Assembly: GCA_023205875.1 (NCBI GenBank)
Contig: CP060756.1
Location: forward strand, 1-64,000
DNA length: 64,000 bases
Source of the DNA: Chloropicon primus
Lineage: Eukaryota > Chlorophyta > Chloropicophyceae > Chloropicales > Chloropicaceae
Direction of reading: 5' to 3'
The translations under genes and the position numbers were made by a program. Shown here piece after piece: positions 1 through 64,000 of this stretch; the stretch's first letter is position 1, and each line of letters starts with the position of its first letter. The notes under the pieces are model-generated. The model was not told the DNA's origin. It saw nothing but the letters and a program-made list of their open reading frames with translations, and made no database searches.

Positions 1-226
1 AAACCTAAAACCTAAAACCTAAAACCTAAAACCTAAAAACCTAAAACCTAAAACCTAAAAACCTAAAAACCTAAAACCTAAAAACCTAAAACCTAAAACC
101 TAAAACCTAAAACCTAAAACCTAAAACCTAAAAACCTAAAACCTAAAAACCTAAAACCTAAAACCTAAACCTAACAACCTAACAACCTAACAACCTAACA
201 ACCTACAAACCTACAAGCCTAAACCT
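1..226. repeat. Telomeric repeat tract, chromosome left end
   Basis: About 25 tandem units of CCTAAAA, mixed with the 8-mer CCTAAAAA, run from base 1 to about 170. The C-rich strand reads 5' to 3' into the chromosome, as expected for a left end. The G-strand motif is therefore TTTTAGG/TTTTTAGG, with two G residues rather than the three of the plant TTTAGGG or Chlamydomonas TTTTAGGG types. From about 170 to 226 the array decays into CCTAACAA and CCTACAAx units, an older proximal zone. Confidence 0.95.
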
Positions 227-331
227 AAGGAAGGACGACCTGGCCAAGGAAAGGAGCCGGAGAACAAAAGAAGCCTAAGCCAAACACACCGTCGCATCAT
301 CCAAGCTTTCCGTGGTGCCTCCGAGTCACCG
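227..331 (+). repeat. Subtelomeric direct repeat, copy 1
   Basis: A block of about 105 bp beginning AAGGAAGGACGACCTGG and ending near GGTGCCTCCGAGTCACCG recurs 198 bp downstream with only a few differences. It abuts the degenerate telomeric units directly. No coding potential is evident. Confidence 0.85.
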
Positions 332-424
332 CGTTTCCTAAAGCCTTGGGAGTCCTAAAACCTAACGCCTAAAAGGCCCTCTCGTGGGTCCGAAGTGCCT
401 TGAGTAGGGTTTGCCCGAGGAAGG

Positions 425-529
425 AAGGAAGGACGACCTGGCCAAGGAAAGGAGCCGGAGAACAAAAGAAGCCTAAGAGAAAGACACCGTCGCATCATCC
501 AAGCTTTCCGTGGTGCCTCCAAGCCACCG
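425..529 (+). repeat. Subtelomeric direct repeat, copy 2
   Basis: Second copy of the block at 227-331, at a constant 198-bp offset. The spacer (332-424) contains telomere-like CCTAAAACCTAA. The whole 198-bp unit may therefore be a subtelomeric tandem element that captured telomeric sequence. Confidence 0.85.
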
Positions 530-1115
530 GAGATTTTCCTTCTGGTATAGGTTTTAAGTGTGATCTGGGTTTTAGTCGGCCCTAAATCACGTCGCATAAG
601 ACGACGGATTCCAGCAGAAGAGTGGATCAGGGTAAGGTTTACGATTGGACCTCTTTATTCTCTGGTGCCCTCTATTGCACTCCACCCGGAACAGGGCTCT
701 TCATCACGGACTCCATTCACACAACATCATCATCATCCATGGAGGGCTGTGGTTTGGGTTTTAGTGGTCCGACAGATGGATCTCTACAGCTATCAAGGAC
801 GACGGGAACAAACACCATATTCAACGAATTCCAAATATAAAATACAAGCCCCTTCTGACAAAGTTTCACAACCATCGGACACGAACTGGATCCGTCACTC
901 CACTATTCGTACCAAAAAGTAGGCCCCAAAATGGACAATAATAGCTACAGAATTATATCATACACACCTACATTGCACAATCAAGTCACCATGAACCAAA
1001 CCAAGAGGATCCAAGCCACGAACAACTACCCATAAACACCTCTCCTTGCCTCCTCTCCTCTCCCACACTCCTGCATTGCCCCAAACAGCCTCCTCCCTCG
1101 CCTTGGATGACAAGA

Positions 1116-1136
1116 TTACAAGTATAATGACTTACA
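1116..1136 (-). other. Twin TGTAA poly(A) signals
   Basis: On the minus strand TGTAA occurs at 1120-1116 and at 1136-1132, about 170-190 nt past the stop codon at 1304. TGTAA is the known poly(A) signal of chlorophyte algae. This gives the preceding gene a 3' UTR long enough to hold the candidate SECIS element. Confidence 0.5.
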
Positions 1137-1215
1137 AATTCTATTGGTTAGATCCGTGGCGTCTTGGCTTCGCGAGCGGGGGCGGATCTGGGCGCTCCAA
1201 ACGTATTGTCGGTCT

Positions 1216-1265
1216 TCAGTAGGCGCCGGCTGACATCAATCGTCGTTTCCCGGGCACCCCATCAT
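1216..1265 (-). promoter_or_regulatory. Candidate SECIS element in the 3' UTR
   Basis: About 38 nt past the stop of the UGA-containing gene, the minus strand reads AUGA (1265-1262), then 13 nt, then AAA in a loop (1248-1246), and later UGA (1218-1216). GGUGCC (1258-1253) can pair with GGCGCC (1227-1222) between core and loop. The order AUGA, AA, GA is that of eukaryotic SECIS elements. The helix is imperfect next to the core and the element is short, so the fold is tentative. Confidence 0.35.
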
Positions 1266-1303
1266 GCACGCGTCCCTGGACCCCTCTCCCTCCCGCGCCC
1301 CAA

Positions 1304-1921
1304 TCACGCCACTGCCTCCTGCTTCCTCTTCTTCGCCTCCACGAGCTTGCCGGCGTACTTCGAGTCAAAGTTCACCGCGTGCTCCACGATCCTTCGGCAG
1401 ACCGCCCACACCTCCGTCTGGCCCACGAGGTCCTCATCGTCCGCCGAGGCGATCAGGGCCTCTAGGGCCTCCACGATGTTGGCGTGGTCCTCCGCGTGGG
1501 ACGAGATGGCGCTGAACATCCTCAGATTCACTCCGCCATCCGACCCGAACCCGGACCGACTCATGAGTTCCTCCTCCTCCTTGGCGTGAAAGGCGAAGGA
1601 CTTGAGGAGGGATCGGATGTCCGCCGCGCTCCTGCTCTCGGCCGCCGCTCGCATCAGGTCCTCCAGCTCGCCGTGCTCCGCGTCCATGCCCTCGTGCCCT
1701 ACCGAGGGAAGCTCGAAGCTCGGGCACCCCTCGCCGTCGAGTTCCTGGGGGGCCTCGGAGCACGCGTTCCGGACGAAAACGGCCTTGGCGCCGCCGGCCT
1801 CCTCCTCCTCCTTCCGCTCCTCCTCCCCACCGAGGTTGGTCTCGGGCGACGCGATCAGCTGGTCCAGGACCGCTTCGACGTACTGGAAGGCGGCGTGCCC
1901 GACCTAACAGATCAATCAATC

Positions 1922-1952
<31 letters not shown>

Positions 1953-2687
1953 CGACGCGGTTTAGGGGGTGCAAGCCCGCGTCGTTGTCGTGAAGACTCA
2001 CCTTGTTCAGGGAAGGCGATCGAAGCGTCGCGAAGTGGCCCTTGGCGTCGATGACAACGAAGCCCTGGCACCCCAGCTGCGTCGGAAACTTTGGAAAGTC
2101 GTCGTAGTCATCGATGTATGCGTTCTTCACCGTGGACCCCTCGAAGTACCCTTGCTGGAACTCTCGAGCGACCTCCACCGGCCGGCCGTCGACGCAGACG
2201 CAAACGAAGCAAACCTGGATGGAGGTGGCAGTCGGAGTCGAATCCATTCCAATCCCATTGAATCGAACCGAATCAGTGAGTCAGTTCAAGTTGTCACGAT
2301 TGATTTCCTTCTTCTTCGTCGTTGTTTTTGCTCCACTGACCTGGTCCTTTTCGTAGGTTTCGCTCCACTTTCTCATCTGCATCGCTGCCGGCCTGCATCC
2401 TCCTCACCCCGCGTTGTAGAAGTGCACCACGAAAGGCACCCTCTGTTCCCCTGTCCCACGAGCAAAGAGAGCACGAGGAAGATACCCGCGTCAGGTTTAC
2501 CGATCTCCTCCGTTTTGTTGTTTATTGTCGTTGTTGTTTTGTTGTTGTCCTTACCTGGTGGTGGTGTGGTCTGGTTTCCCCAATCCGGCATAAGGACTTT
2601 GTCGTTGTCGTTGTCGTTGTCGTTGTTGTTGTTGTTGTATGGTGTTACCTTAAAGGCGGGACACCTCTTCCCTGTCAACTCCGCCAT
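1304..2687 (-). CDS. Putative selenoprotein: thioredoxin/AhpC-like domain fused to hemerythrin
   Basis: Predicted 351-residue protein from four exons: 2687-2555, 2450-2341, 2214-2002 and 1903-1304, all with GT-AG introns (104, 126 and 98 bp). Codon phases match at every junction. Residues 1-150 look like a peroxiredoxin/thioredoxin fold: a PFVVHFYNAG strand leads into an in-frame TGA (2406-2404, residue 60), then GGC, giving a U-x-x-C redox motif followed by a helix. An Asn/Asp-rich run at residues 18-29 could instead be a 51-bp in-phase intron. After an acidic linker, residues 218-335 carry the hemerythrin ligand set: H229, H258 with E262 (HxxxE), H288 and H292 (HxxxH), and H327 with D332 (HxxxxD). 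Hemerythrins bind a di-iron/O2 centre. The fusion suggests a peroxide- or oxygen-responsive redox protein. Reading TGA as Sec is inferred; the gene could instead be damaged. Confidence 0.7.
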
Positions 2688-2696
2688 GTTGGTTTT

Positions 2697-2732
2697 GTGT
2701 GTTGTGTTGTGTTGTGTTGTGTTGTGTTGTGT
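2697..2732. repeat. (GTTGT)n microsatellite
   Basis: Perfect GTTGT pentamers (seven or so) lie immediately upstream of the start codon of the minus-strand selenoprotein candidate, within its 5' leader. Confidence 0.85.
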
Positions 2733-3080
2733 CGTGGTGGTCGTGTGGTCCCTGTGTCTGTGCTGCTGTGTCGACACCCTCCCCTCCCCCGACGACGAGG
2801 GAGAGATCGAGATCTCGGACCTGCACGTCACTCAGTGAATCAGACGCAGGACGGGGAGGAGGAGGAGGAGGAGGAGACAACGAACCACCGGACACAACAA
2901 CGACAATACGAACGACAATACGAACAACAACCAGGACAGGAGAGAGCGACCAAAGGACGGACACAAACACACACAAAAACAAAAACAAAAACAAAAAGAA
3001 CGTGGACAAAAGACAAGCAGCAGCCGCTGCATCGAGGTATTGAGTTTGTGTTTGTGGTGGAGGAGGAGGAGGGGAGGAGT

Positions 3081-3979
3081 ATGGAGGTGGTTCGGGCGTG
3101 GCGGGGCCTGAGGGAGGACGACCCGCTGAAGGAAAAGGTGGGGACCGCCATACAGAGGGCAAGGAGGGCGGTCGCGTTGTACAGGGACGAGGAACTCGCA
3201 CTCAGCTTCAACGGAGGGAAGGACTCCACCGTGGTGCTCCACATACTCAGGGCGGCGCACGCGCTGGAATGCGGGGGGAGCGAAAACGAAAACGAAAACG
3301 AAAACGAGGCGTCTAGAGGGGTGGAGTGGCTCTCCTTCTTCTTCCCCTCCCCGGACGACTTCGAGGACATCACTGCCTTCGTGAGGGACGCCTCCGAGGA
3401 CCTAGGCCTGGGGGTCAAGTGGATGGACGGGTCCTTCAAGGACGGGCTCGACACGCTGGTCCGGGGGGGCGTCAGGGCGATTGTCATTGGGACGAGGCAA
3501 TCCGACCCGAATGCCAAGGTGAGCGGCGCCCGGCGCCCGGCACAACGACCGAAGCAAAACTGACTCTCTCTCTCTCTCTCTCTCGCTTGGTTTCGTTTCG
3601 TTTCGTTTCGTTTCTTCTCTTCGCTCCTCCTTGGATCACCACCAGGGTCAGGACGTCTTCTGCCCCTCCTCGGAGGGCTGGCCACCCTTCATGCGGGTGA
3701 ACCCAATCTTGGATTGGACCTACGCGGACGTCTGGTCCTTCCTCTTGCTGATCAAGGTAAGTGGCTCCTGTCCTCTCGTCCCGGTTCGCTGGCTGACTCC
3801 TATCCTCTCTGCCTTGTCCACAGGCCAAGTACTGCGTGTTGTACGATCAGGGGTACACGAGCCTCGGGGGGAAGAAGGACACGAAGAAGAACGACCTCCT
3901 GCTCGACCAGGAGCAGGGAACGTACAAGCCGGCGTACACCCTCACCCAGGAAGACGAGGAGAGGGCGGGGAGGGCTTAG
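3081..3979 (+). CDS. FAD synthetase (FMN adenylyltransferase, PAPS-reductase fold)
   Basis: Makes FAD from FMN and ATP. 234 residues from three exons, 3081-3518, 3646-3756 and 3824-3979, all in phase 0. The nucleotide-binding loop SFNGGKDS is at residues 42-49. Exon 2 carries [14 protein letters not shown] and exon 3 [13 protein letters not shown], both typical of Fad1-type FAD synthetases rather than sulfate-assimilation PAPS reductases. An (EN)n stretch from a GAAAAC hexamer repeat interrupts the domain after about residue 72, probably in a surface loop. Intron 1 contains a perfect (CT)n tract and a TTTCG repeat. The gene is convergent with the rhodanese gene, 96 bp apart. Confidence 0.85.
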
Positions 3980-4075
3980 GCTCGCGGCGCGAAACACCAC
4001 GTCGTCTTCGTCTGTCGATCGACAAAAAAATGTATCACAAACAATCTAATCTATTATTCTTGGCCGCAAAGAAGG

Positions 4076-5041
4076 TTACTTTGTCATCGGCATGTCCTTG
4101 TGCCTCCACATCGCGATCCCTCCCCTGAGGTGCGCCACTTTAGGGAACCCCGCCTGGATGAGCTCGTAACACGCCTTGAGGGACCGGCTCTCCCGGCCAA
4201 AGGCCTTCTCGGGGTCGCTGAAGACCTTGCCCCTCTTGCTCACTACCTCGGTCTCCATGCTCCCCCCGATGCTGCAGCAGCAGATCAGCAGGCGGTCCTC
4301 GTCCTCCGGCTTGGTGGTCGACAGGGCCTCGCACGCGTCCTGCACGAAGTCGGGGTTTCGCTCCGTGGCTTTCATGGCCATCGCGGCGACCGCGATCTTG
4401 AGGGGAAGGGCCAAGGCGGCAAGTCAGAACGAAGCACACGCGCGCACGCACGCGGAGGAGGGGAGCGGGCGCCCACGGAACGAACCAGAAAAAGTCAGAG
4501 CTCGAAAGCCACTCACCTTTTTGAGCGTCTTGAAGAAGGACTGGCCCTGCACCGACCTGTACAGGGGGACGTTCACCGACTCGCTGATGTGGCCGTTGCC
4601 ATTGTACTGGTACTCTGGCCTGACGTCAATCACCACCGCCTTGCCGCTCTTGACCATCTCCTCCACGTCCTCCGGGTCGATCACCGAAAACTTCTCCGAG
4701 TTGGAAAGCCTGATGTGTATGACGGGCCACAAGGTGTACTCCTCCCCGGTCTTGGTCTTCATGGTCGTCAGGCCGCCCTCCTCCCATTCGGACAAGGGGA
4801 GGCCACGCTTGTCGTCACGGACCCAGCGCAGGTTCGCCTTGTCGTACCAGAACCCGGGGTTGTCCTTCATCGTGGTTTCGTCCCCCTTGCCCTCCCCCTC
4901 CGTGGTCGTGGCTCCCAGCCTTACAACCCGGAGCTTCCTCTCTCCTCGAGTTGCGCGTGTCCTCGGGTTCCGCCCCGAGCATGCCCCCCCCTCGAGGACC
5001 CTCGAGGCCCTGCTCCCTGCGCTCACCATCGCTGGCTTCAT
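4076..5041 (-). CDS. Plastid-type rhodanese-domain protein
   Basis: 281 residues from exons 5041-4517 and 4396-4076, phase 0. The N-terminus is Arg/Ser/Gly-rich, as in chloroplast transit peptides. The domain begins near [24 protein letters not shown] and ends with [15 protein letters not shown], matching single-domain plant rhodaneses. The expected active-site region reads [10 protein letters not shown] and then runs through about 25 extra residues before RSLKACYEL, so the Cys-to-Arg/Ser loop is expanded. Sulfurtransferase activity is uncertain; a structural or regulatory role in the plastid is possible. The start was chosen as the first ATG in a frame with no upstream exon evidence. Confidence 0.75.
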
Positions 5042-5210
5042 CAGTCACTCCCTTCTCTCTCTCTCTCTCTCTCTCCTCACTCAGATCTTGGAGATCTTTT
5101 GAGCCAAATCAGAGATCTTTTGACGACGACGACGAGCGGACGACTCTGGTGCAGCAGATAGATTATGCGATTTAGTTTACCACCTGTAGTGACCACGACG
5201 ACGACGACGA

Positions 5211-5758
5211 CTACGAGTGGTGTTGGTGGCTGGCCGCCGGGGGGGTGAGCTTCACGCGCTTGGACAGGCGGGTCTCGTAGTCCCTCGCCCAGCCCAAGAC
5301 CTCCGGGGGGAAGTTCAGCTTCTCCGCCACCTCGATGCCAAAGGACGCCTTGGAGGGCCCGGGGCGCAGCTGGTAGTCCAGGGGGTACCCCACGTGCTTG
5401 TTGGTCACCCCCTCGAGGTTCGTGAGCTCGTGGAAGTGGGTGGCGAAGAGGGTCGCGGCGCCGACTTCCTGCATGAGGTGCTCGCAGACGGCCTGAGCCA
5501 GGCCCAGGCCGTCCTGGGTGCTGGTCCCCCGGCCGAGCTCGTCGATGATCACGAGGCTGTCCGAGGTGGCCGCCTTGAGGATGGCCGAGGTCTCGAGCAT
5601 CTCCGCCATGAAGGTGGAGACCCCGCGCATCTGGCAGTCCCCCGCCCCCACGCGGGCAAAGATCGCGTCCCTGATGCTGATCTCCGCGCCCCGGGCGGGG
5701 ACGAACATTCCGACCTGCGCGAGGAGGACCGCCACCCCAACCTGCCGGATGTAGGTGC

Positions 5759-5790
<32 letters not shown>

Positions 5791-8015
5791 TGAGCCCAGC
5801 TCCCTTGGCCCTTCTCCATCTCGAGGTCGTTGGCAATGAAGTCCTGCTCCAGGCCCTCCTCCACGAGGGGGTGCCTGCACCCGCGGAGAGCGATCTTCCC
5901 CTGGCTGGAGTCCAGCACCTTGGGCCTCGACCACTCCCCCCTTCCCGAGCACGCGACGTCCGCGAACCCGCACAGGCAGTCGAGCTCCCCGAGAATCCCG
6001 CCGACCTTCTGCCACAGCCCGCTGAAGCTCTGGGCCACCGTGACAACCTGCTGCACGAGCTCCTCCTGCGTCTTGTCGTAAGTCTCCGTGATCCCCCGGA
6101 GAGACTTGGCCAGGTGCTTGAGCTTGGAGTTCACGAACTTGGTGCCGTCCTTCCTCGTCTCCAGAATCGTGTAATTGGACTGCAGGTGCTTCCTCACCGC
6201 TTTCTCCTCCTTGCTGGTTATCCTCATGCACCTCTCCCTCTTGTTGCTGTACTTGTGCCACTCGAACTTCACGCTCTTGTCCAGCACGAGCCCCAAGTCC
6301 TCCGCGATGCTCTCGGCCTCCCTCCTGATCGCGTCCTCCGCCTCGACCTTCTCCCCGTGCAAGGCAAGGAGCTCGTCGCTGTACTGGGGGGAGATCAGGA
6401 ACTCCTCCGGGACGCGGTCCAGGTCGATGGCGGCCTCCAGCAGCTCCTCGAACTTCACCAGGTGGTCCTTGTCGTGGCACTGCCTGAGGGAGCTCACGTA
6501 CTTGCGGGCCACCAGGTCCGCGTGGGGGCCCTTGTACCCTTCCAGGTGGTCGCACAGCAAATCCAGCCTTCCCGAGCACCGGTACAGCAGGCAAAGGTCC
6601 ACGAGCGTGGCCGTCCCCCTCTCCAGCTTCCTCACGAGCCTGTCGATGTCCGGCACGCCCCGGAGATAGTGGTCCCTCATCTCCTCCCGGAGGAACAGGT
6701 CCGAGGCGAAGGCCTCGACGACGTCGAGCCTCTCGTCGATCTGGGCCCTGCCGAGCAGAGGCTGCTTGAGCCACGTGCGAGCGAGCCTCTTTCCCATGGC
6801 CGTCCTTCCCCGGCTCAGCAGGCCCGTCAAGCTGCTGAAGTGGGAGCCGATCTGCGAGCTCGCTCCGCCTCCCGCGTGGTGGGTCGGCGTCACGTTCAGG
6901 GCCTTCACCGCGGCCGCATCCATCCTCATGTGCTTCCCGTTGTCGTGAACCCTGACGTCCCACTTGCCGTAGTTCCTCTTGTCCGTCAGCAGTTCCGCGA
7001 ACCCCAAGAGGTTCTGGGTCGCCCTGCTGGCAACCTTCCGGTCCAGGACCTCCCTGCACCTCTCCACGAAGCCCCCCTCGACGAGCCGGCCGAGGTCCCT
7101 CTCCAGCTGCTCCGGGGAGAACTCGTCCTTCTTCCCGGCCTCCCTCTCCGTCACCAGAACGCCGCAGCGATCGAAGACGTCGAGCACCTTGGCCCTGCTG
7201 CCGCCCCTCGACTTGGCCTCCTGGTCGAGCACGTGCACGTAGCACTCCTTGGCCCCGCTCTGGATCACCAGGGACTCCAGCGTGCAAAAGTGCTGGTCGT
7301 CAAGGAACTCGCACGAGGAGATGGCGTGGTGGTTGTGCTCCAGGAGAGACCCCCCGGCGCCGTGGCTCGTCGCCCCCTCTCCCTGCGGGTTGCAGAAAGC
7401 GACACCCACGACGTGGTCCGCCTGGCACGACCCCGCCGTGCCGTTCAAAAGGCTCTGGTCGTATTCCTTCCTGTTCTTGTCCTGGACCACCACGGAGAGC
7501 ACCACGGGCTGCGCCGAGTCCAGGTCCACGGAGAGCTCCTCCTCGAAGGCCTCCAGCTTGCTCGGCGACCCTTGCTTGGCCACGACCCAGGACTGGGATC
7601 CCTGGGAAGCGTACACGTGCAGGATGGACTTCTTCACGGTCGCCTCCCCCGCACCGGCCGAAGTCGTCACCGTCGCCGTCGTCGTCGTGGTCTCCTCCCC
7701 CGTCGGAGCGAAGGCGGTCCCGTCCACGAGAACCATCCTGCAGACGTTCTCGTAACTGGCCTTGTTGAGGTTGACGGTGGGGAGCTTGGCCCCGTTCGCG
7801 CCCGCCCCCCAGTACTTGACGACGGCGGTGTTCCTGAACAGCCCCTTGGCCACGCAGAGGGCGTCGTTGCCGTGGCAGGTGTAGTACCCATTGCGGTCGA
7901 ACACCCGCAGAACGCGTGGGTCTGTCGCGGAGGCGGTCTTGGCGTAGTACCTCCCGAACGCCGCCTGGTCGCGGTCCCACTGACCGCCCTTGCCCTTGTT
8001 GCCGAAGAAACCCAT
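5211..8015 (-). CDS. MSH2: DNA mismatch repair protein MSH2
   Basis: 934 residues, intronless. MutS-family ATPase that pairs with MSH6 or MSH3 to recognise mismatches in the nucleus. Domains in order: the N-terminal mismatch-binding and connector domains (residues 1-300), lever/clamp helices, and the ABC-type ATPase with Walker A GPNMGGKST near residue 746. The signature STFMAEML, the Walker B stretch LVIIDELGRGTST and the H-loop FATHFHEL follow. Length matches the family (about 930-940). The start is the ATG of MGFFGNKGKGG; the frame stays open upstream, but that stretch is the shadow of the neighbouring SMP gene. Confidence 0.95.
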
Positions 8016-8206
8016 CCTCACCCACGACCCACGACCCACGACCTGATCGATCGATCGCACGGCACGGCACGGCGCTCTCTCGCTCTCGCTCTCGCTCTCT
8101 TGGGTTTGGCTTGGGTTTGGCGGGAAAGCTGGATTTCCTCTTTTTTTTTTGGCGCAAACCAAATGATGAATACAATTACAAACGAAAAAATCAACAGATC
8201 TGCAGA

Positions 8207-10318
8207 CTAGTAGATCCTGGCACCGGAAACGACGCTCTTGAAGGCTTGCATCCACTCCTCCCTGCTCCTTCCGTTGCCGCCCGGGGGGATTTCCAGCCTG
8301 TAGCAGTCGCCGTCCTTCATGTCGATGAGGAACTGGCTCCTCGCTCGGTTGTTCTCCTTCTTCTTCTTCTTCTTCTTCTCCTCGAGCTCCTGGGACTCGG
8401 GACTGGGGTTCATGTAGATCACGCTCCTGACGTGCTGCACGTCGTCCAGGGCAAGGGTCTTGCTCGGCTTGTAGTGCTTGGACTGGCCCATGTTGATCTG
8501 CCTCTCCGAGGAGGAGTGCCAGATGTGGTACAGCGTGGCCTTCCTCTTGCTCTCCGCGTTCTTGAAGAAGAACTTGGCGCCCTCGCTGAGGGCCCTGAGG
8601 TCCTGGTTCACCCGCCGCCTCTTCTCCATCTCCAGCTCTTGCCTCATCAGGTCCAGCTTGACGTTCCGCTCGGCCAGGAGCTCCTCCAGGTCCTTCTTCT
8701 CCCTGTCGAACTCCTTCTTGATGCTGATCAGCTGGTTGGTGCTGCGGTACATGAGGTGCTTGTGGTTCTCCGAGTAGGTCGGCTGGGCCGAGTCCTCCTT
8801 GAGGTGCAGGAACGTGAAAAGGGGCCGGAAGACCCACCTCATGCTCTTCAACAGGATCGAGTTTATGGTCTGCACGTCCTTCTTCGCCTGGTTCAGGGGC
8901 TGCCAGGACTGGATCCTGTGGAGATTGCTCTGGAAGCCCCCGGTGGAGCTCGACGAGAGGGTGCTGACCGTGAGGCGGACGACGCTCATCGACTTCTTGT
9001 CCCCGTTGAAGGGCGCCACGCAAGACCTCGCCTTCTCGTTGTAGTTCACCGAGATCTTCGCGGCGTTCTTCACCTCGTCGCCCAGGACGGGGTTCTGGCC
9101 GCCCTGGATGCTCACCAGGACGCTGGCCTCCGCGACGCACTCCGGCTCCGCGGCCTCCGCTTCGTACTCCATCAAGGAGATGGTCACCAGCTCCTCGCAC
9201 TTGATCGGGTAGTCGTGGAGGGAGAAGTCGAGGAGGCAAGTCCACTGGCCTGTGTTGGTGTCGTCGTACACGTAAGTCCTCTTGTACCTGCTCCCGAACT
9301 TGACCTTGCAGTACCTCCTGACGTGGTTGTCGCTGGTTCGCTGCGGCACCTGGCTCCCCCCCGCCCCAGCGGTGGAGCCCCCTGCCGCGGTTCCCCCCTT
9401 CTTGCCCGCCTTCTTGGCCTCCTTCTCCTTGTCTTCCTTGGTCTTCGGCTTGGGCTTCCTCGGCTTGGCCTTCCCCAGGAGAGGCTTGTGGACGATGATC
9501 CGGATGATCCTCTTCTCCTGCAAGACCTTCATCCTGTTATACACGTCGAACATGCTGGCGACGACCCTCTCGTGCACCATCGACAGCTCGATCACGTTCT
9601 CCAGAGAGGTGTTGAGCCAGTCGGACACCAGGGTGATGTCCGAGATGGGAAGGCCGAGGGGAAGGAGCTTGAGGTCCAAGGTCGGCTTCTCCTCGAACCA
9701 AACCTCGAAGTCCGCGAATCCAGGGGTCTCGTTGCACAAGTGGAACGCGAAACTGATGTTCGCCAGGAGGTACAGCTTGTTCGCCGTGACCTGGCACTTG
9801 ACGGTCGGAACGTTGGGCAGCACCCTCAGCAGGACGTCAATCAGACAATGCAAGTCCGTGGAACTCAACTCCAGGGTGAAGCTGATCTTCAGGCACCTCT
9901 CCGGGAACAAGAGCTGCAGCGCGATGTTACTCAGCTTGGGCGGGCTCGTGCCCCACGTCAGCTCCTTTATCTGGCACCACTCTATGACGCTGTTGGGCTC
10001 AATCTTTTTGTTCTCCTCGATGGACCCCTCCAGCACGCCCTGCAGGATCAGGAGACCCTCCGCGGCGAGGTAAGGCTCCAGAAAGAAGTTCCACGTGTGC
10101 CGGATCAGGGCGTTGATCCCGTTCGAGGGCAGCACGTCGCAAGTCGAGAAGTTGTTCGCGTTGGGAATGAAGGCCTCCTCCCTCTTTTTTCTCCTCAACC
10201 GGCTTTTCGTCCAGTTCAGAATGTAAAGCGCCAGCCACCGCACAGAGCACTGCAGCCCAATCCAACCGATGACCACCACCAGCAAAGAGTGCAGGAGCAC
10301 GTCCGGAACGTTCATCAT
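8207..10318 (-). CDS. SMP-domain membrane contact-site protein (E-Syt/synaptotagmin-like)
   Basis: 703 residues, intronless. An N-terminal hydrophobic helix (LLVVVIGWIGLQC, residues 9-30) is followed by Lys/Arg residues and then an SMP lipid-transfer domain (about 60-290), recognised from LIRHTWNFFLEPYL and the IEWCQIKELTWGTSPPKL region. A Lys/Pro-rich linker (about 300-340) leads to a probable C2-like beta domain, a coiled coil (about 520-580) and a C-terminal PH-like end with EEWMQAFKSVV. SMP proteins move glycerolipids between membranes at ER contact sites, which is the likely role. A TGTAA signal lies 27 nt past the stop, at 8180-8176. Confidence 0.75.
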   Translation of the reverse strand: MMNVPDVLLHSLLVVVIGWIGLQCSVRWLALYILNWTKSRLRRKKREEAFIPNANNFSTCDVLPSNGINALIRHTWNFFLEPYLAAEGLLILQGVLEGSIEENKKIEPNSVIEWCQIKELTWGTSPPKLSNIALQLLFPERCLKISFTLELSSTDLHCLIDVLLRVLPNVPTVKCQVTANKLYLLANISFAFHLCNETPGFADFEVWFEEKPTLDLKLLPLGLPISDITLVSDWLNTSLENVIELSMVHERVVASMFDVYNRMKVLQEKRIIRIIVHKPLLGKAKPRKPKPKTKEDKEKEAKKAGKKGGTAAGGSTAGAGGSQVPQRTSDNHVRRYCKVKFGSRYKRTYVYDDTNTGQWTCLLDFSLHDYPIKCEELVTISLMEYEAEAAEPECVAEASVLVSIQGGQNPVLGDEVKNAAKISVNYNEKARSCVAPFNGDKKSMSVVRLTVSTLSSSSTGGFQSNLHRIQSWQPLNQAKKDVQTINSILLKSMRWVFRPLFTFLHLKEDSAQPTYSENHKHLMYRSTNQLISIKKEFDREKKDLEELLAERNVKLDLMRQELEMEKRRRVNQDLRALSEGAKFFFKNAESKRKATLYHIWHSSSERQINMGQSKHYKPSKTLALDDVQHVRSVIYMNPSPESQELEEKKKKKKKENNRARSQFLIDMKDGDCYRLEIPPGGNGRSREEWMQAFKSVVSGARIY

Positions 10319-10706
10319 CTCGCCGTCTGTCGTGTTTTGTTGTCGTGGTGTGTGTTGTCCCTTTCACTGGTGGTTCTATCTCAGGGTTCCGTGTTCATAC
10401 TCGCTCGTTCCCTCCTTCCTCCCTGTAAGGGAAGGGCCTTGCTTCTCTTGTTTGTTCTCTTGATTGTCCTCTTGGTTTTCCTCGAGTCATACGCGTATTG
10501 CTCGTGTTCCTTGTCTCCAGGCCGGAGCCTAGGTCTAGTCCTCGTCGGTGGGTTGTCTCCTTGGCCTTGGCCTTGGCCTTGGCTCCTGGACGATGCGAAA
10601 CCTTTTCCGTGGGATGAGAGGACCCCAGGAGAAGGACAACTGCAGGGCGGCGAGGAGAGAGAGGGAGAGGGAGAGGGTTTGGACAACACAGGTGACCGCC
10701 AGGACG

Positions 10707-12383
10707 ATGGAGGGGGGGAAACAAGGGGTCAGGATGCTCTGCGTATTCAGGATGAGGTACATCGACTTTAGGCGCGCGGAAGTCGAGGCACTCGTCAAGT
10801 TGGCCACGGGAATGAACGTGGTGCAACCCAAGGACAAGGTCAAGGAGGAGGACAAGGAGGAGGAGGAGGGAGGGGAATGCTTTGCTTGGGAGTTCCCGCA
10901 GGGGGGGACCGAGTCGATGGATGCGCCGTTCTGGTACCTGAGGGCGCCGACGCGCGCAGCAGCGGAGGCTCTGGCGAGGGTGGTGGGGGAGAGGGGGGTG
11001 CTGGTCAAGGCGCTGGTGGATCTCTGGGGCGAGGGGGCCTCCTTCGGCGAACTGTTGGAGAGCCTCAAGGAGGACAACGCCCTCAAGGCCGGGGTCGAGG
11101 ATCGCAAGTCGAGGATCGGGTGCTTCTCTCGGAGGGAGGCGACCTTCAAGTTCAACTGCGAGGGCTTCGGCCGGAAAATTGGGCAGACGGAGCAGCTCAA
11201 GCTCATCGACGGCCTGGCGGATGTTCTGGGCCACGTCGGAAAGGTGGACTTGAAGAACCCTGAGTGCGAGTTCTACGTCGGCAACGCCTGCTGCGCGATA
11301 GAGAACAACCTGCCGTACATGCCGGACTGGTGGTACTTTGGGGAGTACCTCTGCAAGACCACGACCTTTTACGAGGAGTACAAGCTGTCGGACCGGCTTT
11401 ACTTGGGCCCCACGAGCATGGACCACGAGGTCGCGGCGATCATGGCGAACATGGCGCAGGTCGAGCGGGGCTCCGTGGCCTTCGACCCTTACGTGGGGAC
11501 CGGGAGCATCTTGATCGCGTGCTCGCACGTGGGAGCGATGACGGTGGGGGGGGATATCGACATCAGGGTGATCGTGTGGGGCAAGGACAAGGTGTTGGCC
11601 TGCGACGACGAGGAGGAGGAGGGGGGAGCGAACAAGAACAAGAACAAGAGGAAGGGCAAGGGCTGGGGAAACGACAACCAGCCGGCGTTCGCCCCGCACC
11701 AGAAGGGCGGGGGCAAGGACGCGGACAGCAAGGTGAAGAGGGTAGATGTTTGGTCGAACTTTGACAGCTACGGGCTTGAGAGGCCCTTGGCCCTCGTGAG
11801 GTGCGACGCCCACGCCCTTCCCTTCCGGACGGACTGCGTCGAGGTCTTCGACGCCGTGGTGTGCGACCCCCCGTACGGGATCCGGGCCGGGGGCAGGAAG
11901 AGCGGGGGGAGGAAGGGCCTGCACCTGAGGGAGGTGCCGGAGCAGTTCAAGGACGAACACATCCCGAGCACCGCCGTTTACCCCATGAGCGAGTGCCTGG
12001 CGGACCTGCTCGACCTGAGCGCCAAGCTCCTCAGGCTGGGGGGCAGGCTGGTCTACTTCTTCCCCTCGTCCAACGGCATCGTCTTCGAGAACTTTCTCCC
12101 CGCCCACCCCTGCTTGCGCGTGGAGCACTGCAGCGAGCAGGGGCTGACCCACCTGTGGGGCCGGAAGCTGGTGACCATGGTGAAGCACAAGTCTTGGGAC
12201 GAGGCGGAGGCCAGGGAGTACAAGGCGAACCTCCTTCGCGCGGGGAGCGATTTCCTCAAGCTCGACAACCTCCAGGAGGCGGTGTTCCGCCTCCTGGACG
12301 AGGGCGACGCCGAGGAGAAGGCCCGGTTGCAGACCTTGCAGGAGAAGCACGCCAAGCGGAGCTACAAGGGCAAGAAAGTGTAG
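10707..12383 (+). CDS. TRM11-like tRNA (guanine-10-N2)-methyltransferase
   Basis: 558 residues, intronless. Rossmann-type SAM methyltransferase with VAFDPYVGTGSILIA (motif I) and the amine-methylase motif DPPYGIR near residue 388. That motif and the THUMP-like N-terminal part fit the TRM11 catalytic subunit, which methylates G10 of tRNA with its partner TRM112. A Lys/Asn/Gly-rich insertion (about residues 308-345) sits between the motifs. The ATG at 10707 was chosen because homologous sequence starts soon after it; the frame is open for 53 more codons upstream through a GA-rich leader. Confidence 0.8.
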   Translation: MEGGKQGVRMLCVFRMRYIDFRRAEVEALVKLATGMNVVQPKDKVKEEDKEEEEGGECFAWEFPQGGTESMDAPFWYLRAPTRAAAEALARVVGERGVLVKALVDLWGEGASFGELLESLKEDNALKAGVEDRKSRIGCFSRREATFKFNCEGFGRKIGQTEQLKLIDGLADVLGHVGKVDLKNPECEFYVGNACCAIENNLPYMPDWWYFGEYLCKTTTFYEEYKLSDRLYLGPTSMDHEVAAIMANMAQVERGSVAFDPYVGTGSILIACSHVGAMTVGGDIDIRVIVWGKDKVLACDDEEEEGGANKNKNKRKGKGWGNDNQPAFAPHQKGGGKDADSKVKRVDVWSNFDSYGLERPLALVRCDAHALPFRTDCVEVFDAVVCDPPYGIRAGGRKSGGRKGLHLREVPEQFKDEHIPSTAVYPMSECLADLLDLSAKLLRLGGRLVYFFPSSNGIVFENFLPAHPCLRVEHCSEQGLTHLWGRKLVTMVKHKSWDEAEAREYKANLLRAGSDFLKLDNLQEAVFRLLDEGDAEEKARLQTLQEKHAKRSYKGKKV

Positions 12384-12938
12384 GTGTTTCCCCAAGACAA
12401 GACAAGACGATTGTGTGGACCCCATGTCCCTTTGTTCTTGTGTTCTCGGTTGTTATGTTAAGTTATGTTGTGGTTGTCATTGTCCTGTGATAAGATACTA
12501 TAAGTTCTAAGTTATGTTCGTCCGGATGTTGGTGGGACCCCCCTCTTGTCCATGGGGTGACGTCTTTCACAGAAAAGTGAAGGGTGTTCTCCTGGCGGCG
12601 CGTGGTGGGATGTCCCCAATAGATTTCCCCTGTAAAAAGAAAACAGGCGCGAATCGAGAAGCCAAAAGACGACGAGACACAGAGAGCGCGCGCAGGGATC
12701 TCACTCCTCGAGAACAACAACACAGGAAAGAGGAAACAGGAAAGAGGAAACAGGAGACAGGAGACAGGAGACAGGGGGAACATAACCACCGCACGACGTA
12801 CTCCCGGGGGCTGGAGATACACATACACATACACACAACAGAAGCGGACGATACACCTCCTCTGGACTGGACATAGACATTCACCAATACCAACACCAAC
12901 AAAAGCAATACCAGGAGCAACTTCACAACAGCAACAAC
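12384..12938. other. Intergenic, tandem genes
   Basis: 3' UTR of the TRM11-like gene followed by the eIF(iso)4G leader. It holds a purine-rich tandem repeat of AGGAAAC/AGGAGAC units at about 12722-12777 and a run of TACACA near 12820. No gene or RNA is recognisable. Confidence 0.6.
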
Positions 12939-15452
12939 ATGTTGGACAAAGCGAGCTTGATGAGCTTGAGGCCGGGAGGGTTGGACCTCGGGGGGCTGAA
13001 GCTGGCGCCCTCCATCGGAGGGCCCGGGCAGGCCAAGGGAGCCAAGCAGGACGGCGGCATCTCTTCCCCCTTCGCGGGACTCGCCCTGGGGGCCAAGGGC
13101 AACGTGAAGAGTTCCAAGGGGGACAAGGGGGCCGGAAAGGGCGGAAAGGGGAAGAAGAAGAAGCTGGACTTCGACCTCGTGGGCTCGGACGGACTGACCT
13201 CCCACCCCCTGGGCTTCGGCGACGGGGGAGGAAAGTCGGGGAGGAAGGGAGGAAGGGGGGGAGGCTTCGGAGGAAGCTTGGCCCCCGTGGCGCTCGAGGA
13301 CCAGGAGGGGAGAATGGTGGGTGGCAAGGTCTTCGGGATGGCCCGCGACGGCCCTCTGGTGACGTACGACAGGGAGGAGCTCCTCAAGTACGCCGAGCAC
13401 TTCACAACTCTGCCCGCGGACTTGGAGGGCACGACTTTCGAGGTCGTCCTGCAGCCCGGAGACACGGAGGCGAGGGAAGCCCAGATAGCCGCGCTGCACT
13501 CGAAGAAGTCAGGGTACGAGGACGGGTCCTCTGGAGCTGGAATGGGTGAGAAGACGGGCGACCAGTGGAGGCAGAGCCAGCCTTCCGGCGCCGCGGGCGC
13601 CGCGGGCGGAGCGAGCGACCAGGGTGGCTCCAACTGGAGCAAGGGCAAGATGAGCAAGGGCGACAGAAAGGGTGCGGACGTGAAGTCTGTCCCCAGCAGC
13701 AAGGCTCCTTCCGGCGGCAGCAGAAAGAGCCAGGGAGCTAGCGAAGGCGCGGCCGGTGCTCAGGGAGGCGCCAAGTCTTCGAAGATCGTCAAGGCGAGCG
13801 ACGTCGGTCTCACGGCTTGGGCGCCCGCGAGGGCCCAGTCGGACTCGGAGCGCGTCCTGAGGCAGGTCAGGGGAATCCTGAACAAGCTGACCCCTGACAA
13901 CTTTGAGAGGCTGTTCTCCCAGCTGGTGGAGAGCATCACCACGGCAGAGATCCTTTCCGGATCCATCTCGATGTTGTTCGAGAAGGCCGTGGCGGAGCCC
14001 ATGTTCTGCTCCCTGAACGCGGAGCTCTGCCTGAGGCTCAGCAAGGAGCTCCCAGAGTTCCCGCCAAGCGGCGGCGACAGCAAGCCGATGACCTTCAGGA
14101 GGGTGCTGCTGAACACCTGCCAGGAGGAGTTCGAGGGATCCCTGATGGGCTTGAGCCAGGAAGCGAACGACGAGAAGGACGACGCGGACTCCAAGGCCAA
14201 GAGGAGGATGCTCGGTAACGTGAAGCTCATCGGACACCTTTTCACAAGGAGGGTGATCAACCAAAAGATCGTCTTGGTGTGCGTGCAGCAGCTTCTCAGT
14301 GGGAACATCCCAGGCCAAGGGGACACTGGGGTGCATGAGAACTGCATCGAGTGCGCCTGCGAGATCTTGTCTCTCACCGCAAAGTCGTTGGGCGAGACTC
14401 CAAAGGCGGTGCCACTGGTGGAGAGCTACTTCGCCAAGCTCGACGACTTGGCGAACTCCTCCTCCCTGTCCAGCAGGGTGAGGTTCGTCATCAAGGACGT
14501 CCAGGAGTTGAAGAGAGCCAAGTTTGTGCCGAGGAAGGAGGGTGGCAACCCCAAGACTATTAGCGAGATTCACGCAGAGGCCCAGGCTGAGCTTGGAATC
14601 GCCGTGATGCCGGACTCCCTCGCAAAGTCCTTTGCGCCTTTGTCCGGTATGATCACGAAAGAGGACGAGGTTCAGGAGCTCCTCCCTGCGCTCAGAGGCG
14701 GAGACGAGGGCTGGGATATCTCTGGAAAGAGCGAGAGCAACATCATCGATGGGTCCAAGTACAGCGCGTTTATCGGTGAAGCCCCTCCGCTCCCAACCAG
14801 GACGAAGGAAGAGGACACTAAGAAGGAGGAGGAGTCTACTTCGTCCTCCAAGGCTCCCCCAAGCACGCCAGAGGAGCTCGAGAAGAGGACGAAATCTACG
14901 CTCAACGAATACATGATTAGTGCGGACATAGGCGAGGCGATGCTTTGCATCAAGGAGCTCAACTGCGACGAGGGACAGAGCGCCAAGGTTGTCGAGCTGG
15001 TCATCGCTCAGCTGCTGGACAACGTCAAGTCCACGGAGAAGGACCTCCTTTTGCAGCTTTTGGTTGCTCTCAGAACGAGGAGCGCGGTGTCTGCCGAGGC
15101 GCTCATCGCTGGACTGAAGGCTCACACCGCCAACTTGGAGGACTTGGCGATCGATGTGCCCCTGGCGCCGCAGCTTATCGGAGAGGCCATCGCTGCTTGC
15201 ATTGTCGAAGGAGCCGCAGATCTAGGGCTTCTGAAGACTATTCTTGAGGGGTGCGAGGGTTGTGAGGTGAAGAGGAAGTTCGTCCTCGTGATTCTCTTGA
15301 AAATGAGACAGAAGGGAATCGACCTCAAGGAGAAGCTTGGGGAGTTTGAGATCAACTTGTCTGAGGTTCTCAAGGCGGACGAGCTGGACCCACCAGACCT
15401 CCCTAGCGTGAAGGACTTCCTGTCGAGCAAGGGCCTGTCGTCCCTGGCTTGA
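12939..15452 (+). CDS. Translation initiation factor eIF4G, plant eIF(iso)4G-like
   Basis: 837 residues, intronless. Scaffold of the cap-binding complex. The Gly/Lys-rich N-terminus contains the eIF4E-docking motif YDREELL (Y143, consensus YxxxxL-phi). A MIF4G HEAT domain (about 300-525) starts at ERVLRQVRGILNKL and should bind eIF4A/eIF3. A MA3 domain (about 650-770) starts at STLNEYMISADIGEAML. No third HEAT domain follows, which fits the short plant iso form. It is convergent with IFT81; only 42 bp separate the stops. Confidence 0.88.
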   Translation: MLDKASLMSLRPGGLDLGGLKLAPSIGGPGQAKGAKQDGGISSPFAGLALGAKGNVKSSKGDKGAGKGGKGKKKKLDFDLVGSDGLTSHPLGFGDGGGKSGRKGGRGGGFGGSLAPVALEDQEGRMVGGKVFGMARDGPLVTYDREELLKYAEHFTTLPADLEGTTFEVVLQPGDTEAREAQIAALHSKKSGYEDGSSGAGMGEKTGDQWRQSQPSGAAGAAGGASDQGGSNWSKGKMSKGDRKGADVKSVPSSKAPSGGSRKSQGASEGAAGAQGGAKSSKIVKASDVGLTAWAPARAQSDSERVLRQVRGILNKLTPDNFERLFSQLVESITTAEILSGSISMLFEKAVAEPMFCSLNAELCLRLSKELPEFPPSGGDSKPMTFRRVLLNTCQEEFEGSLMGLSQEANDEKDDADSKAKRRMLGNVKLIGHLFTRRVINQKIVLVCVQQLLSGNIPGQGDTGVHENCIECACEILSLTAKSLGETPKAVPLVESYFAKLDDLANSSSLSSRVRFVIKDVQELKRAKFVPRKEGGNPKTISEIHAEAQAELGIAVMPDSLAKSFAPLSGMITKEDEVQELLPALRGGDEGWDISGKSESNIIDGSKYSAFIGEAPPLPTRTKEEDTKKEEESTSSSKAPPSTPEELEKRTKSTLNEYMISADIGEAMLCIKELNCDEGQSAKVVELVIAQLLDNVKSTEKDLLLQLLVALRTRSAVSAEALIAGLKAHTANLEDLAIDVPLAPQLIGEAIAACIVEGAADLGLLKTILEGCEGCEVKRKFVLVILLKMRQKGIDLKEKLGEFEINLSEVLKADELDPPDLPSVKDFLSSKGLSSLA

Positions 15453-15494
15453 ACAAAAAAATTAGTAATATGTTGTCTATGTTTGACCATCCAT

Positions 15495-17519
15495 TTAAAA
15501 CTGCAGAACGTTACTGCTCGCTGTCTCGTAGTTCGCGACCGGCTGGAAGTCTTCCCCCCCAACGTTTCCCCTCGACAGGGAATCCAGCTTCATGTTCAGA
15601 ATTTTCAGCAGCCCCTGCATTGCTGAGGCTTGGTCCACGCTCGCTCCGTGGTTCTCCTTCAGGCTTCCCGCCTTTGCGCTGTACTCCCTCAGAAGTCCCG
15701 CTTGCTGCTGGAGCTTGTCCTCGTACTTTCTCAGAACACGGTCAGCGACCGTGGGGTTGGTAGCCCTCCGTTGGTTCGTCGCGAGGAGGCTCGAGGAGCA
15801 GTTGAGAAGATGGTACAAGGTCTCGTTCTGCCCCACAGACGTCCTCAGTTGCCTCTCCTCGCTCGCAAGCTTTCCTATTCTCGCCTCGAAGTTGTTCAGG
15901 TTGGCCTGATTCTCCTTCTTCCTCGATGCGTAGACCTCCTCAACCTCCTTGTACTTAGCTCTCAGCGTCCTGAGCTCCTTGATTTGCGGCGCGAGCTTTG
16001 CCTTCCTCTCCTTGATGGAACTGTTGATGTCTTGCACTAACCCGCTGATTTTCTCGAGCTGGGCGCTCTTCATCTCGTCCACCTCCGTCTTTGCGACAGA
16101 CACCTCCCCAATCCGCTTCGCGGTCTTGCTCAACTCGCTCCCCGGGTCCCTCCCAGTGCTGCCCTCCATCTGCTGCAAGATTCCTTGGGTTCGCTCCAGA
16201 ACCAGCTGCTCCGCATTCAGCTCGGTGAAGCTGGATTTCAGGCTCTGGTACTTCTTTGTCAGCGCCTTCACCTCACCCTTCACCTGGTTCATCTCCTCCT
16301 CGGAGCAGCTGTCCTGCTGCTGTTGGATCTCGGCCAGGCTCAGCTGCTCCTCGTACTCGAGGCCAAGCCTCTCCTTCTTGCGCATGAGATCGTCCACGGT
16401 CTTCTCCAGGTCCTGCTTCTTCCGGGAGATCATGTTGGCCATCTGCCTCTGCTGCACCAGCTGGAGGTCGCCGGCAGACTTGCTCATCGAATCTGCTTGC
16501 CTCGCTTGGAGCGCCTCGATCTCCTGCTTCTTGTCCTGGTTGCTTCTCTGGAGCTCGCTCAGCCTGGCCTCCGTCCAGCCCTGCCCCTTGTTCGCCTCCT
16601 GCAGGACGTACTGGAGTACGGAGAGGTGCTTGTGCTTCTGCTCGGTCTCCCTTGGGAGCCGGTCGTTCACTGCTTCCCTGTTGTGCTTCGTCTCCTCCTG
16701 GAGCTGCGAAAGGAGGGACTCGGGGGAGGAGATCTCCGAGGAGCTCAGGGACTGCTTGATCTCCTGCAGTCGGGTCACTGCGGCGTTGTACTTCTCCTCC
16801 GCGACCTGGAACTGAAAGTGCTGCTGCTCCATGGCGGACTTGAGGTAGGTCTCCTCGTCCTGCTGCCTCCTCAGGGCGGAGCACACCTCCCGGAGCTCGT
16901 CCAGCCTCTCCCTGTGGACCTTGGACTTCACCTTGGTGGTCGTCTTGTCGATCTTCTTGTGCAAGAGCTCCTTCTCCTGCTCGAGCTTGGCGATGGCCTT
17001 CTTCACCGTGCTTGGATCCTGGCCGCTCTTCCTCTTCTCGCTGACCATCTTGTGCTTCTCCACGAACTCGCTCTGCAGCACCTTGATCTGCTGCCTGATC
17101 TCCAGGCAGTCGTAGTCGTTGAGGAGGTCCTCCGGGAGCTGGATGTCGCTCAGGTAGTACCCCACGAAGGCCCTCTCCCCCAAAGTCCCCCTCTGGCTCG
17201 GGTGGAGGATCCACTTGAACACGGGGTACACGACGTCCGTGTCCCCGTTCGCCAGCCCCTCCAAGAAAGTCTGGTGGTCGCACGAGGGCTGGTACTTGAC
17301 CGAGCGAAGGAACTGAGCGACTCGGTCCACCAGGGAGTTGAGGTTGTCATCTTGACCCCTCACCTGCTTGGCGAAGATGTCGCTGAGCTCCGAGAACGTC
17401 CTGACCAGCAGCCTTATCAGCTGCTCGCTCGTCTTCTCGCTGAAGGACACGAGGGACAAGTCGAAGTTCAGCAAGGACTTGAGGTTCTGCACGATAAACT
17501 GAATATCCATGGACGACAT
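15495..17519 (-). CDS. IFT81: Intraflagellar transport protein IFT81
   Basis: 674 residues, intronless. IFT-B core subunit that pairs with IFT74 and carries tubulin into the cilium. Residues 1-125 form the calponin-homology domain, recognised from IQFIVQNLKSLLNFDLSLV, the VAQFLRSVKYQPSCD stretch and VVYPVFKWIL. The rest, from about 130 to 645, is nearly continuous coiled coil. Length matches other IFT81 proteins (about 670-690). A second in-frame ATG three codons in is a possible start. Confidence 0.92.
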   Translation of the reverse strand: MSSMDIQFIVQNLKSLLNFDLSLVSFSEKTSEQLIRLLVRTFSELSDIFAKQVRGQDDNLNSLVDRVAQFLRSVKYQPSCDHQTFLEGLANGDTDVVYPVFKWILHPSQRGTLGERAFVGYYLSDIQLPEDLLNDYDCLEIRQQIKVLQSEFVEKHKMVSEKRKSGQDPSTVKKAIAKLEQEKELLHKKIDKTTTKVKSKVHRERLDELREVCSALRRQQDEETYLKSAMEQQHFQFQVAEEKYNAAVTRLQEIKQSLSSSEISSPESLLSQLQEETKHNREAVNDRLPRETEQKHKHLSVLQYVLQEANKGQGWTEARLSELQRSNQDKKQEIEALQARQADSMSKSAGDLQLVQQRQMANMISRKKQDLEKTVDDLMRKKERLGLEYEEQLSLAEIQQQQDSCSEEEMNQVKGEVKALTKKYQSLKSSFTELNAEQLVLERTQGILQQMEGSTGRDPGSELSKTAKRIGEVSVAKTEVDEMKSAQLEKISGLVQDINSSIKERKAKLAPQIKELRTLRAKYKEVEEVYASRKKENQANLNNFEARIGKLASEERQLRTSVGQNETLYHLLNCSSSLLATNQRRATNPTVADRVLRKYEDKLQQQAGLLREYSAKAGSLKENHGASVDQASAMQGLLKILNMKLDSLSRGNVGGEDFQPVANYETASSNVLQF

Positions 17520-17909
17520 GATTGACTGTTTGGTTGGTGGGGTTGGCGGCGCTCTTGCGGTGTTGCTTCGCGTGTCCCCTCTGGGAGGAAAAGTATACGC
17601 GACTCAGGTTGTGAGGTGAGGAGGGTTTGAACGTGTTTTCTCCTCGGTCTCCCGGTCCGGAGTGAAGCCAAGACGCGGTCTTTGCCTTGGAGTCGTGCGC
17701 AGCGGAGTCGTGCGCGTGTCGTCCCCGTCCGGAGTCTAGCCAAGACGCGGTCTTTGGATTGTCTTGGTTTCCTCCTCCTGTCTTAGGATGTCCTCCTCGG
17801 GCCTGCTCGAGTTCGGGAGGGAAACTCTCTCTCTCTTCATTTGAATTTAATCTGAAATCCGGAGTAGAGACGCGCGAGGACGACGAGGACGAGGACGAGG
17901 ACGAGGACG
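17520..17909. promoter_or_regulatory. Divergent promoter with a 30-bp direct repeat
   Basis: Head-to-head spacer between IFT81 and the patatin-like gene. A 30-bp element beginning GTCCGGAGT and ending CAAGACGCGGTCTTTG occurs at 17655-17684 and again at 17727-17756 with two mismatches. GGAGTCGTGCGC also occurs twice between them. Spaced direct repeats in a divergent promoter suggest a factor-binding site. A GAGGAC hexamer run follows at about 17877-17909. Confidence 0.5.
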
Positions 17910-18860
17910 ATGGCGGTCGTCACGAGGGGGAGGGGAGAGGGAGAGGTGCTTCGGGGGAGAACCACTTCAACTTCGTGCTCCACTTCTTCTCTTCGGCGAG
18001 GACGACGAGGAGCAGGAAGGTGCAGGTGCAGGGCACGAGGAGGTAAACCGCCACCGCCAGAAACGGGGGAGGAGGGTGGAACCACTACAGCGGTGACTTG
18101 CGATCTCGTCCTCTCCAGTGGATTCCTTGCCTTCGCAAGCCACGCGGGGTTCCTGAAGGGGTGTGAGGGCATGAGGATCAAGGGAATCATGGGCACGAGC
18201 GCCGGTGCGATTACGGGATCCCTGTTCTCCGCGGGCTATTCCGCAGAGGACATCCTCAGGGAGACGACCAGGGACCCCCCGTGGAAGCTGCTGAGACCGA
18301 ACTTGTTCTTCTGGGAGGGGCTGTTCTGTCTGGACGCCGTGGTGGAGCGCATGAGGGAACTGCTTCCGGCCACCTTCGAGGAGCTGACCGAGGTGGATTT
18401 TGCGTGCGCCGTGCTCTCCTCGGAGGGAGCGTACACCGTCGTGGACTCGGGAGCGCTGCCAGAGGCGGTCGTAGCCTCGGCAGCCATACCCTTCTTGTTC
18501 AAGAAGGTGGAGATCCCGGGTAGGGAGGACGAGGGGCCGTTCGCGGATGGCGGGGCGAGGGAACGTGTGGGCCTCGCGCCCTGGAGGGAAAGGGTCAGGG
18601 CCTCGCGGTCGGGGGACCCGCCGCTGGCGCTGGTTCACCTGATCCAAAGGAGCTTTGGTCCATTCTCCGGCAACGACGACATGAGCAGCGTGCAGGAGAC
18701 CCACTACAGCCAAGTGACGAGCCCGAAGAGCGGGGTGACTCTCCTCAGTCTTGGGGATTACGAGAAGCAGTATGAGGAGGCGAGGGCCAGGACCAAGGCG
18801 AGGATAGCAGACCTGGGTCAGCAGGCCCCCCGACGAGTCAAGAGTAAGAAAAAAGTATAA
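17910..18860 (+). CDS. Patatin-like phospholipase
   Basis: 316 residues, intronless. The lipid acyl hydrolase fold has the nucleophile elbow GTSAG (S97) and the dyad aspartate in FADGG (D213), both present. The oxyanion region reads LVLSSGFLAFASHAGFL. The first 60 residues are Arg/Ser/Gly-rich and look like organelle targeting, probably plastid. Likely function is acyl-ester hydrolysis of membrane lipids; the substrate is not predictable. Confidence 0.8.
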   Translation: MAVVTRGRGEGEVLRGRTTSTSCSTSSLRRGRRGAGRCRCRARGGKPPPPETGEEGGTTTAVTCDLVLSSGFLAFASHAGFLKGCEGMRIKGIMGTSAGAITGSLFSAGYSAEDILRETTRDPPWKLLRPNLFFWEGLFCLDAVVERMRELLPATFEELTEVDFACAVLSSEGAYTVVDSGALPEAVVASAAIPFLFKKVEIPGREDEGPFADGGARERVGLAPWRERVRASRSGDPPLALVHLIQRSFGPFSGNDDMSSVQETHYSQVTSPKSGVTLLSLGDYEKQYEEARARTKARIADLGQQAPRRVKSKKKV

Positions 18861-18965
18861 ATTACAATTTCTTCGTTTGTTATCTGTTCTTGGCAGGACG
18901 CGTCGCGTGTGCGCACTCCGCCCCAAACACACACGCGTGCGCGCTTTCCCGGCACTGAGCTCGGC

Positions 18966-21176
18966 TCACTCCACCGTGACCGACTTGGCGAGGTTTCTGG
19001 GCTGGTCCACGTTGTAGCCCCGGAGGATGGTGAGGTGGTAGCTCAGCAGCTGGAACGGGACAATGTTCAGGACGGGCTGCAGGCAGTCACAAACGGTGTC
19101 CACCTCGATGAGCCTGACGTTCTTGTTCCCGCTGAAATGGCCGATGATCTCGTCGTCGTCCTTGCTGACAAGCAAGACCAGCCTCCCCTTCCTGGCCAGC
19201 AGCTGCTGGATGGTGCTCCACATCTTCTCCCTCAGCGAGTCCCGGGTCGCCACCACCACCGCCGGCATCGTCTCGTCGATCAGGGCGAGGGGGCCGTGCT
19301 TCAACTCCCCAGCGAGGATCCCCTCGCTGTGCATGTAGCTCAGCTCCTTCACCTTGAGCGCCAGCTCCATCGCCGTGGCGTAATTATAACCCCGTCCGAA
19401 GGCCAGGAGGGAATTCTCGCTCGCCAACTCCTTCGCAAGCTCCTTGATGAGGCTTTCCTTCTCCAAGACCTTCTTCATCATGCTGGGGAGGTTCAGGAGG
19501 TCCCTCATGATTTCTTGCCTCCTGGGCATCTTCGAAATGGAGTCCTCGCTCAGCTTGAGGGCGATCATCACGATCACCAGGATCTGGCAGGTGTAGGCCT
19601 TCGTGCTGGCCACTCCAATCTCCACCCCGGCGTTGACGTGAACCCCGCAGTCGGTCTCCCTCGAGATGGAGCTCCCCACGGTGTTGGTGATCCCCAGGCA
19701 CAAGGCGCCCTTGTGTTTTGCGTACTTCAGGGCGTTCAGGGTGTCCGCTGTCTCGCCCGACTGGGACACGAACACGCAAGTGTCGTCCCTGAAGAGGGGG
19801 GCTTGCCTGTCAAGCAAGTCGCTTGCCAGCTCCAGGGTGACGGGGACGCACGTGAGCTCCTCCACGAGCTGCCTTGCCGCGAGGCAGGCGTGGTAACTGG
19901 TCCCGCAAGCGATGAAGATCAACCTCCTGGACCTCATGATGTTGTCCACGTAGTCCTCCAGGCCACCCAGCTTGATGCACGGAGCCTGGTCAAAGTCCGA
20001 GGACATTCCGGAGCCCAGGGCCCTGATCGAGTCTAGCGACAGGTCTCGGACCGAATCCAGAACCCTAAGGCTCTCCGATGATCTGTCCACTTCCTTCAGG
20101 CTGCTCAGGCTTCCCCTGCGAGCCGTTTGGAGGAGGATCCTCCCCCTCATCGTCTCGATCAACGCGTCCGGCTGCTCGTGGATCTCTTTGATCATGAAGT
20201 GGCTGTAGCCCCCCTTCATGATCTGCTCCACGCCCATTTCCAACGTCTGGAGCATCCTGTTGGTCTGCCTGAGCAAGGAAGGGTCGTTCAAGCTCGGGGC
20301 CGTGTTCCTGGAGCCCTTCTCGAGGGTGAAGATGGAGTACCCGCCTTCCTTGAGGTGCACGACGTCGTTGTCCTCCAAGATGACCACCCTCTTGGTGTGC
20401 TCCACAATGGCGCTGGCGTCGCTCGCAAAGTAGAAATCAGTTTCGCTCTCCTCAAGGCGGTCCACGCAGCCCGAGTTCTGCCTGACGAAAGTGTGACCGT
20501 CCCCCTGATCCCCCTCGGACTTGATCCCCAGCAGCAAGGGCGAGCCGCACTTGCACCCAACGAGCTCCCCCGGGAAGTGCTTGCTCTTGAAAAGGAGGGC
20601 GAACGCGCCCTCGAGCTCCCCGACGACCTGGGAGACCAACTCCCTGAAGCTCACCTTGCCCCTCTGGCTCTCCGTGTACCCGTCGTAGATGTACTTGCAG
20701 AGCTTCGGGATCACCTCCGTGTCGGTATCGGACTCGAACTCGAGGCCCTGGGCGATCAGGAAGTCCTTCAGGCCGCGGTAGTTGGTGATGATCCCGTTGT
20801 GCACGACCGCAAACTCGACGTCTCCCACGGAGTCCCTGACCAGGTGCGGGTGAGAGTTCACCGTGGAGGGGATTCCGTGAGTCGCCCACCTCGTGTGCGC
20901 GATCGCGGCGTGACCTCTCGTGACGGACTCGAAGTCGAGCGAGGCCGTCTTCTCGCCCTGCACGGTCAAGGCCAACCTCTCGGAGAGCTTGTCGATGTTT
21001 CCGACCTCCTTGACGACCATCGTCCTCTTCGAGGAGGAGGAGGAAACATCAAAAACGTCGAAGGCAATTCCGCTGGAGTCGTACCCACGGTACTCGAGAC
21101 GTCGCAGTCCCACGATCAGCTTTTCCGCCACCTCGATCGCTGCCCCCTCCCCCCAAATACCAAAGATGCCACACAT
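18966..21176 (-). CDS. Glutamine-fructose-6-phosphate aminotransferase (isomerizing)
   Basis: 736 residues, intronless. First enzyme of the hexosamine pathway: fructose-6-P plus glutamine to glucosamine-6-P. The start is taken at MCGIFGIWG because the catalytic cysteine must become residue 1 after Met removal; an in-frame ATG seven codons upstream is less likely. The glutaminase domain (1-290) shows RLEYRGYDSSG and HTRWATHG. Two SIS domains follow (about 370-710), with IFIACGTSYHA, SQSGETADT and the C-terminal NLAKSVTVE. A eukaryotic-type insert separates the halves. TGTAA at 18866-18862 probably ends its transcript. Confidence 0.95.
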   Translation of the reverse strand: MCGIFGIWGEGAAIEVAEKLIVGLRRLEYRGYDSSGIAFDVFDVSSSSSKRTMVVKEVGNIDKLSERLALTVQGEKTASLDFESVTRGHAAIAHTRWATHGIPSTVNSHPHLVRDSVGDVEFAVVHNGIITNYRGLKDFLIAQGLEFESDTDTEVIPKLCKYIYDGYTESQRGKVSFRELVSQVVGELEGAFALLFKSKHFPGELVGCKCGSPLLLGIKSEGDQGDGHTFVRQNSGCVDRLEESETDFYFASDASAIVEHTKRVVILEDNDVVHLKEGGYSIFTLEKGSRNTAPSLNDPSLLRQTNRMLQTLEMGVEQIMKGGYSHFMIKEIHEQPDALIETMRGRILLQTARRGSLSSLKEVDRSSESLRVLDSVRDLSLDSIRALGSGMSSDFDQAPCIKLGGLEDYVDNIMRSRRLIFIACGTSYHACLAARQLVEELTCVPVTLELASDLLDRQAPLFRDDTCVFVSQSGETADTLNALKYAKHKGALCLGITNTVGSSISRETDCGVHVNAGVEIGVASTKAYTCQILVIVMIALKLSEDSISKMPRRQEIMRDLLNLPSMMKKVLEKESLIKELAKELASENSLLAFGRGYNYATAMELALKVKELSYMHSEGILAGELKHGPLALIDETMPAVVVATRDSLREKMWSTIQQLLARKGRLVLLVSKDDDEIIGHFSGNKNVRLIEVDTVCDCLQPVLNIVPFQLLSYHLTILRGYNVDQPRNLAKSVTVE

Positions 21177-21472
21177 ATTGTTTTTGAGAACACACAATGA
21201 CGATCGCTTCGCGCGTCTCTTGTGTCGCGTCTCTTGTGTCGTGTGTCGTGTGTCGTGTGTCGTGTGTCGTGTTCGTTCGTGTCAACGGTCCTCGCCCACA
21301 ACAAGCCCCTCCCGTACCTCGTCCCGGCTCTCGTTGTTCGCCGTCCCTCGTGTGTCGTGTGTCCTCTCCTCTTCCGCGGCCCAACCAAAAGTCAGGTATG
21401 ATCACATGATCGCGGCATCACGATCACACACGATCGATCACGCGCGGCGCAGAGGAGGAGGAGGAGGGGAGG

Positions 21473-22402
21473 ATGCCGGAGTTGCCGGAAGTGGAGCGGG
21501 CCAAGGACCTGATCCGGGACGAGGTCGTGGGGAGGACGATAGTCGAGGTCAACAACGTGGACGATCACAAGGTCATCCAAGGCGTCGATGAACCAAAGGA
21601 ACTCGAGAAACACCTCGTGGGATGGAAGGTGACTGGAGTCAAGAGGAAAGGGAAGTACCTGGTGCTGGAACTGGAGGAGGGGGGAGGGAACTCTCCGAGT
21701 TCCTCGGACTCGAACTCGGCGTCGAAACAGTGGATCACCGCCCACTTCGGGATGACGGGATCCTTCCTGGTAAAGGGCTTGAAGCCAGGCATCGTGTACA
21801 AATCCTTCGACGTGGACGAGTCCTCTTGGCCCCCGAGGTTTTGGAAGGTTTGCGTCGTGTTCAGTGACGGAACTGAGCTGTCGTTCGTCGACGCGAGACG
21901 CTTCGGGAGGTTCAAGATCTCCCGATGCGATCCAATGTTGTCCAAACCGTTGTGCGACCTCGGGCCAGACGCCTTGCTCGAGCCACCATCCTGCACGGAG
22001 TTGCACAACCTTCTCCTCCAGAGGAAGGGGGCCATCAAAGCCGTTCTCCTGGACCAGTCCTTTTTGAGTGGCATCGGCAACTGGGTCGGTGACGAGATCC
22101 TGTTCCAATCGTCCATTCACCCTGAGCAGCCGGCCAACACCCTCACCGCGGACCAGTCGAGGGCCTTGCACTCGGCGATGGAGCACGTACTTGTCACGGC
22201 CACTTCAGCGAACGCGGACTCGTCGAAGTTCCCCTCGTCTTGGCTGTTTCACTCGAGGTGGACGGGAAAGAAAGCCACGAAAGTGGAGGGGGGAAAGCAA
22301 GTGAAGTTCATCACCGTCGGGGGAAGAACTTCCGCCTTCGTGCCGAGCGTCCAAAAGAAGACGGGCAGGGCCGATTCCAAAAAGAGGAAGAGCAGAAGCT
22401 AG
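21473..22402 (+). CDS. FPG1: Formamidopyrimidine-DNA glycosylase, plant-type FPG
   Basis: 309 residues, intronless. Base-excision glycosylase/AP lyase for oxidised purines. It starts MPELPEVE, with the catalytic Pro and Glu directly after Met. The helix-two-turn-helix region reads SGIGNWVGDEILF. The C-terminal hairpin has no zinc-binding cysteines and ends GGRTSAFVPSVQ, the 'zincless finger' of plant and fungal FPG/NEIL1-type enzymes. A Lys/Arg-rich tail (ADSKKRKSRS) may act in nuclear import. Its stop lies 61 bp from that of the convergent pseudouridine synthase. Confidence 0.92.
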   Translation: MPELPEVERAKDLIRDEVVGRTIVEVNNVDDHKVIQGVDEPKELEKHLVGWKVTGVKRKGKYLVLELEEGGGNSPSSSDSNSASKQWITAHFGMTGSFLVKGLKPGIVYKSFDVDESSWPPRFWKVCVVFSDGTELSFVDARRFGRFKISRCDPMLSKPLCDLGPDALLEPPSCTELHNLLLQRKGAIKAVLLDQSFLSGIGNWVGDEILFQSSIHPEQPANTLTADQSRALHSAMEHVLVTATSANADSSKFPSSWLFHSRWTGKKATKVEGGKQVKFITVGGRTSAFVPSVQKKTGRADSKKRKSRS

Positions 22403-22463
22403 AGCACACGACACGACGTGCTGTACGTTACTTGTACAATATATTGTTACTTTGGTGCCCGCC

Positions 22464-23513
22464 TCAAAGCTCGAAGAACACCGGGGGAGGTTCCTCGCAC
22501 AGTCGGATTTCATGGCCCGTCACGGGATGTTCGAAGCGCAAGCGCCTCGCCCACAGGAACATCCCTTTGTCCTGAGGAATGAGCTCGAGCAAGGCAGGGG
22601 GGCACCATTTCAAGTCGCCCACAATCGGGTGGCCGATCCCCGACAAGTGCTTTCTGATCTGATTCCGCCTCCCGGTCTTGGGGAAGAGGGTGACCTCCGT
22701 GACCACGGCGGCACCCCCTGCCGTGTACGTTCTTCCCCTCTCGAATCGCGTGACGGCCTCCTTTCCCTCCACGGGCTTGTCGATAATCCCGGACTCCTCC
22801 TCGAGCTTCCCGTGGACGATCGCAAAGTACTCCTTGCTGATATCGCGTTCGCTGAACGCTTTGGACAACGCCTGCATCGCAACCGAAGTCTTCGCCACGA
22901 GCAGGAGACCGCCCGTGAGCATATCCAAACGATGGCACAACCTGGGCCGGTGCATCGAGCCGCCACTCTCCTCGACCGAGGCCTTCGTAGGTTCCAGCAA
23001 ATGCGCAACCAACGAATTGGCGCACTCGTACCCCTTGCCGTGCGAAAGCATGCCCCTCGGTTTGACCATGACCCCGAGGTGGTCGTCTTCGTAGACCACT
23101 TTGATCGTTTTGACGGTTTCGGCAACTTCCTTCGGCAGATAGATCGACAAGTCCTTCGTGATCGTCGTCCGATTGGTGACGGTCACAAGGTCGCTGGTGC
23201 TGACCTTCCCCGAGCACCTCATGACCTTGTCGTTCACCATGACAAGCTTCCTCCTCGCAGCATTCTTGGCCGAACTTTTCTCTTTGAAGAGCTCGGGGAA
23301 GAGCGCCAGCAGAGCATCAGTCAGAGGTTTTTCCTCTTCCCAATCCGCTTGACATTCCGCGACAACCTCGTACCCCTCCCTGATCCCCCGTTCCCTCCCT
23401 CCTGCTGTCACCATGTTCCAGTTGTTCGTTCCCCTTGTCCTGGGTCTCCGCCCCAACCACGAGAACGAGTCCCTCCTCGGCCTCAGCTTCGGCCTCACCA
23501 CCGCCCGCTCCAT
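22464..23513 (-). CDS. RluA-family RNA pseudouridine synthase
   Basis: 349 residues, intronless. An S4-like RNA-binding domain (about 45-110; LLALFPELF, then RRKLVMVNDKV) precedes the catalytic domain. The RluA signature HRLDMLTGGLLL carries the nucleophilic Asp near residue 196. KEYFAIVHG and GRRNQIRKHL complete the family motifs. The start at 23513 includes an Arg-rich presequence that suggests plastid or mitochondrial rRNA as substrate; the ATG at 23414 would give a shorter, cytosolic form. Confidence 0.85.
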   Translation of the reverse strand: MERAVVRPKLRPRRDSFSWLGRRPRTRGTNNWNMVTAGGRERGIREGYEVVAECQADWEEEKPLTDALLALFPELFKEKSSAKNAARRKLVMVNDKVMRCSGKVSTSDLVTVTNRTTITKDLSIYLPKEVAETVKTIKVVYEDDHLGVMVKPRGMLSHGKGYECANSLVAHLLEPTKASVEESGGSMHRPRLCHRLDMLTGGLLLVAKTSVAMQALSKAFSERDISKEYFAIVHGKLEEESGIIDKPVEGKEAVTRFERGRTYTAGGAAVVTEVTLFPKTGRRNQIRKHLSGIGHPIVGDLKWCPPALLELIPQDKGMFLWARRLRFEHPVTGHEIRLCEEPPPVFFEL

Positions 23514-23694
23514 CGGCCTGGCATCCCCCTGCCGACGACGACGAACGACGCCGGTGCTGCGTCTCGGACCCACCTCCGCTCCCTTCCGACGACGGACGAC
23601 GGACGACGCTGGTGGCTGGTGAAGTTTTCTCCCCTTCCTCTGGCCAGTTGTGGATAAGGCTGGGCGACGGAGGACGAGGACGAGGACGGTGGGG

Positions 23695-25279
23695 ATGGCG
23701 AGGGCGGTGCCTTCGTGCGGGGCCTGGACGTCGCCGCGCAACAAGACAACCTGGAGGAAAGGCGGAGGGAGTTCTGGGATACCTGGAAGGAGAACGAGGA
23801 CGAGGACGAGGACGAGGAGGATGAGGGCGAAAGCCAAGTTTTCCTCGGCTCCGGGGCTCCCCCTGCCGGCGCCCACCGTCTCCAATGTGGAGGGCACGTA
23901 AGTGACTCGCAGTTGCGTTGGATTAGGATGGCACCGACTCTGACTTGCTCGATCCCTTTGCTCTCTCTCTCTCTCTCTTTGGTTGCTTGGTTCAGGTGGG
24001 CAAACGACACGATGAGCAGGCGGATTAGGGAGGAGATCCTGCAGAACATGGTGATCCGGGACAATTGGGGCGACTTGAGCGAGGCGTCCAGGCAGAGGCT
24101 GAAGGAGTTCGTATCCGAGCTGGAGCGAACGTCCGAGGTGGCGCTGCGACCGATATCGGAGGACGGCGGCTTCGACACCGCCGCTTGGAACGAGATCGTC
24201 GAGCAGCACGCGGGGCAGTCCTGGCTCGACGCCAGTTGGGTCGTCACCGAATATTACTTCTACCGGCGAGTCCTTGAGGCTGTTGGCTACTTCAGAGATG
24301 AGCTCGGCGATCCGTTCGAGAAGCAGAAGCAGAACGGGTTGAACGCAAGCTTTCCTGCGCTCAAGCCCTTGGCCAAGCTCATGAAGCAGGCCCTCTCGTC
24401 TGGGCCGGAGGAGACGGAGTTCTATTTCAAAGCCCTTTTGCTCACTTCCTTGTGGGGAAACAGGATGGATCTCAGCATTTGGCCCGCCGAGGAGGCGTCG
24501 GATTCGGAGAGCACCGCAAGGGCAAAGGATGCCATGAACGAGGTCCTGGCCAGCTCGAGCAAGATGCTGCTCGCGGACCACAGCGACCGCGTCTGGAAAG
24601 CAGCAGCAGGTAAGTTGCGAAGCGGGAACCCTTGAACAAGATTGGGTGCTGACTTTTCCTCTTCCTCCTTGCACCAGCGTCGTCGGCCTCGGGATCGGGA
24701 AGAAGGTTCGACATCATCGCAGACAACGCTGGGTTCGAGCTGATCACGGACCTTTGCCTTGCAGACTTTTTGGTTTCCTCCGGGCTGGCGACCAAAGTGG
24801 TCATCCACCTGAAGCAGTACCCCGTCTTCGTATCGGACGCCATGGAAAAGGACGTGTGGCAGCATATCCACGCCCTCGCCGGGGACGAGGGAGTCCCCGA
24901 GGACATGAGGTCAGTCGCCTCAAGGTGGGCCTCCATGGTGGAGGAGGGGCACTGGGAGCTCAGGGAAAATGGCTTCTGGTGCCTGCCCTTGGCGTTTTGG
25001 GAGATGCCAGACGACCTGAAGGCTCACTTCGAGGGGAGCGCGATGGCCATCGTGAAGGGGGACGCGAACTACAGGAGGCAAATCGGGGAGCGGACCTGGG
25101 ACTTTTCCACCCCGTTCGAGGAGATCTCCTCGTACTGGGGCTGCCCCGTGTGCTGCCTGCGAACGATGAAGTCTGAGGTTGCTTGCGGGGTCTCGGAGGC
25201 CGACCAGAAGAGGGCGAGAGAGGAAGACAGTGGCTGGCTGGTCACGGGCCGGTATGGAGTCGTGCATGCGAAAACTTGA
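23695..25279 (+). CDS. ARMT1/DUF89-family metal-dependent phosphatase
   Basis: 472 residues from exons 23695-23897, 23996-24609 and 24678-25279; junction codons are completed in phase. The family includes human ARMT1 and damage-control phosphatases that remove harmful sugar phosphates. The metal-site motif DNAGFEL begins at D288 and N289, followed by DLCLADFLV. VVIHLKQYPVFVSD and the C-terminal SGWLVTGRYGVVHAKT, with Lys-Thr at the end, also fit. The first 65 residues are Arg/Thr-rich, partly from a GAGGAC hexamer repeat. Intron 1 holds a perfect (CT)n tract. Only 181 bp separate its start from that of the divergent synthase gene. Confidence 0.85.
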
Positions 25280-25304
25280 ACCTTGTCCACTACACGAGAA
25301 CGCC

Positions 25305-25871
25305 TTACGCTTCGAACATTTTCATCCTCTCGAGAATCGACGGCTTGATCGCACGGCGCTGAGACCCCCCTGCCTGTTTCTCGAATTGGTCTTGCTTCTT
25401 CTTGACCTGGCTCTCCTCCTCCCCCTTGTCGCTCCCGGGACTGAACTGCTGGAGCTTGGACTCGAACTCCTCCTTCTTGGCGGCCCTCTCCTCTGCCGGG
25501 CTCGGCGGTGGGGTCAAACCCTTCTCGAATTGTTCGGCCACCTGGAGGGCCTCCCTCATCCCCGAATCCAGCCTCTCCGCGCGAGGGCTGGTCTCCTTGG
25601 CCTTCCCCGGCGAAGAAGTGTAGATCCCCTCCGCGTTCTCCGCGTTCTGGATCTGCAGGAGCTTGTCCCTGAGAGGCGAAGTCGACCCCGGCGGAGCCGT
25701 CTTCTCGCTCCTCACCTTCTCGAACGCGGTCTTCCTTGGCGATCTCTCCGGACTCCTCTCGAGCGCTTCCGTCCTCAGCTGCTTGACGTTAAAGTCCACC
25801 CTCGCTCTCGCGGGCGAGTTCTCCAAACCCGTGATGGAAACCTTACACTCGGGCGAAGTCGGTGCCTCCAT
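25305..25871 (-). CDS. Hypothetical disordered protein with many SP/TP sites
   Basis: 188 residues, not recognised. It is rich in charged residues and contains at least seven proline-directed sites: NSPAR, RSPERSPRK, TSPLRDK, SSPGK, TSPRAER, TPPPSP and FSPGS. These are candidate CDK or MAPK targets. The C-terminus RAIKPSILERMKMFEA looks like a short conserved helix and may be a docking motif. Coding is supported by GC-rich codon style and tight convergence with the ARMT1 gene (25 bp between stops). The start follows a CT-rich leader of TCTCCTTCG repeats. Confidence 0.6.
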   Translation of the reverse strand: MEAPTSPECKVSITGLENSPARARVDFNVKQLRTEALERSPERSPRKTAFEKVRSEKTAPPGSTSPLRDKLLQIQNAENAEGIYTSSPGKAKETSPRAERLDSGMREALQVAEQFEKGLTPPPSPAEERAAKKEEFESKLQQFSPGSDKGEEESQVKKKQDQFEKQAGGSQRRAIKPSILERMKMFEA

Positions 25872-26179
25872 GTCTCCTTCGTCTCCTTCGTCTCCTTCGT
25901 CTCCCCGTTCTCTCCCTCCCCGCTGCGCACCTCGTCTCCCCCGAGGAAGCGTTATGTTTTGCCCGCCCCGTCCTCCTCTCCGCTCCGTCCTCTGGGGCGG
26001 GTTCGAATTTCTCAGAGAAAGGTGCGCGGGTCCCAAGGACAAGGACAAGGACAAGGACGATGGAAGCCAGGAGGAGAGGGAGACCCGCTGCTGCGGGGGG
26101 GAGGGGAAGGGTGTGACGGCACGGGGGGGATCCAATACCACCGGATCCAATACAAGGGACGGGAACTCCTGGACTCGAC
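25872..26179. promoter_or_regulatory. Divergent promoter spacer
   Basis: 308 bp between two divergent starts. It contains a TCTCCTTCG tandem (about 25873-25905) and AAGGACAAGGAC hexamers (about 26033-26058). No gene is seen. Confidence 0.5.
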
Positions 26180-27988
26180 ATGGAGGGGGGGGAGAGAGGG
26201 GGGGCGGGGTGTGCCACAACGAGTGGGAAAGGGAACTTGCTCCAAGATGTGGACGGGTGTTGTCGGGAGTTGTACGGGCTGTTGCGGGAGCGGAACGTCC
26301 TCGGGGAGTCTTGCCCGGGGGTTCACTTGCAGGACACGGTGGTGTTCGGGGCCGAGGGGGAGGTGGAGGCGTGGTATTTCACCTCCGCGAAGAAGAAAAG
26401 GAGGCAGGGGGGCGCGGTGGGAGACCAGGGGGGGCAGCTGCTGAAGAAGCACTCGCGTCACTGCACGGTGCAGAGGATACTCGAGGAGTGGTCCAAGGAC
26501 GTGAGGAAGGGCTCGCGGTCCCCCACGGACTGCGCGGCTTACCTCCTGTACCCGGACTCCAGCGGCTTGCCGGGGCCACACCTCGACCAGGAGACGGGGA
26601 CCAACCTCGAGTTCCTCGACTGGTTCCAAGCAGAAGCTTTTCTTCACAAGGGGGAGTTCCCAAAGTATGGGGTATTGCAGAGGGCGGCAGGGGGCAGCAG
26701 GGAGAGGGAGGCGCGCAACAGCGTCATCTGCGTGACTTGGTCTCCAAAGCTTTGCCTGGTGGAGAGGAGGACGAACTGCAACAGAGTGGACGACACCCAG
26801 GTCCCTCTGCACGAGAGGATGATCACCTTCGAGGGCCGTGAGAGCTTTCGACTGAGCACGAGCGCGCCCCTGAGTGGCACGAAAGTCGCCGAGCTCGTGC
26901 AGGGTGCGTGCAAAAGCATCGTCGATCACGTCGGAGCCGTGACGCGCCGAGAGCAGAACATTGTCAGGCTCGTTGCGTATTTCAAAGTGGAGTCTAGCCT
27001 GAGGGTCTCGCTGCTGTGGTGCTCGTCCCTAAGGCTTTTGCACCGTGTCCCCGGATCCCCTGGCTTGTTTGCCTCCCTGAGAGTCAACCTGGACCCAAAC
27101 ATTCGGGTGAAGCGGGGGACCATAGCGTCCAGGAGACAGGGCAGAAGGGTGTGGAGGATAGGGGATTTCGAGTGCCCCTCCTGCAGCAAAGTGTTCGAGA
27201 AGAGGGAAAGGTGCGAGGTCATGTATAAGACGATAATAGCGCACCACGAAAAGGAGTCGGGGGGCCAGGCCAACGAGTCAAGAACCGTTCCGGATGTGCT
27301 CGCGAGGACAGAAGGCCCTTCTCTGAACGCAAAAAAGTTTGCGGACGTGGCGAGCAACCCCGCCTTCCTCTACAAGACCTGCTACATGTGCGTGGACTGT
27401 TGCCTTGATTACACGTCAACAGCTTTGGAGGACTTGTCCGCGGCGAATCCTGCGAGCATGATGGTGGGGATGACAGGGGAGTTCTCTGGGCCCGAGCTCC
27501 AGAGCTACAACATATTGAACCTCATGATGGAGGAGGAAGGCCTGCTGGGGGAACACCAAGGGGAAGGGGAAGCTGACAAGGCCAAGGCGTGCCGAGGGAG
27601 GCCTCTGTCTGCCTCGCAGGCGCAAAGCAAGTCCAAGGGGGGCGACAAGGGCAAGAAGGTATTGAGGTCCCGGCCAAATTCCGCGGCAATCAGGAGACTT
27701 TCGCAGCCCAAGACGAACCGAGAGGCTCTGGGGTCGAGGGGCACCGCCAGGGAGAACAACCTCATCGTTGGTGCGGAGCCAAAGGCGGGAAAGATTGCCT
27801 GGGATTCTGGCCAGGGAGGGAAGGTGGCCTTTTCTTACGACAACTTTCTTGAGGAGCTGGGTGCCGAGGAGGAGAGGGGGTCCGAGACCTTGGACCCGGC
27901 GTCGAGCGATATTCCGATGGACAGGTTTATGAAGATAAACAACCTCACCGAGGAAGAGCTCGAGTACTTGAAGACTGTGCTTGACTAA
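26180..27988 (+). CDS. Uncharacterised protein with paired Cys motifs
   Basis: 602 residues, intronless, not recognised. Residues 1-310 look globular and contain IVRLVAYFKVESSLRVSLLWCSSLRLL, a stretch with the feel of a conserved core. Residues 330-420 hold a possible zinc site: FECPSCSKVF, IIAHHEK and TCYMCVDCCLDY (C-x2-C, HH, C-x2-C-C). The C-terminal third is Lys/Ser/Arg-rich and disordered, then ends with an acidic helix, ITEEELEYLK-like. Nothing identifies an activity. A ciliary role is a guess from neighbours only. Confidence 0.65.
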   Translation: MEGGERGGAGCATTSGKGNLLQDVDGCCRELYGLLRERNVLGESCPGVHLQDTVVFGAEGEVEAWYFTSAKKKRRQGGAVGDQGGQLLKKHSRHCTVQRILEEWSKDVRKGSRSPTDCAAYLLYPDSSGLPGPHLDQETGTNLEFLDWFQAEAFLHKGEFPKYGVLQRAAGGSREREARNSVICVTWSPKLCLVERRTNCNRVDDTQVPLHERMITFEGRESFRLSTSAPLSGTKVAELVQGACKSIVDHVGAVTRREQNIVRLVAYFKVESSLRVSLLWCSSLRLLHRVPGSPGLFASLRVNLDPNIRVKRGTIASRRQGRRVWRIGDFECPSCSKVFEKRERCEVMYKTIIAHHEKESGGQANESRTVPDVLARTEGPSLNAKKFADVASNPAFLYKTCYMCVDCCLDYTSTALEDLSAANPASMMVGMTGEFSGPELQSYNILNLMMEEEGLLGEHQGEGEADKAKACRGRPLSASQAQSKSKGGDKGKKVLRSRPNSAAIRRLSQPKTNREALGSRGTARENNLIVGAEPKAGKIAWDSGQGGKVAFSYDNFLEELGAEEERGSETLDPASSDIPMDRFMKINNLTEEELEYLKTVLD

Positions 27989-28994
27989 GGCATCTTTATC
28001 TTTGTGCCGTTGTTGTTGTTGTGATGAAATCTTTTCTTTTTCTTCTCTTGGACAATCTCTTCCTTGAGAAACTCGTGTCCTTGGTTTGGCCTGCAGCATC
28101 CCAAAAGATCACTTGACGACGCGGGTGGTGGTGTTCGTCGAGAACCTTGCGCAAGGTCGGTGACGGCGACGGGGGGAGGTGTTGAACGAACGGAAGGGCA
28201 TCTCAAGGGCTTTTTCGATTGATACCTCGGCTGACGGTTTTGGCAAAAAGGAGTGGTCTCTTTGAGAGGACAGCCTCCTTGCCGCCGCAGCAGCAGCAGA
28301 GGCAGAGGCAGAGTTGTATTGGTATTGTGGCGCACGACCGTGACGGACGGTCTCCCACTCCCACGTCATGGTGTGTTGGCCGCTGTGGGTTTTTGAGAAG
28401 ATCTTGGTTTCCAATTGTGAGATTTGGTTTGGATTTGGATGGTTCGTGTTCCTCTTGTTCTGTTGGTGGTTGTACATCTTCGTTCTTCGTTCTTCGTTCT
28501 TCCTTTCCTGAGGTCTCCTCTCGTCGTCCTAATATCCTAATAGAACACAACACACAACATGCCCTGCCATGCAGGACGGGCCCGAACCCCGCGCCGAACA
28601 CGGCCGGTTTCCTTGTGTGTGTGTTGCATCTCCTAATACAACAACAACGACCCTGTGGATCCTCTTCCTATTGTCTTGTCTTGTCCCCGTCTTGGGTCTT
28701 GGGTCTTGGGTCTTGGGTCTTGGGGTCTTGCCTCCTCAGGACAGGGTGTGCGGAGATATCAATATCCCCCTTGGCCTTGGGTTCTGGAGCACGCCAAACG
28801 AAAGGAGAGAGGACAGCACACACACACCAGACGGACACTGACAACGCACACAACACAAAGACACAGGGAACTGGGACAACGAGCCCGGCCCTGGGACCAA
28901 CAGGGAGGGACACAACACAAAGACACCTTGACTTGACCTGGCCTTGATTGGGTTTCGACGAGATCTTGGTTTGGCTTGCGGGCGGTCACAAGTC
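27989..28994. other. 1-kb intergenic region with simple repeats
   Basis: Between two plus-strand genes. It contains GTTGTT runs (28009-28022), CAG/GGCAGA repeats (about 28286-28312) and five GTCTTGG units (about 28692-28728). A weak minus-strand reading frame is listed separately. No RNA gene is recognised. Confidence 0.5.
28109..28369 (-). CDS. Possible small protein gene, weak
   Basis: An 86-codon frame starting MTWEWETVRHGR, with poly-Ala and a basic C-terminal half (PFRSFNTSPRRRHRPC). The basic composition could be a mitochondrial presequence or a chance frame in GC-rich DNA. There is no homology I can name and no intron logic that extends it. It is listed only because the region is otherwise empty. 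Confidence 0.2.
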   Translation of the reverse strand: MTWEWETVRHGRAPQYQYNSASASAAAAAARRLSSQRDHSFLPKPSAEVSIEKALEMPFRSFNTSPRRRHRPCARFSTNTTTRVVK

Positions 28995-30353
28995 ATGGCG
29001 ACTGCATTATGGGGGCAGCGGGGTGGGAAGAACGAGTTGGGAGAACGGGACTACTGCTCGTCCTCGGAAGAGGCCAAGAGGGAGGCATCCAATAGGAATT
29101 TGGAAGTCTTCGTGATGCTCACGCCTTTCGAGGCTTTCGGGGAGAGGATCCTCAAGTACGTCGGTCCCTCGGTGGGCACGACGTTCCGCGACGTGATGAA
29201 GTGCGTGGGGATCTGCCACTACATGATCGCCTTCCGCGAGGTGGGGAACAACGGCAATTACCGGGCCTTTGACTTCGGGCCGATCGGCGGAGCGGACAGG
29301 GACGTCGTGGTGTCTCACAAGGAGGAGGGCGTCGTCCCTGTGGACAACGGGCAAGGAAACAAGTCAAAGGCGGTGCAAGGCAAGGTCAAGGAGGCCCTGA
29401 TATACGAGCTCCCCAAGGACCACTTGCAGGTCGGGACGACGACCATGACCCTCGACGAGGTGAGGGACCTTTGCAACTCTTTTCCTGAGGTCTACGAGCT
29501 CCACGCCAACGACTGCAGACACTTTGTCAACGCCGTGGCCGAGGTGGCGACGGGGGTGAAGAGGGCGTCTCTCGTGGTGGGCCGGGACTCGATGAAGAGG
29601 CAGAGCCTGCTCAAGTTCTGGTCGCCTTGGGAGGTCGGCATGCTCATCACGGACTACCAGAACTTTCCTTGGGTGACGCGCTACAGCAAGACCTTCACGA
29701 CGGTGATGGCGGCCGTCTCCGGCAGCAAGCTCGGTTGGCACCTGATCAAGCCGAACGGCGGGTTCTTCAACTTCAACCTCGGGATTCTGGAGCGGTTGCA
29801 GAATGCGGCGGTGCCGCAGCTCGTGAGGAGCGGGGGCAAGCTCGTGGTGGACAAACCAATCAGGGGATCCGCGATCACCGCGACGTATGCGACGGCCTTG
29901 GCCACCTTCAACGAGAGCTCGCTGTTCCGGGAGGGCGTGAGGCTCACGAAAGACCTTGGGGACGGCATCAAGGCGTTCGCCGGGATGCTGGAGGGCGCGA
30001 TCGTGGCCCCCATCGTCGAAGTTGGACCCATCTCGAGCTCGGCCCTCAACGCCCTCGGGGGCATTGGAGTCACCCTGAGGAGGAGGACGGCCAACACGAT
30101 CAGGCCTTTGGCGCAGGTGAGGTGCCCCTCCCTCGCTCAGGTCCTCCAGTTCGCGCCGAGGAGGAGGACGGCGTCGATCGCTGCGGGCACCGTGGACCAC
30201 CAGCCCTTCAGCCTCCAGGTTCCGGAGGGGGTGACCAAGATGTTCTCCAAGGTCCTGCCGACGCTGAAGATGAACAAGGCACTGCAAGGGCGGGCCATGA
30301 GGCTGGCCAGGCCGGCCTACGAGCTGACCGTGGGCGCCAACGCAAACATGTAG
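28995..30353 (+). CDS. LRAT/papain-like fold protein
   Basis: 452 residues, intronless. The N-terminal half has the two hallmarks of permuted papain-like (LRAT/NlpC-P60) domains. One is a histidine block with CHYMIAFRE (H75) followed by RAFDFGPIGGADRDV. The other is a cysteine block, NDCRHFVN (C174), shortly after a predicted strand. LRAT-type enzymes transfer or remove acyl groups, so acyltransferase, protease or amidase activity is plausible. The C-terminal 230 residues are Ala/Gly/Leu-rich with amphipathic or membrane-tending helices and are unassigned. The start is the first ATG with coding-style sequence; an upstream non-ATG extension is rejected. Confidence 0.6.
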   Translation: MATALWGQRGGKNELGERDYCSSSEEAKREASNRNLEVFVMLTPFEAFGERILKYVGPSVGTTFRDVMKCVGICHYMIAFREVGNNGNYRAFDFGPIGGADRDVVVSHKEEGVVPVDNGQGNKSKAVQGKVKEALIYELPKDHLQVGTTTMTLDEVRDLCNSFPEVYELHANDCRHFVNAVAEVATGVKRASLVVGRDSMKRQSLLKFWSPWEVGMLITDYQNFPWVTRYSKTFTTVMAAVSGSKLGWHLIKPNGGFFNFNLGILERLQNAAVPQLVRSGGKLVVDKPIRGSAITATYATALATFNESSLFREGVRLTKDLGDGIKAFAGMLEGAIVAPIVEVGPISSSALNALGGIGVTLRRRTANTIRPLAQVRCPSLAQVLQFAPRRRTASIAAGTVDHQPFSLQVPEGVTKMFSKVLPTLKMNKALQGRAMRLARPAYELTVGANANM

Positions 30354-30509
30354 AGTACGACTAGATTAGATTTTAGCTGTAGAGACGGGGGAGGGATCCT
30401 CGTTGTTGGGGAAGAGACTTCCTTTCGTTATATAATTCATTATTATTTCTTTCACCCTCCTTTTCTTTTTTTTTGGCGAGAGCGTCCTCTGAAAACTGTT
30501 TTGGGGTCC

Positions 30510-31628
30510 TCAAGCGAACGCGACCCCCTCCTCCCGCGCCACCTCTCCGATGATGGAGGCGTCCTTGCACTCCTTGAGGGCCTCCTCGGCGTCCTCTGGA
30601 CTCATGACCATGATGAACCCGACGCCCATGTTGAAGGTTCGGTACATCTCCTCCTCCGCGATCTGGCCCACGTCCTGCATCCAGTTGAAGATGGGGAGGA
30701 CGTTCCACGACCCCTTGTAGATCTTCACCCCAACCCCGTCCGGGAGGCACCTCGGGATGTTGTCGTAGAACCCTCCGCCCGTCACGTGCACGGCTCCCTT
30801 GACCCTCAGCTTGAGGCCCGTGTGGAGCCGCAGGACGTCCCTGACGTACAACTTGGTGGGCTCCAGCAGGACCTCCCCCATGGTCTCGCGGCCGTCCCCG
30901 AACGGGGCCGGGCTCCCGAACGAGAGGTCGCTGACCTGGAGGACCTTCCTGGCCAGGGAGAAGCCGTTGGAGTGGACCCCCGAGGACGGGAGCCCGACGA
31001 GCTTGTCGCCCACCCTGATGCCTTTGCCGTCGATCACGTCGGCCTTGTCCACGATGCCCACGGCGAACCCGCTCAGGTCGTACTCGCCCTCCTCGTAGAA
31101 CCCCGGCATCTCCGCGGTCTCGCCCCCGAGGAGGACGCAGTCCGACCCCTTGCAACCGTCGATGATCCCCTTCACCACCTGCTCGGCCTTGTCCACGTCG
31201 AGCCTGGAGGTCGCAAAGTAGTCCAGGAAGAAGAGGGGCTTGGCCCCCAGGGTCACGATGTCGTTCACGCTCATGGCCACGAGATCCACGCCTATCGTGT
31301 CGTGCTTCCCGACCTCGAACGCCACCTTGAGCTTGGTCCCGACGCCATCCGTCCCGGAGACGAGGTACCTGTCTCCCCCGATGGGGTACAGCCCCCCGAA
31401 GCCCCCGATGTCCACCCCGCTGAAGGCGTCCTTGCTGAGCCTCTGGATCCTCCTCACGAGCTCCGCCCCGGCGTCGATGTCCACCCCCGCCGCTGCGTAC
31501 GTCATCCCCTCCCTCTCCATCGAGGACGCACGAGCAGCAGGAGAGGGTCCTCCTCGTGCTGGTGTTGTTGGTGTTGTCGTCGTTGTTGTTGATCTGGCCC
31601 CCCACGTGTTGCGTCTGGCAGCAGCCAT
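30510..31628 (-). CDS. PURM: Phosphoribosylformylglycinamidine cyclo-ligase (AIR synthase)
   Basis: 372 residues, intronless. Fifth step of purine synthesis: FGAM plus ATP to AIR. Recognised from TYAAAGVDIDAG, VSGTDGVGTKLKVAF, SVNDIVTLGA, GGETAEMPGFY, GLPSSGVHSNGFSL and HVTGGGFYDNIPR. The first 45 residues are Ala/Arg/Thr/Ser-rich and fit a chloroplast transit peptide, as in plants where purine synthesis is plastidial. The ATG at 31628 is preferred; another in-frame ATG at 31706 would lengthen the leader. Confidence 0.95.
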   Translation of the reverse strand: MAAARRNTWGARSTTTTTTPTTPARGGPSPAARASSMEREGMTYAAAGVDIDAGAELVRRIQRLSKDAFSGVDIGGFGGLYPIGGDRYLVSGTDGVGTKLKVAFEVGKHDTIGVDLVAMSVNDIVTLGAKPLFFLDYFATSRLDVDKAEQVVKGIIDGCKGSDCVLLGGETAEMPGFYEEGEYDLSGFAVGIVDKADVIDGKGIRVGDKLVGLPSSGVHSNGFSLARKVLQVSDLSFGSPAPFGDGRETMGEVLLEPTKLYVRDVLRLHTGLKLRVKGAVHVTGGGFYDNIPRCLPDGVGVKIYKGSWNVLPIFNWMQDVGQIAEEEMYRTFNMGVGFIMVMSPEDAEEALKECKDASIIGEVAREEGVAFA

Positions 31629-32206
31629 GTTATATGTCTTGTTCCCTTTTCTTGTTGTTCTTCCTGGCTCTTGTAAGGTTCTCCTGAGGTAAGTATGTTG
31701 TTTCATTGTTCCTTGTGATGGAGGTGATCCTCCTGAGGTCCTACGTTGTCAGGTATTGGTAGGGTCGACTGCCCTGTGTGTCGTCCGTGGCGCCAACCCC
31801 CCCCACGTTGCTGCTGAGGTGGTATCGTTTTGTAGGTGTACGTCTTGTACACTCTTCCTACCTGTGTCCTCCTTCGGCGCGAATTCAAACCCCCGAGGGA
31901 TATTTTGTGTTTTGTGTCGTGATGTGGTGTTTTGCACTCGGGTTCCGTTGGCACTTTGGCTCCCCCCCGCGTGGCGTGTTCTCCGTACAGATTCCATCTC
32001 TCTGCGCCTCCATGGAGGGCGGACAGGATACACCAGCGGAACCGCCAGAGAAGAAAAACGAGACCGAGACAAACGAGAACAGGGAGAGGGGCACGACGAC
32101 GAAGACGAAGACGAAGACGTACCGCTCGGGATAACAACAACCATACGAGAAGGAGAAACGCTCTGCAAGTTGCCTTGACTTGAGTTGGGTTTGGAGACCA
32201 AGCGAC

Positions 32207-32243
<37 letters not shown>

Positions 32244-32347
32244 CAAGAACTCGCTCGCTGGCTCGACTTGTTGTCGGGAAGGGGGGGTATTTTATTTTTT
32301 TCACCTAAAACACCCTTGGAGGTGAGGTGGTGTGGTGGACTTGCTGC
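31629..32347. promoter_or_regulatory. Divergent intergenic region
   Basis: Spacer between PURM and a plus-strand membrane protein gene. It contains (GAAGAC)n near 32098-32118 and (ACG)n at about 32204-32240. Frames on both strands are low-complexity and I do not call a gene. Confidence 0.5.
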
Positions 32348-32947
32348 ATGATCCCTGTGTGCGCGACGACTTTGAGCTCGTTTGTTTGGGAACAGGAAGA
32401 GACCGGAAATTGGAAGAGAGGAGACCAAGCCAACAAGAGGAGTCCTACGGCGAGAAGTTCCAAGGGGAGCGCCCCCCAAGGGCCACAAGCCCCGGCCTCG
32501 GCCCTAAGGAAGCGCCAGCGCCAGAACCCCCTCGTGGGAAAGGCCGGCTTCGGCGTCGTCCTCGTGAACGGACAGGTGCGCGTCAGCACCGTAATCTTCA
32601 CCCTCTGCCTGCTTGAGGCCATCCTTTGGACCAGCTGCCTGCTCAGCTCCTCCTCGGCGCTTAAGACAGACACCCTCGAGGCGGAGCACTACCTCGTCAG
32701 GGAGACCGAGAACTTGAAATCGAGCTTGTCCTCCGAGGTCCACAAACTCGTGCCGGCGTTCCAGAAAAGCTTGGAGACCAAACAACACATATTTACGGAG
32801 AGGCTCTGGGCGCAGAGACTAAGGAGCACCTGGAGTGACATCCACTTGAATTGGAACACACCGCTTCGCGAGAACTTTCAGCTGGAAGCTTCCATACTAG
32901 ACAAGGGAATTCCAGGGCCATTCGCGGGAGTCCAAGCCATCCACTGA
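32348..32947 (+). CDS. Hypothetical single-pass membrane protein
   Basis: 199 residues, not recognised. A basic, Ser/Pro-rich N-terminal half precedes one hydrophobic helix (STVIFTLCLLEAILWTSCLL, about residues 79-100). The C-terminal half is soluble and charged, with ETENLKSSLSSEVHKLV and QHIFTERLWAQRLRSTW, possibly a coiled coil. The orientation rule (basic side inside) suggests the N-terminus faces the cytosol or stroma. It lies 95 bp upstream of the SLC25 gene on the same strand. The ATG at 32348 is the first in frame. Confidence 0.5.
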   Translation: MIPVCATTLSSFVWEQEETGNWKRGDQANKRSPTARSSKGSAPQGPQAPASALRKRQRQNPLVGKAGFGVVLVNGQVRVSTVIFTLCLLEAILWTSCLLSSSSALKTDTLEAEHYLVRETENLKSSLSSEVHKLVPAFQKSLETKQHIFTERLWAQRLRSTWSDIHLNWNTPLRENFQLEASILDKGIPGPFAGVQAIH

Positions 32948-33042
32948 GACGGCGACAGAGAGAGCACTGCACAGACACAAACACACAACGCACGCACACA
33001 CGCTGCAAAGAAGAAGAAGAAGACGAGAAGAAGAAGACAAGA

Positions 33043-34365
33043 ATGACGGAAGCAACGTTGAGAATCAGGTGCGTGAAGGCGTCGAACGGCTTCACGTGCG
33101 AGGCCGCCCGTGAACCCAGGGCCGGCCTCACCCTCAGCCTGAGGGGAGGTTTCGAGATCTCCGCCAAGAAGGGCGGGGGCTCCGGGATCCTGCAGAGGCT
33201 CGCCCTCGGCCGCAAGAGGATCGCCGCCGCCCGCGCGACCAGGAAGAGCGTCGTGGCGAGGAAGGCCGTCGCGGAGCCCGCCGAGCGCGTCGCCGTTGCC
33301 AAGGAGGTGGAGGCCGAAGGCAAGAGCAAGGCCAAGCCCTTGGCCGACACGGTCGCGGGAGCGCTGGCCCGTGCGGCCAGCCAGAGCACCATCCACCCCC
33401 TGGACACCGTGAAGGTCCAGATGCAGGCGGGAACCTTCGGCAAGGCCCTTGGCTCGGGCGGCGTCTCGAAGATCGGGACGCTGGTTCCCCCCTCCGGGGC
33501 TGCCAAGATCATCCCAGGCATCGCGAGTCTGTACAGGGGCGTCTTCGGCGCTGCAAGCGGCGCAGGCATCGCCATCGGAGCTTACTTTGCCATCTACTCC
33601 ACCACGACCAGGCTGCTGGACGTCCACGTGAAGCCCAGATTCAAGAACGTGCCCCCGGGGGCCATCGCTTTCACGGCCGGCGCGATCGCGGCGGCGGGCG
33701 GCTCCTTTGTCAAGGTGCCCCTGGCCGTCTGCATCAGATCGGTGCAGGCCGGAGTCTACCCAAACGTCGTGAACGCGTCGAGACAGATTGTCAAGGCAGC
33801 TGGACCGAGGGGGCTCTTCACCGGTTTCCTGCCCACTTTCCTTGAGGACGTGCCTGACATGGCGGTCAAGTTCGCGTGCTACGAGACGCTGAGGCAGCTG
33901 CACAGCAAGATGAAGAAGGGCAAGCCCAGCACCGCCCAGGAGGACCTTGTCCTGGGAGGAATCTCAGGAAGTGTTGCCGCTGCGGCCACGACGCCCCTGG
34001 ACGTCATCAAGACCACGATGATGTGCTCCGCCGCCTCCAGGCCCAGCGTCATGGGAGCCTGCAGGTCCGTGTGGGCCAAGGGCCTCGGGCCAAAGGCGTT
34101 CTTCACTGGAGTCGGAGCGAGGTCTCTGTCCAATGGTATCAACACCGCCGTCTTCTTCGCCTTCTTCGAGGCCATCAAGAGCGCCATGGCGAAGAGCGAG
34201 GAGAGCAAAGCCAGGATGGCGCTCGCGGACCAGGCCGGTGCCAGCCAGGGGCCCGCGGACGTCTGGGACGACCTCCCAGGGAACGCCCAGGTAGCTCCCT
34301 GCATGGGAGCTTCCATAAGCCAGACTGCAGTGAACCAGCACCTGAGCAACAGTAAGAACCAGTAA
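33043..34365 (+). CDS. SLC25-family carrier with a long basic presequence
   Basis: 440 residues, intronless. Residues 1-100 are basic and Ala/Arg/Lys-rich, compatible with plastid or mitochondrial targeting. Three carrier repeats follow, with HPLDTVKVQMQ (repeat 1), VPLAVCIRSVQ (repeat 2, where Ala replaces the usual acidic residue) and TPLDVIKTTMM (repeat 3). The second-repeat context QAGVYPNVVNA resembles plant S-adenosylmethionine carrier-like proteins, which is a tentative substrate guess. The last 60 residues form a hydrophilic tail unusual for the family. Confidence 0.8.
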   Translation: MTEATLRIRCVKASNGFTCEAAREPRAGLTLSLRGGFEISAKKGGGSGILQRLALGRKRIAAARATRKSVVARKAVAEPAERVAVAKEVEAEGKSKAKPLADTVAGALARAASQSTIHPLDTVKVQMQAGTFGKALGSGGVSKIGTLVPPSGAAKIIPGIASLYRGVFGAASGAGIAIGAYFAIYSTTTRLLDVHVKPRFKNVPPGAIAFTAGAIAAAGGSFVKVPLAVCIRSVQAGVYPNVVNASRQIVKAAGPRGLFTGFLPTFLEDVPDMAVKFACYETLRQLHSKMKKGKPSTAQEDLVLGGISGSVAAAATTPLDVIKTTMMCSAASRPSVMGACRSVWAKGLGPKAFFTGVGARSLSNGINTAVFFAFFEAIKSAMAKSEESKARMALADQAGASQGPADVWDDLPGNAQVAPCMGASISQTAVNQHLSNSKNQ

Positions 34366-34677
34366 ACCTTTTATCCAAGATTTTTGAGTCCATTATGTGG
34401 AGTCCCTTTCGTCCATTCCCAAGCCAACGTGCGACTGGGTTACTTGTACTTGTACCGATGTCGACCTCGGGCGCCGCGGGAAAGAAGCTCCTCTCCTCCC
34501 CCCCCTTCATAAAGGAAAAAAAATTGAAGAGAATCCCATTCGCTCTGGTCGTCCAGAGGACGGCGGAACCCTAACGAGCAGGAGCAGAAAAGTAACGGCT
34601 GTGTTGGCCCGTTGTTTCCCGCGGCGTCGTCGTGTGCAGAGGGCAAGAGAGGAGGGAAGGACCGCCGCGGCGGCGAG
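34366..34677. other. Short tandem intergenic spacer
   Basis: 312 bp between the carrier gene and the AP-1 sigma gene, on the same strand. Nothing beyond 3' and 5' UTR-like sequence is seen. Confidence 0.5.
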
Positions 34678-35282
34678 ATGATCCACTTCGTTCTTCTGCA
34701 GAACCGGCAGGGGAAGTCACGACTGAACAAGTGGTATTCGAAGCAGACGCCCGGGGAGGAGGACCAGCCCGAGTATGGGCCGTACGACAAGAGGGAGAAG
34801 GCGCGGATTATCCGCGAGGTTTCGGGCATCGTGGCCAAGAGGAAGGGAAGGGTCTCGAACTTCGTCGAGTACGGGGACATGATGATCGTCTACAGGCGGT
34901 ACGCGGGCCTGTACTTCATTTTTGGGATAGACAAGGGTGACAACCCGCTCATCATCCTCGACTTGATCCACATGTTCGTGGAGGTCTTGGACTCTTACTT
35001 TGGCTCCGTGTGCGAGCTCGACCTCGTGTACAACTTCCACAGGGCCTACTACATCCTGGACGAGCTGATTCTCGCGGGCCACCACCAGGCAAGTCTCGGC
35101 GCTCTCTGTCCGCGCGCAAGCGCCCGTCTGACGTGTTTTGTTTTGCCTCCACCTTTGCTTCCCCCCCACCCTCACCCCAGGAGCCACAAAAGTCTGTGGT
35201 TTTGGGCTCGATCGCCAAGCAGGACGACATGCAGGACGAGGAGTCCGGGGACGTGTTCGACGCGTTCTTCGGCACCGGCTGA
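34678..35282 (+). CDS. Clathrin adaptor complex AP-1 sigma subunit
   Basis: 170 residues from exons 34678-35088 and 35181-35282, phase 0. Small chain of the trans-Golgi/endosome adaptor AP-1. It starts MIHFVLLQNRQGKSRLNKWYS, and IIREVSGIVAKRKGR, YRRYAGLYF and the stretch FGSVCELDLVYNFHRAYYI fit AP-1 sigma better than AP-2 (IRELSG and KWYS are AP-1-like). An acidic insert (EEDQPEYGPYDK) follows the first strand. The 92-bp intron has a GC donor (CAG/GCAAGT) and an AG acceptor. The ATG at 34678 is preferred because the family begins exactly here. Confidence 0.88.
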
Positions 35283-35421
35283 TCCACAACAGTTGGGCAG
35301 GAGGGCAGTGCACACTGACTAAATTACAAAGTTTTGTATAACAAAAAAAAATACATCGTCGTCGTCCGTCGTCTTCCCTTCCGCGTCTCTCGCAACCGCT
35401 GTCGCGCTCACAGGCTGCGAG

Positions 35422-36373
35422 TCACAGCCAGCTCATCACTTGCTCGTAGACGAGAAAGATGACCGCGTTGACGGGAAAAGCTCTCAACAAGCACGGCCCG
35501 ATTCCCTTGAAAAAGGACCGGACGCCACCGCTGCGGTACATCTCAGCGACGTGCCAGGCCATTCCCCTCGGGCTTCCCTCCTGGAACCTCACTTGCGCCC
35601 CCTGAGCCTGCATCTTCGACATGACAACGTCCAAGGGGTACGCCGACGCCCAGGTCGCCATCCCCGAGATGCCCCCACCGATCAGTTGAGCCGCCGCGGC
35701 GTTGTCGACCCCGATGGCCCCGACCGCCTCTTGGGCTTTGCCGTACGTGAGGAAGCGCACCCCGTAGCAAATGGGGTTCGCGACGACGCTGGGCAGGAGC
35801 CCCGCGTACAGGCCCCTCACTCCGAACTTTTTGAGGTTGAACTGAGCGCAATGCAGAGGTCCTCGGAAGGCGGCAACCCTCTCCTTTGGCGGAAGCTGAA
35901 GCTGCACCTTCACTACGTAAACAGGAGTCAGGATCCCCTTGTTTGGATGGCAGGATCAAAGGGAGAGTGACGTCAGTTGGGTTCAAGCGACGGAGGCCGA
36001 GTCCTGTTTCTCTCACCATGCCAATCAACCCGGCCAAGGCCCCGCTCGCCACGACGAGGGCGTCGCCTTCCAAAGGCACAAAACGCTTTGCCTTCTCGTT
36101 CAGTCCGAATATCAGGCACTGCTCCACGCTCTTGGACAGAAGGGGCCACGAGAGACCGCGGTAGAACGAGCGAAAGCCCTCCCTCCTCGTCATGTCTACC
36201 GCGCACTGCACCGAGGACGCGTGCCCACTCGTGGTGGTCTGCAGCCTCGTCTTGATCGTGTCGAGGGGATGGCCGAAGAAAACGCCGCACGCTCCTGCGA
36301 TGGAGCCCGAAACAAACTCGCTCCCGAAGAAAGGCTCGCCCCTGCCACTTCCCTCGGTCGCCTCGCTCGCCAT
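35422..36373 (-). CDS. SLC25 mitochondrial carrier
   Basis: 290 residues from exons 36373-36017 and 35937-35422, phase 0, with a 79-bp intron. Three repeats show GHPLDTIKTRLQ, TPVYVVKVQLQ and AYPLDVVMSKMQ. GVRSFFKGIGPCLLRAFPVNAV in repeat 3 is typical of the carnitine/acylcarnitine and basic amino-acid carrier branch. Transport across the inner mitochondrial membrane is known for the family; the substrate here is an inference. No long presequence, unlike the other carrier in this window. TGTAA lies at 35328-35324, downstream of the stop. Confidence 0.85.
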
Positions 36374-36833
36374 CACCCCAGAGTACCCCTCCCACTACGA
36401 GGCAGGGCTCGGCAATCTATTCCTAATCAGCTTGGGTTTTCGACCGGACCGGACCGTACCTCAAGGCGGGGTTCCGAGTGGCCCCCAGTACTTGACGCGA
36501 GCAAGCGTCAGCCTGTGCCCCCCGCCGACGACTCCCCCGTCACCTTGAAAAGCATAACGAGTAAGGCCTTCCTTCCTCTCTTCCCTTCCTTATCCTATCC
36601 ACAATCTCTCTTTGAAGCTTGAGATCTCCTCTCGTCTCTTCTCTTCTCTCTTTTTCCTAGGCCGGAGGGGGGGGGAATGAAACGTTTCGTCATGAAAGCA
36701 TGGTGTTGTTGGAGCGGTGAAAGGGTTTGGTCATTAAACAAAATCGAATGCGTTGCACCATTTTATCAAGCAAAGAAAAAAGTTCTACTCTACCCAACTC
36801 TTGTGACACCGGACCTTTGCTCCGACTCCGAGC
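36374..36833. other. Tandem intergenic spacer
   Basis: 460 bp between the SLC25 start and the AMT stop on the minus strand. It has a CT-rich stretch (about 36605-36660, TCTCTTCTCTT) and no recognisable gene. Confidence 0.5.
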
Positions 36834-38282
36834 TCACTTCTCGAACCCGGACGAATCGTGATTCTTTCCGTCGTCGTAAGCGGCCCCGCCGTGGTGGGAG
36901 ACGTCCAGGCCCATGGACTCCTCCTCGGGGGAGATCCTCAGGATTCCGGCAAGGCGCATGGCGCCGAAGACGATGGTGCCCATTCCCATGGACCAGATCA
37001 TGACCATGACCGCGGCCAGGAGGTTGACGGCGAACTGCGAGCCTCCGCAGCCGAAGAAGGCTCCGCAAGGCTGGTCCTCGCTGTAGGCAGCTGTGGTGTT
37101 GATCCTGCTCCCGAAGAGTCCGCCGCAGAGCATTCCGATGAACCCGCCCCCGAAGTGGACGGCGGCGGCGTCGAGGGGATCGTCGATCTTCATCTTCTGG
37201 ATGGCAATCGCGAACCAGAACTCAAAGAGTCCCCCGATGAGTCCGATGACGAAGCAGGCCCACGGCTCGGAGACGGCGACTCCGGAGCACACGGCCACGA
37301 GCCCAGCCAAGATTCCGTTGCACAGGGGCGGGAGGTCGAGGTGCCTGTACTTGATGAAGCACATGAGGATGGCCGCGAACCCGCCTCCGGACGCCGCGAG
37401 CGTGGTCCCCACGGCGACCTTCTCGGCGAGGAGGACGAATCCCCCGGAGAGGGCCAGGGTGGAGCCCGGGTTGAACCCGTACCAGCCAAACCAGAGGATC
37501 AGGGTCCCGAGCCCGACGAAGGCGGCGTTGTGCGGCGCGAACGCCTTCATGTTGCCGTTGGCGTCGAACCTCCCGATCCTCGGCCCGAGGATCGCCGCCG
37601 CCACGAGGGCGGTACAGCCCCCGACCATGTGCACCACGCTGCTTCCGGCAAAGTCCACGACTCCCGGGGAGACCCAGGCCCCCGAGGCGATGGAGGGGTC
37701 CCTGAACGCGGTGAGCCAGCCGTACGGCGACCAGATCCAGTGGACGACCACGGGGTAGATGAACCCTGTGATGAAGGTGGCGTACACAAGGTACCCGATG
37801 AAGGAGCACCTCTCGGCGACGGCCCCGCTCACGATGGTGGTGGCCGTCGCAGCGAACGCCCACTGGAAGAGCCAGCCCGCGAAAGAGTCGATGGACGGCG
37901 CGATCGGGTAGAGGCACTCGCTCGGGTGGCCTCCCTCGCACGAGTCGTAACCGTTGATGAAGAAGAAGCCCTGTGCGCCGATGAACCCGTTGGCGGGCCC
38001 GCCGCTGTAGTCCCCACCCCCGTACGCGAAGGGGAAGCCGAAGCCCCACCACACGAAGGCTCCCACCACCAGGTCCATGACGTTCTTGATCATGATGTTC
38101 TTGGCGTTCTTCTGGCGCACTGTGCCCGTCTCCAGCATGGCGAATCCGGCCTGCATGAGGAAAACCAGAAAGGCCGCGATCATCAGCCACAGGTGGTCGA
38201 TGATCCCGCTGAACTCGGCATACGCCGTGGCCTCAAACTCGGGCACCGGCGCCGCCGCAATCGCATCAGTCGCGTTCTCCAT
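36834..38282 (-). CDS. Ammonium transporter, AMT1 type
   Basis: 482 residues, intronless, about 11 membrane helices. Takes up ammonium at the plasma membrane. The family signature DFAGSSVVHMVGG is present with the ammonium-site aromatics around FQWAFAATATTI. Both conduction-pore histidines appear to be kept, one in the signature and one in DDPLDAAAVHFGGG. The C-terminus GLDVSHHGGAAYD resembles the regulatory tail of AMT1 proteins. The start is at MENATDAIAA; upstream in-frame codons (including a Met at 38387) would add a basic segment of doubtful reality. It is divergent from pyridoxal kinase. Confidence 0.93.
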   Translation of the reverse strand: MENATDAIAAAPVPEFEATAYAEFSGIIDHLWLMIAAFLVFLMQAGFAMLETGTVRQKNAKNIMIKNVMDLVVGAFVWWGFGFPFAYGGGDYSGGPANGFIGAQGFFFINGYDSCEGGHPSECLYPIAPSIDSFAGWLFQWAFAATATTIVSGAVAERCSFIGYLVYATFITGFIYPVVVHWIWSPYGWLTAFRDPSIASGAWVSPGVVDFAGSSVVHMVGGCTALVAAAILGPRIGRFDANGNMKAFAPHNAAFVGLGTLILWFGWYGFNPGSTLALSGGFVLLAEKVAVGTTLAASGGGFAAILMCFIKYRHLDLPPLCNGILAGLVAVCSGVAVSEPWACFVIGLIGGLFEFWFAIAIQKMKIDDPLDAAAVHFGGGFIGMLCGGLFGSRINTTAAYSEDQPCGAFFGCGGSQFAVNLLAAVMVMIWSMGMGTIVFGAMRLAGILRISPEEESMGLDVSHHGGAAYDDGKNHDSSGFEK

Positions 38283-38908
38283 GATCAAAAGCCAAACCAA
38301 GAGGAAACAACCCAACCCGTTGCAAAATCTTCGTCGACGAGGACCAGACTCTCGCTCGTTGATCCGGTTTGTTTCGTGTTGGTGCAATGCAGTACAGTGC
38401 AGTGCAGCGCAATGCAGAACGTTCTGGATCGATTCGGTCGATGCCTTCGGCCGCCGCTTCCCTTGTCGTTCTGATCAACTCGGTTCGGTTCGCTTCCTCT
38501 CGACGTCGATGTACAAGAGAAGCCCCGTACAAGAGAAAAAGAAAAAAGAGGGTGGGGTGGGGTGGGGTGGTGTCTAGTGATGAGTGTACATAATTACACT
38601 GCATGAAACACAGCACACGAAGCGCGCGCGAGAGAGCGAGGAGCAGCGAGGAGCAGCGACGAGGAGCGACGAGGAGGAGGAGGGATGGCATGACCAGGGG
38701 GAAGGGGAAGGCCACTGGGAACGGAAGACTTACTGCCTTAGCCACACGACTGACAAGAGGAACGAGGAGGAAAACAAATACGCGAGGGGGAAGCAAACAC
38801 AAGGACCAGGACCAGGACAACGGGGGCGGGGGAGGGAGAACGAGAACGAGAACGAGAACGAGAACGAGGACAAGTCGTGGAAGGGGGTTAGGGGGGTGGG
38901 GGGGTGGG
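38283..38908. promoter_or_regulatory. Divergent intergenic region with hexamer repeats
   Basis: Spacer between AMT and pyridoxal kinase. Contains GTGCAATGCA-like repeats (about 38385-38415), GGGGT units (38551-38570), GAGGAGCAGC repeats near 38638 and (GAGAAC)n at 38836-38866. No gene is recognised. Confidence 0.55.
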
Positions 38909-39829
38909 ATGGCATCGACGTCTAGCGGGGCGAGGGTGCTGAGCGTGCAGTCCCACGTGGTGCACGGGTACGTGGGGAACAAGAGCGCGGTGTTCCCGCT
39001 GCAGCTGCTGGGGTTCGAGGTGGACTCCATCAACACGGTGCACTTCTCCAACCACACCGGGTACCCCACCTTCAAGGGGACCGTGCTGAGCGGCCAGGAG
39101 CTCCTGGGTGTCATGGAGGGCCTCAAGTCCAACGACCTGGTGGACCACACGCACCTGCTGACGGGGTACATTGGGAGCGAGAGCGTGCTCGACGCGGTCG
39201 TGGACGTCCTCGGGGAGCTGAGGGCGAAGAACCCGGGCGCGGTGTACGTGTGCGATCCGGTGCTGGGGGATCACGGCAGGATCTACACCAAGCCCGAGCT
39301 GGTGGACATCTACATCGAGAAGGTCGTCCCCCTGGCGGACATCTTGACCCCGAACCAGTTCGAGCTCCAGCTCTTGACGGGGACCAAGGTGGAGACGGAG
39401 GAGGACATCAAGAGGGCGGTGGACCTCCTGCACGGCAAGGGCCCCGAGACCGTCGTGGTGACGAGCATCTACCCCGAGGGTCAGGACTCGGAGGCGATCG
39501 AGATCATCGCGAGCACTACGAGGGAGCAGTGCGCGGGGTCCCACTCCAGGTTCAAGCTCAGGATCCCAAAGCTGGGCTCCCACTTCACGGGGACCGGGGA
39601 CCTTACGGCCGCCTTGCTCCTGGCGTGGTGCCACGAGTACCCGGAGAACCTGCAGCAGGCCGTGCTGAGGTGCATGTCCACCGTGTACGACGTGCTCAAG
39701 GACACGGCGGCGAACGGCAGGGGGAACGAGAAGGCTTTCATGAAAACGCCAGAGCTTCGGCTGATCCAGAACCAGGACGTCATCAGGAAACCGCCGACGC
39801 ACTTCGCGTCCTCGGTGGAGCCCTTGTAG
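38909..39829 (+). CDS. Pyridoxal kinase
   Basis: 306 residues, intronless. Phosphorylates pyridoxal, pyridoxine and pyridoxamine in the vitamin B6 salvage pathway. Family motifs: VLSVQSHVVHGYVGNKSAVF, NTVHFSNHTGY, VCDPVLGDHGRIY, LTPNQFELQLLTG and the catalytic TGTGD (D231). Length matches eukaryotic enzymes (about 300-310). No targeting sequence is evident, so it is probably cytosolic. Confidence 0.95.
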   Translation: MASTSSGARVLSVQSHVVHGYVGNKSAVFPLQLLGFEVDSINTVHFSNHTGYPTFKGTVLSGQELLGVMEGLKSNDLVDHTHLLTGYIGSESVLDAVVDVLGELRAKNPGAVYVCDPVLGDHGRIYTKPELVDIYIEKVVPLADILTPNQFELQLLTGTKVETEEDIKRAVDLLHGKGPETVVVTSIYPEGQDSEAIEIIASTTREQCAGSHSRFKLRIPKLGSHFTGTGDLTAALLLAWCHEYPENLQQAVLRCMSTVYDVLKDTAANGRGNEKAFMKTPELRLIQNQDVIRKPPTHFASSVEPL

Positions 39830-39991
39830 CAGAGGATGTTGGCAAACCCCGCAAGAGAGGGAGGCGCGTGCCGAGGGCATGAAGAGCACGGGAAAAAGAA
39901 CTTATTTCTAATCTTACAACTATATCAATATATATTGGTATATCCCCTTCGCTTCCGACGCCACGCGATTTCAACGCGCATCAAGCGTTGC

Positions 39992-41350
39992 TCACTGCTT
40001 CGAGCCGGGACTGGGGCTCTGGTTCTCCTCCTCGCTGAGGAGGTCCTCCTCCTCGCTGTCAGAGCCCTCCACAATAACCCCCGCGTAGTGGAAAATGTCG
40101 TCCAGGAACTCGCTCAAGTAGCTCGGGAAGTCCTCCTCCTTGTCGGTCTTCTGGTACAAGACGAAGCCAAGCACGGTGAGGCAGATTTCGAGCTCCTCCA
40201 GGTTCAAGTCCAGGGGCTGGGGCACGGTGTGCCACTGCAGCGGGTCGGTCTCCGGGAAGTTCTTGGCGTACAGGGTGCTGGTGACGATGTCGACGAGGGA
40301 GATGTCCTCAGGGGCGTAGTCCCAGGCCACGAGGGACTTGATGAAAGAGTGCACTTGCAGGACTTGCCTCTCGTGGAAGGTTCTCTTCTCCTGCATCGAG
40401 TACATGGCCATCTGGATGTACCTCCTGGCTCTGGAAAGGAGGTCGTCTATCTCGTGCTTGAAGGCCTTCTTGAAGGAAGACACCCTCTTCCCCATCTTCT
40501 CCATGATCTTGGGCGAAATGAAGTCTTCCAGCAGGTGCTGGAAACGCTGCGTGAGCTCGAAGTAGCCCCACGTCTGGTGCTGAAGTCCGGGCTGGTACTT
40601 CTCCCCCGCTATATGGACAAGGGTGGCCAAGAAGTCCTCCGCGCTGAGGTCTCTGAGCTCGATCTTCGTGTCCCCGTGCTTCACGTCCGTGATCCTCTCG
40701 AATATCTCGTTCAGCTTGCTGTGAGGGAAGTACTCGTTCACGATTCCGGTGTTCATGATCGCCTCCCTGAACAGACTCAAGGTCATCCTATCGATACTCA
40801 TCTCGTTGCTCTCCTCCCCCAAGTTCAGGTAGAAGAAGGCCGCCAGCAGGGCGCCGCCGTACTTGAGCAGCATCCCCTTCAGGCTTGCCATCTCGTTCTC
40901 CAGGAACTTATCGTCCTTCATGCCCAGGACGTCCTCGTCCATCAGGTTCGCGAAGCCAAGCGCCTCGAAGTCCATTCTCTTGATGAACTCGTTGGGGTCC
41001 TCGCGGAGCTTCTGCAGCTGCCCCGCGGACAAGATCTGCTTCAAGTTCGGGCTCTCCTTGAACGCCAGGGGGCCAGCCCCGTATTGAACCGTCAGGCTCT
41101 CTCCGTCCGCCACAACCGACCGTATGACGACGTTTATGTCGAGACTCTGTCCCCTGAGGAGAATGGCTTGCGGGACGAACTTGGTTATGGGCTCCCCTAG
41201 ATTGTTCGCAAGGCGGTAACACGCCGCGAATGCCGCCCACTTGACGACCTGGTCCCCTAGCCCGCACTCCAACATAATAGGCTTCGTTTCCGCAAAGGAG
41301 GAGGCCTCCCCCTGGGCATCCGCGTGTTCGAGCTCAATCCTCACACGCAT
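39992..41350 (-). CDS. Uncharacterised conserved-looking protein
   Basis: 452 residues, intronless, not recognised. It begins MRVRIELEHADAQ and is globular through most of its length. A helical middle contains FISPKIMEKMGKRVSSFKK and ARRYIQMAMYSMQEKRTF. The tail (420-452) is acidic with Ser-Glu clusters (GSDSEEEDLLSEEE), a likely casein-kinase-2 target. Composition and codon style are those of the neighbouring genes. TGTAA at 39918-39914 follows the stop. Confidence 0.65.
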   Translation of the reverse strand: MRVRIELEHADAQGEASSFAETKPIMLECGLGDQVVKWAAFAACYRLANNLGEPITKFVPQAILLRGQSLDINVVIRSVVADGESLTVQYGAGPLAFKESPNLKQILSAGQLQKLREDPNEFIKRMDFEALGFANLMDEDVLGMKDDKFLENEMASLKGMLLKYGGALLAAFFYLNLGEESNEMSIDRMTLSLFREAIMNTGIVNEYFPHSKLNEIFERITDVKHGDTKIELRDLSAEDFLATLVHIAGEKYQPGLQHQTWGYFELTQRFQHLLEDFISPKIMEKMGKRVSSFKKAFKHEIDDLLSRARRYIQMAMYSMQEKRTFHERQVLQVHSFIKSLVAWDYAPEDISLVDIVTSTLYAKNFPETDPLQWHTVPQPLDLNLEELEICLTVLGFVLYQKTDKEEDFPSYLSEFLDDIFHYAGVIVEGSDSEEEDLLSEEENQSPSPGSKQ

Positions 41351-41807
41351 TGTCCTGTGTGTGCGACAGTTGTGTGCGTGCGTCAGTGTGTGTTGCAGCG
41401 TCCGTGGCAGGCAGTGTTTTGTTCTTGGTCGTGCTGGTGCTGGAGTAGCTTATGTCTGCACGGTCGTGCTCCAGGTCCAGGTCTCCCGGTGTCCCTCGTC
41501 CAAGGTGTCCGTCCCAAAGGCGGAGGTCAAAGGCGGAGTCTTGGGAGGTAGGTAACGTCTGTGTCCGAACGCGACGAGGGGGAACCAAACCAAAGCGCCG
41601 CCCTGCGACAACAGAGCGAGAGAGGAGCGAGGCGAGGCGAGGGAACGGGAACGAGGGGAAGGGAGAGGACAGGGAGGAAGGGAGACGAAAACGAAAACGA
41701 AAACGAGGACAACGGAGAGCAAACGAGGAGGACAACGGACAGGAAACGCGACAGACGGAGACGACAGGAGGAACAAGTAGTCCAAGGACTCCGACTCCGC
41801 CAGCAGC
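41351..41807. promoter_or_regulatory. Divergent intergenic region
   Basis: 457 bp between the uncharacterised gene and NSA2, including an (GAAAAC)n run at 41685-41705. No gene is seen. Confidence 0.5.
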
Positions 41808-42750
41808 ATGCCGCAGAACGAACATATCGAGCTCTTCCAGAAGCGGTACGGAAGGAGGCTCGACCATGAGGAGAGGCAGAGGAAGAAGGAGGCCAGGAGC
41901 GTGCACAAGAAGGCGGAGTACGCGCAGAAGGTAAGGGGAAACGTCGCCGCCGCCGTCGTCGTCGTGGCGAAGGCTGGACTCGTGTGGTGGTGCCAAAGGA
42001 CTGCGCCGGCCTCGCAGGGGCAACCAAATCGTTTCGGACGCGCTGACTGACGCACACGCTCTCGTTCGTTTCTTTCCCCTCGTTTCGCAGGCCCTGGGTA
42101 TCAAGGGAAAGCTTTACGCGAAGAAGAGGTATGCCGAGAAGGTGCAGATGAAGAAGACTCTGGCCATGCACGCCGAGAGCGATGGCAAGCGCCGGTCGAA
42201 CGAGGAGCCCAAGAAGGGCGCGATCCCGGCCTACCTCCTGGATCGTGAGCAGGCGTCCCGCTCCAAGGTGCTGAGCAACACGGTGAAGCAGAAAAGGAAG
42301 GAGAAGGCGGGCAAGTGGGAGGTCCCCCTCCCCAAGGTCAGGCCCATCGCCGAGGAGGAGGTGTTCAAGGTCCTGAGGTCCGGAAAGAGGAAGAGGAAGC
42401 AGTGGAAGAGGATGATCACCAAGGCCACCTTCGTCGGCCAGTCTTTCACGAGGAAGCCCCCCAAGTACGAGAGGTTCATCCGGCCCACCGGCCTGCGTTT
42501 CACCAAGGCCCACGTGACGCACCCCGAGCTCAAGACGACCTTTTGCCTGGAGATCATCGGCGTGAAGAAGAACCCGAACGGGCAGACCATGACGCAGATG
42601 GGCGTCATCACGAAGGGAACGGTGATCGAGGTCAACGTCAGCGAGTTGGGTCTTGTCACGCCGGGGGGCAAGGTTGTCTGGGGAAAGTACGCGCAGGTCA
42701 CCAACAACCCGGAGAACGACGGCTGCATCAACGCGGTGCTCCTGGTTTAA
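41808..42750 (+). CDS. NSA2: Ribosome biogenesis protein NSA2
   Basis: 260 residues from exons 41808-41930 and 42091-42750, phase 0; the length equals that of the yeast and human proteins. Nucleolar factor for 27S pre-rRNA processing and 60S subunit assembly. It starts [20 protein letters not shown] and continues with [18 protein letters not shown], the stretch [19 protein letters not shown] and the beta-domain end [14 protein letters not shown] (S8e-like fold). The intron is 160 bp with a C/T-rich 3' half. Confidence 0.96.
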
Positions 42751-43946
42751 GCGGAAGCCAAGCCGAGCCGAGATGGCAAGCGTGTGTTCTATCTTCTGTG
42801 TACGTTATTGTGCCCCAGATGGGGGCGGGGTGGGGGAGCCTACATAGCGTGATATGTATATTCCGATATGATATGATATCCGTTTCGTTTCATGTAATTC
42901 ATACTTTATTCGATCCGATCCGATCGGTTTCTTGCGTCGTATTGTTTTCTGGTTCTTCTCGTTCTCTTTTCTTGCTATAGTCGGTGCGGTGTGCGTCATG
43001 TCGTGTACATGTTCATGTTCGTCCCTTCGTTCTCGTGTTCTCGTGTTCTCTCTCCTGCAGGACCTCGTCGCCCTGGCCCTGGCGCCCCCTGGCCTGTTTT
43101 CAAACTCCTCCAGTAGGAATTCCATCTTATTCCCCAAAAAAAAAAAAATGTTTCAAAACCTCTTTTTCTTTTTCTCTTCCTCCAGAGAGCGAGGAGAGGG
43201 AGGAAATTGAATTGAATTCAATTCAATTGAATTGAAGCGATCGATCGACAGACAGGCGCTCCCGACCGACCGGCCGGCACAGAACGGAACAACACAACAC
43301 AACGCGCAACAAGCCTTGGTGCGGCCGGGACCAACGACAACGAGACAAAAGAGAACGAGACCGACGAGGACGAGGACGAGAGCTCGGAACACGAGCGGGA
43401 GTCGTTCGTAAGTTTTTGTTTTCTGGTTTGTTTGTTTGTTTGTTCGTTCGTTTGCGTGTGTGTTGTGCTCGCTCTCTTGTGTGTGTGTGTGTGTTGTCGG
43501 ATTGTTCTCAGGGAAGAACGATGAGGAGAAGCGCGATCGCGAGGCTTTGAAGTGAGGCACTTGGACCTTGCCTGAGGACAACACGTTCGTTGGCTTCGAC
43601 ACCAATCGCGGGGACAAGCCGAACGGTGGCCGGCAGAGAGTAGAGACACATCGATAGACAGGAGAGAGGGGTGATGATGAAGCAGCAAGGATTGGGAGCG
43701 AGCTCCGTGTGAGCCACGAATTGCGCCAGAGATCATAAGCTGGAAATCCTCGTTGGTAGTAGATTGGGAGTCGTCGAGTTGTTTCTCTTTTTGAGTGGGG
43801 ACGGGGCGTTTTGAAGATAAGAAGAAGGGGTGTTTGGTGCGATCGCGCACAACAGGGGTGGGGGGAAAAAGCTTGTTGAGGGCCAATCGACATTGAAAAC
43901 GAAGCAGAGAGCCGTGTGAGACCGCGACCGAATACGGAACCAAAAT
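42751..43946. other. Long 3'/5' UTR region upstream of cyclin A
   Basis: 1.2 kb between two plus-strand genes. It contains ATATGATATGATATC near 42865, a palindromic run of GAATT/CAATT pentamers at about 43204-43236, TTTG repeats (43426-43450) and (GT)n near 43480. No other gene is recognisable. The right part is probably the cyclin 5' leader with one intron. Confidence 0.5.
43408..43511 (+). other. Probable 5' UTR intron of cyclin A
   Basis: GTAAGT at 43408 and a T-rich stretch ending TTGTTCTCAG at 43511 define a 104-bp intron of the same style as coding introns here. It would lie about 435 nt before the start codon. Inferred from splice signals only. Confidence 0.4.
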
Positions 43947-45383
43947 ATGAGTATCCAAAACCAGGCGCCGACGAGCTTGAACTTGCGTTCGAGCTCTTAC
44001 GCCGCTGGCAGCGAGAACTTGAGCTCTCGAACGAGCTCCGTCTCGAACAAGGGCAAGAGGATGAAGAGGGACGACCTCGAGTCCCAGTCCCACAGCTCCA
44101 AGAAGCGGGCGGGGCCCCTGCAGGACGTCACCAACAACTTGGCTCGCCAAAACGGGGCTTCCATGATGGTCTTCAACCAGAAGGCGAACAACAACGGGCG
44201 CGTGACGAGGAGCATGACGTCCTCGGCGAGGAAGAACAAGAGCCTGGCCAACGGGTGCGAGACGGTCTCGAAGGTGGAGAGCAAGTCCAAGCTGGAGCAA
44301 AGCGCGACCACCTGCTCGGCCTCCACCACGAGGAAGATATCCCAGAGCTTCGCCCAGGCGTCCATCAATGAGGCCAACGCGATCTTCCCGGGCTTGCACC
44401 AGGTCAGCGACAGCAACGCTGACTCCCAGTCCAATGTTGTCGGGCAGCAGATGGTGGGGTCGCAAGCGTTGCAGAGACCCGTCCACTGCAGCCGCCGCCT
44501 CTGGAAGGACATCGACGCGCCCATGAGGAACGACATGAGGATGTGCACGGAGTACGTGAACGACGTGTACCAGAATGCCCAGATCAAGCAGAAGAAGCAC
44601 GTGCCCAACCCGGACTACATGGAGCTGCACCAGAGGGAGATAACTGTGACCATGAGGGGCATCCTGATTGACTGGCTGGTGGAGGTGGCGATGGAGTACA
44701 ACCAGAGCCAGGAGACGCTCTTCCTCAGCGTGGGCTACATCGACGCCTACCTCTCCAAGTCCCGGTGCATCCGCAGCAAGCTGCAGCTCGTGGGCATTAC
44801 CTGCATGCACATTGCTTCCAAGTACCAGGAGATTTACCCTCCGCCTCTCACGGACTTTTGCTACATCACGGACAACACCTACGAGAGGGAGGAGCTCATC
44901 GCGATGGAGCGCAAGGTCCTGGACGTCCTGGACTTCGAGCTCTCCGTCCCGACGACCTGGATGTTCCTCATGCGGTTCCTCAGGGTCGCGGAGGCTGACA
45001 GGACGACGGAGTACTTTGGGATGTACCTGGCCGAGCTGAGCCTCTTGGAGTACGGCCTTCTCCAGTTCCTGCCCTCCCAGATCGCGGCGTCCGCGGTCAT
45101 GCTAGCTCTTTACAACAACGACAAGCCCCACTGGTCGAACACCCTCGAGCACTACACGGGTTACACCCCGAGGGCCCTTCGAGACTGCGTGCAGCTGCTG
45201 CACAGCTCCTCGGTGAGGAACGGAGCCGCGGCCTCGGGGCCCGCCTCGGCGGGGCAGAACCAGCAGCACCGCAACGACACCCTGCCCGCCATCGGGGAGA
45301 AGTATGGCAAGGAGGAGTCGAGGAGGGTGTCCAGCAGGACCCTCAGGGAGATTAGCCTGGCTCTCTTCGACCAGCCTTACTGA
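43947..45383 (+). CDS. A-type cyclin
   Basis: 478 residues, intronless. Activates CDKs for S phase and mitosis. The cyclin box spans about 215-345 (MRGILIDWLVEVAMEYNQ, LQLVGITCMHIASKYQEI, FCYITDNTYEREEL) and a C-terminal cyclin fold follows (YLAELSLLEYGLLQFLPSQ), typical of A rather than B cyclins. The long N-terminus has KKRAGPLQDVTNN, close to the plant cyclin-A destruction box but with one extra residue between Arg and Leu. The gene is tail-to-tail with a small protein bearing an RxL cyclin-binding motif. Confidence 0.9.
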   Translation: MSIQNQAPTSLNLRSSSYAAGSENLSSRTSSVSNKGKRMKRDDLESQSHSSKKRAGPLQDVTNNLARQNGASMMVFNQKANNNGRVTRSMTSSARKNKSLANGCETVSKVESKSKLEQSATTCSASTTRKISQSFAQASINEANAIFPGLHQVSDSNADSQSNVVGQQMVGSQALQRPVHCSRRLWKDIDAPMRNDMRMCTEYVNDVYQNAQIKQKKHVPNPDYMELHQREITVTMRGILIDWLVEVAMEYNQSQETLFLSVGYIDAYLSKSRCIRSKLQLVGITCMHIASKYQEIYPPPLTDFCYITDNTYEREELIAMERKVLDVLDFELSVPTTWMFLMRFLRVAEADRTTEYFGMYLAELSLLEYGLLQFLPSQIAASAVMLALYNNDKPHWSNTLEHYTGYTPRALRDCVQLLHSSSVRNGAAASGPASAGQNQQHRNDTLPAIGEKYGKEESRRVSSRTLREISLALFDQPY

Positions 45384-45586
45384 AGGAGTAGGGAGGAGTT
45401 CTGAAGAGAAGCGCGGACGACGGACGGGCGGAGAATTGAGAAATTGTGGTGGTGTTGTGTGTTTTGTTTTGTTTGCTTCAACAAGCTCTGAAACTTTTTA
45501 ACATACATAACACATGTTGTTAATGCAATGATACAATATCGAAAATTTTACACACGTTGGAAGAAGAACAAAAACCGAGAGCGCTG

Positions 45587-46171
45587 CTACTTGGCGAAAG
45601 CGTTCTCCAGCCCGCTGAGGAAGGCCTCAACCACTTTCCTATCCTGCTCCGAGGAGGCCCCGGTGGGCAAGTCCCTGAACAGCCTCCTGCGCGACCGCTT
45701 GTTGCCGCCCAGGGCGCTGGTCGCCCGGTGCTGCTTCCCGATTGCCCTCTTGACCCTCCTGTGCTTCTCCTTGATGCTGGGCGGGTTGCTGGTGGTGGGT
45801 GTCGGGGACGCCTTGGGGCTCCCGGGCGGGGTGGCGACGCCGTCCCAATCCGCGGCGTCGTCGACCAGGCCCGACCTCGAGGCCGCCGGGGAGTCGTGGA
45901 AGCTCAGCTCCCTCAGCTTCTCCTCCTCGCTCTCAAAGTTCGTGTACGTGCTCGTCGAGCTGCTCCTCCTCCTCCTCCTGCTCTCCTCGATGTCCGGCGT
46001 CCCGGGGACGAAGCCGGTGAGGACGGGCGGTTTCTGCGACGAACAGGAGGGAAGGATGGGCACCGTCTCGCTCTCGTCGCTCGGCGAGACGACCCGGGGC
46101 GGGGAAGAACCCCAGCAAAAGCTCTCCTTCTCCATGTGCCTCAGCCATGTGTTCGCGTTCGAGTTCCACAT
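45587..46171 (-). CDS. Small disordered protein with a cyclin-docking (RxL) motif
   Basis: 194 residues, family not recognised. Mostly disordered, with proline-directed sites VSPSD, TPDIEES, HDSPAAS, TPPGSPKASP and TPTTS. Near the C-terminus, KRSRRRLFRDLP contains RRLF, the hydrophobic-patch docking motif used by CDK inhibitors and substrates to bind cyclin A or E. The last 20 residues (KVVEAFLSGLENAFAK) form a likely helix. It has no KRP/ICK inhibitor motif. The gene faces cyclin A, 203 bp between stops. A regulator or substrate of cyclin-CDK is inferred. Confidence 0.6.
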   Translation of the reverse strand: MWNSNANTWLRHMEKESFCWGSSPPRVVSPSDESETVPILPSCSSQKPPVLTGFVPGTPDIEESRRRRRSSSTSTYTNFESEEEKLRELSFHDSPAASRSGLVDDAADWDGVATPPGSPKASPTPTTSNPPSIKEKHRRVKRAIGKQHRATSALGGNKRSRRRLFRDLPTGASSEQDRKVVEAFLSGLENAFAK

Positions 46172-46557
46172 GATGATGATGATGATGATGAATGATGTTG
46201 ATGATCACGGTGTTCGTATCGTTGACTGACGCGCACTCTGGTCCTCGTTCTCGTCGTCGTCGTCGTTGTCGTCGCGGTCCTTGTTGTGTGAAATGCAGGT
46301 GTTTTCGACTCGCGCGTCCTTTCGTCTCTCTGTTTCGGGTTCGAGTTTGGGATTGCGTCGGTTCACCCCACCCCCCCCAGAAAAAAGCCAAAACCCAAAG
46401 GCGTCGTCCGCGTACCGCCTCTCTCTCGAGTCGTGTTCGTGTTCGTGGTGGAGTTCGTCCTCGTCGCCGTCGTCGTGATCGTGATCGTGGTCGTGGTCGT
46501 GGTCGTCGTGGTCGTGGTTGTTGTGTGTTGTTCGTGGTCGACCGCCTTCTTCTTCTT

Positions 46558-46588
<31 letters not shown>

Positions 46589-47002
46589 TCTCTGAAAAAA
46601 GAGCCAAAAAGGTTCTTCCCCCTCTGCGTTGTAGCTGTGTAGTAATCCCAGCTTACAACAGGGGTTGACTCGAGGAATTCAAAAAAAGATGCTTAACCCG
46701 CGAAATCTACTTGTCACGTGTCCGGGCATCACATGAGTGTAATATAATGAGTACACCCCGATCACGACCCTTCTTCCCGCCAGGAGCCAAGGCCTTCGAA
46801 TAGGACAGGACCAGGACCAGGACGACCTGACGACGAGGCCCTTCCCTTCCCTTCCCTTCCCTTCCCGTCCATGAAGAACGGAATGCACCGCACGACTGGA
46901 ACACACGACTCAAGAACAAACACAAGAACACACAAAGGGACGAGACCTCGCGCGCGCACTCTCTCTTTCTCGCGCTCTCTAGCTGCTGGTGCTGCCTAGG
47001 GG
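46172..47002. promoter_or_regulatory. Divergent intergenic region rich in microsatellites
   Basis: Contains (ATG)n at 46171-46195, GTCGTC and GTGATC/GTGGTC runs (about 46455-46525), (TTC)n at about 46543-46587 and CTTCC repeats near 46842-46865. Frames on both strands are low-complexity. No RNA gene is recognised. Confidence 0.6.
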
Positions 47003-50000
47003 ATGGAGAAGGAGAAGGAGAAGGAGAAGGAGAAGGGCGAAGTTGTTGTGGTTCGAGGGACTGAAGCGACAAGGGCCTCCTCCTCCTCCTCCTCGTCGTC
47101 ACCACCGAGGATGGTGAGGGTCACGGATTGGAAGCGGATCGCGGTCGAGGCGGAGGACCCGGCCTCGCTCGTGGGGCTGCGGGGAATCTGCGCGACGACG
47201 AGGCACGGACTCGGGACCTTGTTCCTGTCGACTCAGCGCTCGGGCGCCGCGAGGAACGCGCTCCAGGGGCGCCTGCCTCCCGGGGGGGACAGGAGCGACG
47301 CCTTCCTCGTCGTAAGGAACGCCGCCAACTCCACGGGCCTCGTGCCCCTGGGCCTCAAGGGCCACGACGCCTCGTCAACGTCAACATCATCTTCCTCTTC
47401 TTCGTCTTCGGTTCCCGTGGCGTGGTTCCTGAACCGGAGGAAGCGAGGGGCGAAGACCTCGACGCAGGTGAGGGCGTCGGATTCAAGGGACGGGTCGACG
47501 GCCCACGTGGCGGTGGCCTCGGACAACAAGAGGAGGTGCGAGGTGTACGACGTGGCCGAGCTCTCCTCGGCGTCGCCGAGGCCGAGCGTGACCCTGCCGG
47601 CCCCCTTCCCGTCCAAGGGCTTCCGGTGGAAGACCCTTCGCGTCTCCGCCGCGGGGGACGCCGTGTGCGCCCTGTGCCTGGACGACAGGGCTTCTTCCTC
47701 CGAGCCATCCCCGTCCCCGTCGCTCTGGCTCTGGACGCGGTACAGCGGGCAGTGGAACCGGGTGGACGTCGCCCAGCCCGTCGACGACGACGGGACGAAT
47801 CGGGTCAGCCTCGCCTTCGCGGAGGGGCGCAACAAGTTCGTCGCCCTGTCCTGCAGGGTCTCCCCGGCCGCCGCCTCGCCGCTGCTGCTGGAGAGGACCG
47901 AGGTGGACCTCAAGCCCTCGCTGGACCTCACCGGGCCGAGGAACCTCGCGGGGGGCTCCATGGGGAGGACCTCGAGGGCGGAGGTGGATCTCCCCCGCGG
48001 CTTTGCGCCGGCCTCGAAAGTCCAGGCGCTGGACGCCAGGGGGAGCCTCTTCGCCGTCGCAGTGTCCTGCGAGCGGGACTTCGCGGTGCTCGTGCTGGAC
48101 GAAGGCTTGGGCACGAGGGGCGTGGGGCTGCCGCCCCCGAGTCTGGCCTCGGATCTGCTCGTCGTCGCGGTCACCGTCTTCGACCTCCCGAGCGCCTCCA
48201 CGGTGGGAGTGGCCACCCTGTGCCGGGGAGGCCTGTTCTGCGTTTTCGACGACAGGGGACGTCTGTTGAGGGTCCTCCAGACCCAGCCGTGCATGACGAC
48301 GGGCTCCACGCCCCCCTCCCTCGCCCCCCTGCACTTTGGGGGCCAGCAGTATATCGCCTGCGCCGCGAACGACGGGGAAGTGAGGGTGCTCGGCGTGCAG
48401 AGCGGAGACCCGGGGACCGATGAGGAGGACGACGACTGGGAAGCGGAGGTGGAGGAGGACCTGGAAGCGGAGGAGGAGGAGCGGCGGAAGGGAAGCAAGG
48501 CGGCAGAGGAGGTGTACTTCGACTTCCTCGAGTCGCTGCTCACGGTGTCCAGCTACGGAAAGCCCTTCGACACCCTGCTCGGAGACTTCGAGGGGGTGCT
48601 GACGACCTTGGGTTCCAAACTAGGCCCCCGGCTCGTCCTCAACTCCCTGCACGACATGATTCTCACGCTCTGCGAAGAGGAGGAGCACTTGGCATCGCTG
48701 TGGCTGCTGGAGGCTGCGGAGGGCCTTGGGAACCGCGAGGAGAGGGATTGGTCGCGAGGCCTGACCTCCTTGGATTGGCTCAACTTGTGGCAGATCCTAG
48801 CAAACTCTGTCTTTGAATCTCTGGAGCAGAGGGGTGATGGCGAGGGCGCCCGGGACGGGGGTTTCTACCACGAGGTGGCATCAGCCCTCTGGAAGAGGCT
48901 GGCCTCGAGCGGGTTCGACTCGCTTGCCAAGTCCCAATTCGATGCAGCCAATGACGGGGTGTTCGGCGGACAAGGCGACCTCGCGGGCATGATCCTTGAT
49001 GCCGACCGGGCTTTTGTGCACGGAGATCTACACAAGAGCCTGGCCCTGTACAGGGAAGCGGGTGCCGAGGCCTCGCTGTCGCACATAGCCTGTTGCATCC
49101 ACTCGGACATGGCGGAAGAGTGCTTGGAGGCCACTTACTCTCTGCTCTGTGTCGGAGAGGAGGGAGGCATCATGCCCCCTGGATTGAGTCAAGGGGAGCT
49201 TCGAAGCATGAAGGCAGAAGCGTGCTCGGAGCTCGGGAGGCTGCTGATAGAAGCACATAGACCTTCCCAGAACGACGCCGCGGGTGGCGTGACGTTCCCA
49301 TCCCCACTCTCCTGGTCGACAAGAGGGGGTCACGGGCATGAGGGTACCACTTGCAGAAGACTGTCATTGGACTGGAACAAACTGAGGGAGTCCCTGAAGA
49401 AGGGGCGGGCTGCCAGCCCATCCCTGGCTCTTGGTCTGTTCTTACATTCATTGCAAGCGTCTAAAGTGAGTATGCTGGTGGATGCCTCCTTGTTGTGGGA
49501 TTATCTTGGCCATTGGCGCCGCGCCGTGTGCTTGCTTAAAGCTTGCGGACGCGTCTTCAAGTCGTACGGAAAGGACAAGGCAGCCGAACACATTGGCAGG
49601 GAGACCGTGCTGTACTTGAAATCAAAGTTGGAGGGGAAGCTGGGTGACCTCGACGTCCTCCTGGATGGAAATTCCTTGGGGGAATTCGATTCCATCTTCC
49701 GAACTTTCCTTCTGCTTCCAGAATCCGCAACGAAATCTGAAACTTTCGGCGTCCTCATGAAGAAGTTGCAGGCTTCTGTCAACAAAGAGATCGCAAAGAG
49801 CTTATCAGTGATTGATCTCAGGTCGCTGCAAGGCCTTGGTGAGACGTGCACCCGTCTGTACAAGTTGGTTGGAGCGCTTTGCTCTGTCCTCGTTTCAATA
49901 TCAAGGCCAGTCTACAGTCTTGAGGACCTGTCGTACGGCGAAAATGGCGTATTGCAAGTATCAGGCGCAACCAACGTTGGCGACGAGTGTTACGAGTCCC

Positions 50001-53000
50001 TCTCTTCCGCGTACGAAGACATGATTCAGCTCTCAAGAACGATCCGTTCGTATGCCCTCCTGGCTTTACAGTGGCAAAGTTGGCAATCATCCGCGAGCGC
50101 AAAGGAGAGGAAGGAATTCATGAAAGAGACCGTCTTGTGCCTGGCACTCATCCTTTCGAGCGATCCTGGCAGTGCAGCTCAAAGGTCACAGAAAGTCCAG
50201 AAAATGGCGTGCTGGATTCTCAAAGAATTCATCTCTGCCGAAGTTTTCCAGGAAGACCCTGCGCTTGTCAGCCTCGTTAAAAATTCTATTCCCATGGGAT
50301 GCATGACGGGGCCCACGAGGAAGGCGTTGGAAAGCATTTCCGGGGAAGCTGGGCTTGACACTGAAAATTTGGAGGAAGAAGCAGAAGCGTACATGGACAT
50401 CCTTCAATCTGATTCTGCAGCTTATGTGCATGACCTTTTTGGCATATGCTCGGAAGCGATTGCCTGGACTGAGACAAACATAGACGACAAGAGCTTTGAC
50501 GACGAAGGGTTAAGTCTAATCCACTTGGCCCTTCTGGAAGGTTTTGCGTCGTTTCCAAGGGGTCCCAGAGACAATGACTCTCAGGATCCGAAGTGGCCAA
50601 CACTTGATATGTGCATAGCTCATCCTCTCAATTGTGGAGCGAACTTCAACATTGATGCAGATGAACGGGTGCTTGCAAATATATTGACTCTTGGCCCATT
50701 CGCAACGGGGAGCAGCTCTGACACTGAGGAAGGCGACGTGTTTTCTGAGGTATCAGAAATTGATGTCGTGGAAAGCGTGATAGTGGACGAAGAGGAGGAG
50801 GGCTTGAACGTGATCAGACTTGTCTTTCGGAACGTGCAGGGCTTGGAAACTGAGGACAGCGGGGATTCTAGTTCGACCGTATTGAACATTAGGATTGACG
50901 TTGGTGATGATGATGTATCTTTGCCCCCGGAGGAATCCACGACATTCACGGATAGCAGCTGCGAAGAGGAGAGACTGATCCTGAACAGTATTGCAGAAAA
51001 CTTAGTGAATGATGCCATCACGGAGGCTATTTCCCAAGCTCTTGTGGAAGGTGCAATTGCTCACGCGATATCAGCAGCAGCACAAGTACAAGAAACTGCT
51101 GAGCCTGTGCTTGATCAGGAGGACGTCAAGTCTTCTGATGTGGCGGAGGAAGAACCCGATACATCTTCAGCAGAGATTGCTGCAAAAGCTCTAGTTGAAG
51201 ATGCGATTGCTTATGCGATATCAGTAGCAGCAGTGATGGAAGAAGCTCAAGCTTCTGAGTTTGAACCTGTGTCTGTGTCTGTGTCTGAACCTGAGCAGGA
51301 GGACACCAAATCACCTGTTGTGGATGAGGAAGAACCCGATACATCCTCAGCAGAGATTGCTGTAAAGACACTGGTGGAAGGCGCAATTGCTCACGCGATA
51401 TCAGCGGCAGAACTGCACGAAGGTCAAGGTACTGAGCCTGAACCTGAGCCTGTGTCTGAACCTGAGCAGGAGGACACCAAATCACCTGTTGTGGATGAGG
51501 AAGAACCCGATACATCCTCAGCAGAGATTGCTGCAAAAGCACTAGTTGAAGGCGCAATTGCTCACGCGATATCAGCGGCAGAACTGCACGAAGGTCAAGG
51601 TACTGAGCCTGAACCTGAGCCTGTGTCTGAACCTGAGCAGGAGGACACCAAATCACCTGTTGTGGATGAGGAAGAACCCGATACATCCTCAGCAGAGATT
51701 GCTGCAAAAGCACTAGTTGAAGGCGCAATTGCTCACGCGATATCAGCGGCAGAACTGCAAGATTCTGAGCCCGTGCCTGACCCTGAGGAGGATGTCGTGT
51801 CTTCTGACCCCGAAGGAGAAGATGCTGCTGCACCCTCGTCGGAGCCACCTTCAGTTGAGGATATCCCAAAGACTCCAGTGGAAGAAGCTGAAACTGCTGA
51901 GCCTGAACCTGTGCTTGCCCCTCGGCAGGAGGATGTCAAGTCTTCTGATGTTGAAAGAGAAGACACTGCTGCACCCTCGTCGGAGCCATCTTCAGTTGAG
52001 GGTGTTCCAAAGACTCCAGTGGAAGATGACGCATCAGCAGCAGTAATGGTGCTGGAAGAAGCTGAAACTGCTGAGCCTGAACCTGTGTCTGTGTCTGAAC
52101 CTGTATTTGATCAGGAGGACGCCCAGCCTTCTGATGTGGATGAGGAAGAACCCGATACATCCTCAGCAGAGATTGCTGTAAAGACATTGGTGGAAGGCGC
52201 AATTGCTCACGCGATATCAGCAGCAGCACAAGTACAAGAAACTGCTGAGCCTGTGCTTGATCAGGAGGACGTCAAGTCTTCTGATGTGGCGGAGGAAGAA
52301 CCCGATACATCTTCAGCAGAGATTGCTGCAAAAGCTCTAGTTGAAGATGCGATTGCTTATGCGATATCAGTAGCAGCAGTGATGGAAGAAGCTCAAGCTT
52401 CTGAGTTTGAACCTGTGTCTGTGTCTGTGTCTGAACCTGAGCAGGAGGACACCAAATCACCTGTTGTGGATGAGGAAGAACCCGATACATCCTCAGCAGA
52501 GATTGCTGTAAAGACACTGGTGGAAGGCGCAATTGCTCACGCGATATCAGCGGCAGAACTGCAAGATTCTGAGCCTGTGCCTATGCTTGAACAGGAGGAG
52601 GAGAAATTGTCTAATGTGGAAGGAGATGCTGCTGCACCCTCATTGGAGCCACCTTCAGTTGAGGGTGTTTCAAAGACTCCAGTGGAAGATGACGCATCAG
52701 CAGCAGTAACGGTGCTGGAAGAAGCTGGAACTGCTGAGCCTGAACCTGTGCTTGAGCCTGAGCAGGACTACGTCGAGCCTTCTGATGTTGATGGAGATGC
52801 TGCTGCTGCATCGTCGTCGAAGCCACCGTCAGGACAGGAACCCATCGTTAAAGCTCTGGTGGAAGATGCAATTGCTCATGCCGTGTCTGCAGCTGTGCTG
52901 CAAGATGCAGCAGAGGCATCATTGCAACTCACTTCTGACGTGCCTGCGAAATCCGAGCATGGAACTGATAGCGGTGATATGGAACAAAAGGAGGCAAGGC

Positions 53001-56000
53001 AGGATGATGCAAAGCTCCCACCTAAATCACCTGAACGTGTTTCTGAGAAAAAGGAAGTTGATGAAAGGGCATCGCCGCCCTCTAAATCTTCTGGTGTGCT
53101 TCTTGAGACCACAAACAAGCCTGCTTCAGCTGGAGAGAGCATCTCTGATGATGGCGTTCGTGACGAGTCTGATTCTATGTCAGAGTCGAGTCCAAAGCAA
53201 AGAAACTATCAGAATCTGACTGAAGTAAGGAGCTCGCTCGAAGATATTCACATCATGACACAGGAGGCTAAAAGGAACCTGGAAAAAGAGGAAAGCGCCC
53301 GGGATGTGGCTAAGCAGAATGCTCAGCGGCCGTGGGAGACAGATTTGGCCCTATTCAAGGGTTTGAGCAAAAGCGGTGCAGAGCACCGACACGATGAGGC
53401 AGATGATGAAGTTGTGAAAAAACCTGCAACAAGAAGAGAGGCGCGCCGGAAGAAAACACGGAAAGCAAAGGCACCGCAGGCGGGCAGCAAAAGGGAAGTC
53501 GTCGAGCGTAAAATTGCCACCACACAGACGGAGTCCAAGTCGCCTCAGCGTGTGGATCCCCAAGAAAGGGCTTCTGAAGAAAAGTCTCCCAAGGAAGTGA
53601 TTCTTCTGGAATTGAAGCGAATCAAGAAAGAGTACTTGAGTGCCATCAAACAGGCCCAACGAGCTCTGAAGACTCAAGACCCATCTATCAACAAGGTGCT
53701 TGCGAGTCAAGTCGAGACCTTGAAGGACTATGATGAGATTCTTGAGATGGCAACTGGTTCGGTGCCCGAACAAAGCGAGGACAAGAGCTATCCAGAGCCA
53801 GAGCTACGGAAACCTGCAGAGCCAGAAATCCCTTCAGCAACCCTGGCAACGAAAAAAGGTGTCATGGAGAGTGACGAGGAGAGTCCTTCCTCGCAAAGCC
53901 CTTCCTCAGACAGCCCTTCTTCAAGTGATGAGCAAGAAGAGGAGAGGAGGAGGAGAAGAAAGAGAGCTGCTGAGATGCTGAGGAAGATAGTCTCCAATTC
54001 TAGGAGTAGGAGGAAGAGCAAAGAAACTCTGGAGGCAAATCAAAAAATTGTGGAGGATGCTTCCACTTCTGAAGGTCCTGTAGTCACAGACTACAGAAAA
54101 GACATGCCTTTGAAGGAACAGACAGACAACCTCTTGGACCAAATGGGGAAGGCAGTTGAGCTTTCAAGTCAGACTACACTTCACCAGGGTGATGGGCGTG
54201 AAGATTCGCACACTGAGGATGCTGATGACAACCAGACTGCTGTGGCACCCTCCCAGGAAGAACTCGAAGCCCCCAAACTTGCACAACAAGGTCATGGAGG
54301 AGAAGAGGGGAAAGGTGAAGAAGATGAAAGCACAGATGTTGCTCGAGAACTTGACATCGAAACCCAGGAAGCGCGTCCGCTTCTTGGCATTCCCCTGGAA
54401 AGGGACCCTGCTTTTGATCTGTTTGCGCACTTTTTCGAACTCAAGTCTACTGACCCCACGAGACATCTGAGAGAAAAATTCAAGAGCTCCCCGCACACGA
54501 GATATGGATCGATCAAGAGAAACAACTTCAAGTCCTTTCTGTTCCAGCTCTCAGAATTTTGTGGCAGTGGGTTCTCGAAGAACGAGCTTCTGTACATCGA
54601 GTTGCTCTTTGATGCCGTGATAAGTGTGACTGGCAGAACCACGAGCAGGATGAGCGAGCCTCCAAGTTGGGAAATAGTTGAAGAAAGGTTTGTTCAGATC
54701 TCTTGGCATTACTACCAAGGAATCAGGCGGAAGGAGATGAATCTGGAATTCATGTTGGCTAGCACCAAAGAGCACGTCTCAGAGTGCAGTGAAGACGTCG
54801 AGGGGTCTCTCGCAAATGATTTGGGGCTCAGCGAGGTTTCTGAAATTCCTCTCTCGCAGCTTCCTGCTGTTCTGGCGGCCTTCTTTTCAAAGATCAGTAT
54901 GGACCTCAGTGTACGCGATGTGTGCTTGGTTTTCTGGGATTGCATGCATTCGAGACTGGCACGATCCGAGACGTTCGATCTGACCACTTTGATGGACCTA
55001 ATGCAGCCAGAATCCATGAGAAGAAAAGAGGTTCCACGCCTCGAGGTAACAAAGTCGCCCACTTCGGATGAAAATCTCCCAATTCTGGAGCCAGAACCTG
55101 CTGCCGAGCCACCACGGGAGGAGAAGGAGGAGGAGACACAGCCTGCTGCCGAGCCACCACGGGAGGAGAAGGAGGAGGAGACACAACCTGCTGCCGAGCC
55201 ACCACAGGAGGAGAAGGAGGGGGAGACACGAGGCGAGGTTGTCCGCGAACTCGGCGTTTCTTCGTTGGAAGTGAGCGATGAAGAGGAAACGACACACATT
55301 GAAGATGAAGGGCCCCAAGCGATTAAGGGCAGTCTCTCAGAAGCCCAAGACCAAACGCAGGCTCCTCCTCCAGCCAACGACGTGGAAGAGAGCCTCGGTG
55401 TGATTGAACCTGCGCGGGAGGACAGGCTTCCAGGAATTCCTGCATATGTTTCGGATGCTGTTGAGACTTGTTTGCAGGAGGCCAAAGCTGTGGACTTTGT
55501 TGAGTCTGAGCCAGTGTCAGCGTTGCCTGAAGTTCTGGAGAGGAAGGAGGAAGGAGGGGCAGCGAGGAGCGAGAGCGAGGAGAGTATGCCGGAGAGGGGA
55601 CCAGCCATATCTAGTGGCTCTTCCATGGACAAGATAAATCTCAACGAGATTCTTCTGGACATCAAGGGTGGTGAGGAGAATTGGCTGAAAGTTTCAAAGG
55701 CTCCCCCCTCCTCTGGTGCATCCTATGGCTCCCATGCCTTTGCCGACTTCTTTGATGTCCAGAGCATAAGCATGAGCGACTTCCAGCAGTCGTCCCCTCG
55801 GGAAGTCTTGCATCTGCAGGCGTTGGACCCGGAACCTGGCCGGCGCAAGACGACGATGGCGCGCAAGAACATGCTTGTGCCCGCAAGCAACGTCGAGCTC
55901 GAGGAGCTCTTTGCGGAGATGGATGAGATGGAGCGAAAGGAGGAGAGCCTTCCCAAGCGGAAGACAAAGGCGGAGAAGAAACTGGAGAAGGAGACAAGGT

Positions 56001-56350
56001 CCGCCCTGTCAAAGCTGAAGACCAAGCAGAACGCCAGGAGAGAAAGGGTGAAGCAGGAGCTGAAGGCAGAGAGGAAGAGATACGCGGAGGCGGAGAAGAG
56101 GGCCAAGGAGAACGTCCTTAAATATGCCAAGCTGAGGCAACAGAACTACGAGTCCATCTTGGCAGACGTCCAGACGGCCCTGGTGGAGGCCGAGGTCGCC
56201 GCCTACACGCTGGAGACGGAGAACGAGGAGCTCCACGACTTCCTGGAGGAGATGAGCAGCGAGCAGAACGAGAGTCACACCAAGTACATCTCAAAGCTTC
56301 AGGACCACCTCTCTCTCGTCGAGGCCCAGATTGGTGCAGCGGCTGAGTAG
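47003..56350 (+). CDS. Giant scaffold-like protein with AKAP-like helix array
   Basis: 3115 residues in one uninterrupted exon. Residues 2-11 are an (EK)n run, and residues 35-480 are beta-rich and could be a WD-like propeller. Residues 480-1270 are helical and TPR-like in style. Residues about 1330-1965 hold ten copies of an amphipathic helix such as AAKALVEGAIAHAISAA, separated by acidic, Pro/Ser-rich linkers. A second disordered region has three 15-residue repeats (about 2699-2743). Residues 2970-3115 are a strong coiled coil. The helices match the PKA RII-anchoring pattern, so a signalling scaffold is plausible. Length and architecture (propeller, helical body, coiled coil) recall ciliary CPLANE1, but I cannot show homology. 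The middle is visibly less GC-rich than the ends. Confidence 0.75.
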   Translation: MEKEKEKEKEKGEVVVVRGTEATRASSSSSSSSPPRMVRVTDWKRIAVEAEDPASLVGLRGICATTRHGLGTLFLSTQRSGAARNALQGRLPPGGDRSDAFLVVRNAANSTGLVPLGLKGHDASSTSTSSSSSSSSVPVAWFLNRRKRGAKTSTQVRASDSRDGSTAHVAVASDNKRRCEVYDVAELSSASPRPSVTLPAPFPSKGFRWKTLRVSAAGDAVCALCLDDRASSSEPSPSPSLWLWTRYSGQWNRVDVAQPVDDDGTNRVSLAFAEGRNKFVALSCRVSPAAASPLLLERTEVDLKPSLDLTGPRNLAGGSMGRTSRAEVDLPRGFAPASKVQALDARGSLFAVAVSCERDFAVLVLDEGLGTRGVGLPPPSLASDLLVVAVTVFDLPSASTVGVATLCRGGLFCVFDDRGRLLRVLQTQPCMTTGSTPPSLAPLHFGGQQYIACAANDGEVRVLGVQSGDPGTDEEDDDWEAEVEEDLEAEEEERRKGSKAAEEVYFDFLESLLTVSSYGKPFDTLLGDFEGVLTTLGSKLGPRLVLNSLHDMILTLCEEEEHLASLWLLEAAEGLGNREERDWSRGLTSLDWLNLWQILANSVFESLEQRGDGEGARDGGFYHEVASALWKRLASSGFDSLAKSQFDAANDGVFGGQGDLAGMILDADRAFVHGDLHKSLALYREAGAEASLSHIACCIHSDMAEECLEATYSLLCVGEEGGIMPPGLSQGELRSMKAEACSELGRLLIEAHRPSQNDAAGGVTFPSPLSWSTRGGHGHEGTTCRRLSLDWNKLRESLKKGRAASPSLALGLFLHSLQASKVSMLVDASLLWDYLGHWRRAVCLLKACGRVFKSYGKDKAAEHIGRETVLYLKSKLEGKLGDLDVLLDGNSLGEFDSIFRTFLLLPESATKSETFGVLMKKLQASVNKEIAKSLSVIDLRSLQGLGETCTRLYKLVGALCSVLVSISRPVYSLEDLSYGENGVLQVSGATNVGDECYESLSSAYEDMIQLSRTIRSYALLALQWQSWQSSASAKERKEFMKETVLCLALILSSDPGSAAQRSQKVQKMACWILKEFISAEVFQEDPALVSLVKNSIPMGCMTGPTRKALESISGEAGLDTENLEEEAEAYMDILQSDSAAYVHDLFGICSEAIAWTETNIDDKSFDDEGLSLIHLALLEGFASFPRGPRDNDSQDPKWPTLDMCIAHPLNCGANFNIDADERVLANILTLGPFATGSSSDTEEGDVFSEVSEIDVVESVIVDEEEEGLNVIRLVFRNVQGLETEDSGDSSSTVLNIRIDVGDDDVSLPPEESTTFTDSSCEEERLILNSIAENLVNDAITEAISQALVEGAIAHAISAAAQVQETAEPVLDQEDVKSSDVAEEEPDTSSAEIAAKALVEDAIAYAISVAAVMEEAQASEFEPVSVSVSEPEQEDTKSPVVDEEEPDTSSAEIAVKTLVEGAIAHAISAAELHEGQGTEPEPEPVSEPEQEDTKSPVVDEEEPDTSSAEIAAKALVEGAIAHAISAAELHEGQGTEPEPEPVSEPEQEDTKSPVVDEEEPDTSSAEIAAKALVEGAIAHAISAAELQDSEPVPDPEEDVVSSDPEGEDAAAPSSEPPSVEDIPKTPVEEAETAEPEPVLAPRQEDVKSSDVEREDTAAPSSEPSSVEGVPKTPVEDDASAAVMVLEEAETAEPEPVSVSEPVFDQEDAQPSDVDEEEPDTSSAEIAVKTLVEGAIAHAISAAAQVQETAEPVLDQEDVKSSDVAEEEPDTSSAEIAAKALVEDAIAYAISVAAVMEEAQASEFEPVSVSVSEPEQEDTKSPVVDEEEPDTSSAEIAVKTLVEGAIAHAISAAELQDSEPVPMLEQEEEKLSNVEGDAAAPSLEPPSVEGVSKTPVEDDASAAVTVLEEAGTAEPEPVLEPEQDYVEPSDVDGDAAAASSSKPPSGQEPIVKALVEDAIAHAVSAAVLQDAAEASLQLTSDVPAKSEHGTDSGDMEQKEARQDDAKLPPKSPERVSEKKEVDERASPPSKSSGVLLETTNKPASAGESISDDGVRDESDSMSESSPKQRNYQNLTEVRSSLEDIHIMTQEAKRNLEKEESARDVAKQNAQRPWETDLALFKGLSKSGAEHRHDEADDEVVKKPATRREARRKKTRKAKAPQAGSKREVVERKIATTQTESKSPQRVDPQERASEEKSPKEVILLELKRIKKEYLSAIKQAQRALKTQDPSINKVLASQVETLKDYDEILEMATGSVPEQSEDKSYPEPELRKPAEPEIPSATLATKKGVMESDEESPSSQSPSSDSPSSSDEQEEERRRRRKRAAEMLRKIVSNSRSRRKSKETLEANQKIVEDASTSEGPVVTDYRKDMPLKEQTDNLLDQMGKAVELSSQTTLHQGDGREDSHTEDADDNQTAVAPSQEELEAPKLAQQGHGGEEGKGEEDESTDVARELDIETQEARPLLGIPLERDPAFDLFAHFFELKSTDPTRHLREKFKSSPHTRYGSIKRNNFKSFLFQLSEFCGSGFSKNELLYIELLFDAVISVTGRTTSRMSEPPSWEIVEERFVQISWHYYQGIRRKEMNLEFMLASTKEHVSECSEDVEGSLANDLGLSEVSEIPLSQLPAVLAAFFSKISMDLSVRDVCLVFWDCMHSRLARSETFDLTTLMDLMQPESMRRKEVPRLEVTKSPTSDENLPILEPEPAAEPPREEKEEETQPAAEPPREEKEEETQPAAEPPQEEKEGETRGEVVRELGVSSLEVSDEEETTHIEDEGPQAIKGSLSEAQDQTQAPPPANDVEESLGVIEPAREDRLPGIPAYVSDAVETCLQEAKAVDFVESEPVSALPEVLERKEEGGAARSESEESMPERGPAISSGSSMDKINLNEILLDIKGGEENWLKVSKAPPSSGASYGSHAFADFFDVQSISMSDFQQSSPREVLHLQALDPEPGRRKTTMARKNMLVPASNVELEELFAEMDEMERKEESLPKRKTKAEKKLEKETRSALSKLKTKQNARRERVKQELKAERKRYAEAEKRAKENVLKYAKLRQQNYESILADVQTALVEAEVAAYTLETENEELHDFLEEMSSEQNESHTKYISKLQDHLSLVEAQIGAAAE
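51053..51417 (+). repeat. Intragenic duplication, copy 1
   Basis: 365 bp that I read as identical to 52199-52563, in the same orientation and frame (offset 1146 bp, 382 codons). It covers two and a half helix units. Confidence 0.9.
52199..52563 (+). repeat. Intragenic duplication, copy 2
   Basis: Second copy of 51053-51417. Absence of silent changes points to a recent duplication or gene conversion inside the array. Confidence 0.9.
55097..55231 (+). repeat. Three tandem 45-bp coding repeats
   Basis: Unit encodes PAAEPPREEKEEETQ; the third copy has small changes (QEEKEGE). It lies in the disordered C-terminal part of the giant protein. Confidence 0.9.
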
Positions 56351-56401
56351 AGCAAGATTCCCAAATGAAGTGTATACTATTTATTATTTTTGCTTTGTAT
56401 T

Positions 56402-56406
56402 TTACA
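56402..56406 (-). other. TGTAA poly(A) signal of MZT1
   Basis: Minus-strand TGTAA 67 nt past the MZT1 stop at 56473. It lies between the stops of the convergent giant gene and MZT1. Confidence 0.45.
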
Positions 56407-56472
56407 ACAGTGGTACGTGAACGACACCGTGTTCTCTCAAGTTGTCCCGACGCCACCTCTCTCCCTTGCTCT

Positions 56473-56831
56473 TCAGGACACGAACTCCTGCGCTCTGAAG
56501 TCCTCCGACTCTCGCTTGAGTTCCTTCACCACAAGCGCCAGCGCCTCCGGGTTCACCCCGTTCTCGCACAAGGCCATCAGAATCGAAAGCGTCTCCTTGT
56601 CGAGCCCCGTGTCGAGCACTTGGGAAAGCTCGTACGCCACTACGCCCACGCAGCGGAGCGGGAGAAGAACACCACCCCCACCAACAACAACACCAACAAC
56701 AACGCAGAAAAACAAAAACAAGGACTCCCGTCAGTTTCCTCGCGTCGCGTCGCGTCGTTTTGTATCTTACCGTCCACGACGTCGTCCCTGGCTTTGGGCT
56801 CCCCCGTCGTTGTCGTCGTCGTCGTCCGCAT
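56473..56831 (-). CDS. MZT1: Mitotic-spindle organizing protein 1 (MOZART1/GIP1)
   Basis: 75 residues from exons 56831-56771 and 56639-56473. The split codon joins as G/TG, giving ARDDVVDVAYELSQVLDTGL. The core ETLSILMALCENGVNPEALA and VVKELKRE identify MOZART1. It binds GCP subunits and recruits gamma-tubulin complexes to microtubule-organising centres. The start at 56831 gives the family length; an upstream ATG at 56942 would add an unlike segment. The poly-Thr after Met comes from a (CGT)n microsatellite. The 131-bp intron is near the 5' end. Confidence 0.9.
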
Positions 56832-57136
56832 GGCTTCCTCCTCTGTCAGCGGAACGGAACTCGAAAAGGCTTCTTCGTTTTGGCGGGGAGCTTGTCGTGA
56901 TATTAGTGTACAAGGTGGGGCATTTTGAATCGGTGATCCCATGGAAAGAGAGCCAGGACCAGGACCAGGACCAGGACGAGACCACCTTGGCCAAGGGAGG
57001 AAGGATCCTGAAGTGGGGCTTGCTTTACCGGGGGGGCTTGGCTCAGCCTTTGGACGGGTTTGGACGGTAACACCAGTCAGGGATTGCTCCTGTTGTTCTT
57101 GTATTTTCTTTTGGGGGGGGGTATTGGTATTGAGCT
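56832..57136. promoter_or_regulatory. Divergent promoter of MZT1 and the E3 ligase gene
   Basis: 305 bp with CCAGGA repeats at about 56951-56973. No gene is seen. Confidence 0.5.
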
Positions 57137-57878
57137 ATGGGGGAGAGGCTTGTGGCTTGGAAGTCCAAGCCGTCCGAGTCCGTGGTGCAAACCATAAGGA
57201 GCTTGGCCAGGAAGACCATCATGCTGGTGCAGAGGCCGGGACCGACGTGCTTCGTCCTCCAGGAGGCAGGGAGCGAAGTCAAGACAAAAGTGTTGGTGGG
57301 TTCCAGGGTTACCTGCTCCACCTGCAAGGCCTCCCAAGACAACGTTTGCATTCACACGCTTTTCGTTATGCTCAAGGTCCTTGGGGTGCCCCCGAGTAAC
57401 CCCTTGGTTTGGCAGGGCTCTCTCCTCGACCGCGAGCTGGAGGAGCTCATCCAGTGCGGCAACCGGTTGGGTCAGAAGCCCAAGCCCAAGGGGGGGAAGG
57501 GGCAGCCTGATGCTGATGCCTTGAAGCGGAAGGGGAACGGCGTACAGCCCCGGAAGATCGATCCGGACGAGCGGTGCCCCATCTGCTTCGATCCTTTGGC
57601 CGAAGCGAGGGAGCAGGAGCTCCTGAGCTGCGAGTCGTGCGGCAACCACATCCACGGGCGGTGCATCTACGTGTGGGCAAGACACCAGGAGTCCGTAGAC
57701 AGGAAAGTGACTTGTCCTCTCTGCAGGGGCGACTGGGGCGAGGTCAAGTGGAGCCGGGAGTACGCGTGTGATAAGCGAGGGAAGCCGGTGGAACAAACGG
57801 CCAGGGACAGAAACAAAGACACACACTACGGGTCGTCCTGTGGGAAGTGCTCGAAGGCGCCTCTGCAGGTGGGTTACA

Positions 57879-57920
<42 letters not shown>

Positions 57921-58642
57921 CTGCCTCCGTCCAAAGAATAGAGCATTGGACTGACGCCCCTCTCGATTCGATTGGTGACACGCAGGGAAAGAGGTTCACG
58001 TGCGTCATCTGCAGGCACTTTGACTTGTGCGAGGAATGCTTCGAGGCTGGTGCGCACGCAGTCCACCCTTTCGTCGTGCAGAATGAGCCGGGATCCGAAC
58101 CAGAGTTCGCGCCCAGGGGGGACTCGGAGCTGGAAAACTTCGAGTTCAAAGCGTCCACTTCGTCCTCGTCCTCGGGAACGAGCAAGACCAACCGCGGCAA
58201 GGCGACTAGGCCCTTCAAGGAAAGGACAAGTGTGGAATGCAACGAAGGGAACCTGCAGCAGCAGCAAACGCCTGTCCAGAGGAGGACGCCCCAGAGGGCC
58301 GCCTCCGCAGGGAAGACCCAGGATCTCGGTGGGGATCCCCTTAGCTTGAGTCTGATGGCGGTGGGCACCTCGGTCAAGAGTGGCACCGGCGAGAACACGG
58401 GCGGGGGGAGATCGACTTTCCCTTGCTCTCACGCCAGCGTGATGAGGTCCGCGTCGACCTCCGCGACAGCCCGGCGGAGGCTCAGCCGCTCCATGACGAG
58501 GAGCAAGACTTTGGACAGAAAATCAAGGGCTCAGGACCACTTGGACGGTGGTTTGCAGCCCTCTGGCCTCGATCCTTTCGGCGGAACAGGCCTCTCCCTC
58601 GGCATACAGAAACTCACAGCAAAGGCGAGCGTGGCCCGGTAA
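57137..58642 (+). CDS. SWIM/RING/ZZ zinc-finger E3 ubiquitin ligase (ZSWIM2-like)
   Basis: 462 residues from exons 57137-57868 and 57986-58642. An N-terminal SWIM finger (VTCSTCKASQDNVCIHTLF, about 58-76) is followed by a RING domain (CPICFDPL to CPLCRGDW, about 148-198). A ZZ finger split by the intron follows: CGKCSKAPLQ then GKRFTCVICRHFDLCEECFE. The tail is Ser/Arg-rich and disordered. This order matches ZSWIM2/MEX ligases, though the second RING of the human protein is not seen. The 117-bp intron is a multiple of three without a stop, so retention would insert a Ser-Leu run into the ZZ finger. Confidence 0.85.
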
Positions 58643-58859
58643 AAAGGGTATCAAACAAACGAAGCATTGCATTGCATTTGGTGTACATCATGATTCCAAA
58701 CTTTGAATCGATCTTTCCCTCCCCTTCCCTCCTCCCTCCCTCCTCGATCCGATCCTGTCCTCCATCGCCATCGCCATCGCCATCATCGCCATCATTTGTT
58801 GCTCTCAGTCCTTCAGTTCAGCGACGGAGGGAGAGCCAAGGAAGGAGAAGGAGACCGCG

Positions 58860-60895
58860 ATGGAGGACGAGAAGAAGCTTAGCGCGAGCCTCCACGCCCA
58901 GCCCTTCAAGCCCGGGGCCTCGTCCTCGAGCGCGGCGGGGGGAAGCGCGGGGCCACCGGGTACGGACGCCCCCGTGGCGTCTTCTTTTAAGAACATAAAC
59001 TTGAACGCCAAGCCTTTTGTTCCACCGGGTGGAAGCGCGCCGATCCCAAAGCCCGGGGCAGGGGCGTTGTCCGCGTCCGCGGCGTCATTCAAGAACGTCA
59101 ACGCCCAGCCGTTCATACCGGGCAAAAAGGCTGAGGCACCGCCACTCCAAACAACTCAGGTAAGAAGGAGAAGTGCTTCCCGGACTGAGGTAGAGGCAAC
59201 CAGTCAGGCCTCAGGGATAAGTTTCGGGGGGCCGATTAGAAAGAAGGACGACGCGAGTGGAGCACGGTGCCGGTCTCTCTGTCGCCCCCGCGCCAACGCA
59301 TCGATTTTCACGGCTCTGTTCCCTGCTAACGCCGCGCCCCACTGGATCCTGCTCTTGCTTTGTTCTTTCTGAAACAGTCCGGAGGTCCTTCTGATTTGCC
59401 TGACCTTCCCGACGAGCTGACCGGGCTTCCGGACGACGTGGAGGACCACGAGGTCTACCTCCCCCACGACGTCGGCAACCAGGAGGAAGACATGTACCTT
59501 CACAACCCAAACTTGTATGACGAGGACGAGGAGACCTATGGGATAGAAGCTGCGATTGAGAAGCTCACAGTAAGCGACGAGACCAAGCCGGTGCAACCCG
59601 GCCACTCGAAGGTGGCGAGCCAGTTCATGGCAGAGCAGCTGAGCCAGTACCTCACGAAGAGGCAGCAGTTGATATACGCGCACGTTCCTTCCACAAACCA
59701 GTTTGGCATTCCTGACTACATCCACGTCTACCACTCCCTCCTTCCTCTGGAGGACATCACTCGAGTGAGGCCCTCCCAGGCCTTGCAGGTCAGCACGAAG
59801 GTGCTCAAGGGGGTGAGCTCGAACGATGGCTACCCTTACGCGCTGTGGCGGCTGAATGAGAACCAAGTGCCCGCGAACAGGCAAACCTTCCAGCAGGCAA
59901 AGGACGTGATCAAGAAGTGGAGCGTAGTTGCTAGCTACCCTCACATCGTGGGGTTCCGGGACGCATTTTTGAGCAACGAGTACGAGGGAGCTGCAGCATT
60001 GTACTTGGTGTACGACTTCCACCCGAAAGCGGCGACGATAGAGAAGGTCTACATAAGGACCTCGAGCAGGACCCCCGTGCCAGAGGACGTCATGTGGAGC
60101 TTTGCTGTGCAGCTTGCAAACCTCCTCATGGTGGTGCACTCGCACGGCCTGGCCCTGGGACCCTCGCTGGCGCCGTCCAAGGTGCTGATCACCAACAAGA
60201 TTAGGGTTAGAGCCAACGTGGTGGGGTTGCACAACGTGCTGCAGAAGGAATCGAGGATGAACATACAGGACCAGCAGGCGGAAGATGTCTGGAGAGTGGG
60301 GCAGCTGCTGCTTTTGATGGCCTGCAGGACGGGTGGCTCGGGCGCGGGCAACAACTTGGAGCTCGTGAACAGGCACTACTCCAAGCAGTTCGCGCAACTC
60401 CTCCAAAACCTTTTGACGATACAGAAAGGCATTCTGCCCAACGGAAGCTACTTCGCCCACCTCGTTGGCCAGCACGCTTTCACGGAGCTGAGCAACGTGA
60501 ACATGTTGAACGACATGCTTTACGAGAACTTGTACAAAGAGCTTCAGAACGGGAGGCTGATGAGGCTGCTGGTAAAGCTCGGAATGATCAACGAGCGGCC
60601 TGATGACTCCACTTCGATGCAGTGGGCAGATAGTGGCGACAGGTACTTGCTCAAACTTTTTAGGGACTTTGTCTTCCACCAGAAGACTGAGGATGGGAGG
60701 CCAAACTTGGACTTTGGTCACGTCGTTGAATCCTTGAACAAGCTCGACTCCGGGGTCCGGGAGCAGATGATGCTGCTTAGCAGGGACGAGAAGTCCGTTC
60801 TCGTCGTGTCCTATAAGGACATGAAGCAAGCCATCATCAGTGCTTACGACGAATTGAACAACAGAGCAACAACAAAGCCTCGACAGAACTGGTAG
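58860..60895 (+). CDS. PAN3: PAN3, poly(A) nuclease deadenylation complex subunit
   Basis: 605 residues from exons 58860-59159 and 59378-60895, phase 0. Adaptor that brings the PAN2 nuclease to poly(A)-binding protein for mRNA deadenylation. The N-terminal region has three PAM2-like motifs: SLHAQPFKPG, LNAKPFVPPG and VNAQPFIPG. The centre is a degenerate kinase fold (YPYALWRLNENQV, VWSVVASYPHIVGFRDAF-like, HSHGLALGPS in place of the catalytic loop), then a coiled coil and the C-terminal knob domain (RDFVFHQKTEDGRPNLDFGHV). Intron 1 is 218 bp, the longest in the window. No zinc finger is seen. Confidence 0.92.
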
Positions 60896-60909
60896 GTTAC
60901 TCCTTTCTC

Positions 60910-60920
60910 TTACATTGTAA
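60910..60920. other. Palindromic two-way poly(A) element
   Basis: The 11-mer TTACATTGTAA is a perfect palindrome and gives TGTAA on both strands. It lies 15-25 nt after the PAN3 stop and 61-71 nt after the stop of the convergent KDEL receptor gene, so one site may end both transcripts. Confidence 0.5.
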
Positions 60921-60980
60921 TTTATGTTGAGCCCTTGTTTCCTAAGTCCAGTCCAACTGGATAGATGATGAATCCATGAA

Positions 60981-61968
60981 TCACACGGGCAGCTTGATCA
61001 CTGAGTCCCCCCTCAGCAGCGACCTCACGTAGTAGTAGCAGAAGTCCGCGTAGATGCCAGTCTGCACAATCTCGGAAAGAATCACAAGCAGTGGCCACAA
61101 CCCTTTCCCCATGGACGTGTATACGGCCGTTCCGTTGAGGGCAAACTCGAACACCCAGTGTAAGAAGCTAAGACCTCTTGCGCAACCCAATGCGAAGACG
61201 TAGTGCGCTGCGAACAGCTCTGTGATAACCTTCATGTTTTGCATCATCTTCAGCTGAGGCAGAATAGAGATGGACTCCACGTACACAGCGAAGGCCCAAA
61301 GCACCCTGTGCAGGTACACGTGGTTGCCAGCAGGCTGAACCAGGAACGCCAGAACAGCGCAAGGGATCAGGAGGTACTCTACCTTGAGCGAGTCGTCCGC
61401 CTTTCCATACGTGCTCTGCAGGTTGTTCTTGATGTACACAATCACGTATACTGTCAGCACCGTTGTCACCAAGTCCAGGAGCGTGTGGATGTCCTTTTCC
61501 ATCACCAGGCTGCAGTAGAAGCGAACGAAGAGGAAGATGCAAGTGAGGTATTGCGTCCTCAAAGATATTCCCGCGGCGGACTTCCTTTTCTTCACCGAGT
61601 ACAGGAGGAGGACTATTCCTCCAAGGTGAACGCACTCTGCGACCACAAACAGCAGCTCGGCGATAGCTCGAGACAGCAGGAAAACGAAGAAGATTGACAG
61701 TATCGAAGTAGCTCCTATAAGCAGGTGCTGCTGGCGCTTGCTGAGCTTCTTGAAGAACTTGGCCAGTACCAGGAGAGGATCCCGCAGGCTAACAGCAGCA
61801 CGGCACAGCACAGCAGAAAGAGGCGGTTGTTAGAAAGACCAACTTGTATTATTTCGAACCAAGGCGGTTCCTTTATGCGGGGGGAGGAAGAAACAGGGGG
61901 CTCCTCGCCTCATCGCTCTCGCTGTTTGGTTCCGACTTACCCAGCTTTGAGTTTCTTTAAGTCTTCCA
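60981..61968 (-). CDS. ER lumen protein-retaining (KDEL) receptor, ERD2-like
   Basis: 278 residues from a tiny first exon (61968-61940, MEDLKKLKAG) and exon 61788-60981; the junction codon GG/C is glycine. Seven membrane helices. Returns escaped ER residents from the Golgi. Recognised from GISLRTQYLTCIFLFVRF, FAVYVESISILPQLKMM and the C-terminal DFCYYYVRSL. The N-terminal extension of about 45 residues before the family core resembles the plant ERD2-like subgroup more than canonical ERD2. The 151-bp intron sits in the extension. Confidence 0.9.
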
Positions 61969-62124
61969 TGGTGCCGACTTGACCGCCTTGGCCTTGGCCT
62001 TGATCTGGTTCAAAAAAATTAATTCTCCAGAGAGGGAGAGGCAATCCATGAAACGGATGAAGGAGACCTGCTTTCTTGAGTTGGTTTTGTGATACATTAC
62101 TACTACTGGACAGAAGAAAATAAT

Positions 62125-64000
62125 TTAAGAAAGGCTGAGGGCGAGGTCAGACTCAAGGACCTCGTTGTAGCTTCCACAACCCTTGAGCGCAAAGAAAGTT
62201 CCCAGACCCTTCTTCACCCTAACCCTGTACTGCCTCTTGTACTCGAGGTCGTGCTGGGGGTGGAATCGGATCGTAATCTTTTGCTGCTGGGGCTGTCCGA
62301 TGCCCCGGCCCCGAATCATTCCGGAGGTTGGAGCAATCTCGAACACGGGCTTGGCCTTCTCTGCGACGGTCACCCTGTTGGAGAGCCTCCTGGTGCCGGT
62401 GCTGGAAGAGGAGAGCTTTCTTGGCTTGCTCTCCTCGAGCTCTGTTATGGACCACATCGCGTCAACGATAGTGGGGTTCGTCAGGGTCAGCTCTATCACC
62501 TTTGGAGCATTCGGATGGACGTTATCGAAGCTGATGTTGTCCTGCGACAAGGCGATCTTTGGATACAGCAGCTTCGTCTGCATGGGGAACTCCTGGACGC
62601 AGACTGTTGCGGCACCCTCCAGGACGTTCGGTCCGCTCTGCGGCAGGTACAATATCTTCAGGAAGCCGTCGATGTTCTCGAACAACCCTTCGGGCTCCGA
62701 AGTCATCTTCTGCTTCTCGTACTGTAAAGTTACGTCTACATTTTCGCTGGGGGGGATGACGAACACCTTGCTCACCCCCTTCTTGTCGGTGGCCGGCTGA
62801 GGATACGAGGTGACCACCGAGACGATCTTGTAGGGACCCTCGACCACGATGCGGCACATCACGGTTGTGCTCTGCAGATTGGTGAAGGCCAAGGACTTCT
62901 TGTAGCTTGCGTCGTCACCAGGCACGCAGGAGTGGCACGTGAACTTCAACTGCTCCAAGCCCTGCGTGTCCAGCCTTGGCTGAATTGTGTTTGCAAGGAG
63001 GTTCAATCTCAGGCTCCCCAAGGGCTCGCAGGGAGGGGCAGCAAACGGATGGAACGAGCCAGCGAGGTTTGCTCCAACGCTCTCCTCGCTTGGTTCGCTG
63101 AATTGGATGTGTTGCTTCCCCCGGATGACGGCTTCCCACACCCTGGGCACGGTGCCAGCAAACTCGATCTCTGCGCCTTTGACCGATCCCGCGGGAATCA
63201 CCAAGCTCTTTGGCAAGAGCTTGAATGGGAGCTCGCCGTCAAGGTTTTTACCCTTCTCCTCGATCGCCACCTGAACTCCCCCATCGGCCTTTGCGACAAA
63301 GTCCACAAAGGCAGGAGTGTCCTCGTTCCCGCTGTCCGTCTCTCCCAGGAGACTGACCGTCCAATCCACCTTCATGTCGAAGGAGGAAGTGTTCGAGACC
63401 CAGAACTTCCTCTTCTCCGCGGCCGAAGCCACGCAAAGGTCGCCCCAGTTGATGCTCAGAGACCTGTTGTCGACCGTCTTCTCGACGGTATAGACTTGCG
63501 ACTGGAGGGCAAGAGGGCTGCCTATGACCCCCGCCTTCACTGGGATGGACTTGCATGGCAAGCCGCCGATCTCGCAGTGAAGGGTATCAAAATACGTTCC
63601 GCACATGTTGTTCGTGCACGTGATTTGGAACTCCGTAGAGCCCCAAGGCTCCAGAGTCGTTTGCATGGGATTGGCAAGGAAGACGACTCCCCGGTTTCCA
63701 GCTTCCCTGAGGAGAGCCTTGTCCTTATCTTGGCTCAACTTGGAGTCAATCTTCCCGATCACGCTGTCACTCAAGAGCACCGTCTCCAACGCCTTTGCCG
63801 TAAGGGTTTTCGACATCTGCACTTTCCTCTTCTTCGTCGGAACCTTGGTGACCAGGGACACCATATCGGAGGACCGGAGCATCATTTCGGACATGTTGCC
63901 CGTGCCCATGGAGTGGCTAAGCTGGTCGCTGGCAAGGATCTCTTCCTGAGAGAGTCCAAAATTCTCGAACACGATGTCCACGGGGGCTCGGATGGCACTC
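62125..64000 (-). CDS. ASH/MSP Ig-like repeat ciliary protein, HYDIN/DLEC1 type (C-terminal part)
   Basis: The frame is open to the window edge, so the start lies beyond 64000; 624 C-terminal residues are visible. They form tandem Ig-like beta domains of the ASPM-SPD-2-Hydin class, with VSNTSSFDMKVDW, LTNPTIVDAMWSI and the stretch PTSGMIRGRGIGQ followed by ITIRFHPQHDLEYKRQYRVRV, ending GTFFALKGCGSYNEV. These repeats are typical of axonemal proteins such as HYDIN (central pair) and DLEC1/CFAP81. Which of these it is cannot be decided from the fragment. No intron is evident here. Confidence 0.75.
   Translation of the reverse strand, partial: SAIRAPVDIVFENFGLSQEEILASDQLSHSMGTGNMSEMMLRSSDMVSLVTKVPTKKRKVQMSKTLTAKALETVLLSDSVIGKIDSKLSQDKDKALLREAGNRGVVFLANPMQTTLEPWGSTEFQITCTNNMCGTYFDTLHCEIGGLPCKSIPVKAGVIGSPLALQSQVYTVEKTVDNRSLSINWGDLCVASAAEKRKFWVSNTSSFDMKVDWTVSLLGETDSGNEDTPAFVDFVAKADGGVQVAIEEKGKNLDGELPFKLLPKSLVIPAGSVKGAEIEFAGTVPRVWEAVIRGKQHIQFSEPSEESVGANLAGSFHPFAAPPCEPLGSLRLNLLANTIQPRLDTQGLEQLKFTCHSCVPGDDASYKKSLAFTNLQSTTVMCRIVVEGPYKIVSVVTSYPQPATDKKGVSKVFVIPPSENVDVTLQYEKQKMTSEPEGLFENIDGFLKILYLPQSGPNVLEGAATVCVQEFPMQTKLLYPKIALSQDNISFDNVHPNAPKVIELTLTNPTIVDAMWSITELEESKPRKLSSSSTGTRRLSNRVTVAEKAKPVFEIAPTSGMIRGRGIGQPQQQKITIRFHPQHDLEYKRQYRVRVKKGLGTFFALKGCGSYNEVLESDLALSLS

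Follow-up and report, generated by a model that had tools for sequence, protein, structure and literature searches.

Among described proteins, the algal TlpA selenoprotein comes closest to the gene analysed here. In the available text of the survey "The algal selenoproteomes", which covered 137 algae, one sentence reports a hemerythrin domain in an algal TlpA selenoprotein, and 80% of the TlpA family members are given as Sec-containing (PMC7539508). The pairing of a selenocysteine (Sec) redox domain with a di-iron domain, which the first-pass annotation of the present DNA did not know as a described selenoprotein, had thus already been reported. The name Chloropicon does not occur in the main text of that survey. 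A second counterpart is the "Thioredoxin-fold protein" selenoprotein of Ostreococcus, likewise a thioredoxin-fold protein of a marine green picoalga, for which hemerythrin goes unmentioned in the available parts of PMC2375036 and PMC8834552. In the parts available of these two papers and of PMC6627142 and PMC2398784, no hemerythrin selenoprotein is named, and the term hemerythrin does not occur in PMC6627142, PMC8834552 or PMC2398784. No report of a functional test of an algal hemerythrin selenoprotein was found in the literature searched. For Chloropicon primus itself, the available portions of the two genome papers describe 20 chromosomes of 17.40 Mb with CCTAAAAA telomeres (PMC6731263) and, for a second strain, RCC138, 20 chromosomes of 17.5 Mb (PMC12301720); the main text of neither contains a word starting with "seleno".

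The window, i.e. the whole stretch of DNA analysed, comprises bases 1-64000 of contig 3 and represents the end of chromosome 3 of C. primus (assembly of 17.58 Mb in 20 contigs). Joining four minus-strand exons (2687-2555, 2450-2341, 2214-2002 and 1903-1304) yields one frame of 351 residues plus a stop codon, the sole internal stop of which is a TGA at 2406-2404 in the context FYNAG-TGA-GGC. We propose, with a probability of roughly 0.87, that this gene encodes a selenoprotein of ~351 residues, in which an N-terminal redoxin-like domain with a UGGC motif is fused to a C-terminal di-iron hemerythrin domain. Like the algal TlpA selenoprotein in the available text of PMC7539508, it combines a thioredoxin-like with a hemerythrin domain, and its architecture, with a putative Sec, fits that protein. 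The C. primus family is likely the TlpA family, as judged by comparing descriptions rather than residue by residue. The features of the locus are as follows.

About 1-215: telomeric repeats CCTAAAA(A), chromosome end, recognized by eye; this unit is reported for C. primus in the available text of PMC6731263
1210-1270, minus strand: SECIS-like hairpin with the 5' core ATGA, its TGA at 1264-1262 and a 3' GA at 1217-1216
1304-1903, minus strand: exon 4, linker and hemerythrin domain, with a TGA stop at 1306-1304
1340-1711, minus strand: hemerythrin-like domain with the ligands H229, H258, E262, H288, H292, H327 and D332 (351-residue numbering)
2002-2214, minus strand: exon 3, remainder of the thioredoxin-like domain with a QLGCQG motif, from the spliced frame and the alignment of relatives
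2341-2450, minus strand: exon 2, with AG/GT borders, coding for (G)EQRVPFVVHFYNAGUGGCRPAAMQMRKWSETYEKDQ
2404-2406, minus strand: in-frame TGA, proposed Sec codon of residue 60; the Cys codon that completes UGGC is at 2397-2395
2555-2687, minus strand: exon 1 of the long model, ATG at 2687-2685, with weak codon preference and an N-terminal peptide for which no relative was found
2687-2649, minus strand: exon 1 of the short alternative, the next acceptor being 2442

The repeats at the contig end bear out the position near a telomere that had been noted for this gene, and the exon 2450-2341 with its TGA stands as proposed, given the AG/GT borders and the single internal stop. The first-pass annotation further held that the splice phases on both sides of this exon force the frame. 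This is correct on the 3' side, where the junction of exons 2 and 3 is in phase 0, and slightly overstated on the 5' side, where the frame is fixed only if exon 1 reaches 2555. A short exon 1 (2687-2649) leaves the TGA in frame only with the acceptor at 2442, and, as read from the sequence, joining 2649 to 2450 places it out of frame. It is uncertain whether exon 1 is long, ending at 2555, or short, ending at 2649 and followed by the acceptor at 2442; the TGA stays in frame either way. In a codon-preference comparison, for which 19 long open frames of the window, presumed to be genes, served as the training set, the TGA frame scores highest in the 42 nt 5' of the TGA (0.48 bits per codon, versus -0.43 and -0.38 for the other two frames) and, by a small margin, in the 63 nt 3' of it (0.21, versus -0.02 and 0.15). 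The first 39 nt of exon 1 score higher in another frame (0.48) than in the TGA frame (0.14), and the extension of exon 1 favors the TGA frame over the other two at a weak 0.12. A search with the N-terminal peptide, its low-complexity stretch written as X, yielded no relative, and a search of the genome yielded no paralog, all three matches being the gene's own exons.

When the TGA is written as Cys, the segment FYNAG[C]GGC aligns without gaps with FYATWCGPC of the chloroplast thioredoxin z/CITRX (PDB 8xzv, 8qma), the best sequence match to the redox domain, albeit a weak one with an E-value of 0.012. The aligned stretches through the TGA are GEQRVPFVVHFYNAG[C]GGC in C. primus and GERNVPLIIDFYATWCGPC in thioredoxin z, so that UGGC faces the CxxC motif and a Sec residue would take the N-terminal, nucleophilic Cys position. 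This weak alignment agrees with the earlier placement of the TGA at the catalytic Cys of a thioredoxin fold. Compared to the C. primus gene, thioredoxin z has a Cys in place of the putative Sec, and its chains are much shorter, with 181-184 residues against 351. The profiles PF00085, PF08534 and PF00578 score 15.1-18.5 bits, under the Pfam cut-offs of 23.5-26.6; at best, the redox part would be a divergent member of the thioredoxin/redoxin group. The Cys of the QLGCQG motif, which is kept in 82 of 83 relatives, could act as an additional resolving Cys.

The public model A3770_03p19730 reads the locus as a protein of 284 residues that starts just 3' of the TGA and differs at one residue from the C-terminal 284 residues of the spliced frame. 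Were this annotation right, translation would start at Met68 (MQMRKW), the TGA would lie in the 5' leader, and the product would be a hemerythrin with a shortened remnant of the thioredoxin domain. Relatives were collected to compare their starts: a first search gave 17 proteins and a later one at least 83, drawn from the 8000 candidates sharing most words. These 83 are protein clusters, mostly of metagenome and transcriptome origin, and include the annotated C. primus protein. The models of 80 among them begin 3' of the TGA position, and those of 62 begin at residues 68-72 (60 being the safer count, for the first residues of P0032 and P0082, though placed at residue 70 in the alignment, look unrelated). 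All 12 relatives named as MMETSP or EukProt ORFs start at Met70. Because ORF callers are built to end at UGA, starts near Met70 are also expected for a Sec gene; the same starts would follow from a true start at Met68 or Met70. The positions at which the relatives' models begin suggest a conserved TGA in other species.

Several observations make the annotated start unlikely. It would strip the fold of its first strand and active site across the whole family, whereas the 42 nt 5' of the TGA look coding and align with thioredoxins through the TGA, and a SECIS-like site is present 3' of the stop codon. Three models run further upstream (P0022, P0075 and P0083), of which only P0075, a distant relative, has clearly related residues there: its GGCRPCA before MQM corresponds to GGCRPAA in C. 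primus, which also argues against a start at Met68. The upstream stretch of P0075, FFEGGCRPCAMQM, has a Glu before GGC, at the Sec position; this speaks against plain conservation of Sec in that record, although a UGA may have misled the gene caller there. In P0022, RPPQMQAW precedes the same Met. No recognisable full-length Cys form of the upstream half was present among the 83 relatives, and two scans of viral DNA and two of genomes for the relatives' genes found none.

A still less probable reading has the TGA in an intron, either with GGGGTGAGG at the TGA as the donor or with an intron from 2648 to an acceptor past the TGA. GTGAGG, which overlaps the TGA, does resemble a 5' splice site, and AG dinucleotides follow closely on the 3' side. 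However, a donor at the TGA joined to the acceptor of exon 3 (GG|GTT) would, as read from the sequence, take exon 3 out of the frame conserved in relatives. It would also lose MQMRKW, whose Met70 is shared by 60 of the 83 relatives and whose Trp73 by 64. With an acceptor past the TGA, the active site would be lost. A splice donor at the TGA was rejected on phase. As a separate observation, the Sec TGA does sit within a good-looking donor (window 2420-2390, minus strand), use of which as a splicing switch would lose Sec and break the frame. Least credible of all is a subtelomeric gene in decay with the TGA as a nonsense mutation, a reading that the nearby chromosome end might suggest but that disagrees with the otherwise open codons, the single difference in 284 residues from the annotated C. 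primus protein, the intact set of seven di-iron ligands and the cut at about the same place in the models of 62 of the 83 relatives.

The C-terminal domain of the proposed selenoprotein has all seven ligand residues, arranged as H, H-E, H-H and H-D, which we take to be the hemerythrin di-iron set; the complete set that had been read from the sequence is thereby upheld. It is also complete in 71 of the 83 relatives, the other 12 being mostly short or diverging models, with a Tyr at one His in P0024. PF01814 scores 19.8 bits against the whole protein and 21.1 bits against the domain alone, under its cut-off of 25.3, and TIGR02481 scores 27.2 bits, under its cut-off of 51.75; a precomputed PF01814 assignment exists for 16 of the 83 relatives. 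The structure of the annotated 284-residue protein was predicted using 16 sequences, with a mean pLDDT of 66.7. As 10-residue means, the hemerythrin helices are mostly at 84-97 and the redox part is poor at 48-75; the modelled protein lacks the segment matching the first strand and CxxC of thioredoxin. Myohemerythrin is a single-domain O2-binding protein, and its seven ligands are presumably of the same type as those of the C. primus domain. A Foldseek search gave myohemerythrin (PDB 2mhr) as the best fold match of the C-terminal domain, with an E-value of 2.7e-3, a TM-score of 0.82 by target length and 24% identity over the aligned part. With the seven di-iron ligands and a predicted four-helix fold both present, the domain appears to be a hemerythrin.

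A search for a SECIS element in 1100-1303 had been recommended, and a SECIS-like site, GCATGATGGGGTGCCCGGGAAACGACGATTGATGTCAGCCGGCGCCTACTGAAG, is indeed found there, 39 nt 3' of the stop codon of the gene. RNA folding gives a helix II, an internal loop with an unpaired AAA and a 3-bp ministem. Hairpins with CATGA, a helix, AA and GA, found in the 3' UTRs of four glutathione peroxidase (GPx) genes that carry a TGA, were used as controls; the fifth such locus, L016, is a likely copy and was left aside. A scanner of our own, written after the candidate and the GPx elements had been inspected by eye, so that its figures are somewhat flattering, scores the candidate at 27.35, within the range of the GPx controls (13.1, 24.1, 27.5 and 36.0). 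On both strands of the 64-kb window no other site reaches 27.35; the next best are 27.0 at 4374 (minus), which lies inside the apparent coding part of the next gene and is probably due to chance, and 26.4 at 37139 (plus). Dinucleotide shuffles of the 200-nt 3' UTR reach 27.35 in 5 of 5000 cases (2 of 2000 at 27.4 in an earlier run).

The background comprised 154,548 bases from 22 other loci, with the two strands counted separately, and omitted eight loci, three from the hemerythrin-fusion gene and five of Sec-type GPx. It holds two sites at or above 27.35, one in L022 (31.3) and one in L023 (27.9), both with an Rdx-family match on the same strand some 300-500 nt upstream of the site. The matched Rdx exon of L022 has no TGA; the Rdx family presumably covers selenoproteins of the SelW/SelT type. 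Six further sites in the 22 loci score 24.6-26.6, so the margin of the scanner is thin. Rfam searches of the window and the 3' UTR, and with SECIS_1 genome-wide, gave no SECIS at this gene; on four GPx loci, only that of GPxD matches SECIS_1, and its 20.3 bits fall short of the gathering score, 35. An RNA model built from the GPxA-C elements (R1) misses both the candidate and GPxD, and recovers its three training elements plus one site in L018 that scores equal to GPxA. Two other alignments were dropped as the basis of a model, A3, with four GPx elements, because GPxD was misaligned, and A6 because GPxB was misaligned. The candidate hairpin is not more stable than its shuffles (z of +1.3 and +1.9), the GPx controls ranging from -2.0 to +0.6; RNA stability alone does not reliably separate SECIS elements from shuffles, for the candidate and the controls alike.

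The genome encodes machinery for Sec incorporation. The tRNA-Sec scores 66.9 bits with the anticodon tca, and a second tRNA-Sec-like match is sub-threshold at 25.9 bits and not called as a tRNA. SepSecS and SelD are matched at 418.7 and 305.2 bits, respectively. The EFSec candidate scores 216 bits against the selB model, under the cut-off of 242, and its best PDB match is the Selenocysteine-specific elongation factor 5izk (2.3e-110); for the SBP2 candidate, the sole PDB match at E ≤ 0.001 is SBP2 (6.1e-21). The check for Sec machinery that had been recommended thus found every component sought. In addition, a single in-frame TGA is present in five of six GPx matches, of which two score equally, and in one of three Rdx matches. 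Together with the SECIS-like site and the alignment of the TGA with Cys, the machinery supports the earlier reading of a Sec redox domain joined to a di-iron domain.

Mechanistically, the SECIS-like hairpin past the stop codon would direct the decoding of the UGA, which the alga's own tRNA-Sec, EFSec and SBP2 would carry out. O2 or peroxide may bind to the di-iron site. The bound oxidant might then be reduced by the selenenyl/thiol pair, possibly together with the near-invariant QLGCQG Cys, or its oxidation might be relayed as a disulfide. That the protein acts in this way as an O2/peroxide-responsive oxidoreductase is put forward tentatively, since Sec incorporation, di-iron binding and an action of the selenol on oxidants bound at or made by the di-iron site are each deduced from sequence; other roles, for instance the sensing of iron or O2 with the redox domain giving the output, are equally compatible. 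A wider view, which we regard as doubtful, is that of a widespread protist family (at least 83 clusters) in which a catalytic selenol, almost invariably Sec rather than Cys, adjoins a di-iron O2/peroxide site; its members would serve as a selenium-iron enzyme or sensor of O2 or peroxide unlike characterised selenoenzymes, and would be hidden by database entries cut at the UGA.

By the literature searched, Sec thioredoxin-hemerythrin proteins as a kind are already in print, and the C. primus member appears not to be. The present reading adds a likely selenoprotein to C. primus and corrects a public gene model that is devoid of the active site. It also suggests that a Sec codon may be where many protist hemerythrins in databases are truncated. 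The placement of a selenol close to a di-iron O2 site would be chemically unusual, and is testable.

Three further features of the Sec genes were observed. The two equal-score GPx matches, both with an in-frame TGA, lie ~4 kb apart on opposite strands (G000:C1:158819-159139, plus; 163046-163366, minus) and look like an inverted duplication, probably copies, adjoined by a third Sec-type GPx. SelD (G000:C5:610925-611839, minus) is part of one open frame of 801 residues, in which it is preceded by an apparent flavoprotein domain of the NADH-dehydrogenase type and has a Cys (FCAGCG) at the active site; SelD-flavoprotein type fusions are known from other algae and cyanobacteria. The SBP2 candidate (G000:C1:1730871-1731146, minus) apparently has, as judged by eye, two C2H2 zinc fingers before its L7Ae domain.
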